Source of the DNA: Lachnospiraceae bacterium | GTDB taxonomy: Bacteria; Bacillota; Clostridia; Lachnospirales; Lachnospiraceae | NCBI GenBank assembly: GCA_015057375.1 | Contig: SVEM01000002.1 | Coordinates: 62,001 to 126,000 of the forward strand | DNA length: 64,000 nucleotides | Reading direction: 5' to 3' | Shown here: one piece after another, positions 1 to 64,000 of the stretch | Layout: every line of letters starts with the position of its first letter | Numbering within the stretch: the stretch's first letter is position 1 | Notes under the pieces: model-generated | Databases searched by the model: none | What the model was told of the DNA's origin: nothing | What the model saw: the letters and a program-made list of their open reading frames with translations, nothing else | Position numbers and translations under genes: made by a program

Positions 1-1192
<1,192 letters not shown>

Positions 1193-1311
1193 TTACTCAT
1201 TTTTAAACGCTCTATATGTAAGACTTCTGCATATATCATAACACATTCCTCTATCATCATGTATATAAAATTATCCTGACTTATTACAACTGTTTTGAAA
1301 GCAGCGTTTTG

Positions 1312-1344
1312 AAAAAAGTGCCACCATATAGACAGCACTTTTTT
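1312..1344 (-). terminator. Intrinsic terminator of the SPFH/TPM operon
   Basis: AAAAAAGTGC and GCACTTTTTT form a perfect 10-bp inverted repeat around a 13-base loop, about 50 bases past the TPM gene stop on the minus strand. The U-rich arm makes it usable in either direction. It separates the seven-gene operon from the GH51 gene. The rest of 1166-1392 is AT-rich leader for the GH51 gene. Confidence 0.8.
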
Positions 1345-1392
1345 ATCTTATACAACCATTTTTAATTTCTTGTCCTCTCACGGGGCATTGTT

Positions 1393-2139
1393 CTAAAATT
1401 TTCCTCCGCCCACATTACGGGATGACCCGGATGAACCCGAAGAACTGCTTTCCTTCTTTTGACGATCCACAACACGATAGAGGAAAAAGTCAGTTGAATA
1501 TGTAACCTTCATGCTGCCAGGTTTTGTATATTCCGTTGCCGCAGCTTTTTTCTTTACCGATTTCAACTTACTCCTCATAGAGCCGGTTACAATAAGAGCA
1601 ATCACAAGACCGATAGCAAGGCTGATCAAAAGATTCTTCATGAATTTAAATGGGAAGCCGTTGATTTCACCATCAATCTGATACTCACATTCATCAATAA
1701 ATGTATTAAAAGCGTCTGCATAATAGCCGTCACTAAGAGAAGATACAATGGCATCTCCGATATCCTCAATATCATCCGGACTGATAGCATCTGCGCCTAA
1801 GCCATTGGAGAGAATACGGTAATCGCGTTCTTCCATAGATACAAGCAACAGCACACCGTCACGGGTTTCACCGTATCCGTAATCATTTATATCGTAGTAA
1901 GATTCAACAAATTCATCCGCAGTATAGTCGCCCACGGTTTCAACGGTAGCAATGATAACTTCAACCTTGTATTTTTCGCTTACTTCATCAATACGGCTTT
2001 GCAAACTGCTTTCTTCAGAATCGGTGAGCAGATCTGCAGAATCATATAGTCTTGGCATATCACCTTCTGCAAAAGCGGTAACTGATACAGAAAGGTATAC
2101 AAAGAGCACAAAAATTACTGATAAGAATTTTTTCGTCAT
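1393..2139 (-). CDS. Secreted TPM-domain membrane protein (YdjH-like)
   Basis: The start is placed at MTKKFLSVIF, not at the longer ORF-track start, because a strong GGGAGG SD lies just upstream and the longer form would overlap the previous gene. Order: signal peptide (about 1-25), TPM domain (about 30-150, with typical LLVSMEERDYRI), one membrane helix (about 170-190), and a short cytoplasmic tail ending in a Ser/Gly-rich SRNVGGGKF. TPM proteins are membrane-anchored, with the domain outside the cell; roles proposed for relatives include phosphatase activity, assembly of membrane complexes and membrane stress. It is the last gene of the operon. The B. subtilis YdjH comparison is by architecture, not by a search. 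Confidence 0.8.
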   Translation of the reverse strand: MTKKFLSVIFVLFVYLSVSVTAFAEGDMPRLYDSADLLTDSEESSLQSRIDEVSEKYKVEVIIATVETVGDYTADEFVESYYDINDYGYGETRDGVLLLVSMEERDYRILSNGLGADAISPDDIEDIGDAIVSSLSDGYYADAFNTFIDECEYQIDGEINGFPFKFMKNLLISLAIGLVIALIVTGSMRSKLKSVKKKAAATEYTKPGSMKVTYSTDFFLYRVVDRQKKESSSSGSSGSSRNVGGGKF

Positions 2140-2153
2140 AATCTGCACCTCCC

Positions 2154-3239
2154 TTATAAAAGCCACATAAGATAAGAGATAGCAAACGCAACAGCTCCTA
2201 TTATGCCGGTCAAGCCAAAAAGCCATTTTTTATAAGCTCCCTTATCAAGAGGCAGATCGCCAACGAACTTTCCGGTTTGTCCGTTCATAGCGAATGTGTA
2301 TTTTTTACCGTTCCATGATGTATTAAGAAGCCAAACCGGATAGAGTGCATACTTGGCAACACCATTTTGCAAGCTAATACTGCTCGCTTCAGGAATAACA
2401 GTTACATAGCCCTGAACCGTAGATAAAAAGGCATCTTCAGTACTTTTTTTAATTCTTTCATTTGCTCTGGCAATACTTTGCTCAGAATCCACATCATATT
2501 TATCGGCAAGGAAGCCCGATAGATATGCTGTCTGGAAATCTACTGCACCCGAAAAATCAAATGGTTCGATAGATTCCATCAATGTATCATCCATCTTGGT
2601 TGATCCGTCTACCGGAACTCTCTCAAAACCAATCGTTCCTCCTCTTATTACAGAATAAAAACTGGTTTCAGTGTATCGGTAGCTACTATCGCTCCATGTT
2701 CGCACCCTTGATGCTTTATAACGAATATTAGCATCCGCATCTGCATCAAAAAGCCAGACCGGAACGTAGATTCCTTTGACCTCATCAATATGATTTTGAT
2801 TTGCGAACACCTTAGGAAGAAGACGTTTGCCGCCATAGTGCTTTTTAAGCGCCTCCACGGCTGCTTTCTTATCATATTTAAATGGAATCACATAATCCGG
2901 CTTTAATGCACCCGAAAACTGGCCCATCATAATCAAGGGATTTCCACAGAAAGGACAACTTGTTGCAGCTGTTGTTTCATCTCCTACAATCTCGCCGCCA
3001 CAAGATTTACAGGCATATACACGAAGTCCTTCTGCTTCTCCTTCCTGCCATTCACAACCGGCTGTAGTATCCCAATTCATATTATCTGTTTGCTCATTTT
3101 TTAGCTGGTTATCATAGGATACAAGTGTTTCCATTTCAAACTCAGTGCCGCAATACGGACATTTCATTTTCTGTGAACTACTATCAAATTCAATCGCACC
3201 ATCACAGCATGGACATTTATACTGTTGTAATACCGACAT
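2154..3239 (-). CDS. Zinc-ribbon membrane protein (YdjG-like)
   Basis: 361 residues. Two CxxC/CxxC zinc ribbons sit at the N-terminus: CPCC...CPYC (about 9-31) and CKSC...CPFC (about 78-98). A long beta-rich middle domain includes WLLNTSWNGKKYTFAMNGQT, and a single C-terminal membrane helix (about 335-360) anchors it. Such proteins are often misnamed PriA-like helicase or TFIIB zinc-ribbon in databases; no helicase motif is present. B. subtilis YdjG has a comparable layout and works with the SPFH protein YdjI. SD GGAGATGAGCTG precedes the ATG. It lies 42 bases after the DUF4428 gene and 14 before the TPM gene. Confidence 0.8.
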   Translation of the reverse strand: MSVLQQYKCPCCDGAIEFDSSSQKMKCPYCGTEFEMETLVSYDNQLKNEQTDNMNWDTTAGCEWQEGEAEGLRVYACKSCGGEIVGDETTAATSCPFCGNPLIMMGQFSGALKPDYVIPFKYDKKAAVEALKKHYGGKRLLPKVFANQNHIDEVKGIYVPVWLFDADADANIRYKASRVRTWSDSSYRYTETSFYSVIRGGTIGFERVPVDGSTKMDDTLMESIEPFDFSGAVDFQTAYLSGFLADKYDVDSEQSIARANERIKKSTEDAFLSTVQGYVTVIPEASSISLQNGVAKYALYPVWLLNTSWNGKKYTFAMNGQTGKFVGDLPLDKGAYKKWLFGLTGIIGAVAFAISYLMWLL

Positions 3240-3281
3240 CAGCTCATCTCCTTTACATAAAAGTAAATCGGTTCTTTTGTT

Positions 3282-4109
3282 TTAAAGTTGGGAACCACAA
3301 CTCTGACAGAACTTGCCACCGTCACACGGAGCTCCACAGTTCGGACAGAACTTCGGACCTGACTGTGCTACAGGAGCAGGCTCAGGAGCAACAGGTGCAG
3401 AAGCAAACTGAGGTGCCATTCTGCTACGCTGTACGACCTGTTCAATCTGCTGACACATACCAACATACTTCTGATATCTCTCCTGCTCTAAAGGACTGCC
3501 CACATTCACCGGTCCACTAGAGAAACTCATACCCAAGAAACTACCGGTAGTAGCGCCTCTGGTCTCTATAGTAACTGTCTTGGAATTAATCTGAAAACGG
3601 ATATCATCAAAATAAGGATTGTTAGCAATCTGCATATTTATGTAGAAATCATACTCTGTTTCATATCTCGGAGGGTTATAGCTAATTTCATTACCCTGAC
3701 TGTCCTCTTGCTTTAACTCCGTCTCTTCGGTACGAATATCAGTCGTGCAGGACATCAAATCCTTAAACTCAATAATATCAGGATTTTCATCCATATAACT
3801 ATCCGCATCGGTAACCAAGAAGCGCGAAGGAACTCCATTAACTTCCTCGATATACATTTTATAATAATCACCGATAACCTGACTAACACGGAAATTCGCC
3901 AATTTTTCTTCATTCTTTGCTCTGTAAACTAACTGCTCCTTAATCTGATCTACCGTAGAGTGACGGCGATCATCAAACCAAGGTGACAGCTTTTTTGCGC
4001 ACTCTTTGCAACAATTACCATCCTCTAATTTACGATTTCCTAAAAGGCCTATTTCACCACCACAAATATCACATTCTTTTTTCTCAAATATTTTCCCAAA
4101 AATACCCAT
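3282..4109 (-). CDS. DUF4428-type protein with terminal zinc ribbon
   Basis: 275 residues, no signal peptide. The N-terminus KKECDICGGEIGLLGNRKL plus CCKEC is a treble-clef-like Cys4 site typical of DUF4428. A middle domain (about 60-205) resembles PH-like or short beta domains in these proteins. The last 30 residues form a second ribbon, FCPNCG...FCQSCG, after an Ala/Pro linker. Function is unknown. The spacing of 12 bases to the SPFH gene and 42 to the next zinc-ribbon gene argues for co-expression and possibly one membrane-associated complex held together by the shared ribbons. Confidence 0.75.
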   Translation of the reverse strand: MGIFGKIFEKKECDICGGEIGLLGNRKLEDGNCCKECAKKLSPWFDDRRHSTVDQIKEQLVYRAKNEEKLANFRVSQVIGDYYKMYIEEVNGVPSRFLVTDADSYMDENPDIIEFKDLMSCTTDIRTEETELKQEDSQGNEISYNPPRYETEYDFYINMQIANNPYFDDIRFQINSKTVTIETRGATTGSFLGMSFSSGPVNVGSPLEQERYQKYVGMCQQIEQVVQRSRMAPQFASAPVAPEPAPVAQSGPKFCPNCGAPCDGGKFCQSCGSQL

Positions 4110-4121
4110 TATTTTTCCTCC

Positions 4122-5540
4122 TTAAACTATATCACCATTATCAAAAAGATCTCCACATTCAGGACAGAACTTAGGTGCTTTAGTTGGATCAGCAGGCTGC
4201 CAACCACACTTGTCACACTTATACTGAGGAACACCTGCAGGCTTTTGACCACCACAGTTCTGACAGAATTTACCTTTGTTTACAGTACCACATGAGCAGG
4301 TCCAACCATCCTCGGCAGGTTTCGGACTGCCGCATTCAGGACAGAATTTGCCGGTAGCAGTAGCACCACAAGCACATTTCCAGCCATTTGCCGTCTGAGG
4401 CTCCGGTTTCTTAGCTCCACATTCAGGACAGAATTTGCCGGTAGCAGTAGCACCACAAGCACACTTCCAACCATCCTGTGCCGGTGCCTGTGCAGGAGCA
4501 CTCTGTTGCTGAGTCTGCTGTTGCTGTCCCATATTAAATAAGTTTTGTGCCGCATTGAAGCCGCCACCCATAGCTCCGCCTGCCATACCCATGCCCATAA
4601 ACCCGGTCATGGCACCGGCTGTGTTACCGGCTGCGGTCTCCATTGCATTAGCAGTAGCAGTTGTCATACGACCAGCCATCATCGCAGCATTTGAACCGTA
4701 AGCCACAGAATCTTCCATTTCCTGAATCTTCTTCATATCCTCATCGTTGAGTGTGATAGGATTCAGGGCAATTTTTTCAACAGAAATACCTCGTGATTCC
4801 ACCCACTCGTACTGCAATGCATCATTCATTGCCTTCTTAAGTTCATTTACTTTTGCAGGCAACTGAGCAGGACGAAGCTCCAACTCTGCAAGTGCACCAA
4901 AAGCAGGCTGCAGTGCTGACACGAACTCTGTCTTCATCTGCTCATCAATCTTATCGCGAGTGAAATCCTGCTCTACATTTCCGCAGACTTTGGTATAAAA
5001 CAGCAATGGATTGCTGATGATGTACGAATACATACCGTTACAACGAACATTAACGGTACGGCTGAAACCGATTTTCTTGTTCATAACTTCAAAGATAATA
5101 GGGCTTGGAGTGCCAAATCTATTACCCATAATCTCTTTTGTATTGAAATAATAAACTCTTTGATCCTTTCCTGTATCGCCACCGTAAGCAAAACGCTTGC
5201 CGATAGCTTTAAAGGTATCCTTCAGGCTCTGTCCGAAAGATCCCGCAAAAATAGAAGGCTCAGTTGAGGTATCATAAGTATATTCGCCAGGTTCGGCACA
5301 AACCTCAACTACCTTACCCTGCTCTACGATAATCATACATTGACCATCAGCAACAGCAATTCCCGATCCGTTAGAAATCAAATTGTCGCTTCCCTTAGTA
5401 TTGGAACTGCGACCGGAAATCCTCTTCTGACCCTTGACCACAAGGGTATCCATATCCATTGCCTCACAGTAAAAAAACTCCTTCCACTGATCCGCCAATA
5501 CGCCACCAACGGCGCCAATTCCTGCTTTAATAAGTCCCAT
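4122..5540 (-). CDS. SPFH/Band 7 protein with four C-terminal zinc ribbons (YdjI-like)
   Basis: 472 residues. The SPFH domain occupies about 20-270; the subfamily is often called virion core protein in databases. It is followed by a helical Ala/Met/Gly-rich stretch and a Gln-rich linker (about 335-350), then four ribbons: three with a CxC...FCxxCG pattern and one CDKCGW...FCPECG. Two ribbons are nearly identical and come from an 87-bp in-gene duplication. SPFH proteins scaffold membrane microdomains; B. subtilis YdjI recruits PspA. There is no N-terminal helix, so membrane attachment is probably peripheral or through partners. SD GTAAAGGAG. Confidence 0.85.
   Translation of the reverse strand: MGLIKAGIGAVGGVLADQWKEFFYCEAMDMDTLVVKGQKRISGRSSNTKGSDNLISNGSGIAVADGQCMIIVEQGKVVEVCAEPGEYTYDTSTEPSIFAGSFGQSLKDTFKAIGKRFAYGGDTGKDQRVYYFNTKEIMGNRFGTPSPIIFEVMNKKIGFSRTVNVRCNGMYSYIISNPLLFYTKVCGNVEQDFTRDKIDEQMKTEFVSALQPAFGALAELELRPAQLPAKVNELKKAMNDALQYEWVESRGISVEKIALNPITLNDEDMKKIQEMEDSVAYGSNAAMMAGRMTTATANAMETAAGNTAGAMTGFMGMGMAGGAMGGGFNAAQNLFNMGQQQQTQQQSAPAQAPAQDGWKCACGATATGKFCPECGAKKPEPQTANGWKCACGATATGKFCPECGSPKPAEDGWTCSCGTVNKGKFCQNCGGQKPAGVPQYKCDKCGWQPADPTKAPKFCPECGDLFDNGDIV
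4333..4463 (-). repeat. 87-bp internal duplication encoding two zinc ribbons
   Basis: A 44-base stretch beginning CATTCAGGACAGAATTTGCC occurs at 4333 and again at 4420, exactly 87 bases (29 codons) apart, in the SPFH gene. The perfect identity, including synonymous positions, indicates a recent tandem duplication or ongoing conversion. Confidence 0.9.
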
Positions 5541-5545
5541 AATAA

Positions 5546-5818
5546 TTACTCCTTTACATTAGTTTTTGAATAAGGGTTTTTATTTTCTTTCGGTGGGTCC
5601 TTGACGGAACTACACTCTGCAGCCCATCCCATAATCCACATCCCTGAAAGGATAATCAGGATCCAAAAGGCCAAACCACCAACAAACCACCAAATTGAAA
5701 TATCCAGCCAAATATGAAGTGCCAACAGTATCCATGCGGGAATACTCCACTCCAGATTCAGCAGAAGATTGATAAGTAGGCAGAGAAAAAAACTTCCTCC
5801 TCTGCTGGTATGTCTCAA
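5546..5818 (-). CDS. Small two-helix membrane protein
   Basis: About 90 residues, not recognised. The start is TTG at 5818 (AGAGGAG SD about 12 bases upstream); no in-frame ATG would retain the N-terminal helix. Two strongly hydrophobic stretches (about 10-35 and 40-65, rich in Trp, Leu, Ile) are followed by a charged tail KDPPKENKNPYSK. It sits between the DUF6935-like and SPFH genes, 5 bases before the latter, and could be a membrane anchor for the SPFH protein. The overlapping frame at 5610-5876 lacks such features and is taken as a shadow. Confidence 0.6.
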   Translation of the reverse strand: MRHTSRGGSFFLCLLINLLLNLEWSIPAWILLALHIWLDISIWWFVGGLAFWILIILSGMWIMGWAAECSSVKDPPKENKNPYSKTNVKE

Positions 5819-5866
5819 AATTTATACCAACTCCTCTCTTAACAGAGCAATCTGCTGTACATATTA

Positions 5867-6433
5867 TTATGCCCATGGATCAGCAGACTTTGGCTGGCGA
5901 ATGCTTACCAGCAAAAATTGATCCCACAATAACCAGGTGCCATCCCCCTTCTGTCGCAATACAATTTCACGGGCATTATCCGCACCACCGCTCTTAATGT
6001 GCAGCTTCTTATAACCGTGATTTGCATCTGCATAAGGACCCGCCTCAATTGTCAACTTATATGGCACAGTGGGCGTGTAATCGTTATCCGGGGTTGCACC
6101 TTCAAAGTATGAGAACGGCACATGATGTCCCCCACGGAAACGGTCGTTCAAAAACGAGATGTCCATAGCACTAAGCGGGCGTGGTCCACGAAGCCAATTA
6201 AGCATTTCTGTACCAATATTTCTGTCTGCCGCATATACACACAATGCACAAACCGTCAACGCAGCTGTTTGAAACGGATCTGTCAGTACAGCCTCAGGTA
6301 AAGCCTGCATTTGTTCAAGTGTTTCCGGCAAAGCTGAAAAACTGAAGGTCTGGCTCGACGAATGATTCGCTGATGTCGCAGGAGCTGAACTCTGTGCGGG
6401 GTTATTATTCTTCAAATTGTCAAAAATAGACAT
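5867..6433 (-). CDS. DUF6935-like conserved protein
   Basis: 188 residues starting at ATG 6433 (AGGAGGAG SD, 8-base gap); the ORF-track TTG two codons earlier is less likely. A low-complexity Asn/Ser/Ala N-terminus (1-35) precedes a compact domain with the conserved-looking stretches AALTVCALCVYAADRN, MLNWLRGPRPLS and PDNDYTPTVPY, and an end PKSADPWA. I recall this as the uncharacterised DUF6935 family; the number should be confirmed. No membrane segment is visible and no enzymatic motif is recognised. It lies 61 bases after the helicase gene, in the same operon. Confidence 0.7.
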   Translation of the reverse strand: MSIFDNLKNNNPAQSSAPATSANHSSSQTFSFSALPETLEQMQALPEAVLTDPFQTAALTVCALCVYAADRNIGTEMLNWLRGPRPLSAMDISFLNDRFRGGHHVPFSYFEGATPDNDYTPTVPYKLTIEAGPYADANHGYKKLHIKSGGADNAREIVLRQKGDGTWLLWDQFLLVSIRQPKSADPWA

Positions 6434-6494
6434 AACCAACTCTCCTCCTTTTTCTTATATTTTATATAACCAAAATAAAATTTCCATGATACAG

Positions 6495-8630
6495 CTATTC
6501 TTTTTCAGCAAAACGCTTTTTCTCTTCTTCCACAAGTTTACTAATCCATGCCGATTCAGCAGGCTTTAGAGATTCTTCTCCCACCACCGATTCATCAGCA
6601 AAACTGTCAAATTGCTGTTGTTTATTTTTCAGAAGTTCCAACATGCTTTCGTCAATTGTGTCGTCCGCAAGCAAACGATAAACTAACACATCACGTACCT
6701 GCCCCATTCGGTAAGCACGTGCAATAGCTTGATTTTCAATAGAAGGCTTGATTTGTGGTTCGCAAAAAATGATGACACTGGCACTTTGTATATTAAGCCC
6801 TGCACCACCGGCCTGCACCTGACTGGCCAACACAGCGTCATCCTCCGCTTTGCTGAAAGCATCAACGATTTCCTGTCGCCGCTGGGGCGAAATTTCACCG
6901 GTAATAGGCTCCAGGCAACGGTCTCCCAACAATTCAGTAACCTTTTGCAGCGTGGAACGGAAAAACGAAAATACAATAACCTTCCGTTTCTGTTCTCTTG
7001 CTTGTTCACACAATTCAATCAATCGGGCAGCTTTAGAAGAATTTTTTAAATCATCTACCTGCCAGGATACCTGACGTATTGCCATAAAGTTACCGGATAG
7101 TACTGCTTCCTTGTAATCCTGTCTTTCTTGTTCCCCTAAAGCACACCACTGTTCCTTTTCAATAAGTTCAGGTAATTCTTGTAAAACAGAGTCTCGGGTT
7201 CTACGCAAATATACCGGTGCTAACTGTAATCGGAACTGCTCAGCTGTAGAGAGATACTTTACATCCTCCAACTCCTTTGCAATCTGTGGTTGTAAACAAT
7301 TTACCAAAAAGCACATTTCCTCAACACGGTTTTCTAACGGCGTGCCGGACATAAAGAGAACATATTCGGTTTTATCTAATAATTTCAACAGTGCCTTTGT
7401 GCGCTGCGTATCAGGGTTCTTCACATAGTGGGCTTCATCGGTTATCACCATAGAGATTTTGAATTTTTCAGGCAATGTAAAACGACTGATAGATTCAAAA
7501 GTAGTCACCGCTACTCCTCCGTTTTCACGCCAATGAAGTAACCCTTCTTCGTCATTTCCATGCACTTTGATAGTCTCTAAGTCGCTGAATTTTTGGATTT
7601 CACGACACCAGTTTATTAGTACGCTGGCAGGACACACCACCATAAAGTGACTTTTTCCTTCAGCAGCTAAAGCAACCATAGATGCAATTGCCTGCACCGT
7701 CTTGCCGAGCCCCATCTCATCCCCCAACAAGCATTTTTTCTGATGAACAATGTATTTAGCACCAAAAGTCTGATAGCTACGCAAAGTCGCTTTAAGATGT
7801 TGAAGATCCAGTGTCTGTGCTTCAATCTCGGCTGCCAATTGTGCCGGCAATCCTCCTGCAGTCTCTTGTTTTTCCCAATTCAACCCCAGACTTTCCAACT
7901 CCGTATAGTACATTGGTGCATTGGCAATATAATCAGCCCAATAAATATCGGGAGAAGCATTTTCCATCTCTTCCCATGCTTGCAATCCGCAGCCAAAGTC
8001 TCCGGCTAGTCTTGTGCGGAGCATCTCTACGCCGTTTATGATTTGCTGTTTGGCTATCTGCGATCGAAAAAGCCAGCCAAACCCATTGAGAGCCTTTCTG
8101 GATAATGTCAGTTCCTGCTGTAAAGGTTTATGATGTGCCGTATACAGAGTCTTTCCACGTTCACACAAAGACTTAGCATGAATACGAATATACAACGCCT
8201 TAATCAAATCGTCATCCACTTGTCCGGGATTTTCTGATTGAATGCGTACTCGGATTGTTTCCTTGGTATTTTCCACAATCTGCTTAACCGTATCTAGAAT
8301 CTTACGTACAGATTGATCACCCAATCCATCAATAGCACACAGCTGCTGAAAGTTTTTCTTTGAAAGTTGCCAGATATTCTCAATGCCATTATCACGCAAA
8401 AGTCCCACCCTAAGACCTTGCTTCCCTCGATTGATATGTTCCACATCCATCTGTTCAAGTGCTTTTTGGATGCGATCATCATAAAGTGCTTGGGCAGCCT
8501 GCTGGGCAATCCTACGATGGTTTTTATCAGAATTTTGCATAGTCTGCAGCCCCGCATCAATTCGGATTGCTTCTGTTATCATCGTCTTAACTTCTGCCGA
8601 ACCGGGCCGTAGAATCTTCTCTTTCCCCAC
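6495..8630 (-). CDS. SNF2-family DEAD/DEAH-box ATPase
   Basis: 711 residues. A helix-hairpin-helix-like region (about 72-115) precedes the motor. Motif I GDEMGLGKT lies at about 303-311, motif II DEAH at about 398, SGTPLENR (motif III) at about 430, and the helicase C half ends in QAGGAGLNIQSA and QAIARAYRMGQ (motifs V and VI). SNF2 motors translocate on duplex DNA and remodel bound proteins. It is shorter than RapA or typical phage-defence SNF2 proteins and has no nuclease domain. GTG start with AAAGGAT SD. It is the first gene of the operon with SPFH/TPM/zinc-ribbon proteins, an unusual setting. Confidence 0.88.
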   Translation of the reverse strand: MGKEKILRPGSAEVKTMITEAIRIDAGLQTMQNSDKNHRRIAQQAAQALYDDRIQKALEQMDVEHINRGKQGLRVGLLRDNGIENIWQLSKKNFQQLCAIDGLGDQSVRKILDTVKQIVENTKETIRVRIQSENPGQVDDDLIKALYIRIHAKSLCERGKTLYTAHHKPLQQELTLSRKALNGFGWLFRSQIAKQQIINGVEMLRTRLAGDFGCGLQAWEEMENASPDIYWADYIANAPMYYTELESLGLNWEKQETAGGLPAQLAAEIEAQTLDLQHLKATLRSYQTFGAKYIVHQKKCLLGDEMGLGKTVQAIASMVALAAEGKSHFMVVCPASVLINWCREIQKFSDLETIKVHGNDEEGLLHWRENGGVAVTTFESISRFTLPEKFKISMVITDEAHYVKNPDTQRTKALLKLLDKTEYVLFMSGTPLENRVEEMCFLVNCLQPQIAKELEDVKYLSTAEQFRLQLAPVYLRRTRDSVLQELPELIEKEQWCALGEQERQDYKEAVLSGNFMAIRQVSWQVDDLKNSSKAARLIELCEQAREQKRKVIVFSFFRSTLQKVTELLGDRCLEPITGEISPQRRQEIVDAFSKAEDDAVLASQVQAGGAGLNIQSASVIIFCEPQIKPSIENQAIARAYRMGQVRDVLVYRLLADDTIDESMLELLKNKQQQFDSFADESVVGEESLKPAESAWISKLVEEEKKRFAEKE

Positions 8631-8898
8631 TTTTGTATCCTTTCTGCAATACTATTCGAGTACAATGTTTCTCTTTCGTATAAATTTTACTGTGTATTGG
8701 GTACAACAATTCCAATTTTATGCATAAATTATATTACATAATTATTAAAAATTCTACATAATTTAATAAAACTATTTTTATAATTTCATTGTTTTCTATT
8801 TCTTTCCCGTTGCGTTATATTCCCAACCGGCTCTGGTATCCCTTAACTGCACCACAATAATACATAAAAAAATATGGCATTTAATGCGTATACATAAA
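8631..8898. other. Intergenic AT-rich region between divergent genes
   Basis: No gene is supported here. It should carry promoters for the minus-strand SNF2 operon and the plus-strand 8945 gene. A pair TTGTAC-N17-TTATAC can be read on the minus strand at about 8680-8710, but neither box matches consensus well, so no promoter is called. Confidence 0.5.
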
Positions 8899-8950
8899 TA
8901 TCATTTTACTGCACATCCTACTCACTGAAGGAGTGTGCAGCAAAATGACA
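8899..8950 (+). promoter_or_regulatory. Long hairpin burying the SD and ATG of the 8945 gene
   Basis: Arms 8899-8915 (TATCATTTTACTGCACA) and 8934-8950 are complementary at 15 of 17 positions. Inside the loop TCCT (8916-8919) can pair with AGGA (8929-8932) of the SD. The ATG at 8945-8947 pairs with CAT at 8902-8904. In RNA this would hide both initiation signals; in DNA it could instead be an operator dyad. A T-rich run (TTAATTTTTT) follows just after the stem. Confidence 0.65.
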
Positions 8951-9337
8951 TTAATTTTTTCGTGGATAATCAAATTAATAATCGGCGGCAGTATATACTA
9001 TACGCTTGAAGTTATCGCCCGCGGCCGATCGCACTGGACCATGTTTCTTCTTGGCGGCTTGTGCTTTATTTCCTGCGGCATAATTCATAATATATCCGGC
9101 GGACAACTTGCAATATGGCAGGAAATGGTGTGGTGCATGATTATCATCACTCTTTTGGAGCTTATATTCGGCATCATACTAAATGGCCTCCTGTCCATGA
9201 ATATCTGGGATTACTCAGGAATGCCCCTTCATATTCTCGGCCAGATATGTGTTCCATTCATGCTAATCTGGTATGTGATAAGCTTTCCTGCAATTATTTT
9301 AAATAGTGTCTGCGACTATTTTCTTAAACTCGTATAG
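8945..9337 (+). CDS. Small multi-helix membrane protein, CmpB/type-IV-ABC-permease-like
   Basis: 130 residues from ATG 8945; the ORF-track GTG at 8933 overlaps the SD (AAGGAG) and is not used. About four membrane helices are visible. The stretch MNIWDYSGMPLHILGQICV resembles the core motif of the putative ABC-transporter type IV family (PF06541, once DUF1113), a family of unproven function; this protein is a single short copy. It converges on the PBP1A gene, with 7 bases between stops. A strong leader hairpin suggests translational control. Confidence 0.65.
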   Translation: MTLIFSWIIKLIIGGSIYYTLEVIARGRSHWTMFLLGGLCFISCGIIHNISGGQLAIWQEMVWCMIIITLLELIFGIILNGLLSMNIWDYSGMPLHILGQICVPFMLIWYVISFPAIILNSVCDYFLKLV

Positions 9338-9344
9338 ACGCTTT

Positions 9345-11609
9345 CTATTCTGATTCTATTGCCTGTGGCATCGGTGTTTCTGCCTCAGGCTGCCTCGTAA
9401 CTTCCGGCACCGCCGTAGCCGGAACATCTGATGGTTTAGGAGCATCCGTAACCTGTACCTGCGGAACATCCGTAACCTGTGGAACTACATCCGGCACCTG
9501 GACCGGCATATCTGTCGGAGGATATGTCGGATAAGTATTCGAATCAACATCCGGTTGAATAGTCTCCATCGGTTCTTCGGTAGGCTCAGGCGACTCTGTC
9601 GGCTCATAAACCGATGAGTACTCTGACTTCGGAAACTCTTTATCAGGAAGTCCTTCATGTATATTCTGCATAAAAGCCTTCCATATATAAAGCGGATAGG
9701 TATTACCAAGCAGATTACTTATTGATTTCGGCGTATCGCATCCCACCCATATTACCGTTGTATAATAAGGTGTATATCCTGCAAACCATCCGTCCTTCTG
9801 CTCATTTGTCGTGCCTGTTTTTCCTGCACATGACATTCCTGAGAGTGCATGCCCAGCTGCGGTTCCCTTTGTAAGAACTCCCTGCATTACATCGGTAAGG
9901 GCCTTTGCGGTTTCCGCGGTATATACCTCTTTCTCATCAAATATCGTATCATTAAGAATCTTGTTGCCTTCTGAATCGGTAATCGCCATGATACATGTCG
10001 GCTCACGGAATACACCTTCATTTTCAAGTGCCGCATACGCAGAGGCAAGCTCTACCGGACTTACTCCGTTTGTAAGGCCGCCAAGTGACGCCGCAAGAGT
10101 ATAATCTCCCGGCACAAGCTTTGAAAAATTCATGTCGGTAAGATATGAAAGACATTTCTTAGGTGAAATTTCATTAAACAGATTCCACGCTATCGTATTA
10201 ATCGAACGTTCTACCGCTGTTCTTAACGAAACATTTCCCATATATTTGCCATTAGAGTTTTTCGGTCCATCCTTTACAGGCTCATCCTTCATCATACTTA
10301 CCGGCGTATATCCGTTATCAAATGCCGGTCCGTATACAGCAATCGGCTTTATCGCGCTTCCCGGCTGTCTGTAACTCTGATATGCGCGGTTTAATGTGTA
10401 TCCGGTTATCTGAGACTGGCTTCTTCCGCCCACTACGGCAACCACTTTTCCGTTTGCATTGTCAATACATACTCCGGCTCCCTGGAATTCAAACATTCCG
10501 TCTTCGCCTTTTTCCTTATTGTCTGCAAGCTTCTCATTTATAGATGCCTGTAAAAGCTTCTGTTTTTCTCTGTCAATCGAAGTAAATATTCTGTAGCCTT
10601 CTCTGTACATGCTCTGCTGACACTGGGTATACATCTCATTGTAAGCTTCCATATACTCCTCGTCGTCAGATATGTTTACATCATAACGGAACTCAAATCC
10701 GGACTGCTTCATAAGCGCACGGACGGCACAGTGCATAACATAAGTTTCAATATAATTACGCACTTTCTGCTTCGGAACATCGAGAACAATCTCCTCTTCG
10801 CATGCCGCCTTGTATTCCTCAACCGTTATCATTCCCTGACCATGCATCTGCTCAAGAATTCTCTTTTGGCGGGCAAGTGTATTGTCATAATTTTCTATCG
10901 GGTCATATCTTGTCGGACTGTTCGGAATGGAACATACAAATGCGACCTCCGCCAGGCTGAGCTTATTACAGCTCTTACTGAAATATCCTCTGCTTGCCGC
11001 TTCAATTCCATAATATCCGTTTGCATAATAAATATTATTCAGATAAAACTCCATGATTTCATCTTTACTGTATTTCTTTTCAAGCTCAAGTGCGATAAAC
11101 ATCTCTTTTATCTTTCTTGACCATTCTTTTGCATGATTAAGAAAAACGTTTCTGGCAAGCTGCTGTGTTATCGTACTTCCTCCGCGCCTGAGTTCTCCGT
11201 TATTTCTCACCAGCGAAACAACGGCTGCACCTATCGCCTTTATGTCAATTCCGTTATGGGAACGGAACTTCCTGTCTTCTGTTGCAATCATCGCATCAAC
11301 GGCTGCTTTAGGAATCGTATTAATATCCACATAATACATATCCTTCTCGCCTGTAAGTGTGGCAAGCTGCTTGCCGTTTACATCATATACAATTGAAGTT
11401 TCCGACGCACGAAATGTATCCTTTGTCGACTCCGCAACAAGAGTAACGGCATTGTTCTTTGCCTCTGCCAGATTATCCCCGTACTTAACATATAATAATA
11501 ATGTGACAATCAGTGCCAATATAAGAAAAATAAACAGGCTTGTTTTAAGAATAAATCTTCTCTTCTTTTGTTTATTACTAAGACGCTTCTTAGTTTTTTT
11601 CCTTGACAT
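9345..11609 (-). CDS. Class A penicillin-binding protein 1A
   Basis: 754 residues; bifunctional peptidoglycan glycosyltransferase/transpeptidase. Lys-rich cytoplasmic start, membrane helix (about 20-42), GT51 domain (about 85-260) with catalytic ATEDRKF at about 109-115 and GGSTITQQLARN, then a transpeptidase domain with SAIK (Ser418), SIN (about 469) and KTGT (597-600). The tail of about 90 residues is rich in Pro, Thr, Glu and Val and probably spans the wall. ATG start with GAAGGTG SD. It is monocistronic and divergent from the riboswitch-queT unit. Confidence 0.95.
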   Translation of the reverse strand: MSRKKTKKRLSNKQKKRRFILKTSLFIFLILALIVTLLLYVKYGDNLAEAKNNAVTLVAESTKDTFRASETSIVYDVNGKQLATLTGEKDMYYVDINTIPKAAVDAMIATEDRKFRSHNGIDIKAIGAAVVSLVRNNGELRRGGSTITQQLARNVFLNHAKEWSRKIKEMFIALELEKKYSKDEIMEFYLNNIYYANGYYGIEAASRGYFSKSCNKLSLAEVAFVCSIPNSPTRYDPIENYDNTLARQKRILEQMHGQGMITVEEYKAACEEEIVLDVPKQKVRNYIETYVMHCAVRALMKQSGFEFRYDVNISDDEEYMEAYNEMYTQCQQSMYREGYRIFTSIDREKQKLLQASINEKLADNKEKGEDGMFEFQGAGVCIDNANGKVVAVVGGRSQSQITGYTLNRAYQSYRQPGSAIKPIAVYGPAFDNGYTPVSMMKDEPVKDGPKNSNGKYMGNVSLRTAVERSINTIAWNLFNEISPKKCLSYLTDMNFSKLVPGDYTLAASLGGLTNGVSPVELASAYAALENEGVFREPTCIMAITDSEGNKILNDTIFDEKEVYTAETAKALTDVMQGVLTKGTAAGHALSGMSCAGKTGTTNEQKDGWFAGYTPYYTTVIWVGCDTPKSISNLLGNTYPLYIWKAFMQNIHEGLPDKEFPKSEYSSVYEPTESPEPTEEPMETIQPDVDSNTYPTYPPTDMPVQVPDVVPQVTDVPQVQVTDAPKPSDVPATAVPEVTRQPEAETPMPQAIESE

Positions 11610-11657
11610 CCTATCACCTTCATTTCCTTAATTATTTAAGTTATAGTAACATTTCCC

Positions 11658-11686
11658 TTGCATATATTCAAGAAAAAAGGTAATAT
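11658..11686 (+). promoter_or_regulatory. Probable sigma-A promoter of the queT unit
   Basis: TTGCAT (11658-11663), a 17-base spacer and TAATAT (11681-11686). The predicted start at about 11693 places transcription just ahead of the preQ1 riboswitch. Neither box is a perfect match. Confidence 0.5.
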
Positions 11687-11699
11687 ATCAAATGCAAAA

Positions 11700-11742
11700 A
11701 GTGAGTTCGAAACCTTCCTCACTATAAACAAAACTAAAGGAG
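11700..11742 (+). promoter_or_regulatory. preQ1-I riboswitch upstream of queT
   Basis: P1 stem GTGAG (11701-11705) with CTCAC (11718-11722) encloses a C-rich loop TTCGAAACCTTC and is followed by the A-rich tail TATAAACAAAACTAAAGGAG. This matches the compact type I preQ1 aptamer (H-type pseudoknot formed by the loop and the ACTAA tail). The SD AAAGGAG at 11736-11742 is the 3' edge of the pseudoknot, so ligand binding should block translation of the transporter. The ligand fits the downstream gene. Confidence 0.85.
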
Positions 11743-11750
11743 AATGAAAA

Positions 11751-12242
11751 ATGAATACTAAAACAAAATTTATTACACACGCGGCCATTATTGCGGCAAT
11801 TTATGTAATTCCGAATCTTGTTATGACCATTAACCTTACCGGCGGTATAATTCAGTGCAGGGTGGCTGAAGCATTTACAATTCTTCCGATATTTACACCG
11901 GCAGCAGTACCGGGATTATTTGTCGGATGCCTTTTGTCAAATTTGCTTATGGGCGCAGCCTTATATGATGTAATATTCGGAAGCTTAGCGACGCTCCTTG
12001 GTGCCATCGGCACATATGCACTCAGGGATAATCCTTATCTTTCCGTTATCTCGCCTATTACTGCCAATACGATTATTATTCCGTTTATATTAAAATATAC
12101 TTACGGATTCGGAGAAAGTATTCCGTTTATCATGCTTATGATATTTATCGGAGAGGTAATAAGCTGTGGTGTTTTAGGAATTATTTTATACAAAGCCATG
12201 CAAAAATCAGAAAACACATGGTATAGTCTTTTTAAATATTGA
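11751..12242 (+). CDS. queT: Queuosine precursor ECF transporter S-component
   Basis: 163 residues with five or six membrane helices and no soluble domain. TGGIIQCRVAEAFTILPIFTP and LYDVIFGSLATLLGA are characteristic of the QueT family, the substrate-binding subunit that works with the shared ECF module to import preQ1 or preQ0 for tRNA queuosine. The length is normal. The ATG follows the riboswitch-held SD. It is followed after 32 bases by the VanY-type gene, which may be co-transcribed. Confidence 0.9.
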   Translation: MNTKTKFITHAAIIAAIYVIPNLVMTINLTGGIIQCRVAEAFTILPIFTPAAVPGLFVGCLLSNLLMGAALYDVIFGSLATLLGAIGTYALRDNPYLSVISPITANTIIIPFILKYTYGFGESIPFIMLMIFIGEVISCGVLGIILYKAMQKSENTWYSLFKY

Positions 12243-12274
12243 TTTACTGTTAAGATAAATAATTGGAGGAACCT

Positions 12275-13111
12275 ATGAAGAAGCTTTTAATGCTTGTCTT
12301 CGGAATTGTTGTTTTATTTTTAATAATATACATACCGTTTTTCGCCGACAAAGATTCCGCTTCAGGTAACGAAAATGAAGAATATGAATATGAATACTAT
12401 TATAACGATTCTTCTAACGGAGGCGAAATTATGGACGAAACCCAGTCTCAGACCGTATCAGGCGATATGTCAGCCCCGGGAATTGATGTCAATCCCGACA
12501 GCTACACCGTATTTGTAAACAAAGAATACGGGTTGCCGGAGGACTATGTTCCGGATGATCTTATGGTGCCGGATATACGTTTTTACGGTGGATTTTCCGA
12601 AGAAAAAAGCTATATGAGAAAAGACGCAGGACTTGCTCTTGAGAAAATGTTTTCCGATGCAGAAAAAGAGGGCATGATACTATACGGAATTTCAGGATAC
12701 CGTTCTTATGAACGCCAGAAAGAGATATACAGTAAAAATGTCACCATGCACGGAAGCACAGAAACCAACAAGGTCTCTGCAGAGCCCGGACACAGCGAGC
12801 ACCAGACCGGTCTTACTATTGATATTTCAATAGCAGAACTTACAGGCTCTCTTTTAGAAGAGTTTGGCAACACCGAAGAAGGTATATGGGTTAAAGAAAA
12901 CTGCAGCAAATATGGCTACATTATCCGTTATCCGAAAAATAAGGAAAAGGTTACCGGATATTCATACGAACCGTGGCATTTAAGATATGTGGGTCCTGAA
13001 ATGGCCGAATATCTTACAGAAAACAAGCTTACATTAGAAGAATATTTTAACTATATACCAATATCTGCATATACCGACTCGATTATATCGGATGTACAGA
13101 TCATTCCTTAA
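12275..13111 (+). CDS. D-alanyl-D-alanine carboxypeptidase, M15B/VanY family
   Basis: 278 residues from ATG 12275 (GGAGG SD); the ORF-track TTG lies inside the SD. An N-terminal membrane anchor (5-24) is followed by an acidic Glu/Tyr/Asn linker and the M15 zinc peptidase domain (about 110-260). YRSYERQ, SEHQTGLTIDIS and EPWHLRYVG give the SxHxxGxxxD and ExxH metal and catalytic residues. It trims the terminal D-Ala of peptidoglycan peptides outside the cell. No van regulators or ligases are adjacent, so it is a housekeeping carboxypeptidase rather than a resistance gene. Confidence 0.88.
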   Translation: MKKLLMLVFGIVVLFLIIYIPFFADKDSASGNENEEYEYEYYYNDSSNGGEIMDETQSQTVSGDMSAPGIDVNPDSYTVFVNKEYGLPEDYVPDDLMVPDIRFYGGFSEEKSYMRKDAGLALEKMFSDAEKEGMILYGISGYRSYERQKEIYSKNVTMHGSTETNKVSAEPGHSEHQTGLTIDISIAELTGSLLEEFGNTEEGIWVKENCSKYGYIIRYPKNKEKVTGYSYEPWHLRYVGPEMAEYLTENKLTLEEYFNYIPISAYTDSIISDVQIIP

Positions 13112-13137
13112 TACACATACAATACAAGGAGAAAAAC

Positions 13138-13866
13138 ATGAGAACAGTACTTATCGTTTTATCGCTGATAATTATATCTGTAATCAGCATACCGTTATAT
13201 CTGGTTACATTTATAATAAGCAAGTTTAATCCTATGAAAAGTCATATGTTTGCACAGAAAATAGTAAGTCTCGCATTTAAATTATGGCTTTTCATTGCCG
13301 GAACTAAATATGAGATATACGGCCTTGAGAAAATTCCGAAAGACGAAGCTGTTATGTATGTATGCAATCACCGTTCATTTTTTGACATTATACTGAGCTA
13401 TGCATACATGCCGGGACCTACATCCTATGTTTCCAAGCAGTCTATTAAAAAAATTCCGTGTGTAGGCCAGTGGATGTATTTTCTTTCATGTTTATTCCTT
13501 GACAGGGACGATATAAAAAGCGGTCTGCAGATGATAAAAGACTGTATCGCACTCATTCAAAAAGGCTATTCCGTATACATCGCGCCGGAAGGCACACGAA
13601 ATGTAGAGGACACACTGCTCCCGTTTAAAGAAGGCAGTTTTAAAATTGCGACAAGAACTAATTGCAAAATTGTACCTATATGTTATACTAACACAGAGAA
13701 AATATTTGAAACACATCTTCCTTGGGTCAGACGAACCAAAAATGTTACAATGGAATTCGGAGACCCGGTTGATATTACAGGCATGGAGCGTGACGAATTA
13801 AAAACTCTCGGAGTTCGCCTTAACAATATCATCCAGGAAATGTACAATGAAAGGAGCAACTTATGA
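13138..13866 (+). CDS. plsC: 1-acyl-sn-glycerol-3-phosphate acyltransferase
   Basis: 242 residues. N-terminal membrane helix (about 3-28) and a PlsC domain with NHRSFFD (HX4D: His78, Asp83) and the acyl-acceptor motif PEGTR (about 151). It makes phosphatidic acid from lysophosphatidic acid at the inner membrane face. SD AAGGAG. It overlaps the next gene by 4 bases (ATGA), implying translational coupling. This intact copy contrasts with the broken PlsC-like gene at 37.6-38.1 kb, which belongs to a different subfamily. Confidence 0.92.
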   Translation: MRTVLIVLSLIIISVISIPLYLVTFIISKFNPMKSHMFAQKIVSLAFKLWLFIAGTKYEIYGLEKIPKDEAVMYVCNHRSFFDIILSYAYMPGPTSYVSKQSIKKIPCVGQWMYFLSCLFLDRDDIKSGLQMIKDCIALIQKGYSVYIAPEGTRNVEDTLLPFKEGSFKIATRTNCKIVPICYTNTEKIFETHLPWVRRTKNVTMEFGDPVDITGMERDELKTLGVRLNNIIQEMYNERSNL

Positions 13867-14372
13867 TAAACAATACATTTTTACCGGTCATTCTTGCATG
13901 GCATCCCGTACTTATTGTCTTACTTATTATACTCGGAGTTCTTCTTGCAGTTCTTATAGCACTCAGTATCGTAGGAAGAAAGATGCAGAAAAAGCAGGAA
14001 GCCAACGAAGCAACAATGAAGCAATCCTCACAGGTTATGTCAATGCTCATTATTGATAAGAAGCGTCTCAAGCTTAAAGAAGCAGGACTTCCACAGATTG
14101 TTATGGATCAGACTCCAAAGTATATGCGCAGAGCTAAGCTTCCTATCGTAAAGGCAAGAGTTGCCGGCAGAACAATGAACTTTATATGCGACCAGAAGAT
14201 ATTCCCTGTACTTCCTGTTAAAAAAGAAGTAAAAGCAGTTATAAGCGGAATTTACATTATGGATATCAAGAGTTCACGTAACAACCTCGAGACTCCTTCT
14301 AAAACAAAAGTCGGAAGACTTGAACGTCTTAGAATGAAGGCTCAGAAAACACTTGATGCTAATAAGAAGTAA
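13863..14372 (+). CDS. Conserved membrane-anchored protein, function unknown
   Basis: 169 residues. One N-terminal membrane helix (about 12-37) is followed by a basic, soluble domain with SMLIIDKKRLKLKEAGLP and TPKYMRRAKLPIVKARV, which I recognise as conserved across Clostridia without a name. The domain faces the cytoplasm if positive-inside applies. Its start overlaps the plsC stop, so a link to membrane lipid synthesis is possible but unproven. The strong terminator just after it ends the queT-to-here unit. Confidence 0.7.
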   Translation: MINNTFLPVILAWHPVLIVLLIILGVLLAVLIALSIVGRKMQKKQEANEATMKQSSQVMSMLIIDKKRLKLKEAGLPQIVMDQTPKYMRRAKLPIVKARVAGRTMNFICDQKIFPVLPVKKEVKAVISGIYIMDIKSSRNNLETPSKTKVGRLERLRMKAQKTLDANKK

Positions 14373-14375
14373 AAA

Positions 14376-14441
14376 ACATCTCCATATTTTGCTACGGGTT
14401 TTGCTTTCGCAAAAATAACGCAAAATATGGAGATATTTTTT
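14376..14441 (+). terminator. Strong intrinsic terminator
   Basis: ATCTCCATATTTTGC (14378-14392) pairs perfectly with GCAAAATATGGAGAT (14420-14434). The loop itself contains a TTTTGC/GCAAAA hairpin, and a run of Ts follows. Confidence 0.92.
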
Positions 14442-14482
14442 ATATAAATAAGGCTTCGCATGAGTGGCAATTCTTGTCCGGT

Positions 14483-14602
14483 CTATTCTTTCAAATACAA
14501 CGGCTGAAATATCATTCGCGGATATCTTTCCATAAGAAACTCATGCCGCCTATTATAATACCGGTATGAATTATCTTGTTGTGAACATCCTAACCCAAGC
14601 TC
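14483..14602 (-). other. Possible gene remnant, 39-codon open frame without a start
   Basis: The minus strand directly past the DUF1934 stop, in another frame, reads ELGLGCSQQDNSYRYYNRRH and on to PLYLKE before TAG at 14483. No ATG, GTG or TTG in the right place and no SD is seen. The composition looks protein-like, but I do not recognise it and the piece is short. Nothing else is seen in 14442-14601. Confidence 0.25.
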
Positions 14603-15033
14603 TACAAATCCCCATACTCCGAAGCAATTCTAATTGCCACATTACAATCGGACACATATGAGTAATTGATATCCATCGAATAATCTATATCTATCCGGAC
14701 AGATTTTTCAGTCTCAATAATATCCATCTTTTTTGTATTAAATCCAACCAGCATATTGCCGAACAATGTTTTATAACTGCTTGTACAATACTTGTCTCTT
14801 TCAAATACAAGACAGGTGTTCATGCCTGCTGTGTTTCTGCTTATCTCTATTCTGTTATCGTCGTATTTGAGCATACATTTGATAACTTCATTACTTTCGT
14901 CCAGCTCTTCATAGCTTACATATGTTTTGCCGTTTCTTTTATAGAATTTCCCTTTTGATATAACTTCTACCGCATCATTTTCCGGAAGCGTTATCTGAAT
15001 ACCTTTTATGGAAATAAATATATCTTTATTCAT
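14602..15033 (-). CDS. DUF1934 (YwiB-like) beta-barrel protein
   Basis: 143 residues, no signal peptide or membrane segment. It reads as a series of beta strands with MKYDDNRIEISR and MLVGFNTKKMDI, the pattern of DUF1934, a small calycin-like barrel of unknown function found next to cell-wall or argS genes in Firmicutes. SD AGAGGAT. It follows murI by 22 bases on the same strand and is probably the last gene of a ddl-murI-DUF1934 unit. Confidence 0.8.
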   Translation of the reverse strand: MNKDIFISIKGIQITLPENDAVEVISKGKFYKRNGKTYVSYEELDESNEVIKCMLKYDDNRIEISRNTAGMNTCLVFERDKYCTSSYKTLFGNMLVGFNTKKMDIIETEKSVRIDIDYSMDINYSYVSDCNVAIRIASEYGDL

Positions 15034-15055
15034 TTTTATCCTCTTTTTCCTGTAA

Positions 15056-15865
15056 TTACTCCGAATACTGCTCCATATTTACACATTCCACATAGTCAAC
15101 ACTGCATGGAAGTATTCCAAGGGCAAATGTACGGAACTTGCTTACGCTGTCGCTGACATAAAACTTATGCTCCGCCTTTCTGTTCTCTGCGGAAAGTCCG
15201 TTATCAACCAGCACCTTCTCAAGTGCTTTTGCAGTCTCATAAGCCGGATTAATAAGCGTAACATCATCGCCTACCACTTTCTGGATAGTCCTTCTTATAA
15301 GCGGATAATGTGTACAGCCAAGCACAAGTGTATCAATGTCATATGACATAAGGTCATGCAGATATCTGTCCGCAATCTCGTATGTAACAGAATCATACAG
15401 CCAGCCCTCTTCCACCAGCGGAACAAAAAGCGGGCATGCTTTGGAAAATACCTGAAGCTCAGGATTAATTCCTTTAAGGACTTTTGCATATGTATCACTC
15501 ATTACGGTTCCTTCTGTTGCAATGATTCCGATACGTCCGTTTACGGTTGTCTTGTTGGCTGCGTATGCACCAGGATCAACAACACCGATAATCGGAATAT
15601 CTGTTTCTTTGCTTATTTCAGGAAGCGCAAATGCACTTGCCGTATTGCAGGCCACAACAATCGCCTTAACATCTTTAGTTTTAAGAAATCTTATAATCTG
15701 CTCTGAAAACTTCGTTACGGTTTCTTTGGATTTGCTGCCGTAAGGAACTCTTGCGGTATCGCCGAAATATACGATACTCTCATTTGGCAGCTGTCTCATT
15801 ATTTCCCTTGCTACCGTAAGTCCTCCGACACCTGAGTCGAATACTCCTATAGGTGAATTATTCAT
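15056..15865 (-). CDS. murI: Glutamate racemase
   Basis: Start taken at MNNSPIGVFDSGVGGL (ATG 15865, GAGGT SD), not the ORF-track start inside ddl. 269 residues, the usual size. It interconverts L- and D-glutamate for peptidoglycan. VVACNTASA (Cys73) and LGCTHYP (Cys184) provide the two catalytic cysteines; FDSGVGGL and PYG loops are typical. It lies 7 bases after ddl, so D-Glu and D-Ala-D-Ala supply are co-expressed. Confidence 0.96.
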   Translation of the reverse strand: MNNSPIGVFDSGVGGLTVAREIMRQLPNESIVYFGDTARVPYGSKSKETVTKFSEQIIRFLKTKDVKAIVVACNTASAFALPEISKETDIPIIGVVDPGAYAANKTTVNGRIGIIATEGTVMSDTYAKVLKGINPELQVFSKACPLFVPLVEEGWLYDSVTYEIADRYLHDLMSYDIDTLVLGCTHYPLIRRTIQKVVGDDVTLINPAYETAKALEKVLVDNGLSAENRKAEHKFYVSDSVSKFRTFALGILPCSVDYVECVNMEQYSE

Positions 15866-15872
15866 ATGTACC

Positions 15873-16955
15873 TCATTTCTTTCTTGCAAAACGACATTCT
15901 GCTGACTCAATAAGCTTTGAAACAAGTGCTTTACGGTCTATTCCTTTTGCTTCCCAAAGCATTGGATACATGCTTATCTCGGTAAAGCCCGGAAGTGTAT
16001 TTATCTCATTAAATATAATTCTGTCCGTTTTATTTTCAACAAAAAAGTCAACTCTTGACAGTCCTTTTCCTGATATGGCACGGAATATGTCCGCGGCAAA
16101 TTTTCTTACATTATCTACAACTTCTGCAGGAAGGTCCGGGTCAATAACTGTCTTTGACTCTTCATTATTATATTTTGCATCAAAGTCATAAAACTCTGCT
16201 GCCGCCAAAATCTCTCCGAGTCCTGATGCCTTAACGTCTCCATCTCCGAGCACGGCGCACTCAATCTCCCTGCCGTATATAGCTTCTTCCACAAGGATTC
16301 TGTCATCATGCAAAAGTGCCTCTGAAAGCGCAGCATAAAGCTCCTCTCTTGTGGACGCCTTGGATACTCCCATGGAAGAACCTGCATTAGACGGTTTAAC
16401 AAAAACAGGATATCCAAGCTCACTCTCAATACGGCCTGCCTTCTCAGTCAGATCTGAAAAATCTTCCTTAAATACGGCAACATATCTTGCCTGATCTATA
16501 TGTCCGAGAGATTCAACAACCTTTTTTGTAGTAAGCTTATCCATGCCCACTGAAGATGCAAGCACTCCGCATCCTACATACGGAATTCCTGCCATCTCAA
16601 ATACTCCCTGTATGGTTCCGTCTTCTCCGTATAAACCGTGAAGTACCGGAAAAATAACATCCACATGCTTTACATAATAAGGATTCTCCTTATCATTCTT
16701 ATTATGTACCAAAACTCCCTGTGTATATTTGTCCGGAAGTATAACTGCTTCAATATCTCCATTTGCAAAACTTCCGTCTTTTATACATGACACGTCATCA
16801 ACAAGCAACCATCTTCCGTCCTTGGTAATGCCGATGAGCATAACATCATATATATCCCTGTCAATATTATTAATAACTGTCGTAGCTGAAATGCACGATA
16901 CGTCATGCTCTGATGATTCTCCTCCGAAAATGACGCATACAAGCTTCTTATTCAT
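15873..16955 (-). CDS. ddl: D-alanine--D-alanine ligase
   Basis: 360 residues, ATP-grasp fold. FGGESSEHDVS near the N-terminus, KPSNAGSSMGVS, the omega-loop FYDFDAKY (Lys-Tyr as in D-Ala-specific enzymes rather than the His of D-lactate ligases) and FNEINTLPGFT are visible. It joins two D-Ala for the pentapeptide stem. AAGGGGG SD. It heads the ddl-murI-DUF1934 unit and follows spoIIR by 42 bases. Confidence 0.95.
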   Translation of the reverse strand: MNKKLVCVIFGGESSEHDVSCISATTVINNIDRDIYDVMLIGITKDGRWLLVDDVSCIKDGSFANGDIEAVILPDKYTQGVLVHNKNDKENPYYVKHVDVIFPVLHGLYGEDGTIQGVFEMAGIPYVGCGVLASSVGMDKLTTKKVVESLGHIDQARYVAVFKEDFSDLTEKAGRIESELGYPVFVKPSNAGSSMGVSKASTREELYAALSEALLHDDRILVEEAIYGREIECAVLGDGDVKASGLGEILAAAEFYDFDAKYNNEESKTVIDPDLPAEVVDNVRKFAADIFRAISGKGLSRVDFFVENKTDRIIFNEINTLPGFTEISMYPMLWEAKGIDRKALVSKLIESAECRFARKK

Positions 16956-16997
16956 ATGTCAGACAGCCCCCTTTTTAAATTCTCATATGCGGACATT

Positions 16998-17582
16998 TTA
17001 CCACATATCCTTTATCCATTCAACAATGCGGAATTTAATTTTATACTCTTCCTCTTCATTTTCATCCAAATCATTCTCTTCCGGCATAACCTGATACGCC
17101 TCATCCACTATACACAACGACGGAAACATCACGCACCACCAGTTTCTTCCTTTGCCTGCCCCTATTTTCATACGCACTGCATCATACTCGCCCTCCGGAA
17201 AAATGTACTTACCATATATCTTAACCGGAAACCAGCTTTTGCCGATGTCGGCGGTCACATTGTATGCATACCCATTTTCTCCGGCAATTCGTTTTGCCTC
17301 TGTAATATATGTATTCATATTTTTTTGCATATATGCCATCGCATCGGTCTTACAGTTTATCCCTTCCTGCGCCATATCCTCTGCCGCTTTTTTTGATATT
17401 TCATCCTTTATCAATAGCTTAAGCTCCTGGTCCGCTGTATCATCACTGTTTGCCAGAATATGAAAACGCAGTACAGAGTCGGCTATATTTCCTGTGTAAA
17501 TATACTCCTGCGCAGTTGTTTCTCCTCTTTGACAGCCAAGAATCAACTCCACCATAATTATAAACATTATAATCCTTTTCAT
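16998..17582 (-). CDS. spoIIR: Stage II sporulation protein R
   Basis: 194 residues from the ATG at 17582, which gives a signal-peptide-like start MKRIIMFIIMVELILGC; the longer ORF-track form adds an implausible Cys-rich leader without an SD. FHILANSDDTADQELKLLIKD and MKIGAGKGRNWWCVMFPSLC are diagnostic. SpoIIR is made in the forespore and secreted toward the mother cell to trigger SpoIIGA processing of pro-sigma-E. It therefore supports a sporulation programme in this organism. Forespore promoters could not be read confidently. Confidence 0.93.
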   Translation of the reverse strand: MKRIIMFIIMVELILGCQRGETTAQEYIYTGNIADSVLRFHILANSDDTADQELKLLIKDEISKKAAEDMAQEGINCKTDAMAYMQKNMNTYITEAKRIAGENGYAYNVTADIGKSWFPVKIYGKYIFPEGEYDAVRMKIGAGKGRNWWCVMFPSLCIVDEAYQVMPEENDLDENEEEEYKIKFRIVEWIKDMW

Positions 17583-17687
17583 GATCTTCCATCCCTCTTT
17601 TAACAGTTGTTTTACTATCATTCTTGACCGTTGACAACAAAATATACATACGATATCATTGTTGCATATTGCCACGGGAGAAATATT

Positions 17688-19016
17688 ATGAGTATTCAGA
17701 TATCGGATCATTTTACATACGGACGATTGTTCAGGTTTACTATACCGACAATCATTATGATGATCTTCACTTCGATTTACGGAGTTATTGACGGATTATT
17801 TGTAACAAATGTAGTCGGAAGCGAGGCCTTTGCTTCCGTTAATCTTATTATGCCTTTTATTATGATTTTAGGTGCTTTCGGATTTATGATGGGCGCCGGC
17901 GGAAGTGCGCTTGTCTCAAAAACTCTCGGTGCCGGAAAGAAAGAAAAGGCAAATGAATATTTTTCAATGATTATTCTTTTTATAATCATTGTTGGTATTC
18001 TTTTATCTGTTTTTGGCGCCTTGTTGATGGAGCCTATTTCAATACTGTTTGGCGCAGAGGGAACTCTTTTAGACGGCTGCGTTTTATACGGCCGCATGTC
18101 CATGATAAGCCTTACTGCGTTTATGCTTCAAAATGCATTTCAGAGTTTTCTTGTAGTCGTTGGCCGGCCGCGAATGGGACTTCTGCTTTCCATAGTTGCC
18201 GGTGTAACAAATATCATAGGCGACTTCCTTCTTGTATATGTATTTGACCTCGGAATACTTGGAGCTGTTCTCGCAACCATTTCAAGCGAAATGCTCGGAG
18301 GTATTATTCCTCTTATCTTTTTTATAAGAAATCGCTCCACGGATCTTCGTTTCAGTCTGACAAAAATACGTATGCGCATCATTGGCAAAACTTGCTTTAA
18401 CGGAAGCTCGGAGATGCTGTCAAACATATCCATGTCTCTTGTAAACATGCTTTATAATATGCAGCTTATGCGCCTTGTCGGTCCGGATGGTGTTGTTACA
18501 TACGGCATCATCATGTATATATCGTTTATATTTGTGTCAACATTTATAGGTTATTCTATCGGAACTGCACCGATTATCGGTTATCACTACGGTGCGGAAA
18601 ATAAAGACGAGCTTAAGAATATTTTGAAAAAGAGTCTGAAGATAGTCGGTGTTGCCGGCGCAGTAATGTTTATTTCCTGCGAATTACTTTCGGGCGTATT
18701 ATCCGGAATATTTGTAAGTTATAGCGACAACCTTATGAGCATGACAAAACATGCCATACATATATTTGCAATATCATTTTTGTTTAACGGCTTTTCCATA
18801 TTTGCCTCGAATTTCTTCACGGCGCTTAATAACGGAATAATCTCAGCAGCCATTTCATTCATGAGAACCATGGTGTTCCAGGTTGTCATGATATTCCTTC
18901 TGCCGATATTTTTCGGACTTAACGGAATATGGTTGTCTATCGTAGCCGCTGAGATTCTGTCTGTAATTGTTTCATTTATTATGCTTGGCTTATTCAGAAA
19001 AAGATACGGATATTGA
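17688..19016 (+). CDS. MATE-family multidrug efflux transporter
   Basis: 442 residues from MSIQISDHFTYGRLFRFTIPTIIMMI (ATG 17688, GGGAG SD). About twelve membrane helices in two similar halves; FVTNVVGSEAFASVNLIMP and GAGGSALVSK are typical of the MepA-like bacterial branch, which exports cationic drugs by Na+ or H+ antiport. Substrate cannot be read. It is divergent from spoIIR, and its last 27 bases overlap the end of trxB on the other strand. Confidence 0.88.
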   Translation: MSIQISDHFTYGRLFRFTIPTIIMMIFTSIYGVIDGLFVTNVVGSEAFASVNLIMPFIMILGAFGFMMGAGGSALVSKTLGAGKKEKANEYFSMIILFIIIVGILLSVFGALLMEPISILFGAEGTLLDGCVLYGRMSMISLTAFMLQNAFQSFLVVVGRPRMGLLLSIVAGVTNIIGDFLLVYVFDLGILGAVLATISSEMLGGIIPLIFFIRNRSTDLRFSLTKIRMRIIGKTCFNGSSEMLSNISMSLVNMLYNMQLMRLVGPDGVVTYGIIMYISFIFVSTFIGYSIGTAPIIGYHYGAENKDELKNILKKSLKIVGVAGAVMFISCELLSGVLSGIFVSYSDNLMSMTKHAIHIFAISFLFNGFSIFASNFFTALNNGIISAAISFMRTMVFQVVMIFLLPIFFGLNGIWLSIVAAEILSVIVSFIMLGLFRKRYGY

Positions 19017-19910
19017 TTCTTCCGCAAAATGCACGGCTATAGCTCCGTCTGCGGCAGCTGTAATTATCTGCCTGAGTTCTTTTTCACGCACATCACCTAC
19101 CGCATAGACCCCCGCAATGTTAGTGCGCGTTGTTTCATCTGCAATTATATATCCAGTGTCAGTTAAATCAATCTGTCCTTTCACAAGCTCTGTCTGTGGT
19201 ATTCTTCCTATGCTTACAAATACTCCGTCGCACGTAATCTCACTTATTTCTTCAGTCTGAATATTTTTTACTTTGATTCCTGTTATTCTGTCTTCATACA
19301 GGAGTTCAGAAACGGTACTGTTCCATACAAACTCTACATTCGGCATAGCCTCAAGCTGCTCCCTGTAACTTTTTGCAGCACGCAGGCTGTCTCTTCGATG
19401 CACGATAATTACTTTTTCGGCAACCCTTGCAAGAAGTATTGCATCACATACCGCCGTATCACCACCGCCAACTACAACAACTGTTTTCCCTCTAAAAAAC
19501 ATTCCGTCACAGGCTGCGCAATATGATATGCCTTTTCCGGTCATTTCTTTTTCACCGTCAATACCAAGCTTTCTAGGCTCTGCTCCTGCAGCATATATCA
19601 CGCATTTCCCAAGATATTCCCCTGATGAAGTCTCTACAACCTTCGGATTGTCATTTAGCCTTAAATTCTGAACATTCACATATTCAATCTTAACACCCTG
19701 ATTCAAGGCACCCTGTCTCATCTTTTCAGCAAGACTGAAGCCGTCGATACCGTCTTCTCCGGGATAATTGTCAATCTGATGAGCCTGCGTCATCTGCCCT
19801 CCGACATATGCCTTTTCAAGCAAAATAGCATTTAATCCGGCTCTTGCCGCATATATAGCGGCTGACATGCCTCCCGGTCCTCCGCCTACAATAACAATAT
19901 CATAAATCAT
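18990..19910 (-). CDS. trxB: Thioredoxin reductase
   Basis: 306 residues. FAD-binding GGGPGGMSAAIYAAR at the N-terminus, redox pair CAAC (Cys131, Cys134) in GISYCAACDGMFF, NADPH-binding VVVGGGDTA, and C-terminal FAD motif GVYAVGDVR. It reduces thioredoxin in the cytosol. Start ATG 19910. The C-terminal ESISVSFSE comes from sequence overlapping the MATE gene, and the tail is a few residues longer than usual. Confidence 0.95.
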   Translation of the reverse strand: MIYDIVIVGGGPGGMSAAIYAARAGLNAILLEKAYVGGQMTQAHQIDNYPGEDGIDGFSLAEKMRQGALNQGVKIEYVNVQNLRLNDNPKVVETSSGEYLGKCVIYAAGAEPRKLGIDGEKEMTGKGISYCAACDGMFFRGKTVVVVGGGDTAVCDAILLARVAEKVIIVHRRDSLRAAKSYREQLEAMPNVEFVWNSTVSELLYEDRITGIKVKNIQTEEISEITCDGVFVSIGRIPQTELVKGQIDLTDTGYIIADETTRTNIAGVYAVGDVREKELRQIITAAADGAIAVHFAEESISVSFSE

Positions 19911-19973
19911 TTTTCTGCCTCCATCTCCTTCTAAAACATAAAGCGACCATTATATATGGTCGCCTTTGTTTTC

Positions 19974-20228
19974 TTAGATTATTCCTGCTAATTTAGCCAT
20001 CTCTTTAATAGACTTTTTCGAAACCCACTTTCCTTCATATTCCACCAGATCTTCTGTATCACCTGTAAATGTATCTTTGCGGACATATTTCTTTATGATA
20101 ATCATATCATCCTCTCTTCTTATATCCACATCTTCCTCTTCTCCTATATCAAGCTGTTTTCTCCACTCTTTAGGAATAACAACTCTTCCAAGTTTATCAA
20201 CTTTACGTACCAATCCTGTTTCTTTCAT
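19974..20228 (-). CDS. AbrB/SpoVT-type transition-state DNA-binding regulator
   Basis: 84 residues from the second ATG (20228), which sits 9 bases after AAAGGCGG; the first ATG directly abuts the SD. The N-terminal swapped-hairpin AbrB domain reads TGLVRKVDKLGRVVIPKEWR, and the C-terminal part YEGKWVSKKSIKEMAKLAGI is a short helical tail. AbrB proteins bind AT-rich DNA as dimers or tetramers and govern stationary-phase and sporulation genes. A related abrB lies near rsmI in B. subtilis, which fits this neighbourhood. Confidence 0.88.
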   Translation of the reverse strand: MKETGLVRKVDKLGRVVIPKEWRKQLDIGEEEDVDIRREDDMIIIKKYVRKDTFTGDTEDLVEYEGKWVSKKSIKEMAKLAGII

Positions 20229-20395
20229 ATTATTCATCCGCCTTTCGTGTTTATAAAGTTTTTATCAAAATAATATAATTATTGTTTTTTTATAACTAAA
20301 ATTTACCATTTTTGTAAATTTTTGTCAACATCTCTTTTTGTAAAAAGGTAATATTTCCCATATATTTTTATAGAATATAGCAAAAAAGGATTTTT

Positions 20396-20974
20396 ATGCT
20401 TAACAAATTATGGGGTTTAATGATTGTTGCCGGTATATGTGTATCTGCATTTAACGGAAGCATCGATAAAATCGGCACCGCTGCCATTGATTCTTCTAAG
20501 GATGCCGTATCTCTGTGCATAACAATGCTTGGCGTTATGTCTCTTTGGACCGGTCTGATGAATATCGCCAAACAGGCCGGTATAATTAACGCACTTACCC
20601 GTTTTATGACACCTTTTCTTTCATACTTATTCCCGGGCATTCCTAAAGGTCATATCGCAAATGAGTATATCGCGACAAATATAATCAGCAATATGCTTGG
20701 CCTTTCATGGGCCGCCACTCCCGCAGGACTAAAAGCCATGGAATACATGAAGGAACTTAACGGAAAAAGTAACATTGCCAGCACAGATATGTGTACATTT
20801 CTTATTGTAAACATATCCTCATTACAGCTTATACCGGTAAACATCATCGCGTTCCGAAGCAGCTATGGCTCCGCTTCACCAACGGATATAATCGGCATGG
20901 GACTTTTTGCTACTACAATCTCCACACTTGTCGGCATATTATTCTCTGTCATCGCCAGAAAGAGGTCTTCATGA
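20396..20974 (+). CDS. spmA: Spore maturation protein A
   Basis: 192 residues, mostly membrane helices, nucleoside-recognition (Gate) family. LWGLMIVAGICVSAFNG at the start and WTGLMNIAKQAGI are typical. SpmA with SpmB is needed for spore core dehydration in B. subtilis. AAAGGA SD. The stop overlaps the spmB start (ATGA). It is divergent from the AbrB gene across 167 bases. Confidence 0.92.
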   Translation: MLNKLWGLMIVAGICVSAFNGSIDKIGTAAIDSSKDAVSLCITMLGVMSLWTGLMNIAKQAGIINALTRFMTPFLSYLFPGIPKGHIANEYIATNIISNMLGLSWAATPAGLKAMEYMKELNGKSNIASTDMCTFLIVNISSLQLIPVNIIAFRSSYGSASPTDIIGMGLFATTISTLVGILFSVIARKRSS

Positions 20975-21495
20975 ATATTATATACTATCTGTCAGACGGT
21001 ATAATACCCTTTACCTTTATCATCATTGTAGGCTATGCCTTATTAAATAAGGTTGACGTATTTGACGCATTCATAGACGGGGCATTGTCCGGATTTCAAA
21101 CCGTTATAAAAATTCTTCCAACGCTTATCGGACTTATGGCCGCCGTGGGGATACTGCGAACCTCAGGCTGTCTTGATTATATTTCCTCATTTATAAGTCC
21201 CGTAACCGATTTGTTCGAATTTCCTTCCGAACTGGTTCCGCTTGTCATCATAAAAATGTTCTCATCTTCGGCTGCTTCCAGCTTACTCGTTGACATATAC
21301 AAACAATCCGGTCCGGACAGTTCCGTAGGAATTCTTGCATCTGTTCTTATGAGCTGTTCAGAAACCATCTTTTATACAATGAGTGTATATTTTATGACGG
21401 CCGGCGTTACAAAAACCAGATACACCCTTGCCGGATCTGTTGCCTGTATGATTGCCGGTATAATTGCGTCTGTCTTCATAGTAGGAATATCCTGA
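20971..21495 (+). CDS. spmB: Spore maturation protein B
   Basis: 174 residues from the ATG overlapping the spmA stop (AGAGGT SD); the long ORF-track N-terminus is a shadow of spmA. Membrane protein of the nucleoside-recognition family with ALSGFQTVIKILPTLIGLMAA and VIIKMFSSSAASSLL, matching SpmB. It acts with SpmA in the mother-cell or spore membrane. It converges on ispE with only 5 bases between stops and no clear terminator. Confidence 0.92.
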   Translation: MNIIYYLSDGIIPFTFIIIVGYALLNKVDVFDAFIDGALSGFQTVIKILPTLIGLMAAVGILRTSGCLDYISSFISPVTDLFEFPSELVPLVIIKMFSSSAASSLLVDIYKQSGPDSSVGILASVLMSCSETIFYTMSVYFMTAGVTKTRYTLAGSVACMIAGIIASVFIVGIS

Positions 21496-21500
21496 TCCGT

Positions 21501-22364
21501 TTACGGATTATAGGTATGGGAAACGGTTGTGAAAATGCCTTCGCACATATCTTCACATGCTTTTTTTGCCGCAGCGGCTGTTTCTTCATCCTCAAACAAA
21601 CCAAATACGGTAGGCCCGCTTCCGCTCATCAGGGAAATAAATGCTCCGTTATCCTTCATGCACTGCTTTATTTCTTCAATAACAGGGTATGCAGGAATGG
21701 TGACAGTCTCAAGTATATTTCCGATATGTCCCGCCATTGCATCATAATCCCTGTCATGCATTGCAGCCATAACCGCATCTATATCAGGATGCTGTACATC
21801 CCCGGTAAGCTTAAGATTCCCATATACAAATCCTGTAGACACCTCTATAGGCGGCTTTGCAATAAGAACCGTAACACCATCAAAGTCCGGAAGCTTCGTA
21901 AGTACTTCGCCGATTCCTTCCGACAGTGCCGTTCCCTGCATAATGCAGTACGGAATGTCTGCTCCAAGTTCTACAGCCATTTCCATAAGCTCTTTCTTAG
22001 AAATATTAAGCTCAAATATATCATTTATTGCCAAAAACATAGCCGCTGCATCGGTACTTCCTCCGGCCATTCCGGCTGCAACCGGAATATTTTTGATAAG
22101 CTTAACTCTAAGAAACTTTTCTATGCAATAATTTTTTTGCATAAGCCTGATGACCTTCATAACAAGGTTGTTATCATCAGAAGGAAGCGAAGAATCACTG
22201 CAGATAAGCTCGTTATCATCGCCATCTGTAACTTCCACCTCAAGAATGTCAAACAAATCAATGGTTTGCATGATCATCTTAAGTTCATGATATCCTGAAG
22301 GCAATCGTCTTATAACATCAAGACCAATATTAATCTTGGCAGGTGCTTTTATTGTGTAGCTCAT
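21501..22364 (-). CDS. ispE: 4-diphosphocytidyl-2-C-methyl-D-erythritol kinase
   Basis: 287 residues, GHMP kinase. KAPAKINIGLDV at the start, the ATP loop PVAAGMAGGSTDAAA at about 95-110, and LMSGSGPTVFGLF near the C-terminus. It phosphorylates CDP-ME in the MEP isoprenoid pathway, supplying undecaprenyl carrier and quinones. Its ATG overlaps the rsmI stop (ATGA), so it is the last gene of the 27.8-21.5 kb minus-strand cluster. Confidence 0.96.
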   Translation of the reverse strand: MSYTIKAPAKINIGLDVIRRLPSGYHELKMIMQTIDLFDILEVEVTDGDDNELICSDSSLPSDDNNLVMKVIRLMQKNYCIEKFLRVKLIKNIPVAAGMAGGSTDAAAMFLAINDIFELNISKKELMEMAVELGADIPYCIMQGTALSEGIGEVLTKLPDFDGVTVLIAKPPIEVSTGFVYGNLKLTGDVQHPDIDAVMAAMHDRDYDAMAGHIGNILETVTIPAYPVIEEIKQCMKDNGAFISLMSGSGPTVFGLFEDEETAAAAKKACEDMCEGIFTTVSHTYNP

Positions 22365-23212
22365 CCTTTTCTCCCTTCAAGCAGCGCATTATATATATCG
22401 CGTTTCGATACTCCCCTGTCTTTTGCAACAAGCTTCATTGCTTCTTTTTTGTCTATACCCTGCGAGGTGTACATACCCATATGCTCATCAAGCGGCATAT
22501 CAAGAAACTGCTGCTTTTTACTCTCGGCAAGTGCCATCATGTCTGCTCCCTCTATAACAAGCACATATTCTCCCTTAGGCTCAGTCTCCTCATATAGCCT
22601 GATTGCTTCGCATATCATTGTGTATATACATTCCTCATGCTTCTTTGTGAGCTCCCTGCACAATGTAAGTACACGGTCACCAAGCGTCCCATACAATTCT
22701 TCAAGTGTCGCTTTAAGATGATGAGGCGCCTCATAAATGATGATTGTACGTGTCTCATTTGCAAGTCCTTCCAGTACATTTCTTCTTTCTTTTTTGTCAT
22801 ATGGAAGAAATGCCTCAAATGCAAATCTTCTTGTCGCAAGCCCCGACATTGTGAGTGCCGTAATGCATGCACATGCTCCCGGAAGAGATGTCACTTCAAT
22901 CCCGGCTTTCACGGCCTGTCTTACAAGCTCCTCTCCCGGATCCGATATTGCAGGTGTACCTGCATCCGTCACAAGCGCAATATCTGCCCCTGAAAGCATC
23001 TTGTCGACAAGCACCGCGGCTTTTTCTATCTTATTATGTTCATGATAACTTGTGAGAGGCGTATGTATGTCAAAATGATTCATCAGCTTCATACTATGTC
23101 TTGTATCCTCACAAGCAATAACATCAACTTCATTAAGAACCCTTACAACCCGGTATGTTATGTCTTCAAGATTACCTATCGGTGTTGCGCATATATATAA
23201 TTTACCGGGCAT
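22361..23212 (-). CDS. rsmI: 16S rRNA (cytidine(1402)-2'-O)-methyltransferase
   Basis: 283 residues, tetrapyrrole-methylase fold. GKLYICATPIGNLEDITYR, the SAM-site VACEDTRHS, VTDAGTPAISDPGEELV and ALTMSGLATRRFAFEAFLP are family hallmarks. It methylates C1402 in the decoding centre. SD GGAG. It lies 25 bases downstream of trmN6, as in the B. subtilis yabB-yabC order. Confidence 0.96.
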   Translation of the reverse strand: MPGKLYICATPIGNLEDITYRVVRVLNEVDVIACEDTRHSMKLMNHFDIHTPLTSYHEHNKIEKAAVLVDKMLSGADIALVTDAGTPAISDPGEELVRQAVKAGIEVTSLPGACACITALTMSGLATRRFAFEAFLPYDKKERRNVLEGLANETRTIIIYEAPHHLKATLEELYGTLGDRVLTLCRELTKKHEECIYTMICEAIRLYEETEPKGEYVLVIEGADMMALAESKKQQFLDMPLDEHMGMYTSQGIDKKEAMKLVAKDRGVSKRDIYNALLEGRKG

Positions 23213-23237
23213 AATTTTAGCTCCTTTTTTGTTTTAC

Positions 23238-23981
23238 TTAATACCCATATACCGTACGGATTTCTTCGCTGTATTGTCCGTCTTCTCCGTATATGATAAC
23301 GGGGTTTTCAATATTGATACGTCTTTTTCCGCCTTTGACAGCTTCAATAAGAACCATTGACGGTTCCTTGTCAACATACGGATGCACAAACTTCATCCTC
23401 TTAGGCTCAAGAGAATATTTTGTAAACTCCGTAATGATATCCACCAGTCTGAATGGCCTGTGAACCATATAAAATCTGCCACCCGGTTTAAGCACCCTGC
23501 TGCCTTCGCGTATAACATCATCGAGTGTACACATAATCTCATGTCTTGCAATAGCCTTTGCCATGTCAGGATTCACAAGTCCGTGACTGCCTGTCATATA
23601 CGGAGGATTAGAGACCACCACATGAAATGACGCGGCTCCAAACAACTTCGAAGCCTCCTTTATGTCTCCCTCTATTATGTCAATCTTTTCCTGCTGACCG
23701 TTAAGTTTCACACTTCGCTGTGCCATAGACACATTTCTTTCCTGAAGCTCAAGTCCCGTAAAATGTTCTCCACAGGTCTTTGCTTCTAAGAGGATGGGAA
23801 TGATGCCATTTCCGGTTCCCAGATCTAGAACATGCTCGCCACGCCTTACATTTACAAACCCCGTAAGCAAAACAGCGTCCATTCCAAAGCAGAACATATC
23901 CGGATTCTGAATAATATGGCAGTTATTTCTCTGCAAATCATCCAGTCTCTCTCCGGGCAGCAGTGTAACTTCACTACTCAT
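23238..23981 (-). CDS. trmN6: tRNA1(Val) (adenine(37)-N6)-methyltransferase
   Basis: 247 residues from MSSEVTLLPGERLDDLQRNN (ATG 23981); the ORF-track start extends back into ricT. SAM-binding VLDLGTGNGIIPILL and the N6-adenine motif VVSNPPYMTGS are clear. QNPDMFCFGMDAVLL is typical of the TrmN6/YabB branch. It overlaps the ricT stop by 8 bases. B. subtilis yabB occupies the equivalent place between ricT/yabA and rsmI. Confidence 0.88.
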   Translation of the reverse strand: MSSEVTLLPGERLDDLQRNNCHIIQNPDMFCFGMDAVLLTGFVNVRRGEHVLDLGTGNGIIPILLEAKTCGEHFTGLELQERNVSMAQRSVKLNGQQEKIDIIEGDIKEASKLFGAASFHVVVSNPPYMTGSHGLVNPDMAKAIARHEIMCTLDDVIREGSRVLKPGGRFYMVHRPFRLVDIITEFTKYSLEPKRMKFVHPYVDKEPSMVLIEAVKGGKRRINIENPVIIYGEDGQYSEEIRTVYGY

Positions 23982-24879
23982 TAAGCTTTGACTTTCCTTC
24001 CTTTTTCTCAAGCATTTCAAGCTGCTTAAGTTCTTCATCTATATCCTCGTTATCGCGTCTCTTTCTTGCACGGAATCTAAGCTCGCTTATATGATACTCG
24101 CGCACTTCCTTCTCATCACTTTCAAGTTCAACGATAACCTTAACTTTCTGCTTAAGAACACTTACGCTCTGAACCTCACCTTTAAGCTTGTCAGGTGTCT
24201 TAACGATATCTCCTATATTTGGAAGATTCTTATTAAGCTCCTCATATGCCTCCTCTTCATTTTTAAGACAGCACATAAGTCTTCCGCAGATTCCTGATAT
24301 CTTAGTCGGATTAAGTGAAAGGCCCTGCTCTTTTGCCATCTTAATCGAAACAGGCGCAAATTCTGATAAGAAACTGTGACAGCATAAAACTCGTCCGCAT
24401 ATTCCGATTCCGCCGAGTATCTTTGTCTCGTCCCTTACACCAATCTGTCTGAGTTCAATTCTTGTACGGAAAACAGATGCCAGTGACTTAACAAGCTCTC
24501 TGAAATCCACTCTTCCGTCTGAAGTAAAGTAAAATAATACTTTATTATTGTCAAATGTATATTCTACATCAATCAGCTTCATGTCAAGCTCGAACTGCTT
24601 GATCTTCTCAAGGCATATCTGAAATGCTTCCTTTTCTTTTTCCCTGTTTCCCACAGAAACAGCATCATCTTCCTTTGTTGCTATTCTTATGACAGGTTTA
24701 AGCGGCTGGATAACCTTTTCGTCTTCTATATCACAAACTCCGCAGACAACATTTCCGTACTCTACTCCACGGGCAGTCTCTACGATAACATTGTCACCCT
24801 TTTTAATATCCAATTCACCCGGATCAAAATAATATACCTTACCGGCGCGTCTGAAACGCACACCTATAATTCTTGTCAT
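23974..24879 (-). CDS. ricT: PSP1-domain protein, RicT (YaaT)
   Basis: 301 residues. The N-terminal PSP1 domain ends in the Cys-rich GICGRVLCCHSF and GICGRLMCC, which with other cysteines carry [4Fe-4S] clusters in the RicAFT complex. In B. subtilis that complex assists RNase Y in mRNA maturation and influences sporulation. A basic, Glu/Lys-rich C-terminus follows. It lies directly after holB, with one base between. Confidence 0.92.
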   Translation of the reverse strand: MTRIIGVRFRRAGKVYYFDPGELDIKKGDNVIVETARGVEYGNVVCGVCDIEDEKVIQPLKPVIRIATKEDDAVSVGNREKEKEAFQICLEKIKQFELDMKLIDVEYTFDNNKVLFYFTSDGRVDFRELVKSLASVFRTRIELRQIGVRDETKILGGIGICGRVLCCHSFLSEFAPVSIKMAKEQGLSLNPTKISGICGRLMCCLKNEEEAYEELNKNLPNIGDIVKTPDKLKGEVQSVSVLKQKVKVIVELESDEKEVREYHISELRFRARKRRDNEDIDEELKQLEMLEKKEGKSKLNE

Positions 24880-24880
24880 C

Positions 24881-25882
24881 TTACCATATCTCCTTTAATG
24901 TCAAAAGCAAAAGCTCTATCGTAACGTCAAAGTTGACATTTGCATTAATTCTTACCTTTGCCTTAGTTGTTGCACTGATACATGCTTCAATATTCTCATA
25001 ACTTCTTACTTTAGCTTCTGCGACAATATTTTTCACTTCGTCCCTGAATATGAGCATATTTGTATCTTTTACTGCTTTATATAAAAGCACATCTCTGTAC
25101 CATAATATTATAATATCAAAATAATCATTTATATCATAATGCTCGTCTTTTATGTGCTTTATGGTCTCTAAAAGTTCATCTGTTTTTTTGCCTTCAATGC
25201 TTCTTAAAATCCTGATAACATCATTTGTAAGGGCAATGAAGTCTCCGTCAGTTGCATATCTTACGGCCTTTCCTATATTTCCCTGCGAAAGAACTGCACA
25301 TCTGTGTGCCACATAATCCGGAAGCTGAAATTCCTTAATAAGATATTCACTGATAACCTGCTCACTTACCGGCTTCATGTTAAGAAGCAAACATCTTGAC
25401 AATATTGTAGGAAGAAGCTTCTCTTCACTTTCCGCAAGAAGAATCATTACAACATACTCCGGCGGTTCTTCAATAGTTTTCAGAAGTGCATTCATCGCCT
25501 GCTCCGTCATCTTATCTGCTTCCGGAATTATATATATCTTATAAGGATACTCATAAGGTTTTATTGAAACAGTATTATTCACCTGATTACGTATCTCGTC
25601 AACGCCGATGCTTTTCTTTTCATGGGTTACGGTTATTACATCCGGCTGATTGCTGCCTGCCATCTGAATGCATGACTTACATGTTCCACATGGTTCTCCC
25701 GTATGTTCGCTGCCCTCATAGCCTCGGCACTGAATTGCCTGCGCAAAAAACTTTGCAAGCTCCATACGCCCGGTACCCTTTTCGCCACATATAATATATG
25801 CATGTCCTATCTTGCCGCTTTTAACGGAAAGACTTATGAAATCTTTTATCTGTTCCTGTCCGAAAATAATACCTCTATTCAT
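24881..25882 (-). CDS. holB: DNA polymerase III delta' subunit
   Basis: 333 residues, clamp-loader AAA+ fold. GEKGTGRMELAK replaces a standard Walker A lysine with Arg, as expected for the non-hydrolysing delta' subunit. The zinc site CRGYEG...CGTCKSC and NALLKTIEEPPEYVVMIL (sensor region) are clear. It helps load the beta clamp. AGGGAGGG SD. Gene order YaaO-like, guanylate-kinase-like, holB, ricT is as in Bacillus, except that a kinase of another type replaces tmk. Confidence 0.94.
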   Translation of the reverse strand: MNRGIIFGQEQIKDFISLSVKSGKIGHAYIICGEKGTGRMELAKFFAQAIQCRGYEGSEHTGEPCGTCKSCIQMAGSNQPDVITVTHEKKSIGVDEIRNQVNNTVSIKPYEYPYKIYIIPEADKMTEQAMNALLKTIEEPPEYVVMILLAESEEKLLPTILSRCLLLNMKPVSEQVISEYLIKEFQLPDYVAHRCAVLSQGNIGKAVRYATDGDFIALTNDVIRILRSIEGKKTDELLETIKHIKDEHYDINDYFDIIILWYRDVLLYKAVKDTNMLIFRDEVKNIVAEAKVRSYENIEACISATTKAKVRINANVNFDVTIELLLLTLKEIW

Positions 25883-25903
25883 AACAACCCCTCCCTCTGA
25901 TGA

Positions 25904-26479
25904 TTATAGCATATCGTTTTTTATGTTGGCAACACACTCATCTATATCATAGTTCATGTACATTTTAGTAATATCAAGAGCCTTAAGCCTGTCTTTTGAA
26001 AAATCGTGTTCATCCGCTATATATCTTCTGCAGACTTCCTCGAAGCTCGGATTTTTCTGCTTAGCCTCTCTGTTGATTGCACGAGTAAGTCTTACATGAT
26101 CATCGACACATATATATACGGGGCAAACATACTGCGCACCATAGTAATCGCGCAATTTTTCATATACATCAAGTGTTCCTATCAGCACATACTTCGTTTC
26201 CGGACTGCGCACATCATCATTTTCATCAACCGTATAATATGTCCAGATGCCGTGGACCGTATTGTACTGTCTGTATTCTGCAACACGACCCTCAGCTTTT
26301 AATCTTTCAAACGTATCATTATCCGTAAAATGATACGCTTCGCCTTCCTTCTCTCCGCTTCTTATCGGTCTTGTAGTATAAGGAATTATCTTTTTCAGTC
26401 CAAGCTCCGTATCCTTAAACAATTTGGCATATACAGAATCTTTTCCGGTTGCACTTTTCCCCATAATTATATATATCAT
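25904..26479 (-). CDS. Guanylate-kinase-like P-loop protein
   Basis: 191 residues. P-loop GKSATGKDSVY, IPYTTRPIRSGEKEGEAYHF (the GMP-binding TTRxxRxGE signature) and a LID-like region with RLTRAINREAKQK. It probably phosphorylates GMP or a related nucleotide. Its sequence is more divergent than housekeeping Gmk, so the substrate is not certain. It overlaps the YaaO-like stop by 4 bases and sits where B. subtilis has tmk. Another gmk is expected elsewhere in the genome. Confidence 0.8.
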   Translation of the reverse strand: MIYIIMGKSATGKDSVYAKLFKDTELGLKKIIPYTTRPIRSGEKEGEAYHFTDNDTFERLKAEGRVAEYRQYNTVHGIWTYYTVDENDDVRSPETKYVLIGTLDVYEKLRDYYGAQYVCPVYICVDDHVRLTRAINREAKQKNPSFEEVCRRYIADEHDFSKDRLKALDITKMYMNYDIDECVANIKNDML

Positions 26480-27843
26480 AAAATGCTATCCTCCTGCTGT
26501 ACGGTCTCTCCCATAACCTTATAGCCTTTATCTTTAAGTTCATTTATAAAGGCTCTGACTTCCTCTGTTATCCTTTCTCCGGGAACAACAATCGGTATCC
26601 CCGGCGGGTAAATGTAAATCATTTCCGTCGCTATGCTCTCTGCAGCACATTTTTCTTTTGCACGTTCTGCCTCACTCATAGGCATTACATACTCTGCCTT
26701 TGGATAAGTATATTTTTCACATGACGCACCGCCGGCAAGCCCTGCATCTATATCACACAATATTTTTACAAGTCCCTCGTATGCATCTTCATTGTCCCAC
26801 GCGCTTGTCATAAGTACAACATGATACAAAGAAGACATCTCCGGCATAATTCCGGCATTTACGAGCATATCATAAAGTTCATGTCCTGATATCCCTGCCC
26901 TGTCAGTACACACGACGATCTTTGATGCATCCCTTCCACTGCCGTACGGAAGAACATAAAGATTATCAAGACCTGCAAGCTTATCATACAATATTTTTAA
27001 CCGTTCCGAATAGTGATTATATAATTGCACTCCTTCGTGGCAAATATAAGTCATAGCATAGTCAATTGCTGCCATAAGTACATACGAAGGACTGCTGCTC
27101 TGGAATATACTAAGACTCTGCCCAAGCTTTTTTCTGTCCACAAGATTTCCCTGCACATGAAGAAGCGCAGTCTGCGTAAGCGACGGAAGCGTCTTATGAA
27201 TACCGTTTATAACAATATCTGCTCCTGCCTCTACCGCACTTTCCGGGAAAATGCCGTGAAACTTCATATGTGCTCCATGTGCCTCATCAACAATCACAGG
27301 AACTCCATACTCATGCGCCGCCTCTGAAATCGCCTTTATATCTGACACATATCCCTCGTAAGTAGGAGAAGTTATAAATACACAGGAAATGTCTCTGTTT
27401 TCTTCAAGCGCTTTCCTTACTTCAGATGCACTTATCTCTCCTGCAAGACCGTCCTTATCTTCCGGCCACACATAAACCGGCCTAAGCTGATTAATAAGCA
27501 CCGCATTATATACTGACTTATGGGAATTTCTTGCAAGAAGTATCCTGCCTCCGGTTTGTGTGCAGGCTCTTACTGCCGCAAGTATTCCGCCCGTACATCC
27601 GTTTATAAGAAAATAAGTTTCATCAGCACCATACAGCTTTGCCGCTCTCTCCTGAGCCTGCTTTATACATCCTTCAGGGTGGTGAAGGTCATCAAATCCG
27701 TCAATCTCCGTAATATCAATCTTATACGGATTGATACTAAAAAGCTCTTTAGGTATATTTCGTTTATGTCCCGGCATATGAAACGGATATGCGCCATTTT
27801 CATAATGCTCACAAAGCTTTTTGTATAAAGTGTCGTCTCTCAT
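26476..27843 (-). CDS. YaaO-like Orn/Lys/Arg decarboxylase-family PLP enzyme
   Basis: 455 residues, fold-type I PLP enzyme. PFHMPGHKRN at the N-terminus, VDEAHGAHMKFH (PLP-pyridine Asp) and NGIHKTLPSLTQTA (Schiff-base Lys) are clear, and the C-terminal domain has YIYPPGIPIVVPGE. This short form lacks the N-terminal wing of the large E. coli enzymes; relatives include SpeA-type arginine decarboxylase and YaaO. The substrate (Arg, Lys or Orn) cannot be fixed from the sequence. First gene of the cluster, AGAGGG SD. Confidence 0.88.
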   Translation of the reverse strand: MRDDTLYKKLCEHYENGAYPFHMPGHKRNIPKELFSINPYKIDITEIDGFDDLHHPEGCIKQAQERAAKLYGADETYFLINGCTGGILAAVRACTQTGGRILLARNSHKSVYNAVLINQLRPVYVWPEDKDGLAGEISASEVRKALEENRDISCVFITSPTYEGYVSDIKAISEAAHEYGVPVIVDEAHGAHMKFHGIFPESAVEAGADIVINGIHKTLPSLTQTALLHVQGNLVDRKKLGQSLSIFQSSSPSYVLMAAIDYAMTYICHEGVQLYNHYSERLKILYDKLAGLDNLYVLPYGSGRDASKIVVCTDRAGISGHELYDMLVNAGIMPEMSSLYHVVLMTSAWDNEDAYEGLVKILCDIDAGLAGGASCEKYTYPKAEYVMPMSEAERAKEKCAAESIATEMIYIYPPGIPIVVPGERITEEVRAFINELKDKGYKVMGETVQQEDSIL

Positions 27844-27907
27844 ACTGTCTGCCCTCTTGCTGTCGCTGCTTCATTATTTTTCCAAAATAGATTATATCCT
27901 ATTTTAC

Positions 27908-27937
27908 TTGCAGTTACAATGTTTCAAATGATATACT
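27908..27937 (+). promoter_or_regulatory. Probable sigma-A promoter of nfo
   Basis: TTGCAG, an 18-base spacer and TATACT at 27932-27937, about 37 bases ahead of the nfo ATG. Confidence 0.55.
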
Positions 27938-27973
27938 AACGACAAAACTAAGCACAGATTAGGAGGATTTGAA

Positions 27974-28870
27974 ATGTTACTTGGTTCACACGTTGGAATG
28001 AGCGGAAAAGAGATGTTTGCAGGCTCCGTTAAAGAAGCCCTCTCTTATGGTGCCAATACATTTATGGTGTACACAGGCGCACCACAGAATACGAGAAGAA
28101 AATCCATAGATGAGCTTAACATACCGGCGGCTCATTTGCTGATGAAAGAGCACGGCATTGATACTTTCATAGTTCATGCCCCATATATAATTAACCTCGG
28201 AAACCCGATAAATGAGGACACATATAAACTCGCTGTTGATTTTCTTGCAATAGAAATAGAGCGGACTGCCGCAATGGGTTCTCAGACACTTGTCCTTCAT
28301 CCGGGCTCACATGTCGGAGAAGGTGTGGAGGCAGGCCTTTCCCGTATAATCGACGGCCTGAACAGTGTCCTTACTGCTGATACAACCGTAAATATCGCAC
28401 TTGAAACAATGGCCGGAAAAGGAAGTGAAATCGGACGCACATTTGAAGAACTTAAAGCCATCTTTGATGGGGTTAAATATAACGACAAACTTCGCGTATG
28501 CTTTGATACCTGCCATGTAAATGATGCAGGTTACGACATCGTAAATAATTTTGATGAGGTTGTAGCTGAATTTGACAAGGTTCTCGGCATAGACAAAATT
28601 GCTGCCATTCACATAAATGACAGCAAAAATGAACTGAATGCGCACAAAGACCGTCACGAAAACTTCGGTTTCGGAAACCTCGGTTTTGACGCCCTGCTTA
28701 ATGTAATAAACTATCCGGCATTTGAAAATGTGCCGAAGATTCTTGAAACACCTTATGTTCCGTCGCCGGACAACAAAAAAACATTTGCCCCATACGGCCA
28801 CGAAATTGCAATGATAAAGAGCGGAAAATTTGATCCGCTCCTTAAAGAAAAAATAATCGGTGCTATTTAG
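27974..28870 (+). CDS. nfo: Deoxyribonuclease IV (AP endonuclease)
   Basis: 298 residues, a TIM-barrel three-zinc enzyme. [74 protein letters not shown] carry the conserved His, Glu and Asp ligands. It cuts 5' of abasic sites in base excision repair. AGGAGG SD. Its last 8 bases overlap the NUDIX gene end on the other strand. Confidence 0.95.
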
Positions 28871-29420
28871 ACCACATATAACAGTAAGTCTGGGTTCTTG
28901 ATGCAAAGAGATTGTCTCTGATAAGTTCCCGGACTTCTTTTTTTGTATACCAACGCGCCTCAATCTCTTCATAAGTTGAGGTGCTCGGTGCAAATTCCCC
29001 GTCTGCAACGCCTATAAGCGTCCTGTTCTTTTCATTTGAGAATCCCACAGCACTGAAACTGTCAAATAAAATGTCATCTATTCTTACGAGGTCGAGCCCT
29101 GTCTCCTCCTTAAGCTCTCTTGTCGCGCCCTCAAGAAGCGTCTCTCCTTTTTCCACAAGTCCTGCCGGAAAGTTATAAACCGGTTTGCCTGCTGCCATAC
29201 GAAATTCCTTGTTAAGAAGAATCTTCTCTCCTGTCACGTCATGCATAATAAGCACCACCGCATCATGGGTGCCCTCCGCCAGATCTTCATAGGTTTTAAT
29301 ATCTTTATTTCGGCTTATCATCTCATAAATCTTCGTCTTATGATCCACCGTCTCATATGTTATATCGTATCTCGCAATAAATGCACCTTCATGCACTTTT
29401 TTAATACCTTTAAATTCCAT
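28863..29420 (-). CDS. NUDIX hydrolase, ADP-ribose pyrophosphatase type
   Basis: 185 residues. The Nudix box [23 protein letters not shown] (GX5EX7REUXEEXGU) is complete at about 98-120, preceded by NFPAG as in ADP-ribose pyrophosphatases. It probably cleaves ADP-ribose or other nucleoside diphosphate sugars. Substrate is inferred from the family only. AGAGGT SD. It stands alone between nfo and the CobW genes. Confidence 0.88.
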
Positions 29421-29521
29421 CTTTTATACCTCTTTAAATATTATAATTATAGAACTCTGTTTACATAAAGCCCGGCAAAAATCCTGTGCCAATTTTATCA
29501 CAGCAAAAAACATAAAGCAAC

Positions 29522-29549
29522 TTGACATAAAAAATGAGGAGTATATACT
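29522..29549 (+). promoter_or_regulatory. Sigma-A promoter of the CobW-family pair
   Basis: TTGACA (29522-29527), a 16-base spacer and TATACT (29544-29549), about 50 bases upstream of the first CobW-family ATG. No recognisable Zur dyad was found around it. Confidence 0.75.
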
Positions 29550-29600
29550 AAAATATAACCAAAGCAATATGGAAATTCTTAGTATCGGAGGTATTTTACA

Positions 29601-30746
29601 ATGACAAAAATAGATATCATTTCAGGTTTCCTCGGAGCCGGAAAAACAACACTTATTAAAAAACTTATTGATGAATCACTTAAAGGACAGAAGCTCGTTC
29701 TTATAGAAAATGAATTTGGCGAGATAGGCATTGACGGAGGCTTTTTAAAAGATGCCGGAATTGAAATTACCGAGATGAATTCAGGCTGTATCTGCTGTTC
29801 CCTTGTCGGCGATTTTGGAACCGCTCTTAAAGAAGTTATCGACACATATTCACCTGACCGCATAATCATCGAGCCTTCAGGTGTCGGCAAGCTGTCAGAT
29901 GTTATAAAAGCTGTGCAGGATGTTGCAGCAGAAGCCGACATCGTTCTCAACAGCGCAACAACCGTAGTTGATGCAAATAAGGCAAAGATGTATATGAAAA
30001 ACTTCGGCGAATTCTTCAACAACCAGATAGAACACGCCGGCGCAATCATCCTCAGCCGTACTCAGACTTCTAAAGAAGGTGTTGTAACAGACTGCGTTTC
30101 ACGTATAAGAGAATACAATGAAACTGCTGCCATAGTAACAACTCCGTGGGACGACATAGAAGCCGCTACTATTCTTAGTGCAATGGAGCACACAAATGTA
30201 ATTGATGACTTGATAAGCGAAGTGGTCCATGAGCATGAGCATCATCATGAACATGGCGAATGTTGTTGTCACGGCCATCATGAACACGAACATCATCATG
30301 AGCATCACCACCATGAGCATGAAGAGTGCTGTTGCCACGGTCACCATGAACACGAGCATCATGAACACCATCTTGAGCATGAACATGGTGAATGCTGCTG
30401 CCATGGACATCATGAGCACGAACATCATCATGATGCTCATTCTGAGCACCATAACCATCACCATGCTGATGATGTATTTACAAGCTGGGGCAAAGAAACT
30501 CCTGTTATATACAGCAAAGAAGATCTTAACCAGATTCTCGCAACACTTGCAAACACAGATGAGTACGGATTTATTCTTCGTGCTAAAGGAATGGTTGCTT
30601 CCGAAGACGGCGAATGGTTACACTTTGACCTGACACCGGGCGAATATGAAGTAAGACACGGTGCTTCCGATTATACCGGCAAGCTCTGCGTTATCGGAAC
30701 TGATATAAACGAAGATGCTCTTATGGAATTATTCGGTCTGAATTAA
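29601..30746 (+). CDS. CobW/COG0523 GTPase with long His/Cys-rich metal-binding insert
   Basis: 381 residues. The G3E GTPase domain begins ISGFLGAGKTTLIKKL (Walker A) and has NEFGEIGIDGGFL and the metal-site SGCICCSL (GCxCC). Residues about 210-295 are almost wholly His, Glu and Gly with three ECCCHGHHEHEH blocks, a likely zinc or nickel store. A CobW C-terminal domain follows (about 300-381). The family contains metallochaperones, such as zinc-dependent ZNG1-like proteins. The metal is not fixed by sequence. AT-rich promoter; the next gene follows after 10 bases. Confidence 0.9.
   Translation: MTKIDIISGFLGAGKTTLIKKLIDESLKGQKLVLIENEFGEIGIDGGFLKDAGIEITEMNSGCICCSLVGDFGTALKEVIDTYSPDRIIIEPSGVGKLSDVIKAVQDVAAEADIVLNSATTVVDANKAKMYMKNFGEFFNNQIEHAGAIILSRTQTSKEGVVTDCVSRIREYNETAAIVTTPWDDIEAATILSAMEHTNVIDDLISEVVHEHEHHHEHGECCCHGHHEHEHHHEHHHHEHEECCCHGHHEHEHHEHHLEHEHGECCCHGHHEHEHHHDAHSEHHNHHHADDVFTSWGKETPVIYSKEDLNQILATLANTDEYGFILRAKGMVASEDGEWLHFDLTPGEYEVRHGASDYTGKLCVIGTDINEDALMELFGLN
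30226..30470 (+). repeat. In-gene repeats encoding His-rich metal-binding blocks
   Basis: Degenerate repeats of CATGAACACGAACATCATCA-like units with three GAATG(T/C)TG(T/C)TG(T/C)CA(C/T)GG copies. They code for ECCCHGHH blocks in the GTPase and explain the long Met-rich antisense frame. Confidence 0.85.
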
Positions 30747-30756
30747 GGAGGTCCAT

Positions 30757-31704
30757 ATGTTTCACAGAGAAATTCCCGTTTTTCTGTTTACAGGTTTCTT
30801 AGAAAGCGGAAAAACATCATTTATACTTGATACTCTTTATCAGGACTATTTTGCGACCGGCGAACGCACGCTTATCATAGCCTGCGAAGAAGGCGAAAAA
30901 GAGTATGACAAAAAAGAACTGTTAAAGATAAACACCTATGTTGAATACGTTCACGACGAATCAGAACTTACAAAGGAGCTTTTTGCAAAATGGCAAACCT
31001 CCCACAAACCTCGTCGCGTCCTCATTGAATATAACGGAATGTGGAATGTGGAATCAGTTCTTGAAGAAATATATCCCGCAAACTGGGTACTTACACAGGT
31101 TATTTCAACCATCGACTATTCAACATTTAATATGTACTGGACAAATATGCGCTCACTCGTAACCAATCAGTTCAGTCTGTCGGATATGGTTATATTTAAC
31201 CGCTGCGACGAAACTGCAAAACCGGGCGAGCTCAGAAGAAATATCAAGATTTTTAATAAGAAAGCCCAGATTGGCTACGACTGGCAGGAAGGCGTAAACA
31301 ATGAAGGTATGGCAGAACAGCTTCCGTACGATATGTCCGCTCCGATTATTGAAATACATGACGATGACTACGGAATCTTTTATATGGATGTCATGGAAAA
31401 TCCAAACAAATACGCCGGAAAAACCATCAAATACAGCGGCCTGTTTTTCAGACCATCAAACTATTCTATGGACAAGTTCGTTCCGGGAAGATTTGCAATG
31501 ACATGCTGTGCCGATGACATAACATATCTTGGCCTGGTATGTAAAACCGAAAAAGATGTAGACCTTCCGGAAAGACAGTGGATTACACTTACTGCCGAGA
31601 TTAAAGCAGAATATGTAAAAGAATACCGCGACCTCGGTCCTGTGCTGTACTTAAAGGATATAGAAACCGGCACACGTCCGGAGGATGATTTGGTGTATTT
31701 TTAA
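30757..31704 (+). CDS. CobW-family GTPase fused to a YcgQ-like domain
   Basis: 315 residues. The N-terminal half is a CobW-like P-loop GTPase (FLFTGFLESGKTSFIL), but the GCxCC metal motif is replaced by IACEEGEKEYD. The C-terminal part (about 215-310) with NPNKYAGKTIKYSGLFFR, RFAMTCCADDITYLGLVC and WITLTAEI resembles the soluble C-terminal domain of YcgQ (TIGR03943/DUF1980), a partner of the YcgR permease that B. subtilis controls with zinc. AAGGAGG SD, 10 bases after the His-rich GTPase, so the two probably work together. Role inferred, not shown. Confidence 0.8.
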   Translation: MFHREIPVFLFTGFLESGKTSFILDTLYQDYFATGERTLIIACEEGEKEYDKKELLKINTYVEYVHDESELTKELFAKWQTSHKPRRVLIEYNGMWNVESVLEEIYPANWVLTQVISTIDYSTFNMYWTNMRSLVTNQFSLSDMVIFNRCDETAKPGELRRNIKIFNKKAQIGYDWQEGVNNEGMAEQLPYDMSAPIIEIHDDDYGIFYMDVMENPNKYAGKTIKYSGLFFRPSNYSMDKFVPGRFAMTCCADDITYLGLVCKTEKDVDLPERQWITLTAEIKAEYVKEYRDLGPVLYLKDIETGTRPEDDLVYF

Positions 31705-31715
31705 ATCTATATTAA

Positions 31716-31740
31716 AAAGCGGGGTGTTTCACCTCGCTTT
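31716..31740. terminator. Bidirectional terminator overlapping the ABC permease stop
   Basis: AAAGCGGGGTG (31716-31726) and CACCTCGCTTT (31730-31740) pair over 11 positions with one G-U, loop TTT. The permease stop codon (31729-31731) lies in the loop and right arm. The T-run is better on the minus strand (CTTTTTAAT). Confidence 0.78.
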
Positions 31741-32874
31741 CCCATTTTTCACAACCTTTTTAACCTCCTGCAATCCAAAACTTAACAAGAATCCCGCCAC
31801 ACTATAACCAATCATATAAATAAGATAACTACCATCATATACAGCTTTCACATAATAGGTTGGCGGAAAAATCATCTGTAACTCCGACATGCCTCTGAAT
31901 TCAAAAAATATAGAACAAACGCCTATAAGCACAACCGCAAGTAACGGAATAATAGCAGCATAGCTGCGAATACTTGCAAATATCTGTCTTAAACATAAGC
32001 AAAACGATGCACAACAGAATGCATATAGCAACATCGAAAATATTTCTTTAAAAATATTTCCTGCAAGACGCGACAAACAAAGTGACAACAGCACAACTAC
32101 AGAAACATTAACAATAGCAGTTAACACACAGCCCAGTGCCGCTATCCCTTTTCGTCTTTGTTTTACACGGGCGAAAGTTCCTGATTCTTCATCCTGCATA
32201 TAATACAATGTGGCTGCCATACCACATATCACCATCAAAACGGCAAGAAGCCCACGTATCGGCGAAGTTAAGTAATTCGCCTCGTCATCATTTGCCGATA
32301 TGTCAGCCGGATTTCCGTAAACAAACAGCGTTTCATCTACACGCACTTCTTCAAAGTAAGTTATAAGCTCCCGGTCTGATAAATCATCCAAATCGGATAT
32401 ATTAGTTCTTATATAATCAATATAAAATGCCTTTGCACAATATTTATACAATTCTCCCACCAGCTTATCTCTGGCCAATCGCAACGAAACACTCTGTTCC
32501 TTCGTAACAACAGACACAACATAATCACTGCGTCCGGTTACAAACCCTTCTATTTCGCTTTCCGTATTGTCCGGAAATATCCAGGCTTCATCTGCCAATC
32601 CATTTTTTACATTTTCAATTGCTGTATCCGGCGTATCTGCCTCCGTAAATTGCACTATCGACTTTGTACTTAGAAGCTCGTCTATAATCTCGGTCGATAC
32701 ACTGTCGCTACTATTCTTTTGCGCCAAAACTATATGAACAAATCCGCCATCTTGATTTGCCGCAATGCTAAATGCAAACATACAGATCGGAATAAGCACC
32801 AGCAACACAACAAACGACGGTTTTTTATAAAGACGCTTGCTTAGCATGAAACCCCATTTGAAAATTCTTGCCAT
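31729..32874 (-). CDS. ABC-2 type transporter permease
   Basis: 381 residues from ATG 32874; the ORF-track GTG lies inside the AGGAGGTG SD. One N-terminal helix (about 17-37), a large extracellular domain (about 40-190), then five or six C-terminal helices. This is the ABC-2/LinearGramicidin-like layout (PF12698). Substrate unknown. The SD overlaps the stop of the preceding permease, implying coupled synthesis of a heterodimeric channel. Confidence 0.82.
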   Translation of the reverse strand: MARIFKWGFMLSKRLYKKPSFVVLLVLIPICMFAFSIAANQDGGFVHIVLAQKNSSDSVSTEIIDELLSTKSIVQFTEADTPDTAIENVKNGLADEAWIFPDNTESEIEGFVTGRSDYVVSVVTKEQSVSLRLARDKLVGELYKYCAKAFYIDYIRTNISDLDDLSDRELITYFEEVRVDETLFVYGNPADISANDDEANYLTSPIRGLLAVLMVICGMAATLYYMQDEESGTFARVKQRRKGIAALGCVLTAIVNVSVVVLLSLCLSRLAGNIFKEIFSMLLYAFCCASFCLCLRQIFASIRSYAAIIPLLAVVLIGVCSIFFEFRGMSELQMIFPPTYYVKAVYDGSYLIYMIGYSVAGFLLSFGLQEVKKVVKNGKAR

Positions 32875-32879
32875 GCTTA

Positions 32880-34106
32880 TCACCTCCTGATTCCCACTAT
32901 TTTACGGATACGCAATAGCAAAGCAAATGCGTAGAAAACACCGGCATAAATAATAAGTCCAATAAAGCTAAAAACCGAGGTGTCAAAGGTAAAAAATGTC
33001 GCAAGATAACTTCTTACTATTCCTGTTGGTAAAAACGCCGCAAAATCCACAATTATTTTTGGGAATGCATATATCGGATACATACAGCCGGACACATAGC
33101 AAAGACCTATGGCCACAAAAAAATGAAGCAGAATTCCACTTACCAAATTGCTTGAAAGCTCAAACATAAAAATATTAAATGCCGATATCATTATAATAAT
33201 CGGAACAAATTTAACAATAAGCCCTCTCCAGCCTTGAATTAATATTCCGCCTAACACTTCCGGTGCACATCTCTCTACAATAAAGCTCACAATCATTATC
33301 GCTACAACCAGCAAAAGCATGGTAATAAAATGCACACCATACTCACATCCCAGTTGTTTCCCGCAGGAATATCCCCGAGAAACCAACAAACGATTAAAAG
33401 CATAGTCTCTTTTTATATATAACACAGCAAACGGCATGCCCATAAGCACAAATAACATCACATATATTACGCAGACATAATATTCGGTGGTAGACAAGCC
33501 ATCAGCCACACCCAACTCATTTACTGAATAAAGTTCATTTCTCTGAAAAATAAAATCTGCATACTCAAGACTGATTTTATACACATGCCTGTAAGCCGTT
33601 TCTCCCAAATCATTACCGAAAAGAGCGTCGTTAACTCCGTACGTGCCTTTTTGAGAATACACCACTATATCTGTGACAAACGCCGTAATCTCCCTTTTTA
33701 AAATCGAGGCAATGCCCTCCATTCCGGAAGATGTAACATAAGTTACAGGTTCTATGTCACCATAAACAGCTTTTTCCATAAACTCTTCGGGCAATACCAC
33801 ATAAGCGGATATGTCACCTTTTTCAAGTTCTCTGCGTGCCTGTGCTTCATCCATCTCAACAAATTCTATCGAAAATCTGGCCTCATCAAACATCTGCAAC
33901 GCTGCAAGACCCCAGCTTATATATTTGTTGTCAGTATCACCCGCAATGGCCACTGTAAAACGCGTATTATCTTCCCTGCCATCAAACATTGCAAGCAAAC
34001 CAAAAAGAATGGTCACAAAGCCAATATACAATGTCACCGCCACTACTAAAGCAAGAGGAAAAATCTTTGACGCACGTTTGATTTGCAAATAAAAATATTT
34101 TTTCAT
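32880..34106 (-). CDS. ABC-2 type transporter permease
   Basis: 408 residues, with the same architecture as the next permease: one N-terminal helix (about 17-40), an external domain with RRELEKGDISAYVVLPEEFM, and a C-terminal bundle of about six helices. Such pairs form exporters of peptides, lipids or polysaccharide intermediates. The ATG lies one base after the ATPase stop, with a GAAGAG SD inside that gene. No substrate gene such as a lantibiotic precursor is visible nearby. Confidence 0.82.
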   Translation of the reverse strand: MKKYFYLQIKRASKIFPLALVVAVTLYIGFVTILFGLLAMFDGREDNTRFTVAIAGDTDNKYISWGLAALQMFDEARFSIEFVEMDEAQARRELEKGDISAYVVLPEEFMEKAVYGDIEPVTYVTSSGMEGIASILKREITAFVTDIVVYSQKGTYGVNDALFGNDLGETAYRHVYKISLEYADFIFQRNELYSVNELGVADGLSTTEYYVCVIYVMLFVLMGMPFAVLYIKRDYAFNRLLVSRGYSCGKQLGCEYGVHFITMLLLVVAIMIVSFIVERCAPEVLGGILIQGWRGLIVKFVPIIIMISAFNIFMFELSSNLVSGILLHFFVAIGLCYVSGCMYPIYAFPKIIVDFAAFLPTGIVRSYLATFFTFDTSVFSFIGLIIYAGVFYAFALLLRIRKIVGIRR

Positions 34107-34107
34107 A

Positions 34108-34776
34108 CTATAAGCTCTTCACCAATTCTTCAATGTTACCGTTATACTCAAACCGAGTAAGCAGACCGTCCTTAATTATATACCACTCATCACAAAGCTC
34201 AAGTTCAAGCAGGTCATGCGTAGCAAGAAGGACTATGCCTCCCGCAGCTTTGTGCATTTTTATATACTCTGATATGTTTTGTTTGCAAACAATGTCAAGC
34301 GCCGCCATGGGTTCATCAAGCAATAAAACAGATGGCTTTTCTGCCACGGCACACCCGATGGATAGACGCTTTTTCACGCCTCCTGACATTTTTGAAACAG
34401 TGGTTTTCAGAAACTCATCAATACCAAGGCTCTTAAGAAGCCCTTCTGCAAGTTCCTTCTTAAGAGTCTTTTTATCATACCATAGCAATAAATTATCATA
34501 GGCTGTGAGTTCTTCAATTAGCGGTGTTCCCTGAGGAACATATCCCACCAAACACGAATAATCCGCAGAATATTTGAATAAATCATTTCCATCAAACAAA
34601 AAGCTACCGTCATCGGCAGGCTGGACACCGGCAAGTATTGAAAGAAGAGTTGACTTGCCACTTCCGTTACTACCTAATATACCTATACACTTCCCTGCGT
34701 CCACAACAAGATTAATTCCGTTCAGCACATATTTAGAACCATATTTTTTATGTATGTCTTTTATTTCAATATCCAT
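34108..34776 (-). CDS. ABC transporter ATP-binding protein
   Basis: 222 residues from ATG 34776 (TTGGAG SD); the ORF-track start is a TTG 12 bases further out. Walker A GSNGSGKST (about 35-43), Q-loop YVPQGTP, signature MSGGVKKRLS, Walker B VLLLDEPMAALD, and H-loop ATHD. It energises the two permeases that follow. The signature starts MSGG rather than LSGG, a common variation. Confidence 0.93.
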   Translation of the reverse strand: MDIEIKDIHKKYGSKYVLNGINLVVDAGKCIGILGSNGSGKSTLLSILAGVQPADDGSFLFDGNDLFKYSADYSCLVGYVPQGTPLIEELTAYDNLLLWYDKKTLKKELAEGLLKSLGIDEFLKTTVSKMSGGVKKRLSIGCAVAEKPSVLLLDEPMAALDIVCKQNISEYIKMHKAAGGIVLLATHDLLELELCDEWYIIKDGLLTRFEYNGNIEELVKSL

Positions 34777-34797
34777 AACAAACTCCAATAATGAATC

Positions 34798-34825
34798 TTG
34801 GCGCTGATTTTACAATCAACGCCAA
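34798..34825. repeat. Inverted repeat between the zinc-ribbon gene and the ABC operon
   Basis: TTGGCG-C-TGATT and AATCA-A-CGCCAA are complementary except for one position, around a short loop. It lacks a T-run on either strand, so it is not a good intrinsic terminator; it may be a processing or protein site. Confidence 0.5.
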
Positions 34826-34846
34826 AACATAGTTTAAACCACTTTT

Positions 34847-36727
34847 TTAATATACGCCCTCTAAGTCATAGTCTTCTAAATTGAAGTCCTCTAAATCGTA
34901 GTCTTCTAAATCGTAGTCTTCCATATCAAAATCTTCGTAATCATAATCCTCAAAATCATAGTCTTCCATGTCATAATCTTCCATATCATAGTCATATGAT
35001 GGATATAACATTGATTCAATAATGGCTATAAGATCTGAAGAAACTCCCAATCCTTCGAACTTTTTAATCAAAGCATCAGTGTCAATACCTTCTAACCATT
35101 TGTCAATCTCATCTTCGCTATAAACATTCGCTGTATCTGGCAATTCTATCGGTGATGCTGCTACTTCTTTTCCGCTGAATGTTAAGCCCACAAAGATTTC
35201 GTCTCCGCTGATAAGATTAATGGCCGTTTCCGCTGAATCTTTAGATGACACACAGTTGATTTCGAGTGCCAGATTTGCAATAGAAAGTACAGTTGCACCA
35301 TCATCAGCAATTCCCATAGCCTCAAGAATCTCAGAAGAAGGCTTTATACGAATATTTCCATTGAGGTAATCAGTATTTGTTTTGAAATCAGTTACAACTA
35401 CATCACAGAGTTTTTCCTCGTTGCTCTTAACAGAAAATTCTCCATTAACGGTATTTCCTTTTTCTGTTCCTGTACCGGCTACCGCTACCTCTGCAGCTTC
35501 TAATTCGAAAGCAAAATCTTTGCCGTCACTAACGAGCGCATAATATAAAATCTCTTCATTATCTACTACTATCTTACGACCAACAATCTCATGATTAGCA
35601 TCGACATAGTCAATCCATGAAACTGACGTATCATCTTCAGATGATGCCTCTTCAATATCATTAATAGCACCTTCAATAGAGTCAAGGAACACATCATAAG
35701 CTATACCCGCATCATCATTCATATTTTTCTTCTCAAGGTATGCTGCTATATCTTCAATATACTTTTTAAGTTCCTTGTCAGCCTTAGCCGCCTCAAGCAC
35801 AGCCTTTGCTATGTTTTTAGTATCTTCCTGCTCAATTTTAACTTCTAAGGTTGTGTATTTCTTCTCAATACCGGAAACTTCCAAAACATCTGATGATTTT
35901 TCGATTTCATCCATGTTTTCAAAAATAATCTTTATGTATTTGTCAAGAAGCTTATTAAGTTCTTTCTCTGATGGCAAAACCTCTTTAAACTCAGGGTCGG
36001 AATAAAGCTCTGTAATTCCGACATAATCTTCATCTTCTAAAATCCCTGTACCAGTCTTAAGATATTTATCGCTCATAGAAAGAAACGCCATGAAGGTTTC
36101 ACCTGATTCCAAATTCATGATCATATCCATGTCGACAAATGATTCCCCGTTAATATTTAAAGCGGCCGCTACCTTCTCAAGATTGTCCTTAAGATTTACG
36201 TTCATATCAAGAGTAACGGTGTTAAGCCACGAAAAATCCGAAGAAGGATCCAGTGTGCTCTCAAGTAATGAAAGTGCACTGTCGCCAACATTTAACTTAA
36301 CAGACGTTTCAGCGGCGGCATCTAACTTTAAGCTATCAACAACAGTTCCATAGTATTCAGAAACTTCATCAGTCACAGAACCAAAAGCTTTACTTTCAAC
36401 ATACATAAAATACTTATCATTTGAACCGAAAGACTTAAGGAAGAAACCTTGTACCGTTTCAAAATTAGAAGCTACAGTTACAACCGCTATTAAAACAACC
36501 GCTACAACAGCAGCTATAATTGCCGCTAATTTTTTCTTAGGTTTTTTAACAGGAACATCAACCTGCGGTTCCGCAAAATTAGGTTGTGCTATATTTTCAT
36601 CAACAACAGGTCCTTCTGCCTGAGAGTTTTCAACAGGTTTGCCACACTCAGCACAGAACACAGAATTTTCTTCAATTTCTTTTCCGCAAAATTTACATAA
36701 CATTTCCACATACCAGCAGCAAAACAC
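34847..36727 (-). CDS. Zinc-ribbon membrane protein with acidic YDxED repeat tail
   Basis: 626 residues. A GTG start at 36727 has GAAAGG 8 bases upstream; an in-frame ATG at 36703 has no good SD. Order: zinc ribbon CKFCGKEI...FCAECGK (about 10-35), a Lys/Pro linker, one membrane helix (about 68-90), a large extracellular domain (about 95-570) rich in Asp, Glu, Ser and Val, and a 47-residue tail of nine [YF]DxED pentads. I do not recognise the family beyond the zinc_ribbon_2/membrane layout common in Clostridia. It precedes the ABC-2 exporter on the same strand; any link is inference. Confidence 0.72.
   Translation of the reverse strand: MFCCWYVEMLCKFCGKEIEENSVFCAECGKPVENSQAEGPVVDENIAQPNFAEPQVDVPVKKPKKKLAAIIAAVVAVVLIAVVTVASNFETVQGFFLKSFGSNDKYFMYVESKAFGSVTDEVSEYYGTVVDSLKLDAAAETSVKLNVGDSALSLLESTLDPSSDFSWLNTVTLDMNVNLKDNLEKVAAALNINGESFVDMDMIMNLESGETFMAFLSMSDKYLKTGTGILEDEDYVGITELYSDPEFKEVLPSEKELNKLLDKYIKIIFENMDEIEKSSDVLEVSGIEKKYTTLEVKIEQEDTKNIAKAVLEAAKADKELKKYIEDIAAYLEKKNMNDDAGIAYDVFLDSIEGAINDIEEASSEDDTSVSWIDYVDANHEIVGRKIVVDNEEILYYALVSDGKDFAFELEAAEVAVAGTGTEKGNTVNGEFSVKSNEEKLCDVVVTDFKTNTDYLNGNIRIKPSSEILEAMGIADDGATVLSIANLALEINCVSSKDSAETAINLISGDEIFVGLTFSGKEVAASPIELPDTANVYSEDEIDKWLEGIDTDALIKKFEGLGVSSDLIAIIESMLYPSYDYDMEDYDMEDYDFEDYDYEDFDMEDYDLEDYDLEDFNLEDYDLEGVY
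34858..34998 (-). repeat. 15-bp tandem repeat encoding [YF]DxED
   Basis: About nine degenerate copies of a 15-base unit (for example GATTATGATATGGAA on the coding strand) at the 3' end of the gene. The unit equals five codons, so changes in copy number would keep the frame. Confidence 0.85.
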
Positions 36728-36759
36728 TGCCTTTTCCTTTCTTTTTTTAGTTAATTATA

Positions 36760-37692
36760 TCATGCGCGTTTTGAAAAGACAACATTCCAATAATCCCTGC
36801 CAAATGCCACCCATTCTGCCAAAACACAAACGGGAATTGCTACAAAAATATCTACTACAGAATGCTGCTTAACAAATGCCACAGATACACACACAAGGAT
36901 ACAAAATACCGTAATAAAAACCTTACACCTTTTGGATGCCATTCGTTCCTTTAACCACACAGAAGCAATTCCTACGGAATATGCCACATGAAGAGACGGA
37001 CATACATTTGTGCTTGTATCAGCCGTATATATCAATCCCATAATATCTGTAAAAATGTTCTCCCTTACAAACATGTACGGTCGCAAATCCTGTCGATTCG
37101 GAAATACGATATAGATTACCATGGCTGTAATTTGAGTAACAATAATAAATTTCATTAACCTTTTGAAATTATCCGGATTATATAAAGCAAAATATATCAG
37201 CGAAACAACAATTAATATGTACCATCCCACATACGGAATTACGAAATATTCACAAAAAGGAACAATATCATCTAATACACAATGAACCGGAACACATCGC
37301 TCCCGAGGAATCAAATTTTCTGTTAGAAAATACAAGATAAAATATCCTACCCATCCCAACAGATACAACAGATGATTAAACTCCGGCTGATTAATTTTTG
37401 AAAGTCTAAAGGTGCGATAGTCGACTACCGGTTTTCTCCATTTTTCTTTCGGAATCTCCGGCACCTTATCCGTTTCCTTATTAGTTAAATAATATTTCTT
37501 TGGAATATTTCTATACGGCACTACAGTGTGTTCCGGCAATGCTCTTGCCATTTCCGTAATCATCTCAGACAAACAGGTACAAATCCGTTTTCTTTCCTCT
37601 TCAATTGGCTTCTGACTATCAAAAACAATACCTTTTCCAAAATACATTTTTCTCATCTTTCTCAGGGAAAATAACAATATTAGCACCCTCAT
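36760..37692 (-). CDS. PAP2-family membrane phosphatase joined to a PlsC C-terminal fragment
   Basis: Frame of 310 residues. Residues about 16-65 (KMYFGKGIVFDSQKPIEEER, then HTVVPYRNIPKK) read as the C-terminal end of a clostridial PlsC. Residues about 85-310 carry six membrane helices and the PAP2 motifs NVCPSLHVAYS and VKQHSVVDIF, with both His and the Asp present. PAP2 enzymes of this aureobasidin-like branch remove phosphate from lipid phosphates or transfer head groups. No good SD precedes the possible starts near 37644-37692, so expression may depend on the disrupted upstream frame. Either an ancient PlsC-PAP2 fusion broken in its first half, or two genes joined by decay. Confidence 0.6.
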   Translation of the reverse strand: MRVLILLFSLRKMRKMYFGKGIVFDSQKPIEEERKRICTCLSEMITEMARALPEHTVVPYRNIPKKYYLTNKETDKVPEIPKEKWRKPVVDYRTFRLSKINQPEFNHLLYLLGWVGYFILYFLTENLIPRERCVPVHCVLDDIVPFCEYFVIPYVGWYILIVVSLIYFALYNPDNFKRLMKFIIVTQITAMVIYIVFPNRQDLRPYMFVRENIFTDIMGLIYTADTSTNVCPSLHVAYSVGIASVWLKERMASKRCKVFITVFCILVCVSVAFVKQHSVVDIFVAIPVCVLAEWVAFGRDYWNVVFSKRA

Positions 37693-38092
37693 TTAACTTT
37701 TGAATTGTACTTTTAAACGTTGCCATAATCCGCATATCCCTATATACCGGAATTGTACGGGCATTATTAAAAATAAGTTCTGCAAGAGGTGCAATTATAT
37801 GAGATAAAATCCTGTAAAACGGATGTGACCATTTCGGCTTCTGTGCCCAAAAATCATTAAAAGCATATTCCGGCACTTCTTTTCGGTTCATCATCTGACC
37901 GGCACACCAGGTATAACAATTCTCGGGAAGAAAAAAATCTCCTGCTATAGGTCCATTCATCTGAGTATGGTTACCTACAATAACCGCATTGTTTTCCGGC
38001 AAATTTTCCTGACCGACAACTTCTATTTTCCCATAACATATCCTTACAATTTCTTTAAGAATACGAAATAACAATGTAGGTTTTTTCTGCAT
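37619..38092 (-). pseudogene. PlsC-like acyltransferase, truncated by internal deletion and frameshift
   Basis: 157 residues. The start of a glycerol-phosphate acyltransferase is clear: VGNHTQMNGPIAG (the subfamily keeps the His but has no Asp at the HX4D end), WCAGQMM, AQKPKW and NIVIFPE. The frame then runs KDEKNVFWKRYCF and stops. In relatives about 50 residues (a QDRF...LYYKRTGKELSFVPMY-like stretch) separate FPE from MYFGKP. Here the two are adjacent and in different frames, so the middle is deleted. Short GAGAAA repeats flank the junction. Family details are recalled, not searched. Confidence 0.7.
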
Positions 38093-38137
38093 CTTTCTTT
38101 CGCCTCTTTGCTAATCAATTTACATTCACTATCCTGG

Positions 38138-38998
38138 CTATTCTTTGCCTGCTATAAATAAGACTCCCAATGTTCCCGGTCCGCAATGGCTGGTTATTAC
38201 ACTTCCTGCTCTTGTAATAAGTATTTCTTCAAACCAGCCCATTTCCTCAAGCTGATTCCTAACCATATCGATAATACTTTGCTCGCAACCTGAATGTGTA
38301 ATAAACACTCTTTCTTTATTCGCAGTTTTTAATTCATTTTTCAGATCTTCAACATACTCTCTGATGACCTTATCCATTTTCCCACGATACTTCTTACCCG
38401 GCTGCATTTTCCCGTCTACAACAGATATATACGGATGCAGCTTTAATGTACTTCCGGCAAACGCTGCCACTCCACTACAGCGGCCTCCTCTGTATAAATA
38501 AGTTAAGGTATCTACTACAAAACTTGCTCTCACAAATGGCTGCAACGATAAAATATGTTCTTTAATCTCCTGTGCTGTCTTTCCCTGCTCAGCAAGAATT
38601 GCGGCCTCGATTATTTGCAATCCAATTCCTGTTGATAAATTTCGGGAATCTATCACAAAAACCCTCTCCTCTGCCTCTAATTCATTTGCGGCCATCCTCA
38701 TCACGCTTGCACAAGAGGACATATCTTCAGAAATACAGAAGCAAATTACTTCTTTATGTGTTAAAAGTTGCTTTTCCAAACATTCTTTTGCTTCAAATGG
38801 CGATAATGCAGATGTCTTTGGCGTCGCCTTATTTGCATCCGACCATTCATAAATTTGCTCCGGAGTTATATTGACTCCGTCTGAATATTCATCCTCTCCC
38901 AAATGAATATGCAAAGGAAATGTTGTTATTTTATACTTTTCCAATAACTCTGCAGATAAATCACAGGTACTGTCTGAAATGATTGCTACCGTTCTCAT
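38138..38998 (-). CDS. DegV-family fatty-acid-binding protein
   Basis: 286 residues from MRTVAIISDSTCDLSAELLEKY (ATG 38998, GAGAGGAT SD); the ORF-track start is 11 codons upstream. SDSTCDL, TSALSPFEAKE, STGIGLQIIEAA and THSGCEQ are family motifs of the two-domain EDD/DegV fold. Relatives (FakB) bind fatty acids for phosphorylation by FakA. No fakA is next to it here. It lies downstream of the damaged PlsC/PAP2 locus on the same strand order, suggesting a lipid neighbourhood. Confidence 0.92.
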   Translation of the reverse strand: MRTVAIISDSTCDLSAELLEKYKITTFPLHIHLGEDEYSDGVNITPEQIYEWSDANKATPKTSALSPFEAKECLEKQLLTHKEVICFCISEDMSSCASVMRMAANELEAEERVFVIDSRNLSTGIGLQIIEAAILAEQGKTAQEIKEHILSLQPFVRASFVVDTLTYLYRGGRCSGVAAFAGSTLKLHPYISVVDGKMQPGKKYRGKMDKVIREYVEDLKNELKTANKERVFITHSGCEQSIIDMVRNQLEEMGWFEEILITRAGSVITSHCGPGTLGVLFIAGKE

Positions 38999-39062
38999 AT
39001 TATATCCTCTCTCGTTCATCTTTTTATACATGAAGCAACCTTAAGTGTTTTCTCAGAATTTC

Positions 39063-40025
39063 CTACAAAATCAACGGGCTTATCTGTATATTAAACTCCT
39101 CTGCCCATAATTTGTACTGTGTTTCGAATACAGTTCTTTGTGACTGTGAAATTATTTCTTCTTTCTTCTGTGCGGTAAGGCTCTCCTCGTTTTCATTTAC
39201 ACAGTAAATAACGTAACATCCGGTCCCGGTTGTTAAAACGCCGCTCATTTCTCCTGTATGAAGTGAAAGAGCCGTCTCCGCAAATGCTACATTTTCATAG
39301 TCGCGGCCAATAATCATTTCGCAGCTTTCCGCATCAGTATTTGCTCTTGCAACAGAAAGAAAATCTCCGCTTTTTACCGCTTTCTGTCTAAGCTTCTCAG
39401 CCTTATCAATATCTCCTGATGCAATGTAGAGATACTGGATGCTTGTCTGTCTTACATCTTCATCGCTTATATTGGTATCTACTGCACCGATACAAGCATT
39501 GTATACTCTCTCGGCAATTTCATTTTCCATATATACATTTGCTAACGAATCGATGGTAAGCTTATATTCCTGCTTATCCTCCTCTGATGCGCTCTGATAT
39601 ATGGTCTCGACATATTTTCTGATGTCTTCTTTTTCATCTGTTCCCAGCGAAATGCCGTAATTTTCAGCCTTGCAGGAAATAATTTTAAGCTCTGAAATAA
39701 GACTTATCGCCTGTTCTTTTGCCACGTCCTTAAAGCTTCTGTTTTCCGAAAGGGTATAGTTCCATATGTCACCGCCGATGGAATTCTGATACTTTGTCTT
39801 AAGAATGTACATGTAAACAAGATATTCCGCATAAGTTGCAGTCTGCTCTCCAACGGCCACAACAACTGAGTCCGCAGAAAGCTCCTTCTCCTCTACGGCA
39901 GCAGCGTCCTTTGCATCTTCATTTTCGGAAGTTATCACTATATTGTTATTATCCTTCTTGCAGCCGGCAAGTGTAGCGGTGATAAATACACATATCATTG
40001 CCATGCACATTATTTTCTTAAACAT
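39063..40025 (-). CDS. PrsA/SurA-like lipoprotein, parvulin fold
   Basis: 320 residues. Lipoprotein signal peptide with lipobox TLAGC (Cys22), an Asn/Asp/Glu-rich linker, a helical SurA-N-like region (about 55-190) and a weak parvulin-like C-terminal domain (about 195-290). The peptidyl-prolyl isomerase catalytic residues are not clearly conserved, so it may be a chaperone only. It starts directly after the mfd stop (GAGGAG SD), an arrangement seen in other Lachnospiraceae as I recall. Confidence 0.72.
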   Translation of the reverse strand: MFKKIMCMAMICVFITATLAGCKKDNNNIVITSENEDAKDAAAVEEKELSADSVVVAVGEQTATYAEYLVYMYILKTKYQNSIGGDIWNYTLSENRSFKDVAKEQAISLISELKIISCKAENYGISLGTDEKEDIRKYVETIYQSASEEDKQEYKLTIDSLANVYMENEIAERVYNACIGAVDTNISDEDVRQTSIQYLYIASGDIDKAEKLRQKAVKSGDFLSVARANTDAESCEMIIGRDYENVAFAETALSLHTGEMSGVLTTGTGCYVIYCVNENEESLTAQKKEEIISQSQRTVFETQYKLWAEEFNIQISPLIL

Positions 40026-43000
40026 CTATTGCTCCTCCTCAATAATCAGCTGCTTCATAGCCTCAAGCAACTCCCTTATTCGCTCAAACAAATTCTCAGA
40101 ATCAGCAAGCCTGTATACAAACTTCGGTTTTCCTTCCTTAACAAATGTCATTCTCTTGCCGAATTCTGCAAGGAATGCAGGAATTTTTGTAATGTCAAAC
40201 GGCGCATTTTCATACAGCATAAATGTAATGATATCTTTCGGTTTCTTGTCTCTGAGACTTGACTTGTCTTTTCTGTGCGAAACCTGTGTTACATAAACCT
40301 CATGCGCCATATGCTTAATTAGCGCAATCTCCATAAGGTTATGCACCGCGTCAGGAAAATGTCCGAATCTGTCCACAAGCTCATCCTTGCAGTCCGACAT
40401 CTCGTCCATCGTTTCTATGTCAGATATTCGTTTATACATCTCAAGCTTATGAAATTCACTTTTAATGTATGAAGTCGGAATGTACGCATCCACTTCCATC
40501 TCAACTGTTGTATCATAAGTCAGAATATTTTCTTTCTTCTCACCTTTAAGTGCAAGCACCGCCTCATTTAACATCTTACAGTACAAATCATATCCCACTG
40601 CTTCGATGTGTCCGTGCTGTTCAGCGCCTAAGATATTTCCGGCACCTCTTATCTCAAGATCCCGCATTGCAATCTTAAATCCGCTGCCAAGGTCGGTAAA
40701 TTCTTTTATTGCAGACAATCTTTTCTCTGCATCCTCTTTGAGCATCTTGTCCCTTTTATACATAAGAAATGCATATGCCGTACGATTAGACCTTCCGACA
40801 CGGCCTCTCAACTGGTAAAGCTGTGACAGTCCCATGCGGTCTGCTTCATCAATAATTATTGTATTCACATTTGAAATATCAAGTCCCGTCTCGATAATCG
40901 TTGTCGAAACAAGCACATCTATATCTCCGTGTATAAAATCAAACATGATGCCCTCAAGCACACGCTCGCTCATCTGTCCATGTGCAAATGTAACGTTTGC
41001 TTCAGGCACAAGCTTTGCAACCATATTTGTTATTACATCAATGTTATTTACACGGTTATAAACGTAATATACCTGTCCGCCTCTCGCAAGCTCTCTTGTA
41101 ATCGCCTCTCTTATTATCTCATCATTGTGCTCCATAACAAATGTCTGCACAGGCAGTCTGTCCATCGGCGGCTCTTCAAGTATGCTCATATCGCGGATGC
41201 CAACAAGGCTCATATGCAAGGTTCTCGGTATCGGCGTTGCAGACAATGTCAGCACGTCAATATCTTCCTTCATCTTCTTAATCTTTTCCTTATGAGACAC
41301 ACCAAAACGCTGTTCCTCGTCTATAATCAAAAGCCCCAGATCCCTAAACTCCACATCCTTTGAAAGCAGACGATGCGTTCCGATAACAATATCCATATTG
41401 CCCTTTTTAAGTGCCTGAAGAGTCTTCTTAACCTGAGCAGGCGTACGGAATCTCGAAAGCATCTCAATATTAATCGGAAAATCCTTCATTCTCTGTACAA
41501 ATGTATTGTAATGCTGCTGGGCAAGTATAGTTGTCGGCACAAGATACGCAACCTGTTTCCCGTCAGACACAGCTTTAAAAGCTGCTCTTATTGCAACCTC
41601 TGTTTTACCGTAACCGACATCTCCGCAAATAAGTCTGTCCATAATGCGGTTGCTTTCCATATCACGTTTTGTATCTTCTATTGCACTTAACTGGTCTTCT
41701 GTCTCTTCATATGGAAACAGCTCCTCAAACTCTGTCTGCCATACAGTATCTTCCCCATAACGGTAGCCTTTTTTCTCCTGTCTCTTTGCATACAAAGTAA
41801 CGAGTTCCTGCGCGATATCCTTTATCTCTGAACGCACTCTCGCCTTTGTATTATTCCATTCCGGCGAACCAAGCTTGTTAAGCTTCGGCTTTCTCTTGCC
41901 ATCCTCCGCTGAACCCGAATACTTCTGGAGTGCCGAAAGCCCTGTTGCCGGAATATACAGAACACCGTCCTTAGCATATTCTATAGTCAGGTAATCCTTG
42001 ATAATTCTGTCAACCTCAATCTTCTTTATACCACGGTAAATACCAAGTCCATGACTTTCATGTACAACATAATCACCAACCGCAAGCTCCGAAAAACTCT
42101 GGATGGCCTTGCCGTTATATCTTTTCTTTTTCTTTCTGACCTTTTTATCGCCAAAAATATCCGCTTCCGTAATAACGGCAAAACGAATCTGCGGATAGTA
42201 AAATCCTTTATGAACGGCACCGTATGCCGTCATTATCTCTCCCGGATTAAGCTCCCTGTTGCTGTCTTCGCTGTAAAATGCCTCTATACCATACCCTGCA
42301 AGATCCGATACAAGCCTTTTTGCCCTCGTACTTCCCGGTGCCAGAATAAGAATCCTATACCCATTCTTCTTCCATCTTTCAAGGTCCTTAACCATAATTT
42401 CAAATCGACCGTTATAAGACGCAACCGCCTGAACACTGAACGAATATACCTCTTCATACGCCATATGCTTCGGCCTTGTATCCATCGTTGACAGCATAAC
42501 AACATTACGGTTAGCAAGCTTTCCGTATATCTCTGCCGCCTTATAAATAACCTTCATCTGCCCCGGAATAATATATCCCTGTGAAAGCCTGCTCTTCATG
42601 CTTTCTTCAAACTCAAACTCTATTGCCTCACCATGCTCATAACTCATGTTTGGCTCATCTATAAAATAAACCGTCTCATCTGCCGGAAAATAATCATAAA
42701 ACGACTCTGTCTGATCATAAAAATAGTGCAAATAGCTTTCAAGCCCCGCCATACCCTTATAGTATTCAAGATTCTCCTTTAACTGATCAAATGTCTGCCA
42801 CAGCTTTGCCGCCGCCTGCATATTATGAGCCTTGCGAAACTTCTCATCATTTGCCTTAATCTCTTCTTCAATACGTGCAAGTCCGCGGGCTATTCTGTCT
42901 TCATCTGCCATGACCTCTGTTGCGGAATATAATGAAAAATCATGCACCTCTTCAATTGAGCGCTGACTCTCTACATCAAAGGAATGAATCGAACTTATCG

Positions 43001-43589
43001 TATCGCCCCACAGTTCAATTCTGTACGGGACCTCCTCAGTAAGCGGAAATATATCCACAATACCGCCACGGATTGCAAACTCTCCCGGCATATTTACCTG
43101 TGCGGCATATTCGTATCCAAGAGTATACAACTCATTTCTCAGATTATCAGTATCTATATCTTCATCTATAACAAACTCCATTATACTGTGCTGATAGGAA
43201 TTAAGCGGAACACAGTGTTCCATTCCGCAGTCGAGAGTTGTTATAATAACAGCCTCTTTCTGCTCTAAAATGTTTCTGATAACATTCATTCGCTCCTGTA
43301 CAATCGCACGGCCGTGAACATCAGCACTGTAAAAAATAATATCTTTTGAAGGATAGTAAAAAACAGGCACCTTATACAACTTCATATCGTCGTAAAGCTC
43401 CCTCGCCTTAATTTCACTATATGTTATTATCACCTTATATCTATATCCTTCTCCCAAACCATTTATAACATGGCACTTTTGCGTATCAACGCATCCGGAT
43501 ATATATAGAGGCGTCTTTTTTCTTTTAAGACTGACCCTTGCCTCTTCGAATTCAGCAAGTTCATGTAAGGGTTGTGTTAATGCCTTCAA
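40026..43589 (-). CDS. mfd: Transcription-repair coupling factor
   Basis: 1187 residues, a little longer than typical (about 1150). UvrB-homology start, RNA polymerase interaction domain ([21 protein letters not shown]), helicase with [16 protein letters not shown] (motif I), [11 protein letters not shown] (DEEQ motif II), [10 protein letters not shown], and the TRG region near the end. It removes stalled polymerase at lesions and recruits UvrA. The start is TTG 43589 with AAGGAAGAG close upstream; no in-frame ATG precedes LAEFEEARV. It is 41 bases after pth, and probably co-transcribed with it. Confidence 0.96.
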
Positions 43590-43630
43590 CTCTTCCTTCT
43601 ACATCCTTCCTGTTCTGATAAATCTCTCTG

Positions 43631-44194
43631 TTAATTGTTATGTCTGTTCATGGCCTCTTCTATACCAAAACAAATAAAATCTTTACATGCCTCACACCCG
43701 ATTCCAAGCACGTCTCTCATTTTCTTATTGTCTTCATCATTAAATCTTGCCAGAACATGATCCGCAAGATCCCAACCTTCAGGCTTTGCTCCAACCCCGA
43801 CTTTCATTCTCGGAAATACATTTGTTCCAAGATGGGAAATAATGCTCTTTATTCCATTATGTCCACCGGCACTGCCTTTCTTACGAAGTCTCAATCTGCC
43901 TACATCCATACTTACATCATCATAGATTATAAGAAGCTCTTCCTCCGGATTAATCTTATAATAATTTACGAGTGCTCCTACACTTTCTCCGCTCAGATTC
44001 ATATAAGTTTGCGGCATGGCAAGAAGGACCTTCTGTCCCGCAATAAATCCTTTTGCACACAATGCCTTATGTTCTTTTATATTAAATGACATATTGTAAT
44101 CATCTGCTATTCTTGTCACTACATTAAATCCGATATTATGTCTTGTCCCTGCATACTCTCGTCCGGGATTTCCAAGTCCAACTATAATATACAT
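43631..44194 (-). CDS. pth: Peptidyl-tRNA hydrolase
   Basis: 187 residues from MYIIVGLGNPGREYAGTRHNIGF (ATG 44194, GGAGGAG SD); the ORF-track TTG is inside the SD region. His20-like catalytic residue in TRHNIGF, PQTYMNLSG, YDDVSMDVG and KGSAGGHNGIKSI are all present. It rescues tRNA from dropped-off peptides. Pth next to mfd is a classical Firmicute order. Confidence 0.96.
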   Translation of the reverse strand: MYIIVGLGNPGREYAGTRHNIGFNVVTRIADDYNMSFNIKEHKALCAKGFIAGQKVLLAMPQTYMNLSGESVGALVNYYKINPEEELLIIYDDVSMDVGRLRLRKKGSAGGHNGIKSIISHLGTNVFPRMKVGVGAKPEGWDLADHVLARFNDEDNKKMRDVLGIGCEACKDFICFGIEEAMNRHNN

Positions 44195-44209
44195 ATTCTC
44201 CTCCAAAAT

Positions 44210-44242
44210 AAAAGACTACAATTAAAAACATTGTAGTCTTTT
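44210..44242 (-). terminator. Terminator of the first GH43 gene
   Basis: AAAAGACTACAAT (44210-44222) pairs perfectly with ATTGTAGTCTTTT (44230-44242), 7-base loop. On the minus strand the stem is followed by TTTTATTTT. It lies between the GH43 gene and the pth SD, so it also marks the end of the leader for pth. Confidence 0.88.
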
Positions 44243-44264
44243 ACATTTGCAAAGTCAATTATTC

Positions 44265-46193
44265 TTATTTCTTAATCTTAATTTTCTTAGCCGCACTATA
44301 ATCGCCGTAAATCTTGTTACCGTCGGCACCGATCTTATATGCTCTTGCTTTTACGAAGTACTTTTTACTCTTCTTAAGTTTAGCTTTCTTAAACTTCTTA
44401 ATTTTAACTTTTACTTTCTTTGTATTAATAACCTGTTTCCCCTTGAAGTTCTTCTTCTTTGCGATAACAACTTCATATCCGTCAACATCGCTCATCTTCT
44501 TAATAGCAACCTTAATCTTCTTACCTTTAAGATTCTTAGCTGACTTAATAATTGCCTTGTCAAGCTTATTATCTGTAGGTGCAGGTGTTACTGTAGGCTG
44601 ATTTGTATCAGGCTGAGCTGATGGCTGTACTGTTGGAGTTGGTGCAGGTGTAGCAACAACTTCCTCAGTAAACTTCCAGTAATCGAACTTGAACATTCCT
44701 GTATCAGTTTCGCTGATTACAGAAGCAGGATCCATTTCACTTGCAGGTTTAGCATAATCACCCTTAAATACTAAGAATAAATCATGAACGCCTGTAACTT
44801 TTTTATCAAGATCAACTGTAAATTCCTTATACTCATCTGTAGTATTATCAACATCTACTGTTGCAACTTTATCGCCTTCAGTTAAGAGATTGAAAATGTT
44901 CATTGGATTTTTGTCGTTATCAACACAGTTTTCATCCATTATGTATACTTCAATAGAAGCATTAGCATCTGCCTTAACATCTTTAACTGCAGCTGTAAAC
45001 TTAATCGCTCCAGCCTCACCGAAGTCAACGCTCTCAAGCTTAATATAATCATTGTCATGCATGTTATATACTGTTACGCCCTGAGGGCCTTCTTCCTTAG
45101 GCTCTTCTACAGTCTTAACACCATATTCCCAACAAATTGTCTCTGCTTCAATCTGCTGATAAGGATTAAGTGTATCAACCGCATTGGCTCCGTTAAGAGA
45201 CATTCTCATAACAGGAATCTTACCATCTGCATCATACTCAAACTCTTCAATACAAGCTGAACGGTGATATCCGCCACCACCTGCAAGAGCTCCGTTATGA
45301 TAGAACATAAATGATTTTCCTTTATAATCTACAACACCACCATGGATAGTAAAGCTTCCGTGTCCGCCGTTATCCTCAACTGCTGAAATGCTTTCCATCT
45401 CCATAACTGAACCGTGATGTGTCCATGGTCCTGTAGGTGAAGTACTTGTTGCATAACGCATAGCCTCACCTGCATTACCGTGTCCTGCATATACCATGTA
45501 GTAAAGCTTCTCACCATTATCATTAGTTCTTGCTGTGAACCAAGGTCCTTCAACGTATCCCTCAAGACCAACTGAGCCCGGATCCTGTTCAACGATATTT
45601 CCTGAATAAGAAATCATGTCATCATTAAGTTTTACATACTTAATAGGGCTCTGGCACCAGTAAAGATATGCCTGGCCGTCATCATCGATATAAACTGTTG
45701 GGTCGATATCTCTTCCGCCACCGATTACAAGAGGTTTTCCAAGTGCATCTCTGTAAGGGCCTGTAGGACTGTCTGATACAGCAACACCAATTGCAAAGTA
45801 TCCGCCTACGCTACTTGTACTTGGAAAATACATATAATACTTTCCGTCCTTCTCAACTGCCTGAGGTGCCCATGCTCTTCTGTCGTTCATGTTAGCCCAT
45901 GATACATCCTCTAACTTAAGAATAACACCATGGTCTCTCCAGTTAACCATATCTGTTGTTGAATATGCACGCCACTCTCTCATAGTGAAGAAACCACCCT
46001 CAGTGATATCCTCATCATGGTCTGTGATTGCATAAAGTACATTGTCTGAACCTACAAATGGCGCCGGATCAGATGTATAGAAAGTCTGAACAAATGGATT
46101 GTCAGCTTCTGCTACTGCCGGTGCAAATGAAAGTGTAAGTGCAAATGCACTAACGGCACAGACAATCTTGGTAAATAATGATTTTCTCTTCAT
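44265..46193 (-). CDS. Secreted GH43 glycoside hydrolase with CBM6 and Lys-rich C-terminal module
   Basis: 642 residues. Signal peptide (AVAEA|DN), GH43 five-blade propeller (about 33-345) with catalytic SDPAP (Asp42), DIDPTVYIDDDG and YVEGPW; CBM6 (about 350-512) with VTGVHDLFLVFKG; Pro/Thr linker; C-terminal fibronectin-III-like module very rich in Lys. GH43 members attack arabinan, arabinoxylan or xylan side chains; the exact linkage is not readable. The Lys-rich module may bind the cell surface. Paralogue of the next gene, each with its own promoter and terminator. Confidence 0.9.
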   Translation of the reverse strand: MKRKSLFTKIVCAVSAFALTLSFAPAVAEADNPFVQTFYTSDPAPFVGSDNVLYAITDHDEDITEGGFFTMREWRAYSTTDMVNWRDHGVILKLEDVSWANMNDRRAWAPQAVEKDGKYYMYFPSTSSVGGYFAIGVAVSDSPTGPYRDALGKPLVIGGGRDIDPTVYIDDDGQAYLYWCQSPIKYVKLNDDMISYSGNIVEQDPGSVGLEGYVEGPWFTARTNDNGEKLYYMVYAGHGNAGEAMRYATSTSPTGPWTHHGSVMEMESISAVEDNGGHGSFTIHGGVVDYKGKSFMFYHNGALAGGGGYHRSACIEEFEYDADGKIPVMRMSLNGANAVDTLNPYQQIEAETICWEYGVKTVEEPKEEGPQGVTVYNMHDNDYIKLESVDFGEAGAIKFTAAVKDVKADANASIEVYIMDENCVDNDKNPMNIFNLLTEGDKVATVDVDNTTDEYKEFTVDLDKKVTGVHDLFLVFKGDYAKPASEMDPASVISETDTGMFKFDYWKFTEEVVATPAPTPTVQPSAQPDTNQPTVTPAPTDNKLDKAIIKSAKNLKGKKIKVAIKKMSDVDGYEVVIAKKKNFKGKQVINTKKVKVKIKKFKKAKLKKSKKYFVKARAYKIGADGNKIYGDYSAAKKIKIKK

Positions 46194-46246
46194 AATTCCC
46201 TCCTATAAAAATTAAAACATAATTTTACACAAAAACTTCTTTTAAC

Positions 46247-46275
46247 AGTTTACTCTTTTTTTATACTTATTGCAA
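46247..46275 (-). promoter_or_regulatory. Promoter of the first GH43 gene
   Basis: Minus strand TTGCAA (46270-46275), a 17-base spacer and TAAACT (46247-46252). The -35 side TTTGTTGCAA is shared with the paralogue promoter. Confidence 0.6.
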
Positions 46276-46318
46276 CAAATAATTAATAATTACACCTAAT
46301 TTATCATGTCTTTTTCAT

Positions 46319-46360
46319 AAAAATACTGCCACTTTACGATATGTCCGCAAAGTGGCAGTA
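46319..46360 (-). terminator. Terminator of the second GH43 gene
   Basis: TACTGCCACTTT (46324-46335) pairs with AAAGTGGCAGTA (46349-46360), followed on the minus strand by TTTTT. It insulates the two paralogues. Confidence 0.88.
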
Positions 46361-46380
46361 AATTATATCACATTATACGA

Positions 46381-48345
46381 TTATTTCTTTATCTTAATCT
46401 TCTTAGCCGCACTGTAATCGCCGTAAATCTTCTTACCATCGGCACCGATCTTATATGCTCTTACTTTTACGAAGTACTTCTTACCCTTCTTAAGTTTAGC
46501 TTTCTTGAACTTCTTAATCTTAACTTTTGCTTTCTTTGTATCAATAACTTGTTTTCCCTTGAAGTTCTTCTTCTTTGCTATAACTACTTCATATCCGTCT
46601 GCATCTCCGACCTTTTTGATAGCCACCTTTATCTTCTTACCCTTAAGATTCTTAGCTGACTTAATAATTGCCTTGTCAAGCTTATTATCTGTAGGTGCAG
46701 GTGTTACCACAGGCGGATTTTGTGTCTGACCACCAGGCTGAACGGTCGGCTGTGGTACAGGAGTAGCTTTAACTTCCTCTGCAAACTTCCAGTAATCAAA
46801 CTTAAACATTCCTGTATCTTTTTCACTAATTACTGCCGAAGGATCCTCTTCGCTTGCAGGTTTCTTATAATCACCCTTGAATACGAAGAACACATCATGT
46901 ACGCCTGTAATCTTTGTATCAAGTTTAACTGTAAATTCCTTATACTCATCTGTAGTATTATCAACATTAACTGTAGCTACCTTATCACCATTTGTTAAAA
47001 GGTCAAAGATATTCATATAGTTCATGTTCTCAACACTGTCATTATCTCTGATAAATACTTCTATAGAAGCATTTGCATCTGCTTTAACGTCTTTAACTGC
47101 AGCTGTAAATGTATCAGCGCCTTCCTCACCGAAATCAACACTCTCAACCTTGATGTAATCATTGTCATGCATATTGTAAACGGTTACACCCTGAGGACCG
47201 TCTTCCTTAGGCTCTTCCACAGTCTTAACACCATACTCCCAACAAATTGTCTCTGCTTCTACCTGCTGATATGGGTTAAGTGTATCAATAGCTTTTACTC
47301 CGTTAAGAGACATTCTCATCTGAGGAATTGTTCCGTCAGGATTATACTCAAACTCTTCTACAGATGCTGAACGATGATATCCCTCACCGCCTGCAAGCGC
47401 TCCATTGTGATAGAAAAGATATGAATGATCTTTATAATCAATAGCTCCTCCATGAATAGTGAAACTTGAATGTCCTTTTCCGTCATCAACTGCGGCGAAG
47501 TTCTCCATTTCAAGTATAGAACCCTTATGTGTCCATGGTCCTGTAGGAGAATCACTTGTCGCATACTGCATATTCTCACCGTTAGAGCCATGTCCTGCAT
47601 ACATCATATAATAAAGTTTCTTGCCTTCATCGTTAGTTCTTGCATAAAACCAAGGACCCTCAACATATCCCTGAAGGCCGATACTTCCGGCCTGCTGTAC
47701 AACAGGCTGTCCGGAATAAGAAATCATATCATCGTTAAGCTTTACATACTTAATAGGGTTCTGGCACCAGTAAAGATATGCCTGACCATCATCATCAACA
47801 TAAACCGTCGGATCGATATCTCCACTGCCTCCGCCTACAAACGGCTTATTTATAGCATCTCTGTATGGACCTGTAGGATTGTCTGCAACAGCAACACCAA
47901 CACCGAAATATCCTCCGTCATTATGAGTTGCATTGTACTCTGCACTAATAACACATGGGAAATACATATAATATTTTCCATCTCTCTCAACAACCTGCGG
48001 TGCCCATGCTCTTCTGTCATCCATGTTAGCCCATGAAACATCCTCAAGTTTCATAATAACACCATGGTCTCTCCAGTTAACCATATCTGTTGTTGAATAT
48101 GCACGCCACTCTCTCATGGTAAAGAACTTATAATCTGCATTATATCCGTTCTCGATTATATCCTCATCGTGGTCAGTAATAACATATAATACGTTATCTG
48201 ATGCTACAAACGGTGCCGGATCAGACGTATAAAATGTCTGAACAATCGGATTATCCGCCTCTGCCACTGCCGGTGTAAGCGAACACATAAGTGCACATGC
48301 ACTGACAGCGCTTACAATTTTAGCAAACAACTTTCTCCCCTTCAT
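46381..48345 (-). CDS. Secreted GH43 glycoside hydrolase with CBM6 and Lys-rich C-terminal module, paralogue
   Basis: 654 residues, same architecture as the neighbour: signal peptide, GH43 with SDPAP, DIDPTVYVDDDG and YVEGPW, CBM6, Pro/Thr linker and a Lys-rich module. It differs by short insertions (NADYKF, EYNATHND) near the active-site blades, which could alter specificity. The C-terminal 98 residues are almost identical between the copies, more so than the catalytic domains, suggesting gene conversion or a shared anchor function. AGGAGAGG SD. Confidence 0.9.
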   Translation of the reverse strand: MKGRKLFAKIVSAVSACALMCSLTPAVAEADNPIVQTFYTSDPAPFVASDNVLYVITDHDEDIIENGYNADYKFFTMREWRAYSTTDMVNWRDHGVIMKLEDVSWANMDDRRAWAPQVVERDGKYYMYFPCVISAEYNATHNDGGYFGVGVAVADNPTGPYRDAINKPFVGGGSGDIDPTVYVDDDGQAYLYWCQNPIKYVKLNDDMISYSGQPVVQQAGSIGLQGYVEGPWFYARTNDEGKKLYYMMYAGHGSNGENMQYATSDSPTGPWTHKGSILEMENFAAVDDGKGHSSFTIHGGAIDYKDHSYLFYHNGALAGGEGYHRSASVEEFEYNPDGTIPQMRMSLNGVKAIDTLNPYQQVEAETICWEYGVKTVEEPKEDGPQGVTVYNMHDNDYIKVESVDFGEEGADTFTAAVKDVKADANASIEVFIRDNDSVENMNYMNIFDLLTNGDKVATVNVDNTTDEYKEFTVKLDTKITGVHDVFFVFKGDYKKPASEEDPSAVISEKDTGMFKFDYWKFAEEVKATPVPQPTVQPGGQTQNPPVVTPAPTDNKLDKAIIKSAKNLKGKKIKVAIKKVGDADGYEVVIAKKKNFKGKQVIDTKKAKVKIKKFKKAKLKKGKKYFVKVRAYKIGADGKKIYGDYSAAKKIKIKK

Positions 48346-48380
48346 AATACCTCTCCTTTATAAAAATAATATAATACATT

Positions 48381-48409
48381 ATTTTATCGTTTTATCAGGC
48401 GTTTTGCAA
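48381..48409 (-). promoter_or_regulatory. Promoter of the second GH43 gene
   Basis: Minus strand TTGCAA (48404-48409), a 17-base spacer and TAAAAT (48381-48386), matching the first paralogue's promoter in spacing and -35 flank. Confidence 0.65.
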
Positions 48410-48459
48410 CAAAAGAAATATATATTTACCTTACAATTGTCCATGCTGTATATTTAAAA

Positions 48460-49887
48460 TCACTGTTTTTCACTTTTGGGCAAACTGACCCTGAAAAATC
48501 TTCTTAACAGACCTCGTCCGTTAAAAGGTATAAGCGGATACAGATAACTCTTACCATCAAATGTTTTATTGAAAATAATTCCTACTGCTGCAAGCACTAT
48601 TCCTCCGATATATCCGAAGAGTCCGAACCACTGTGTTGCAACAAGTGTAATAATTCGCATAAACTTAAGTGCATATCCAAGTTCAAAATTCACCTGCGTA
48701 TAATTTGCCACCGCAACAAATGCCATATAAAGCATTATTTCCGAATTAAACCAACCTGAACTTACCGTAAAATCTCCAAGCACAATACCTGCAACCACAC
48801 TTAGCGGCGTACTGAGCATATTAGGCGTATTAAGCGATGCAAGCCTCATGCCGTCAATCGCAAATTCCAAAAGAAGCAGCTGGATTATAATCGGTATATT
48901 TATGGGATCCTTTATCATAATAAATTCAAGTCCGGCGGGAATAAACGACGGATTGTTCATTAACAGTAAAAATGTAGGCGACAAAAGAAGAGCCGCAAGA
49001 TTTATTATAAATCTCGATAACCTGAGATATGTCCCTGTAATCGGCGGAAAATAATAATCATCCGCATCTTCCACAATATCAAATATAGATGTCGGAACAA
49101 TAATGGCATTAGGAGAATTATCGACAAGTATTACTACATTTCCTTCAAGAATACATGCTGCCGCAGTATCCGGTCTTTCAGAAAACTTGAATTTCGGATA
49201 CGGATTGTACCATCTGTGCGGATAAAAACATTCTATAAAACTTTCCTGATTCATCGTAAGGGAATCCACATCTATGGCAGCAATCCTGTCATTTACCTGC
49301 TTGAGAACTTTTTTGTCAACCCTGCCGTCTATATACGAAACAACAACGTCAGTTTTCGAGCTTTTTCCGACCGAATGTATTTCCATCACAAGCTCCGGAT
49401 TTCTTATACGTCTTCTGATAAGCGCGGTATTAAACACCACAGTTTCTACAAATCCATCACGAGAACCACGCATTACCTTATCTTTTTCAGGTTCGTCCAC
49501 ACTTCTTGCCGGATAGGTCCTGAAATCTGAAGCAATAAGCATGTTGTAACCATCGATAAACAGAATTGGTACTCCCGACAAAAATGACTGGAGAAAATCC
49601 TTATCGTTACCAATAAGATTCGTTTCTCCATATGGCATGTGCCTGTTCATAAATTCCTCCGGCGACGACGGCATATCGTCCGGAGTAAGCTTGAACAGAT
49701 ACTCCATAACTTTTTCCATAACTTCATCTTTACAGAATCCGTCTATGAAATAATAACAAGCCTGTCTTCCGGCAATTACGAGCGGCTTTTCCATAACATC
49801 GAAACTTTTTTTAACATGAATAAGCTCATCCAAATGAGGCTTGGTTGTTTTATATTCCTTAGAATAGGATGAATTATTATATGCCAT
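48460..49887 (-). CDS. GerA/SpoVAF-family spore germination protein
   Basis: 475 residues from MAYNNSSYSKEY (ATG 49887, GGAG SD). A cytoplasmic N-domain (about 1-270; GFVETVVFNTALIRRRIRNPEL and GRQACYYFIDGF typical) precedes four or five helices with TGTYLRLSRFIINLAALLLSP. Closest by eye to SpoVAF, the GerAA-like partner tied to dipicolinate channels. GerAB and GerAC genes and the spoVA genes are not adjacent, so it stands alone. It should be made in the forespore; no sigma-G promoter was resolved. Confidence 0.88.
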   Translation of the reverse strand: MAYNNSSYSKEYKTTKPHLDELIHVKKSFDVMEKPLVIAGRQACYYFIDGFCKDEVMEKVMEYLFKLTPDDMPSSPEEFMNRHMPYGETNLIGNDKDFLQSFLSGVPILFIDGYNMLIASDFRTYPARSVDEPEKDKVMRGSRDGFVETVVFNTALIRRRIRNPELVMEIHSVGKSSKTDVVVSYIDGRVDKKVLKQVNDRIAAIDVDSLTMNQESFIECFYPHRWYNPYPKFKFSERPDTAAACILEGNVVILVDNSPNAIIVPTSIFDIVEDADDYYFPPITGTYLRLSRFIINLAALLLSPTFLLLMNNPSFIPAGLEFIMIKDPINIPIIIQLLLLEFAIDGMRLASLNTPNMLSTPLSVVAGIVLGDFTVSSGWFNSEIMLYMAFVAVANYTQVNFELGYALKFMRIITLVATQWFGLFGYIGGIVLAAVGIIFNKTFDGKSYLYPLIPFNGRGLLRRFFRVSLPKSEKQ

Positions 49888-49960
49888 TTTTTCACAACTC
49901 CATTCCATAATAATTCTTAGTATGCTACAATATTTCTATATTATTCACGGAGGTTTCGTT

Positions 49961-50137
49961 ATGACTTTACCAAAAGACCCTTTTATACTTTTAAGTTTTA
50001 TTAACACCGAACTCAGAGATAATTATGACAGTTTAGATGAGCTTTGCGCTGCAGCTTCTGTAGACCGTGCAGAAATAGAAAAGAGCCTCACCTCTATAAA
50101 TTATAGATACGATGAAGCTCTTAATCAGTTCAAATAA
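49961..50137 (+). CDS. DUF4250 small protein
   Basis: 58 residues from MTLPKDPFILLSFINTELRD (ATG 49961, CGGAGG SD); the ORF-track start is 13 codons upstream. All-helical, with YDSLDELCAAASVDRAEIEK and YDEALNQFK, matching the small DUF4250 family. It resembles a helix-turn-helix but no function is known. It stands alone, with the proS stop on the other strand 14 bases away. Confidence 0.8.
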   Translation: MTLPKDPFILLSFINTELRDNYDSLDELCAAASVDRAEIEKSLTSINYRYDEALNQFK

Positions 50138-50151
50138 TATGTTGGAAGATT

Positions 50152-51591
50152 TTAGTATGCCTTGCCCCAATAAACCATATGTTTAGCCGGTTTTCCACAG
50201 CATACGCATACATCTGAAATCTGTTCCTGTTCAAATGGCATACATCTTGATGTAGCAGTTGTGTCTTCTTTTATCTTAAGCTCACATTCAAGCTCGCCAC
50301 ACCACATAGCCTTTATAAATCCAGGTTTATTTGCAACCGTGTCTTTGAAATCTTCGTAGTTATCAACAGCATAAAGACTGCTGTGAAGATGCTCATATGC
50401 GCGGTTGTACATATCTTCATGTTCTTTATCAAGTATCTCAGCAAGCATCTTTGGTGCATCTTCGATAGCTACAATAGTCTTTTCTCTTGTATCTCTTCTT
50501 ACGATTACACACTGTCCTGCTTCGATATCCTTTGGTCCGATCTCTATTCTTGCAGGAATACCAAGAATCTCCTGCTCTGAGAACTTCCATCCCGGACTCT
50601 TATCAGAATCATCAAGTTTAGCTCTGAAGCCTGCTGCCGTAAGCGCATCCTTAAGCGCTCCCGCAGCCTCAAGAACTCCGTCCTTTTTCTGCTGAATTGG
50701 CACTACCATAACCTGTGTAGGTGCAACTCTCGGCGGAAGTACAAGACCTGAATCATCACCGTGAACCATAATGATTGCACCGATTATTCTTGTAGACATT
50801 CCCCATGATGTCTGATGAACATATTTTAATTCGTTATTGTTGTCTGTATACTGGATTCCAAATGCCTTTGCAAATCCGTCACCAAAGTTGTGGCTCGTAC
50901 CTGACTGAAGTGCTTTTCCGTCATGCATCATTGCCTCTATAGTATATGTAGCTGCTGCTCCGGCAAACTTCTCTTTGTCCGTCTTCTTTCCTTTAAGAAG
51001 AGGTATTGCAAGAACCTCTTTACAGAAATCAGCATATACATTAAGCATCTGAATTGTTCTTTCCTCTGCCTCTTCTGCTGTTGCATGTGCAGTATGGCCT
51101 TCCTGCCATAAAAACTCTGCCGTACGAAGGAAAGGTCTTGTTGTCTTTTCCCATCTGACTACAGAACACCACTGGTTATAAACCTTAGGAAGATCACGAT
51201 ATGACTGTATAATATTAGAATACAAATCGCAAAACAGTGTCTCTGATGTAGGTCTTACACAAAGTCTCTCCGCAAGCTTTTCATTTCCACCATGTGTTAC
51301 CCATGCAACCTCAGGTGCAAATCCTTCAACATGATCCTTTTCTCTCTGAAGAAGACTTTCCGGAATAAACATAGGCATATATACATTCTCTACACCTGTT
51401 GCCTTAAAACGTGCATCAAGTTCCTTCTGTATGTTTTCCCAAATTGCATATCCGTTAGGTCTTAATATCATACAACCTTTAATACCTGAATATTCAATAA
51501 GCTCTGCATTCTTAACAACATCTGTATACCATCTTGCAAAATCCTCGCTCATTGGCGTCACATTTTCAACCAACTTCTTTTCCTTTGCCAT
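50152..51591 (-). CDS. proS: Prolyl-tRNA synthetase, archaeal/eukaryal type
   Basis: 479 residues, class II synthetase without the bacterial editing insertion. RPTSETLFC (motif 2 region), [24 protein letters not shown], and the C-terminal zinc-binding domain with CRCMPFEQ-like and CVCCGKPA and the terminal Tyr are typical of ProS type 3. It charges tRNA-Pro. AAGGAG SD. It sits 19 bases after murA with no room for a T-box leader. Confidence 0.95.
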
Positions 51592-51610
51592 GAATCTATA
51601 TACTCCTTCC

Positions 51611-52912
51611 TTAACTTACCTGTAATTTAAACTTTTTTATTTCTCTTTCGTCATTCACATCTATCTTTTTCATACTTGCGCCAAGTGCAGTAAGTTTCTC
51701 TTCAAATGCTTCATATCCTCGCTCAATATATGCTATCTGATCAAGAATTGTAAATCCTTCTGCAACAAGACCAGCAATAACAAGCGCTGCTCCGGCACGA
51801 AGATCGGGAGCACTTATCGCTGCACCCATAAACCCTTCTACTCCGTTAATAACCGCCATATTGCCTTCAACCTTAATATCAGCACCCATTCTTGCAAGCT
51901 CTGCTACATACTTGAATCTGTTCTCAAATATACTTTCGGTAACAACACTTGTTCCGTTTGAAAGTGCAAGCAGTGTACTCATCTGAGGCTGCATGTCCGT
52001 CGGAAATCCGGGGTACGGCAATGTCTTAACATTAGTATGTGATAATCTCTTATTTGCTACAACACGTACCGAATCATCATATTCCTCTATGTCACAACCT
52101 ATCTCAACAAGCTTAGCTGATATCGCATCAAGATGCTTAGGTATAACATTCTTTATAAGAACATCTCCCCTTGTTGCAGCCGCTGCAACCATGAATGTTC
52201 CCGCTTCTATCTGGTCAGGTATGATGGAATATGTGCTTCCATGGAACTTCTCCACACCTTTTACTCGAATAACATCTGTTCCTGCACCTTTTATGTTGGC
52301 ACCCATACTGTTAAGGAAGTTCGCAACATCAACAATGTGTGGTTCTTTTGCTGAGTTCTCTATAATTGTTGTTCCTTCCGCAAGTGCTGCCGCTAACATA
52401 ATGTTAATTGTTGCTCCAACAGATACCACATCGAGGTATATATGATTTCCCTTTAATGCTTTTGCAGTCGCATTAATAATTCCGCCCTGCTCAATCGTTA
52501 CTTTTGCTCCAAGTGCCTCAAACCCCTTCTTGTGCTGGTCAATCGGTCTGCTTCCGATATTGCATCCTCCCGGAAGGGCAACCTGAGCTTCTTTATATTT
52601 CCCTAAAAGAGAACCTAAAAGATAATAGGATCCTCTGATTTTCTTGATATATTCATAATCAACGTATACAGACTTGATAGTTCCGCCGTTGATTCTCACA
52701 GTATGTCTGTCTACCCTGTCTACTATAGCACCGATTCCTGCGATGGCATCAAGAAGCACATTCACATCATCGACATCCGGCAAATTCTCAATAAGCACCG
52801 GATCGTCTGCCATAACAGCACCCGCAAGAATACCAAGCGCAGCATTTTTTGCTCCGCCGATAACTACCTCGCCGACTAAAGGATTGCCGCCTTTAATTAT
52901 ATACTGATCCAT
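51611..52912 (-). CDS. murA: UDP-N-acetylglucosamine 1-carboxyvinyltransferase
   Basis: 433 residues. Catalytic Cys117 in [18 protein letters not shown] (the residue alkylated by fosfomycin), GGAKNAAL at the N-terminus, and [14 protein letters not shown]. It transfers enolpyruvate in the first committed step of peptidoglycan synthesis. AGGTGG SD. It is followed by proS, and is preceded by a hairpin after the 53034 gene. Firmicutes often have two murA copies; only one is in this window. Confidence 0.96.
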
Positions 52913-52982
52913 ATAAGCACCACCTAAATTTATGTCATAAATTTGTCAAATCAATCAATTCAATGTGTAGTATATCATAAAT

Positions 52983-53028
52983 AACTGTTTTGTAAAAGAT
53001 TTTATAAAATATCTTTTGCAAAACAGTT
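52983..53028 (-). terminator. Probable terminator after the TPR/degenerate-AAA gene
   Basis: AACTGTTTTGTAAAAGAT (52983-53000) and ATCTTTTGCAAAACAGTT (53011-53028) pair at 17 of 18 positions, loop 10. The T-run on the minus strand is moderate (TTATTTAT). It ends the 54443-53034 unit ahead of murA. Confidence 0.7.
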
Positions 53029-53033
53029 TAATA

Positions 53034-54443
53034 TTATACCGTAACAAAATACTTTATCTTATTTTTAAGTATCTCTTCTTTAAAGAACATCTTTGATAAA
53101 GGCTCTTCATCATCTACAAGTATCACAACAAGCTGTCCCGGATACACATCCAATATGCGAATTATTCCGTTTATCGTCTGTGGGTTCATCTTAGATGCGC
53201 CTTCTATCATTACACATGATCCCAAAAGCTCGTCAATCTGATCTTCAATATTTAAAGTATTAAGCATCTCTGCGCCAATCTTCGCTATCTTTATCTTAGG
53301 CTCATTCATATATCCTATGTTCTGAAGCTCTTTTGTTATTTTCTTTACTATAGTAAGATAATAAGTAGGCTCTGATGCAGCAAGTGCTATATTAATAGGG
53401 AATTCTTCCCCTGACGCAATTCCTCTGAACAGCGATTTTACATGTGTGTAAGGAAGTTCCCTTCCATATTTTGAAACGTTCGGACGGACTTCCGCTTCTT
53501 CTATAGGCGTAGCCTTAATTTCCTGTTCCTCAGACAATACTCCTTCTTCCTGCACCTCTTCTTTTGAAATCTCCTCTGAAACTTCATTTTCGATATCAGC
53601 AACAGCTGTACTGATTCCATCCATAATTCCGGATATGATGTTATCAGTAAGCTCTGTATCAATACCCGAAACATTTTCCGCAAAAACTTCTACAGACGCT
53701 GTAGAAACCTCATCTTCTATCTCTAAAGCAGGCTCATTTACCTCTGCCTCGATCTCAGCAGAAGGCTCTTCTAACTCTCCTCCCTGAAACTCCTCAGACA
53801 TTTCTTTATTAATAAATGAACTGATATCCTTACTTATACTTTCCTGGAAATCTTCTATGACTTCATCACTTACATTACCGTCATAATGCATCTTAAGCAG
53901 CTTTGCCTTATTGGCAATCTCGCCTCCGGCAAACCATACATTTATGCTGTGACACTCGCTAATACATTCATCAATATAACCGGCTTTATGATACAACTTT
54001 GCAAGCTCATAAGCCCATTCTTCAATATACTCTATCTCTTTAATATCCTCTAAATCCCTAATAAGAACCTCTGTGTCAGCATCCTTAGCCTTATCAAGTT
54101 CATATTTAAGAATAAGTCTGTCAATACTACTTGAATCCTTAAGCAGATATATCTGATATAAATTCTCTGCTTCCTTAATATCTTCACATTTAATGCATAA
54201 CGAAATAAGCTTGTACAAAATTCTACGTGTACTAAGTTCATTATATATAGTCTTATATATATCCTTTGCTTTCCCGTATACTTCATTGGCAATATAAACC
54301 TCTGCCATAAGTTTAAGGTCAGGAAGTTCCTTTACTTTTTCAATATCAATATCCTGAGCAAGAGAAAGTGCTTTGTCATACTTTTTCTCGTCAAGATACT
54401 TGCCCATCTGAACATACTTTAATGTTGTCTCGTATTTACCCAT
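53034..54443 (-). CDS. TPR-like protein with degenerate AAA domain
   Basis: 469 residues, not matched to a named family. The N-terminus (about 1-210) is a run of helical hairpins of TPR type (KYLDEKKYDKALSLAQDI, VYGKAKDIYKTI). The middle (about 215-320) is acidic, Glu/Val-rich and probably disordered. The C-terminal 150 residues resemble a SpoVK/CbbX-like AAA fold: a beta strand NIALAASEPTYY where Walker A would be (no GKT), then SCVMIEGA at the Walker B place and QLVVILVDD. Without Walker A it is unlikely to hydrolyse ATP and may be a regulatory or scaffold protein. Upstream of it is the SRP RNA. Confidence 0.6.
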   Translation of the reverse strand: MGKYETTLKYVQMGKYLDEKKYDKALSLAQDIDIEKVKELPDLKLMAEVYIANEVYGKAKDIYKTIYNELSTRRILYKLISLCIKCEDIKEAENLYQIYLLKDSSSIDRLILKYELDKAKDADTEVLIRDLEDIKEIEYIEEWAYELAKLYHKAGYIDECISECHSINVWFAGGEIANKAKLLKMHYDGNVSDEVIEDFQESISKDISSFINKEMSEEFQGGELEEPSAEIEAEVNEPALEIEDEVSTASVEVFAENVSGIDTELTDNIISGIMDGISTAVADIENEVSEEISKEEVQEEGVLSEEQEIKATPIEEAEVRPNVSKYGRELPYTHVKSLFRGIASGEEFPINIALAASEPTYYLTIVKKITKELQNIGYMNEPKIKIAKIGAEMLNTLNIEDQIDELLGSCVMIEGASKMNPQTINGIIRILDVYPGQLVVILVDDEEPLSKMFFKEEILKNKIKYFVTV

Positions 54444-54477
54444 AACATCCTGCTCCTCATACGTGAATATATAAAAA

Positions 54478-54742
54478 TCCGTGCGCCCTGTTTCGAATCT
54501 GTAACCCCGGACGTTACCTCTTAAGTAAACTCGATCCAGGCACCCTCACGGCACACAGATGGTTTTGCTTAGTGCTGCTTCATTCCTGACCTGACACGGT
54601 TCACAAATATCTGTTGCGTAAGACCCAGACGTCAACGTCCCTTTGAGAGGGCAGCTCCAAAGCCACAAACCCTAGACCGGACATCACCCCTGCTATAGCG
54701 GATTGCAGGTTCAGGGCACCGCTAACTCCCCGGCTGCACGGA
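54478..54742 (-). ncRNA. scr: Signal recognition particle RNA, long form with Alu domain
   Basis: Read on the minus strand. Terminal stem TCCGTGC with GCACGGA; the 5' Alu part contains GGGGAGTTAGCGGTGCCCTG and CAATCCGCTATAGCAGGG, and the S domain contains GTGTCAGGTCAGGAATGAAG. The apical GGAA tetraloop (54583-54586) is closed by A-U in place of the usual C-G, a compensated change. About 265 nt, close to the B. subtilis scRNA. A run of Ts follows at 54477-54472. It guides membrane-protein targeting with Ffh. tadA lies just upstream, as in many Firmicutes. Confidence 0.93.
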
Positions 54743-54770
54743 AATATTAAGACATAGTCATACAGTATTT

Positions 54771-54799
54771 AGTATACTGTGAATTCTAATGGGTGTCAA
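54771..54799 (-). promoter_or_regulatory. Sigma-A promoter of the SRP RNA
   Basis: Minus strand TTGACA (54794-54799), a 17-base spacer and TATACT (54771-54776). The -35 box lies inside the last codons of tadA (GTT GAC ACC). A start near 54764 leaves about 20 bases to be trimmed from the 5' end. Confidence 0.82.
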
Positions 54800-55274
54800 C
54801 TTTTTTTGTTTTTCTGAGCCGGGCAAAAAAATCACTTAATATGCTGCTGCATTCGTCATGCAATATATCTTTTACGATTTCTGCCCTATGATTAAATCCA
54901 CTCATTTGAAGAAGATTAATAACCGAACCGGCACATCCTGCTTTAGGATTCATACTGCCAATGACCACTTTGGGTATGCGGGCCTGTACAATAGCTCCGG
55001 CGCACATTGGACAAGGCTCAAGAGTAATATACATGGTACATTCCTCAAGTCTCCAGTCTCCGGTCACTTTTCCCGCTTTTTTGATAGCTGTTATCTCTGC
55101 ATGGCCAAGTGTACTTTTTATGGTATTACGTCTGTTATATCCTCTTGCAATAACTTTTCCGTCACGCACTATAACACAGCCAATCGGCACCTCATCGTAC
55201 TTTAATGCCAGTCTTGCCTGTTTAAGTGCTTCCTTCATGTATTTTTCATGAATGACTCTTTCTTCATTTTCCAT
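54786..55274 (-). CDS. tadA: tRNA-specific adenosine deaminase
   Basis: 162 residues. HAE (His58, Glu60) and PCPMC (Cys88, Cys91) form the zinc and proton-transfer site. It converts A34 to inosine in tRNA-Arg(ACG). GGGATTTG SD upstream of ATG 55274. The length and the tail KKVDTH are normal; the tail doubles as the -35 box of the SRP RNA promoter. Confidence 0.93.
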   Translation of the reverse strand: MENEERVIHEKYMKEALKQARLALKYDEVPIGCVIVRDGKVIARGYNRRNTIKSTLGHAEITAIKKAGKVTGDWRLEECTMYITLEPCPMCAGAIVQARIPKVVIGSMNPKAGCAGSVINLLQMSGFNHRAEIVKDILHDECSSILSDFFARLRKTKKVDTH

Positions 55275-55327
55275 AACAAATCCCGTTTCCTCTTATGCAA
55301 ATGATGTTAACAAGTATATCCTACTAT

Positions 55328-56269
55328 TTATATTTTGTCGAGAATGGATATACACCAATATCCAAATTCACCTCTGACATCTTTCTTACAGTTCATTGCT
55401 TTAAACACCTCAAATCCAAACATTTTTGCCATAAATTCATCCCTGTTGTGATACACTCCCGGAACTCCAATCATGTAACACGGGTGATCTTTACAACTTG
55501 TTTTCATAAGCATAAGGTGTCTGTAGCTGTAATATCCGTGAAGTAAAAAACTGTTATTTGCAATTACCCACGTATCAATTGGAAGCTGGCCGATATCCTG
55601 CGGTTCAATGCGTATGCACCACTCCATTTCATCATCCTCAAACGGATACATGCGCGGATACATTTGCTTCATTTTTTCGGCAGATTTTATTATCTGCTCC
55701 CGTATACCTTCCGGTTCTTTTATTACAGAAGCTTCAAGCGCTGCTGCCGTCTCTTCCTGTTCATCAACAACCGGCTGTTCATCAAATTGTTTATCTGACA
55801 GTATATCATCTGTCTGTTCCTGTGGTTCCGGCTGCATTTCCGGCTCTTCCTCATGCTCAGCGTCTGCTTCATATTCAGACACATCTGCCTCTTTAAGACC
55901 GTGCACCGTAACAGGGTTGTCATCCCATGCTGACGCATAAAACTTACTGTCACTATGATATATTATTAACCCGTCCATATCATTTAATCCATATATGCTT
56001 TCGGCCACAGAATTTACAGGAAATATATAACTTGCATCACAGGCTCCGTTTTTCTGTTTTATCCGGCCGATACTAAATCCTTTTACCTTATAACCATTTC
56101 TCATGTATAAATACACTTCCATAGGTTCATTTACACTTAAAACATTGATATGTACCGTGATTTTTACCTTCTTATCCCTAATTTCAATTCTTGCATACCC
56201 GATGTTATTTTTCTTTTCTTCCTGTTCATAAGAATATATATACGATATCCATCTCTTATATTCTGACAT
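55328..56269 (-). CDS. DUF6128-like conserved protein
   Basis: 313 residues from MSEYKRWISYIYSYE (ATG 56269, GGGGG SD); the ORF-track start is earlier. The N-terminal beta domain (about 1-110) has VKITVHINVL and VYLYMRNGYK; the middle is acidic and variable (about 115-190); the C-terminal domain (about 195-313) with HGYYSYRHLMLM and GVPGVYHNRDEFMAKMFGF is conserved. I recall this as DUF6128 of Lachnospiraceae; no function is known. Its SD lies in a terminator-like hairpin. Confidence 0.7.
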   Translation of the reverse strand: MSEYKRWISYIYSYEQEEKKNNIGYARIEIRDKKVKITVHINVLSVNEPMEVYLYMRNGYKVKGFSIGRIKQKNGACDASYIFPVNSVAESIYGLNDMDGLIIYHSDSKFYASAWDDNPVTVHGLKEADVSEYEADAEHEEEPEMQPEPQEQTDDILSDKQFDEQPVVDEQEETAAALEASVIKEPEGIREQIIKSAEKMKQMYPRMYPFEDDEMEWCIRIEPQDIGQLPIDTWVIANNSFLLHGYYSYRHLMLMKTSCKDHPCYMIGVPGVYHNRDEFMAKMFGFEVFKAMNCKKDVRGEFGYWCISILDKI

Positions 56270-56274
56270 GACAA

Positions 56275-56309
56275 AACCCCCTTCATACATATAATGTATG
56301 CAGAGGGTT
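56275..56309 (-). promoter_or_regulatory. Hairpin terminating the sigma operon and occluding the next SD
   Basis: On the minus strand AACCCTCTGCATACAT pairs with ATGTATGAAGGGGGTT at 15 of 16 positions (one G-U), loop TAT, followed by TTTTG. The GGGGG arm is the SD of the DUF6128-like gene. So it may act as a terminator for the sigma/anti-sigma unit and as a translational block. Confidence 0.7.
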
Positions 56310-56340
56310 CGTCATATAGAACTTTTTATGGAATTAATAT

Positions 56341-57429
56341 TTATTCGAGGTCTTGTTCTTCATCAATTTCGCTGTCGGAAGGTATGTCTGCATCTTCTTC
56401 ATCTTCATTTATATCTGCAGGATCCGGCGTAGCTGTCGGCGGCGTATAATTTTCAAATCTATCTCTTGCATAGCTCACTATTGAATAGAGATCTTTTATG
56501 TCCTGATTAATAACATAATCACTGTCTAAATGAAGTATTTCCTCCGAAGAATCGAGCGGTATCTTTCCGTAAACACCACCGGCCACCTTACAATAGCTCT
56601 TTCCTGTAAACTTGAGAAACAGAATATATTCTTTATCCAACTGCATTGGAATATATCCTTTTACATGTGTATAACACTTGTTTTCTGCGTTAACCGTTAT
56701 ACCTTCCTTAACCATTATCTCGTCATCAATTTCTTCATCCGTATTGTTCCACAGAACAGAAGACACTTCGAATCCGGCCATAAGGCTGTAAATATCATCG
56801 TCACCCGTTATGCTTAAAATTGACTGTTTTTTTGCACCTCGTACAACGATGTCGCAATCCATAAGCATGTCATCCACATTATTATATTCCGCTACAAATG
56901 ATGCCATGTCGATCTCACATGCATACTCATCAAGTAGCTCCGCTATCTCTTTTGTAGACAATCCCACAAGATCACTGTTCTTTCCGCTTGCAATTCTGTC
57001 AGGATTATCTCCTGAATGATTTTTTGATGGTTTTTTTGAATGACTGTCATCTTTATCATTGTCTTTATCATCATTTTTGTCGTCATCATTATCAACCACA
57101 TATGTTGGCGCTTCTGTAAAATTAAACATCTCATCGCCTCTGTCAACAAGGTTGTCTGCAGGTTGTTTTCCTACGCCACTTCCGTTACCATGTGACAATG
57201 TAAAAAATGCCGTGAAAAATACAGCCAGGCATGCTACCATCCCTGCAAATCCATACATAATGCGTCTTCTTGTACGTGCTTTTGAACTTACTCCCGTCTT
57301 ATCAAAAACCATTTCCCATATTCTCTCTTCGTTAAGACCGGACTCCCATTCATACTGCTTCTTAAGAAGCTCATCTGTCTCTTGTTCATTCAAATTGTCT
57401 AGAATTTGTCTTAGTTTGTCTTCCATCAT
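56341..57429 (-). CDS. Membrane anti-sigma-factor-like protein
   Basis: 362 residues. A cytoplasmic N-domain (about 1-55) rich in charged residues, a membrane helix (about 58-80), an Asp/Lys/Ser-rich linker, and an extracellular domain (about 150-330; VYGKIPLDSSEEILHLDSDY) with an acidic C-terminus. The layout is that of anti-sigma partners of ECF factors, with outside sensing. The gene overlaps the sigma stop (ATGATG), with GGAGG upstream; the second ATG (57426) has better spacing. No zinc-binding HxxxCxxC motif is seen. Confidence 0.7.
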   Translation of the reverse strand: MMEDKLRQILDNLNEQETDELLKKQYEWESGLNEERIWEMVFDKTGVSSKARTRRRIMYGFAGMVACLAVFFTAFFTLSHGNGSGVGKQPADNLVDRGDEMFNFTEAPTYVVDNDDDKNDDKDNDKDDSHSKKPSKNHSGDNPDRIASGKNSDLVGLSTKEIAELLDEYACEIDMASFVAEYNNVDDMLMDCDIVVRGAKKQSILSITGDDDIYSLMAGFEVSSVLWNNTDEEIDDEIMVKEGITVNAENKCYTHVKGYIPMQLDKEYILFLKFTGKSYCKVAGGVYGKIPLDSSEEILHLDSDYVINQDIKDLYSIVSYARDRFENYTPPTATPDPADINEDEEDADIPSDSEIDEEQDLE

Positions 57430-57995
57430 ATACCTCCGGGAATACTTGCCATTAGATATTTCTTAAGCTTTCCAAGCGTTCTGGAACTTCTTGTATCAAC
57501 CGCCGTTACCGTCATTGACAACCTCTCTGATATTGACTTTGAGCTTTCGCCCATATAATATTTCCTGACTATAATCTCCCTATCAGGTTCTCCCAGGCTG
57601 TTGATAGCCTCAAGAAGTGCCTTTTTCTGTTCACGTTTTATGTACGCCTCTTCTATATCAATGGTGTCTGCAATATATACATAACTTTCTTCATCATCAA
57701 CTGATATGTTCCCGACCTCTTTAATCTTCTTTCTGAACGTATCAATTGCCCTGCGTTTTGCAATGACGCATAAAAATGCCTTCAGACTTCCTTTCTCTTC
57801 AGAAAATCTGTCTATATTATTATAAAAATCTATAAACACGTCACTGGCACAGGCTTCCATTTCAAACTCATCACATACACTGTTTATTTTTTCGCGTACA
57901 ATGGAACATACTAACCCCATATAATCTGACATAAGTTTGCTAAGACCTATATTCGGATTACGCTTTATAAGTTCAATCAACTCGTTGTCTTGCAT
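57426..57995 (-). CDS. ECF-type RNA polymerase sigma factor
   Basis: 189 residues from MQDNELIELIKRN (ATG 57995, AAGGAT SD). Sigma region 2 with CASDVFIDFYNNIDRF and FLCVIAKRRAIDTFRKK, and region 4 with REIIVRKYYMGESSKSISERLSMTVTAVDTRSSRTLGKLKK. It directs polymerase to its own regulon and should be held by the membrane protein encoded next. In the leader, CCTGATTTATCAGG forms a small hairpin about 30 bases ahead of the SD. Confidence 0.9.
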   Translation of the reverse strand: MQDNELIELIKRNPNIGLSKLMSDYMGLVCSIVREKINSVCDEFEMEACASDVFIDFYNNIDRFSEEKGSLKAFLCVIAKRRAIDTFRKKIKEVGNISVDDEESYVYIADTIDIEEAYIKREQKKALLEAINSLGEPDREIIVRKYYMGESSKSISERLSMTVTAVDTRSSRTLGKLKKYLMASIPGGI

Positions 57996-58082
57996 TAATT
58001 TATCCTTCCCTCTGCCTGATAAATCAGGTCCCCCTAAATTTCTCTTCGCAGCGATTTGCAAAATCTTACACATTTTTTCAAA

Positions 58083-59450
58083 TTATTTTTTATAAATGTC
58101 CATCGCTTTACCAAGCAGATATTTTCTATCATTATGTTTTGGCTCATCAAGTACATCCTCAAGAAGCCTGTTCATTATATCTCCGATTATCTTACCCTGC
58201 GGTATTCCCACCTGCATAAGGTCGTTTCCACCGATACACAAATCCTTTATAGACACGGACTCCTGCTTATCTAAAATATCCTTTACAATATCCTTTGCTT
58301 CCTCAATGCGACTCCTTTTTTCTTCCCGATTATAATCACTTTGTCCGCACAAATCCGCTTCCATAAGAATAAACAAATACGGCAAAATGTCAACTCCTGC
58401 CTTACTCATAAACCTTCGTATGTTGCGCCTGTTTCCATCAAATCTGTAATCGTGATAATTAATAATTCTTGTCACCATACTGATTGTATAATTATCAAAC
58501 TTCAGACGCTTTAAAACCTCCTGCGCCATACGACTTCCCTTCTGTGGATGTCCATAAAAATGATCCGTACCGTTTTCATCTGTTGTAAGACAATCCGGCT
58601 TTGCGACATCGTGAAGAAATGCGCTCCATGAAAGAACCCTAAGCTCTCTCTCATCATTTCCGGCATACAAACTTTTTACTGCCTGTAAAACTTTTATTGT
58701 ATGCTCGCCTACAGAATATATATGATTAATATTATTCTGTTCCGTCGATGCCATGCGGTCCCATTCCGGCAGAAAATACTTTGATATTCCTGTTTCGAAA
58801 AGAAGCATAAGCTTGTCCGGATTATTGGAAATAATAAGCTTTGAAATCTCAACCATTATCCTTTCACAGCTTACCTTAACAATATTTTCCGACAATTCTG
58901 TTATGGCCGCCTTTGTTTTTTCTTCTATTTTAAAGCCAAGCTGTCCTGCAAATCTTATTGCCCGAAGCATCCTAAGTGCATCCTCCGAAAATCTTTCTAT
59001 CGGATTTCCAACACATCTTATAATACCGCGTGACAAATCATTTACACCGTCATACATGTCTATAAGACCATCTTTCGGCGAATACGCCATGGCATTAATT
59101 GTAAAATCCCTTCTCATAAGATCCTCTTTAAGGGATGTGGAAAATGAAACCGAATTCGGATGTCGTCCATCATCATATTTTCCGTCAATACGATATGTTG
59201 TCACCTCATAATTCTCTCCGTGCAAACGCACCGTTACAGTACCATGCTCAATACCCGTATCTATCGTCTTTGGGAATATCTGCTTTATCTCCTGCGGTTT
59301 TGCGGATGTAGTAATATCCCAATCCTTAGGTTCTTTATTAAGAAGCGAATCTCTGACACAGCCGCCTACACTGTAGGCCTCAAAGCCATTCGCGTTTAAT
59401 TCATTTATTATATATTCAACATCTTTGGGAATTTTTATTTTTATATCCAT
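58083..59450 (-). CDS. cca: tRNA nucleotidyltransferase (CCA-adding) with HD domain
   Basis: 455 residues, class II. YSVGGCVRDSLL and KDWDITTSA hold the catalytic aspartates, RRDFTINAMA and DALRMLRAIRFAGQLGF the nucleotide-template region, and a C-terminal HD domain (AFLHDVAKP) suggests phosphohydrolase activity. It builds or repairs the 3' CCA end. ATG start preceded by GGGGGAG. The tRNA in this window encodes its CCA, so repair is likely. Confidence 0.93.
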   Translation of the reverse strand: MDIKIKIPKDVEYIINELNANGFEAYSVGGCVRDSLLNKEPKDWDITTSAKPQEIKQIFPKTIDTGIEHGTVTVRLHGENYEVTTYRIDGKYDDGRHPNSVSFSTSLKEDLMRRDFTINAMAYSPKDGLIDMYDGVNDLSRGIIRCVGNPIERFSEDALRMLRAIRFAGQLGFKIEEKTKAAITELSENIVKVSCERIMVEISKLIISNNPDKLMLLFETGISKYFLPEWDRMASTEQNNINHIYSVGEHTIKVLQAVKSLYAGNDERELRVLSWSAFLHDVAKPDCLTTDENGTDHFYGHPQKGSRMAQEVLKRLKFDNYTISMVTRIINYHDYRFDGNRRNIRRFMSKAGVDILPYLFILMEADLCGQSDYNREEKRSRIEEAKDIVKDILDKQESVSIKDLCIGGNDLMQVGIPQGKIIGDIMNRLLEDVLDEPKHNDRKYLLGKAMDIYKK

Positions 59451-59564
59451 TACGCTCCCCCTTTACGGTTCATTATAGCATAAGTTTTGACAAATGACAG
59501 TTATTATACTATCATTTATACATATTACTGAGAATAGAATAATACTATGGGGAGGTTATTTACT

Positions 59565-59825
59565 ATGAAATATACTTATAAGACTAAAGGAACCTGCAGT
59601 AGACAGATAGATCTTGACATCAACGGCGATGTAATTACCAACGTAAAGTTCTATGGCGGATGCGATGGCAACCTCAAAGCAATCCCGGCACTTGTTGACG
59701 GACTTACAGTTGATACTATTGAGAAAAAATGTGCCGGAATCCAGTGTGGTTTTAAAGGAACTTCATGCGCTGACCAGCTTGCACACGCAGTAAGAGCTGC
59801 TTACGAAGAATCTAAGAAAGAGTAA
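59565..59825 (+). CDS. TSCPD-domain protein (TIGR03905 type)
   Basis: 86 residues from MKYTYKTKGTCSRQIDLDIN (ATG 59565, GGAGG with a 9-base gap). It has four or five cysteines (GTCSRQ, GGCDGN, CAGIQCGFKGTSCADQLA), the TSCPD signature also found at the C-terminus of NrdJ ribonucleotide reductases. As a free-standing protein its role is unknown; metal binding is likely. Its last 14 bases overlap the AI-2E family gene end. Confidence 0.85.
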   Translation: MKYTYKTKGTCSRQIDLDINGDVITNVKFYGGCDGNLKAIPALVDGLTVDTIEKKCAGIQCGFKGTSCADQLAHAVRAAYEESKKE

Positions 59826-60837
59826 CATTTCTTACAATATATGTTTCATATATTGTTTTAATCGTTACAAGGGCAACCGGTCCAAGTATTATACCGGATA
59901 TGCCGAACAACTTTATTCCTACATAAAATGCTGCAAATATATATATGGGACGGAGCCCGGTGCTTTGTCCCATTAATTTTGGCTCTAAAATTTCTCTCGC
60001 ACACAGACACAGAAAATATGTCACCGATATAATAACTGCTTCTTTTATTTTTCCCTGAAACACATAAACTATCGCCCATGGCACCAGAATGCTTCCGCTG
60101 CCTATTATAGGAAATGCATCAAGCACGGCAATAACCATTCCTATAAGAAGTGCATAGGGATTTCTTAACAAAATAAGGCCCACCGAACATATCGCAAAAA
60201 CGACCAGTATAATTATCCCCTGCGTTTTCAGATATCCTCCGAGAGTTTCCTTAAGCCCCTCTATAACCGGCAATATATATTTATAAACAAATGTTGAGCG
60301 ATATTCATCTCTAAGTGCTGTATATTCTTCTGTAATAAGCCATGTGGCAATTACAAAAAAGAGAAAACTAAAAGAGACCGAAATCAGATTGCTGCATACA
60401 TTTATAGCCGTATCCGTAACTGCCGGAAGGACCCGTTCCCCCATATTCTCTATCATTCTGTAAACACCGCCACTATCTGTTCCCAACAATCTGTCGCATC
60501 TCATACATAAGTTACTTACCACTGTATTTACCTCAGTCTGTATGAACGGCATATTTGCAAACAATCTTCTCCCCTGATATATCAGTATATATACAAGGCC
60601 ACCACCACAGAACAATACTACTGTTAAAATGCCCACAACTGTAAGTATGGCAACCCCTTTATACGACAGTCTGATTTTCTCTGTCAGTCTCTTTACTATC
60701 GGAAATATCCATGTAGCAGCTATTATTGCTAATATAAAAGGAACCACAAGCGGCAACATATATCGTAAAACAATATATACTATAGCTGTGGTTCCACATA
60801 GGCAAATAATTCTGTTCAAAAATACTCTGTGCTGCAT
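59812..60837 (-). CDS. AI-2E/YtvI family membrane transporter
   Basis: 341 residues, about eight membrane helices, including PLVVPFILAIIAATWIFPIV and the conserved AVLDAFPIIGSGSILVPWAI, TGLRPIYIFAAFYVGIKLFGI and GIILGPVAL. The family contains YtvI (sporulation) and putative AI-2 or Na+/H+ exporters. Function here is not certain. GGGGAG SD. It follows the response regulator by 66 bases on the same strand, without a visible terminator. Confidence 0.88.
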   Translation of the reverse strand: MQHRVFLNRIICLCGTTAIVYIVLRYMLPLVVPFILAIIAATWIFPIVKRLTEKIRLSYKGVAILTVVGILTVVLFCGGGLVYILIYQGRRLFANMPFIQTEVNTVVSNLCMRCDRLLGTDSGGVYRMIENMGERVLPAVTDTAINVCSNLISVSFSFLFFVIATWLITEEYTALRDEYRSTFVYKYILPVIEGLKETLGGYLKTQGIIILVVFAICSVGLILLRNPYALLIGMVIAVLDAFPIIGSGSILVPWAIVYVFQGKIKEAVIISVTYFLCLCAREILEPKLMGQSTGLRPIYIFAAFYVGIKLFGISGIILGPVALVTIKTIYETYIVRNVTLS

Positions 60838-60903
60838 AATCGGACTCCCCTGAAGATAATTTTATATTAAATAATTATCCGCAGAGAAATACTTATCTAT
60901 ACA

Positions 60904-61596
60904 TTAAGAATTTTTGAATCTGTATCCAACTCCCCAGATTGTCTCTATGTACTGAGGCTTAGATGTATCTTTTTCAACCTTTTCTCTTATCTTCTTAATG
61001 TGAACTGTAACTGTAGCCACATCACCAACTGACTCCATACCCCATATCTTCTGGAAAAGCTCCTCTTTGGTAAATACATGGTTTGGATTCTGTGCAAGGA
61101 ATGTAAGAAGGTCAAATTCCTTTGTGGTAAAAATCTTCTCTTCATCATCAACAAAAACTCTTCTTGCAGTCTTGTCAATGCGTATACCGCGAATCTCGAT
61201 ACACTCATTATTATTAGAATTGCTTCCTACAAGTCTTGTATATCTTGAAAGGTGGGCCTTTACTCTTGCAACAAGCTCGCTTGGGCTGAATGGCTTAGTA
61301 ATGTAATCATCTGCTCCAAGACCAAGACCTCTTATCTTATCAATATCATCATTCTTAGAAGATACCATAATAATAGGCATCTCTTTCTTCTCTCTTACTT
61401 TTCTGCATATATCAAATCCATCTATGCCAGGAAGCATAAGATCGAGTATTAACATATCATAGTCCTCTTCAAGGATCTTCTGAGTTCCAATCTCACCGTC
61501 AGTCTCAACGTCAACCTTAAAATCACTGAGCTCCAGGTAATCCTTCTCAAGTTCTGCAATCGCAAGTTCATCTTCAATAATAAGTATCTTATTCAT
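60904..61596 (-). CDS. OmpR/PhoB-type response regulator, orphan
   Basis: 230 residues. Receiver domain (1-115) with Asp8/Asp9-like acidic pocket, phospho-Asp52 in LILDLMLPG, Lys in DYITKPF; winged-helix DNA-binding domain (about 130-230) with VTVHIKKIREKVEKD. It regulates transcription when phosphorylated. No histidine kinase gene is adjacent, so its partner must be encoded elsewhere. GGATAGGTG SD. Confidence 0.93.
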   Translation of the reverse strand: MNKILIIEDELAIAELEKDYLELSDFKVDVETDGEIGTQKILEEDYDMLILDLMLPGIDGFDICRKVREKKEMPIIMVSSKNDDIDKIRGLGLGADDYITKPFSPSELVARVKAHLSRYTRLVGSNSNNNECIEIRGIRIDKTARRVFVDDEEKIFTTKEFDLLTFLAQNPNHVFTKEELFQKIWGMESVGDVATVTVHIKKIREKVEKDTSKPQYIETIWGVGYRFKNS

Positions 61597-61752
61597 GCGC
61601 TAATTCACCTATCCTTTTTATTTATCCTTGTTAATATATTTACATAAAAACAACTTACTAAAGCCATAATAAAAAATATTTCTACTATATTATAATACAT
61701 TGTATTAAGAATTTCAAACATTTATTAAAAAAAAATAATATTTATTTGGCAA

Positions 61753-61781
61753 TTGACGATTACACCGAAATATTGTATTCT
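61753..61781 (+). promoter_or_regulatory. Sigma-A promoter of metK
   Basis: TTGACG (61753-61758), a 17-base spacer and TATTCT (61776-61781). Start predicted near 61787, leaving a leader of about 55 bases. Confidence 0.7.
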
Positions 61782-61797
61782 CTTTAGAGAGTGTGCC

Positions 61798-61819
61798 AGT
61801 CCGTAAATGGACTTTTTTT
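61798..61819 (+). promoter_or_regulatory. Mini-hairpin and U-run in the metK leader
   Basis: AGTCC-GTAAAT-GGACT (61798-61813), extendable by one G-U, followed by seven Ts including the last stem base. It looks like a short intrinsic terminator near +11 of the metK transcript. The AAAGGAGG SD lies just after. No standard SAM riboswitch is seen. Confidence 0.45.
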
Positions 61820-61840
61820 ATTCAAAAGGAGGAAAAAAGG

Positions 61841-63019
61841 ATGGAAAAGAAACTTTTTACATCTGAATCAGTTACAGAGGGACATCCTGACAAAATATGC
61901 GACCAGATAAGCGACGCAATATTAGATGCTCTTCTTGCACAGGATCCATACAGCCGTGTTGCATGCGAGACATCCATTACTACCGATTTTGTTCTCGTAA
62001 TGGGCGAGATAACAACCAAAGCAAAGATAGATATTGAAGACATTGTACGCAATACTATAAATGAAATCGGATATAACAATCCTGAATACGGATTTGATTG
62101 CAATACATGTGAGATTCTTATAAAGCTTGATTCACAGTCTGATGATATTGCTCTCGGCGTAGACAATTCTATTGAAGCTAAGACCGGTGATGATACAACC
62201 TCATTAACAGGTGCCGGTGACCAGGGTATGATGTTCGGTTATGCAACCGATGAAACCGAGGAGTATATGCCTTATCCTATATACCTTGCTCACAAGCTCA
62301 CAAAGAAATTGTCAGAAGTAAGAAAGAATGGAACACTTCCATATCTCCGCGCTGACGGCAAGAGCCAGGTTACTGTAGAATATGATGAGAATGGCGTTCC
62401 TGTAAGCATTAATGCTATAGTAATTTCTTCACAGCATGCTGCAGAGATTACACAGGAGCAGCTTCGTGCAGACATCAGAAAATATGTTATAGACCCTGTT
62501 ATCCCTGCACACCTTGTGAATGACAACACATTATTTTATATAAATCCAACCGGAAGATTCGTAATCGGCGGACCTAACGGAGACAGCGGACTTACAGGCC
62601 GTAAGATTATCGTAGATACCTACGGCGGTTATGCACGTCACGGCGGTGGCGCTTTCTCAGGAAAAGACTGCACCAAAGTTGACCGTTCTGCAGCTTATGC
62701 AGCCCGTTACGTCGCAAAGAACATTGTTGCAGCAGGTCTTGCTAAGAAATGTGAAATTCAGCTTTCATATGCTATCGGTGTTGCAGAACCTACTTCTATT
62801 ATGATAGACACATTCGGTACAGGAATCATGGATGATTCAGCTTTAGTCGATATCGTAAGAAAGCATTTTAATCTTCGTCCTGACGGAATAATCAACATGC
62901 TTAACCTCAGACAGCCAATCTACAAACAGACTGCTGCCTATGGCCATTTCGGAAGAAATGATCTTAACCTTCCATGGGAAGCAACAGATATGGCAAAAGA
63001 GCTTGAAGCATATCGCTAA
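61841..63019 (+). CDS. metK: S-adenosylmethionine synthetase
   Basis: 392 residues from [20 protein letters not shown] (ATG 61841); the ORF-track start adds a leader-encoded stretch with no SD of its own. [29 protein letters not shown] and [22 protein letters not shown] carry the ATP, methionine, Mg and K ligands. It makes SAM for all methylation, including RsmI and TrmN6 in this window. The tRNA-Arg gene starts one base after its stop. Confidence 0.97.
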
Positions 63020-63020
63020 T

Positions 63021-63095
63021 GCCGCTTTAGTTAAATGGATATAACAAGCCCCTCCTAAGGGCTAGTTGAGGGTTCGATTCCCCCAAGCGGTGCCA
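63021..63095 (+). tRNA. trnR: tRNA-Arg (anticodon CCU)
   Basis: Acceptor GCCGCTT with AAGCGGT (G1-U72 wobble), D-stem GTTA/TAAC, anticodon stem AGCCC/GGGCT with loop CTCCTAA (anticodon CCT, reads AGG), T-arm GAGGG-TTCGATT-CCCCC, discriminator G and encoded CCA. Variable loop of 4 bases. The T-stem has an A50-C64 mismatch. It begins one base after the metK stop, so the primary transcript is probably shared. Confidence 0.93.
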
Positions 63096-63103
63096 CAAAA
63101 AAT

Positions 63104-63147
63104 GCCGGAATACTTGAGTGTATCAAGGATTCCGGCTTGATTTTTTT
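63104..63147 (+). terminator. Terminator of metK and tRNA-Arg
   Basis: GCCGGAAT-A-CTTGA and TCAAG-G-ATTCCGGC (to 63136) pair with one internal mismatch around GTGTA, followed by TTGA and a run of seven Ts. Confidence 0.92.
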
Positions 63148-63196
63148 ACTCTCCGTGAATTACCTGTATACTATCGTAAGAACAATTCCAAACCAG

Positions 63197-63808
63197 TTAT
63201 CTCTCTGTATATTTTAAAATCAAAACTCCTTTTATTACTAACAACAGAAATACTACAATTACAGCATATACTTCTCTTGTCATTGTCAAAAATAATACCA
63301 TCAAAATACTGATCACCATCGATACACCTGTCATTATTTTGCTGATTCTATCAATTCCGGATTTTGCTAACAACAGTTTAACAACGCCTGCTGCAATAAG
63401 CGAAATAAACATAATCCAATATAACAAACGATTTAATGACGATGCCTGGGTGTATTCAAATAAATTTACCGAATAAACGAATCCATTTACCATATTAGGA
63501 TAAAGTGGCAATACAATCAGAATAAATGAACATACGTCAAGAATTCCGATTATTAAATCACACATGCTTCGCAGATTTGATTTGTTTTCTTTTTCTGCAA
63601 TGGAAAGCAATTTTTCGCTCGATAACAAATCATCAATTGTTACCGAATAATAATTTGATATTTCTTTTAACGAATCTATACTTGGGTATCCTCTCCCCGA
63701 TTCCCATTTCGATATGGCAGTTCTGGACACATATAAAGCCTCTGCTAGTTCTTCCTGTGTAAGCCCTCTGCTTTTTCGCAATTCCTGAAGCTTTTCATGA
63801 AACTCCAT
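63197..63808 (-). CDS. XRE-family HTH regulator with four membrane helices
   Basis: 203 residues. N-terminal Cro/CI helix-turn-helix (about 5-60; RGLTQEELAEALYVSRTAISKWESGRGYPS) followed by about four membrane helices in the second half. Such membrane-tethered XRE regulators often control an adjacent transporter or surface gene and may sense membrane state. AGGAGG SD lies next to the stop of the upstream PAP2 gene, so they are probably co-transcribed. Confidence 0.85.
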   Translation of the reverse strand: MEFHEKLQELRKSRGLTQEELAEALYVSRTAISKWESGRGYPSIDSLKEISNYYSVTIDDLLSSEKLLSIAEKENKSNLRSMCDLIIGILDVCSFILIVLPLYPNMVNGFVYSVNLFEYTQASSLNRLLYWIMFISLIAAGVVKLLLAKSGIDRISKIMTGVSMVISILMVLFLTMTREVYAVIVVFLLLVIKGVLILKYTER

Positions 63809-63819
63809 GACAGAACCTC

Positions 63820-64000
63820 CTACTTGTTTTTTTCTTTATTACAAAATAAAACAACTGCTTTATAAATACAAAACAATCCCGAACTAAGTATAATTGACCC
63901 CACAATATCCGTAAACCAATGAACACCGGAAATTAGTCTTCCCAATACCATAAAAACAGAAAAACAAATGGCAAAAACTTTTACAATACTTTTAACAGTT
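63820..64000 (-). CDS. PAP2-family phosphatase, N-terminus off the right edge
   Basis: Not in the ORF track because the start lies outside. The minus strand from the edge reads a hydrophobic stretch and then LGRLISGVHWFTDIVGSIIL, the last PAP2 motif (His and Asp of SGxHxxxD) within a membrane helix, ending CNKEKNK at TAG 63820. It probably dephosphorylates a lipid phosphate such as undecaprenyl-PP or phosphatidic acid. About 60 residues are visible. Confidence 0.85.
   Translation of the reverse strand, partial: TVKSIVKVFAICFSVFMVLGRLISGVHWFTDIVGSIILSSGLFCIYKAVVLFCNKEKNK

Follow-up and report, generated by a model that had tools for sequence, protein, structure and literature searches.

ROSE, fourU and other RNA thermometers sequester the Shine-Dalgarno (SD) sequence and the AUG in a stem. 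In the B. subtilis sigG leader, a 5-bp hairpin on the ribosome-binding site (RBS), with a stability of -6.2 kcal/mol, reduces translation two- to four-fold, and translation is nearly blocked when this hairpin is strengthened (PMC5942855). A large read-through hairpin of 20 or more bp, described for sigG in work cited in PMC5942855, cannot form in transcripts made from the gene's own promoter. In B. subtilis cmpA, a strengthened start-codon stem blocked translation (PMC13317604); this sporulation gene is, despite its name, unrelated to PF06541 (ABC_trans_CmpB), a family that has been named as an untested candidate among queuosine-precursor transporters (PMC11130926).

The leader analysed here lies in a 64-kb window (the whole stretch of DNA under study) of a fragmented, 1.97-Mb assembly of 79 contigs from a gut-dwelling member of the Lachnospiraceae, and precedes a gene that stands alone, divergent from a helicase gene and convergent with a penicillin-binding-protein gene (Table 1). 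The stops of the two convergent genes are 7 bp apart, and no terminator fits between them. The first-pass annotation had described a near-perfect 17-bp dyad at 8899-8950 that hides both the SD and the ATG of a small membrane protein gene. The gene encodes a PF06541 protein, and the dyad is present where claimed, with 14 of 15 arm positions complementary and a sole mismatch at A8908/C8941; its arms, however, measure 15 rather than 17 bp unless outer A-U pairs are counted. The dyad is in exact register with the translation start signals. The start codon pairs with CAT of the 5' arm, as seen both in the sequence and in the RNA fold, and AGGA within the SD pairs with the inner TCCT, leaving G8933 as a bulge.

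Table 1. Coordinates of the target leader, its neighbourhood and the DUF6128 leader in the window
Feature	Position	Strand	Remarks
Dyad 5' arm TCATTTTACTGCACA	8901-8915	+	CAU 8902-8904 opposite start codon
Anti-SD UCCU (TCCT in DNA)	8916-8919	+	partner AGGA 8929-8932
Shine-Dalgarno AAGGAG	8928-8933	+	ATG 11 nt downstream
Dyad 3' arm TGTGCAGCAAAATGA	8934-8948	+	includes ATG 8945-8947
Membrane-protein gene, 130 aa	8945-9337	+	PF06541 ABC_trans_CmpB (E 4.1e-11)
SNF2-type helicase gene	6495-8630	-	divergent, upstream of target gene
Class A penicillin-binding-protein gene	9345-11609	-	convergent, downstream of target gene
Third copy TTAACTGCAC of arm core TTWRCTGCAC	8843-8852	+	possible operator half-site, significance uncertain
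Arm core TTWRCTGCAC, other two copies	8905-8914; 8935-8944	+; -	
Possible promoter ATGGCA-19-TATCAT	8874-8904	+	start near 8911; consensus match only
Equally weak candidate promoter	8755-8784	+	start near 8791; consensus match only
14-codon ORF MRIHKYHFTAHPTH followed by stop	8884-8928	+	spans 5' arm; no SD
Promoter-in-hairpin before DUF6128 gene	56258-56322	-	start ATG 56269-56267; separate from target

When folded as RNA, the hairpin has a minimum free energy of -23.6 kcal/mol (z -4.06), a value equalled by none of 200 shuffles. In the fold model, the AUG is paired with a probability of 0.999, while mean per-base pairing of the SD is just 0.66, since A8928 and G8933 are partly free. The fold is identical, with SD and AUG closed, for RNAs that start at or before 8902. 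The claimed occlusion of both signals is therefore well supported by folding, and is likely provided that the transcript contains both arms. A dyad scan of the 64-kb window (arms of 15, no more than one mismatch, loop up to 30) returned six dyads, versus two in 20 whole-window shuffles, and the target dyad is therefore not a chance match. Comparably long dyads exist elsewhere in the genome, and several of these are terminator-like. Other long dyads of the window lie at 14378-14434, 44208-44244, 46324-46360 and 52983-53028; those at 46324 and 44208 resemble minus-strand terminators, and the dyad at 44208-44244 ends immediately before the SD of a peptidyl-tRNA hydrolase gene. Among the 55 gene starts of the window, the target leader ranked third in stability and was one of two leaders below -20 kcal/mol that cover both the SD and the start codon, the other being that of a DUF6128 gene. 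A mobile or repeated element was rejected, as the hairpin has no second copy in its own genome and none in nine other genomes of the genus.

We tentatively favour, at somewhat less than even chances, the reading that the dyad is an mRNA 5' leader hairpin that hides the SD and AUG and keeps translation low. The hairpin would close over both signals, so that ribosomes could load only during transient opening, during transcription before the hairpin has closed, or on RNA whose 5' end lies within the 5' arm. The sigG and cmpA hairpin experiments, together with the lack of melting and of an aptamer, lead us to favour constitutive damping, from which transcripts that start within the 5' arm might escape; we do not propose a regulated trigger. 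The target may be one more leader hairpin of a known type, capping the level of a membrane protein. As with the sigG RBS hairpin, it is a 5' leader hairpin on the RBS that is predicted to damp translation of an otherwise ordinary gene. The sigG hairpin is 5 bp long and was demonstrated by mutation, whereas that of the target is about 18 bp long, with -22 kcal/mol, and takes in the AUG as well.

The first-pass proposal of a translational switch responding to temperature, a ligand or a protein was not supported. The target resembles ROSE and fourU in its SD/AUG stem but is predicted to stay closed across any physiological temperature range: in the model the AUG was still 97% paired at 60 C and no melting occurred up to that temperature, which makes a thermometer unlikely. 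The target region contained no Rfam family, no match near the gathering score and no domain other than the hairpin; no riboswitch aptamer was recognisable, novel aptamers being conceivable. An intrinsic terminator was rejected after a negative terminator scan at the target, with the U-tract missing on both strands. The His-rich ORF that spans the 5' arm was rejected as a leader-peptide attenuator: it lacks an SD, occurs in 17% of shuffles and is not conserved.

A leader hairpin was also found before PF06541 genes in about 28 Lachnospiraceae genomes. Among leaders of 105 relatives, one group carries the motif AAAACGCTCAxACTAT..ATAGTGAGGGCGTTTTTxxATG directly before the PF06541 start (class I; L015, L018, L022, L023, L026, L031, L050, L054, L066, L074-L079, L081, L085-L089, L093, L096, L099, L100, L104, L107). 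In most of the loci inspected by eye, the gene lies between miaB and mutS, and gene identities were confirmed for L022. The class I stem is paired in 93.9% of cells, with two-sided changes at three pairs and a covariation score above all 500 shuffles, and its frequent G.U pairs favour RNA over DNA. The class I covariance model (R1) matched in 34 of 397 family genomes, and all 28 strong matches were directly before PF06541 genes; a search of ten relatives' loci returned no Rfam family for this hairpin. In class I as in the target, a PF06541 gene follows and the SD belongs to the 3' arm of the hairpin, which in class I is conserved. They differ in that the class I sequence is unrelated, its start codon is outside the stem, a U-run follows and the gene context is different. 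The U-run makes class I terminator-like, so attenuation is possible there. R1 had no match in the window, up to E 10, or in the target's genome; class I is therefore an analogue, not a homologue, and membership of the target was ruled out. A general habit of PF06541 leaders to hide the SD was also rejected, as leaders outside class I did not differ from control genes in SD pairing.

Taken for the target, damping is favoured by the stability of the hairpin and its register with the SD and AUG, by the indifference of the fold to the exact 5' end, by the absent U-tracts, which disfavour a terminator, and by the recurrence in Lachnospiraceae of SD-burying hairpins before ATG, including those of PF06541 relatives with compensatory changes. 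It is disfavoured by the lack of conservation in one same-genus homologue, by the PF06541 leaders outside the miaB-mutS group, which are no more SD-paired than controls, by the better fold of the minus strand, and by the consideration that a hairpin of about -20 kcal/mol would nearly silence the gene unless opened. We infer that a transcript with both arms is made, that translation is lowered and that the hairpin is under selection.

The target gene is present in two of ten genomes of the genus, and covariation in relatives, the check suggested by the first-pass annotation, could draw on a single, weak comparison. The sole same-genus homologue (L004 in genome G007), 62-63% identical, retains the 3' side GAAGG..GTGCAG..AATG (AGAAGGTGCAGAATG against GAAGGAGTGTGCAGCAAAATG of the target in the SD-side alignment) and lacks the 5' arm. 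Its leader fold (z -0.8) is not beyond shuffles, and an apparent start-codon hairpin was lost on folding a longer leader. Because the 5' arm is missing there, the hairpin looks young or lineage-specific, and the covariation test failed. In the remaining genomes of the genus other genes, often arabinofuranosidase-like as judged by eye, lie beside the penicillin-binding-protein gene. A neutral palindrome with no regulatory role, in which the 5' arm is recent, for example through templated copying of the start region, would account for a homologue that shares the 3' arm and lacks the 5' arm and for the absence of copies in the genus, and the six long dyads of the window show that dyads of this kind can form or be retained here. 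We regard it as a serious, if less likely, alternative; against it, an unselected hairpin over the SD and AUG of an intact gene should do harm or decay, and 14 of 15 pairs are intact.

The arm core TTWRCTGCAC raises the alternative that a repressor binds repeated elements near the promoter and that the dyad is a putative DNA operator. Three exact copies lie within 102 bp, compared with only 26 in the 1.97-Mb genome, at spacings of 62 and 30 bp, near whole helical turns, and the dyad is symmetric in DNA as well. This pattern, however, was picked after the copies had been seen, and neither a paired set nor a regulon was found at other loci of the genome; the 18 bp between the arms are long for a simple operator, to which the inner TCCT/AGGA match contributes nothing, and there is no adjacent regulator gene. 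We regard an operator as doubtful.

A further arrangement was found in the second stable leader of the window, that of the DUF6128 gene, where a hairpin of -32.1 kcal/mol lies over the SD and AUG. Its stem is kept in six other genomes of the genus despite different 5' arms, and the boxes GTTCTA and GCATACAT, the second in the 5' arm, are nearly invariant in these leaders, with promoter-like spacing. The layout (56258-56322 of the window, minus strand, and L212, L213, L230, L214-L219, L223, L225, L226, L228, L231) is GTTCTA, about 17 nt, then CATAnAnT, which lies in the 5' arm; the hairpin covaries and its 3' arm is the SD. When 299 genomes were searched with a model of the DUF6128 leader, this layout recurred upstream of five spoIVA, four spoIID-like and one spoIIID gene, as well as additional DUF6128 or similar genes. 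In the combined alignment, TTCTA and CATAnA are nearly invariant, and the arms covary, with 17 two-sided cells and a score above all 500 shuffles, counts that are biased upward since the matches were selected by a model that rewards pairing. In B. subtilis, spoIVA, spoIID and spoIIID all count among the sigmaE genes, and the CATAnAnT box looks like a sigmaE -10 element. RNA from such a sigmaE-like promoter would begin past the 5' arm and leave the SD free apart from weak residual folds, while read-through RNA would carry the 5' arm and have its SD closed. Because it also precedes spoIVA, spoIID and spoIIID in the family, the motif probably combines a sigmaE promoter with the silencing of read-through RNA, in line with the proposal made for sigG of B. 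subtilis.

The same design, well supported for DUF6128 in the same window, could apply to the target if TATCAT at 8899-8904 were a promoter element in the 5' arm, with the AUG free in RNA from that promoter and longer transcripts silenced. A start near 8911 would remove the outer 5' arm, and AUG pairing in the fold drops from 0.999 to 0.37. Several observations make this explanation very unlikely. The promoter is poor, with a 19-nt spacer and a weak sigmaA-like TATCAT; RNA from 8911 keeps a -11.8 kcal/mol hairpin at its SD; little read-through would need silencing, as the upstream gene is divergent; and the sigmaE-type hairpin model (R2) had no match at the target dyad, which lacks that promoter motif. 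The large sigG hairpin is, like that of the target, long and placed over the RBS, and its design fits the DUF6128/spoIVA/spoIID/spoIIID motif; by contrast, no promoter of this kind is recognisable in the 5' arm of the target, nor does a co-directional gene lie upstream. Least probable is an element of the minus strand, acting for example as an RNA end or leader element in transcripts that run toward the helicase gene or come from the convergent penicillin-binding-protein gene: this strand folds better (-30.6 kcal/mol, z -6.2, versus -23.6), because the A.C mismatch turns into G.U, and the convergent genes leave no room for a terminator, but the stem has no U-tract after it, one transition mismatch favours either strand by chance half the time, so that the fold does not settle the functional strand, and the exact fit to the SD and AUG would have to be fortuitous.

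Two side observations concern the gene neighbourhood. A gene for a QueT queuosine-precursor transporter (11751-12242) lies 2.4 kb from the PF06541 gene, which may be coincidence. The run of minus-strand genes beside the target (1393-8630; TPM domain, zinc-ribbon, DUF4428, SPFH/Band 7, DUF6935 and SNF2-type helicase) appears to be a functional block or an acquired one.

The gain from the target alone is modest, and the wider pattern of SD hairpins matters more. Two covarying SD-hairpin families, both on firmer ground than the target hairpin and not homologous to it, occur in Lachnospiraceae, neither of them in Rfam, which suggests that hiding the SD is a routine means of separating a gene from outside transcription; the sigmaE version predicts which spoIVA, spoIID and spoIIID transcripts can be translated. 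The pattern AAACCTCC-N6-30-GGAGGTTT-N1-10-ATG was found in 23 of 200 family genomes (e.g. L180, L189, L193, L194), versus 2 of 200 for a control with a non-complementary 5' arm; a long ORF is not always downstream of the matches. Speculatively, and with a low probability in our estimate, SD-burying hairpins could be a general insulation device of Lachnospiraceae for genes that are costly if mistimed, sigmaE sporulation genes foremost, with the promoter in the 5' arm and only own-promoter RNA translated; the target would then be a PF06541 transporter variant with its start within the 5' arm. Some matches to the pattern are multicopy and insertion-sequence-like, and one is spoIVA-like. The SD of the insertion-sequence-like genes would be silenced in read-through RNA. 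At another locus (L137, 350-600), the spoVAD SD AGGAGG lies within AAAACCTCCCATACTATC..GATAGTCAGGAGGTTTTTTTATG, a hairpin directly before the start.

Follow-up and report, generated by a model that had tools for sequence, protein, structure and literature searches.

The window, a stretch of 64,000 nucleotides from a Lachnospiraceae genome, hosts two adjacent genes encoding proteins related to COG0523/CobW-family GTPases (Table 1). A two-gene CobW system had been recognized here by a sequence-only reading, and the two ORFs occupy exactly the positions then given. In the following, G1 is the GTPase carrying the metal motif, encoded by gene 1, and G2 is the GTPase domain of gene 2.

Table 1. Features of the gene 1-gene 2 locus (positions in the window).
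Feature	Position	Strand	Description
Promoter	29522-29549	+	TTGACA-N16-TATACT; best sigma-70-like match of the region, 11/12; consensus match only
Gene 1 (G1), COG0523/CobW-family GTPase	29601-30746	+	381 aa; GCICC motif, His/Cys store, CobW_C domain
His/Cys-rich metal store of gene 1	30225-30476	+	Residues about 209-292; three ECCCHGHHEHEHH-type units; from translation and repeat search
Gene 2 (G2-DUF1980_C)	30757-31704	+	315 aa; CobW-type GTPase without GCxCC plus DUF1980_C; predicted soluble
GTPase domain of gene 2	30775-31269	+	Walker A GFLESGKT; CEEGEKEY replaces ENEFGE; IEYNGMW; NRCD; GCxCC absent
DUF1980_C domain of gene 2	31300-31701	+	OB-like fold; RFAMTCCADD; C250, C251, D254 invariant, C262 93%
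Terminator-like hairpin	31716-31740	+	11 pairs, T-rich tail; consensus match only

Gene 1 scores above the Pfam cut-offs for both PF02492 (cobW; 130.2 bits, cut-off 20.7) and CobW_C (23.9 bits, cut-off 22). A normal GCxCC motif and a large His/Cys store had been attributed to it, and both are present. The metal motif reads SGCICC, and the DNA behind the store is a 66-bp tandem repeat (2.8 copies, 30246-30433). SGCICC is found in 94 of the 95 G1s accompanying fusions of the gene 2 type, the remaining one having AGCICC. The guanine motif G4 reads SRTQ and does not fit the consensus NKxD. In the listed G1 relatives S or T, followed by R or H, similarly replace NK; since SRTx often retains the final Asp in G1, it is uncertain whether GTP specificity is lost. 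The score of gene 1 is far under the cut-offs of the ZigA and CobW equivalogs (90.9 bits against 332.1 for TIGR02475, the CobW of B12 synthesis). Its closest solved relative is E. coli YjiA.

The gene 2 product is a fusion. Residues 7-171 match PF02492 (40.3 bits, cut-off 20.7), and residues 182-314 match DUF1980_C (PF21537; 93.4 bits, cut-off 25.9, E = 1.3e-26). As noticed earlier, GCxCC is missing from this second GTPase; motif and Pfam profile checks detected neither GCxCC nor CobW_C, and no obvious transmembrane segment is seen in the protein. The C-terminal domain had been described as YcgQ-like. The description is correct for the domain, as DUF1980_C is the C-terminal domain of YcgQ, but does not extend to the whole protein, which is not a member of TIGR03943. 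Gene 2 matches positions 102-219 of the 221 of this model (73.1 bits, E = 2e-20), and the curated cut-off of 88.8 is missed because the N-terminal membrane half of YcgQ is absent.

Walker A, Walker B and EYNG motifs are conserved across all the aligned fusion members. In the DUF1980_C domain of 55 aligned fusion proteins R245, M248 and W275 are invariant, as are C250, C251 and D254, and a Cys at position 262 occurs in 93% of 110 fusion proteins. CCxxD is a candidate metal site of the domain. An AlphaFold2 model of the fusion protein, built from 55 aligned sequences, has a mean pLDDT of 87 and a pTM of 0.64, so that the relative placement of the two domains is uncertain. In Foldseek searches, where the model region covered by each match was judged from alignment lengths and strand order, the N-terminal part retrieved G3E GTPases (zinc-bound YjiA first, also HypB and UreG), and the C-terminal part OB folds (Ten1, RPA14, SSB). 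By sequence search, no solved homologue of DUF1980_C was found.

Near-full-length fusions were detected in 52 of 291 sampled genomes of the class Clostridia, distributed in 16 families (count from the match table); 85 of the genomes have some match. Relatives are encoded at 448 places in a scan of GTDB contigs. Given these numbers and the residues invariant in 55 members, the fusion is not a chance match. Fusions are nearly always found beside G1: a G1 gene lies within six genes of the fusion in 103 of 109 loci, immediately upstream in 99 of these. In one family (L126, L202-L207) the order is reversed, the fusion coming first, and linkage is kept. Apart from local synteny, the pair has no further conserved neighbour in the 109 loci and 40 additional stretches. 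Genes of ABC-transporter type, YlmH, PHP and others are common near fusion loci, and were discarded as module parts, being elements of Lachnospiraceae synteny. An orphan fusion lacking G1 was found at 3960-4895 of locus L128 (genome G181; a similar second copy is in G026). It is followed at 5000-5923 by a gene for a protein joining a Nitro_FeMo-Co (FeMo-co-binding) domain to an FKBP domain, which recalls SlyD, a nickel chaperone of the FKBP type.

This combination of domains occurs widely and should show in any Pfam architecture listing; it is not a new family. No description of the GTPase-DUF1980_C fusion was found in the open-access literature searched, the papers listed there for DUF1980/COG0523 make no mention of DUF1980, and a search of open-access papers on YcgQ with zinc retrieved nothing on the fusion.

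Genes 1 and 2 are separated by 10 nt, which hold the ribosome-binding-like sequence GGAGGT, and the predicted promoter and terminator would enclose them as a two-gene unit. A TTGACA plus TAtACT/TAcACT pair is also located upstream of gene 1 in seven of the close relatives L033-L041. A Zur box, noted earlier as not visible here, was not found in its B. subtilis form (TCGTAATNATTACGA-type) in 112 upstream regions, though the Zur motif of Lachnospiraceae may differ. Rfam elements were not found upstream of the pair either. A recurrent upstream motif, TGGTATGTGATGG, present at about 14 loci, was rejected as an operator, as it corresponds to the 3' end of the upstream coding sequence. At 29540-29590 of the window the -10 region lies within AGTATATACT, and ATACTAA recurs inverted as TTAGTAT ahead of the ribosome-binding site; no operator conserved among relatives could be shown at this element. 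Elsewhere in the window, the minus strand at 34847-36727 encodes a protein of 626 aa that has a zinc-ribbon-like CxxC..CxxC at its N-terminus, a hydrophobic segment and a tail of acidic DYDMEDYD repeats.

A second arrangement, noticed via split matches in several genomes and occurring in other Firmicutes, features a permease. In this form the G1 gene is followed by a GTPase-ArsP_1 fusion of about 530 residues, and then by a YcgQ having membrane segments and CCxxD. The GTPase-ArsP_1 fusion and YcgQ are found together at L121, L125, L129 and L168-L171; at L123 and L124 GTPase (about 210 aa) and permease are encoded by separate genes. G2 of the gene 2 fusion and the GTPase of the GTPase-permease protein share 36% identity over 172 residues and the motifs CExG..EY and EYNG, and both lack GCxCC. 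Judged from these likenesses, the gene 2 GTPase is homologous to the permease-fused GTPase of other Firmicutes. The tree of GTPase domains separates G1 from G2 (99/100 support) and places the fusions among the permease-fused G2s, within their diversity. In the DUF1980_C tree the fused domains make up one side of a branch separating them from YcgQ (99/95; 100% of bootstraps), which is compatible with a single origin of the fusion. In the simplest reading, the permease and the membrane part of YcgQ would have been lost, and the two soluble domains joined, perhaps once.

In some YcgQ proteins a His/Cys cluster, resembling an inbuilt metal relay, sits in the loop ahead of the last predicted membrane segment (L182 5712-6722, with HDHDSCSHVGECCSHDDHHDHFHDHG; L173 5565-6536; L175 5908-6891). 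The charges of 27 YcgQ proteins (loci L113-L182) tilt weakly towards an outside location of DUF1980_C (p = 0.003, N-tail and loop 2 against loop 1 and C side, as set by a hand-made hydropathy rule on related sequences). If the YcgQ domain were truly extracellular, it would have switched membrane sides, being by prediction cytosolic in the fusion.

Permease-type loci are often found close to zinc genes. Fur-family, ZnuA/ZnuB or S14-paralogue genes lie within the few kilobases covered in 19 of 31, a count in which some hits, such as the Fur calls at L113-L115, are phmmer assignments without Pfam check. According to Pfam, L121 has the order ZnuC (ABC ATPase), ZnuB (ABC-3 permease), FUR, G1, G2/ArsP_1, YcgQ; the permease-form locus L125 begins with ZnuA, in the order ZnuA-C-B. 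Paralogues of the ribosomal protein S14 are located near ArsP_1/YcgQ at L173 (2939-3232) and L182 (1426-1695), which is what a Zur regulon would be expected to show; in Lactobacillaceae, Zur is known to target rpsN2 (S14) (PMC3616900). The B. anthracis operon BAS1632, which encodes an ArsP_1 permease and has its upstream region in common with yciC, is bound by Zur at its promoter (PMC6336718). These loci and the B. anthracis data support the zinc link proposed earlier for the YcgQ-permease pair. The related statement of zinc control in Bacillus is thereby borne out for B. anthracis; for ycgR/ycgQ of B. subtilis, ECF-sigma control is described (PMC5584981). The function of the S. pyogenes YcgR/YcgQ proteins (ScfA/ScfB) is described as unknown (PMC5584981).

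Among fusion loci, zinc genes were found near only one of 109. This is L054, where G1, G2:DUF1980_C, YlmH, ZnuA, ZnuC and ZnuB follow each other on the same strand. None was recognised beside the fusion in 40 further stretches, about half of which repeat loci already counted. For the fusion form, we infer the zinc link mostly by homology to the permease form, L054 being the only direct case. The absence of a permease, noticed in the window, extends to the whole genome. Family searches of this genome, provisional at 87% completeness, gave no match to ArsP_1 (PF03773) and no second DUF1980_C. The genome hosts one ABC-3 zinc-type permease gene, in a row with genes for a ZnuA-like protein and an ATPase; a single Fur-family gene was detected, which adjoins a rubrerythrin-like gene and hence looks PerR-like.

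Nickel chaperones, HypB and UreG among them, also have His/Cys stores. The same pair might accordingly be a nickel/cobalt (or iron) module, with a store working as in those proteins and a nickel or cobalt enzyme as the recipient. GTPase chaperones for nickel typically have His-rich stores, a HypB-like GTPase is encoded in the window's genome, and one orphan fusion, as described, adjoins the FKBP/FeMo-co domain protein. One fusion locus, L041, includes a Cobalamin riboswitch (13416-13551), though the distance from the pair, which lies upstream of it, exceeds 4 kb. Against another metal stand the repeated occurrence of the permease form within Znu/Zur/S14 clusters and the row formed by fusion and ZnuABC at L054; moreover, no nickel or cobalt gene was found as a conserved neighbour. 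We deem this explanation improbable.

The two forms differ in the store. G1s beside the fusion contain 22-71 His (median 42.5, n = 94), and those beside the permease 2-16 (median 4, n = 14). The rank test (p = 2e-9) ignores relatedness, related sequences being counted separately and the permease set being small. More weight is therefore given to the three genomes holding both forms, in which G1 has 37 His beside the fusion versus 2 beside the permease (G249), 31 versus 2 (G168) and 46 versus 5 (G243). From this contrast, store and permease look like alternatives; an exception is the permease-type locus L170, the G1 of which has 22 His. The key result is evolutionary: the permease would have gone, the GTPase would have been joined to the soluble domain of YcgQ, and G1 would have gained a store, a direction of change that we infer, as the tree roots were not independently placed.

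A store that is large, variable and different among close relatives, that is present where the permease is absent and lies in neighbourhoods without a conserved client gene, could also denote a metal buffer rather than a chaperone. Gene 1 would then sequester excess metal, and the Cys pair of gene 2 would sense it and gate its release, with no specific client. Against this stand the conservation of Walker A, Walker B and EYNG in all members, which imply nucleotide-driven work, and the uptake genes adjoining the homologous permease form; a buffer is, in our opinion, somewhat more improbable than a change of metal.

G1 and G2 have complementary motifs. In both forms the G4 of G1 is SR[T/S]x or a variant, and the metal motif is kept; the G4 of the fusion G2 is NR[C]x, most often NRCD, and the metal motif is absent. 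COG0523 proteins of the YciC kind, encoded in neighbouring clusters, contain NKxD. Such complementarity suggests joint action of the two proteins, though the argument is weakened by the variable G4 of the permease-form G2. Building on the architectures, the conserved residues, the linkage, the homology between G2 and the GTPase joined to the permease, and the contrast of store and permease, the best explanation is that the pair represents a branch of a zinc-homeostasis module that is soluble and does without a permease, serving in cytosolic zinc allocation and possibly working as a functionally split GTPase pair. We give it an even chance. According to this explanation zinc would be the metal, gathered in the cytosol by G1 in its His/Cys store and GCICC site. 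G1 and G2 would then come into contact, the metal site being provided by the former and NR[C]x by the latter, and nucleotide turnover would move the metal to (or from) the CC-x-x-D site of the fused DUF1980_C. As a putative acceptor, this domain would pass the metal to clients or hold it. Delivery through a fused acceptor domain, the mechanism suggested in the sequence-only reading, is plausible. A bolder version pictures a split metal-GTPase machine: a complementary G3E heterodimer would pass zinc to an OB-like acceptor that was once part of a membrane transporter, possibly on the extracellular side, and moved to the cytosol when a protein-borne zinc store replaced the permease. This version seems unlikely to us.

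The least probable alternative is that the gene 2 product serves as a regulator or scaffold dependent on nucleotide, its DUF1980_C binding protein or nucleic acid (as an OB fold) and not metal, with cysteines that are structural or redox-active. It could account for the OB-like fold matching Ten1, RPA14 and SSB, for the lack of a solved homologue and for the fact that two neighbouring cysteines on their own make a poor metal site, but is disfavoured by the conservation of C250, C251, D254 and C262, by the CCxxD common to the fusion and the YcgQ of zinc clusters, and by the failure to find a partner gene related to DNA or RNA that is conserved.

Which clients COG0523 metallochaperones serve, and by what mechanism, is a long-standing question; another concerns the role of the widespread YcgR/YcgQ (ScfAB) membrane pair. 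The architectures described link the two questions: one and the same set of two GTPases is found either fused beside that permease in zinc operons, or free of it, with an acceptor-like domain fused in cis and a zinc store added. Two soluble proteins are much more tractable than a membrane complex, which makes both questions directly testable, and in abundant gut bacteria.

The pair resembles several known systems. With the nickel-insertion GTPases HypB and UreG it shares the G3E fold, probably metal-coupled nucleotide hydrolysis and, in some of them, His-rich stores; these belong to another sequence family, have no OB domain and have other neighbours. The COG0523 zinc metallochaperones (B. subtilis YciC/ZagA, ZigA, E. 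coli YjiA/YeiR) feature, as gene 1, a G3E fold, GCxCC, CobW_C and a His-rich region; gene 1 differs from them in having SR[T/S]x and not NKxD as G4, and in being almost always paired with a GTPase lacking GCxCC. YcgQ/DUF1980 proteins (TIGR03943) of YcgR-YcgQ systems (S. pyogenes ScfA/ScfB, SMU.746/747, the B. anthracis BAS1632 operon) have DUF1980_C and CCxxD as gene 2 does. Gene 2, however, has neither membrane segments nor an ArsP_1 partner, and its domain, fused to a GTPase, is hence predicted to be cytosolic. A further likeness is to the GTPase-ArsP_1 plus YcgQ zinc clusters, in which G1, G2 and DUF1980_C are the same as in the window's module; unlike the latter, these clusters have kept the permease and the membrane part of YcgQ, and their G1 has little or no His store.
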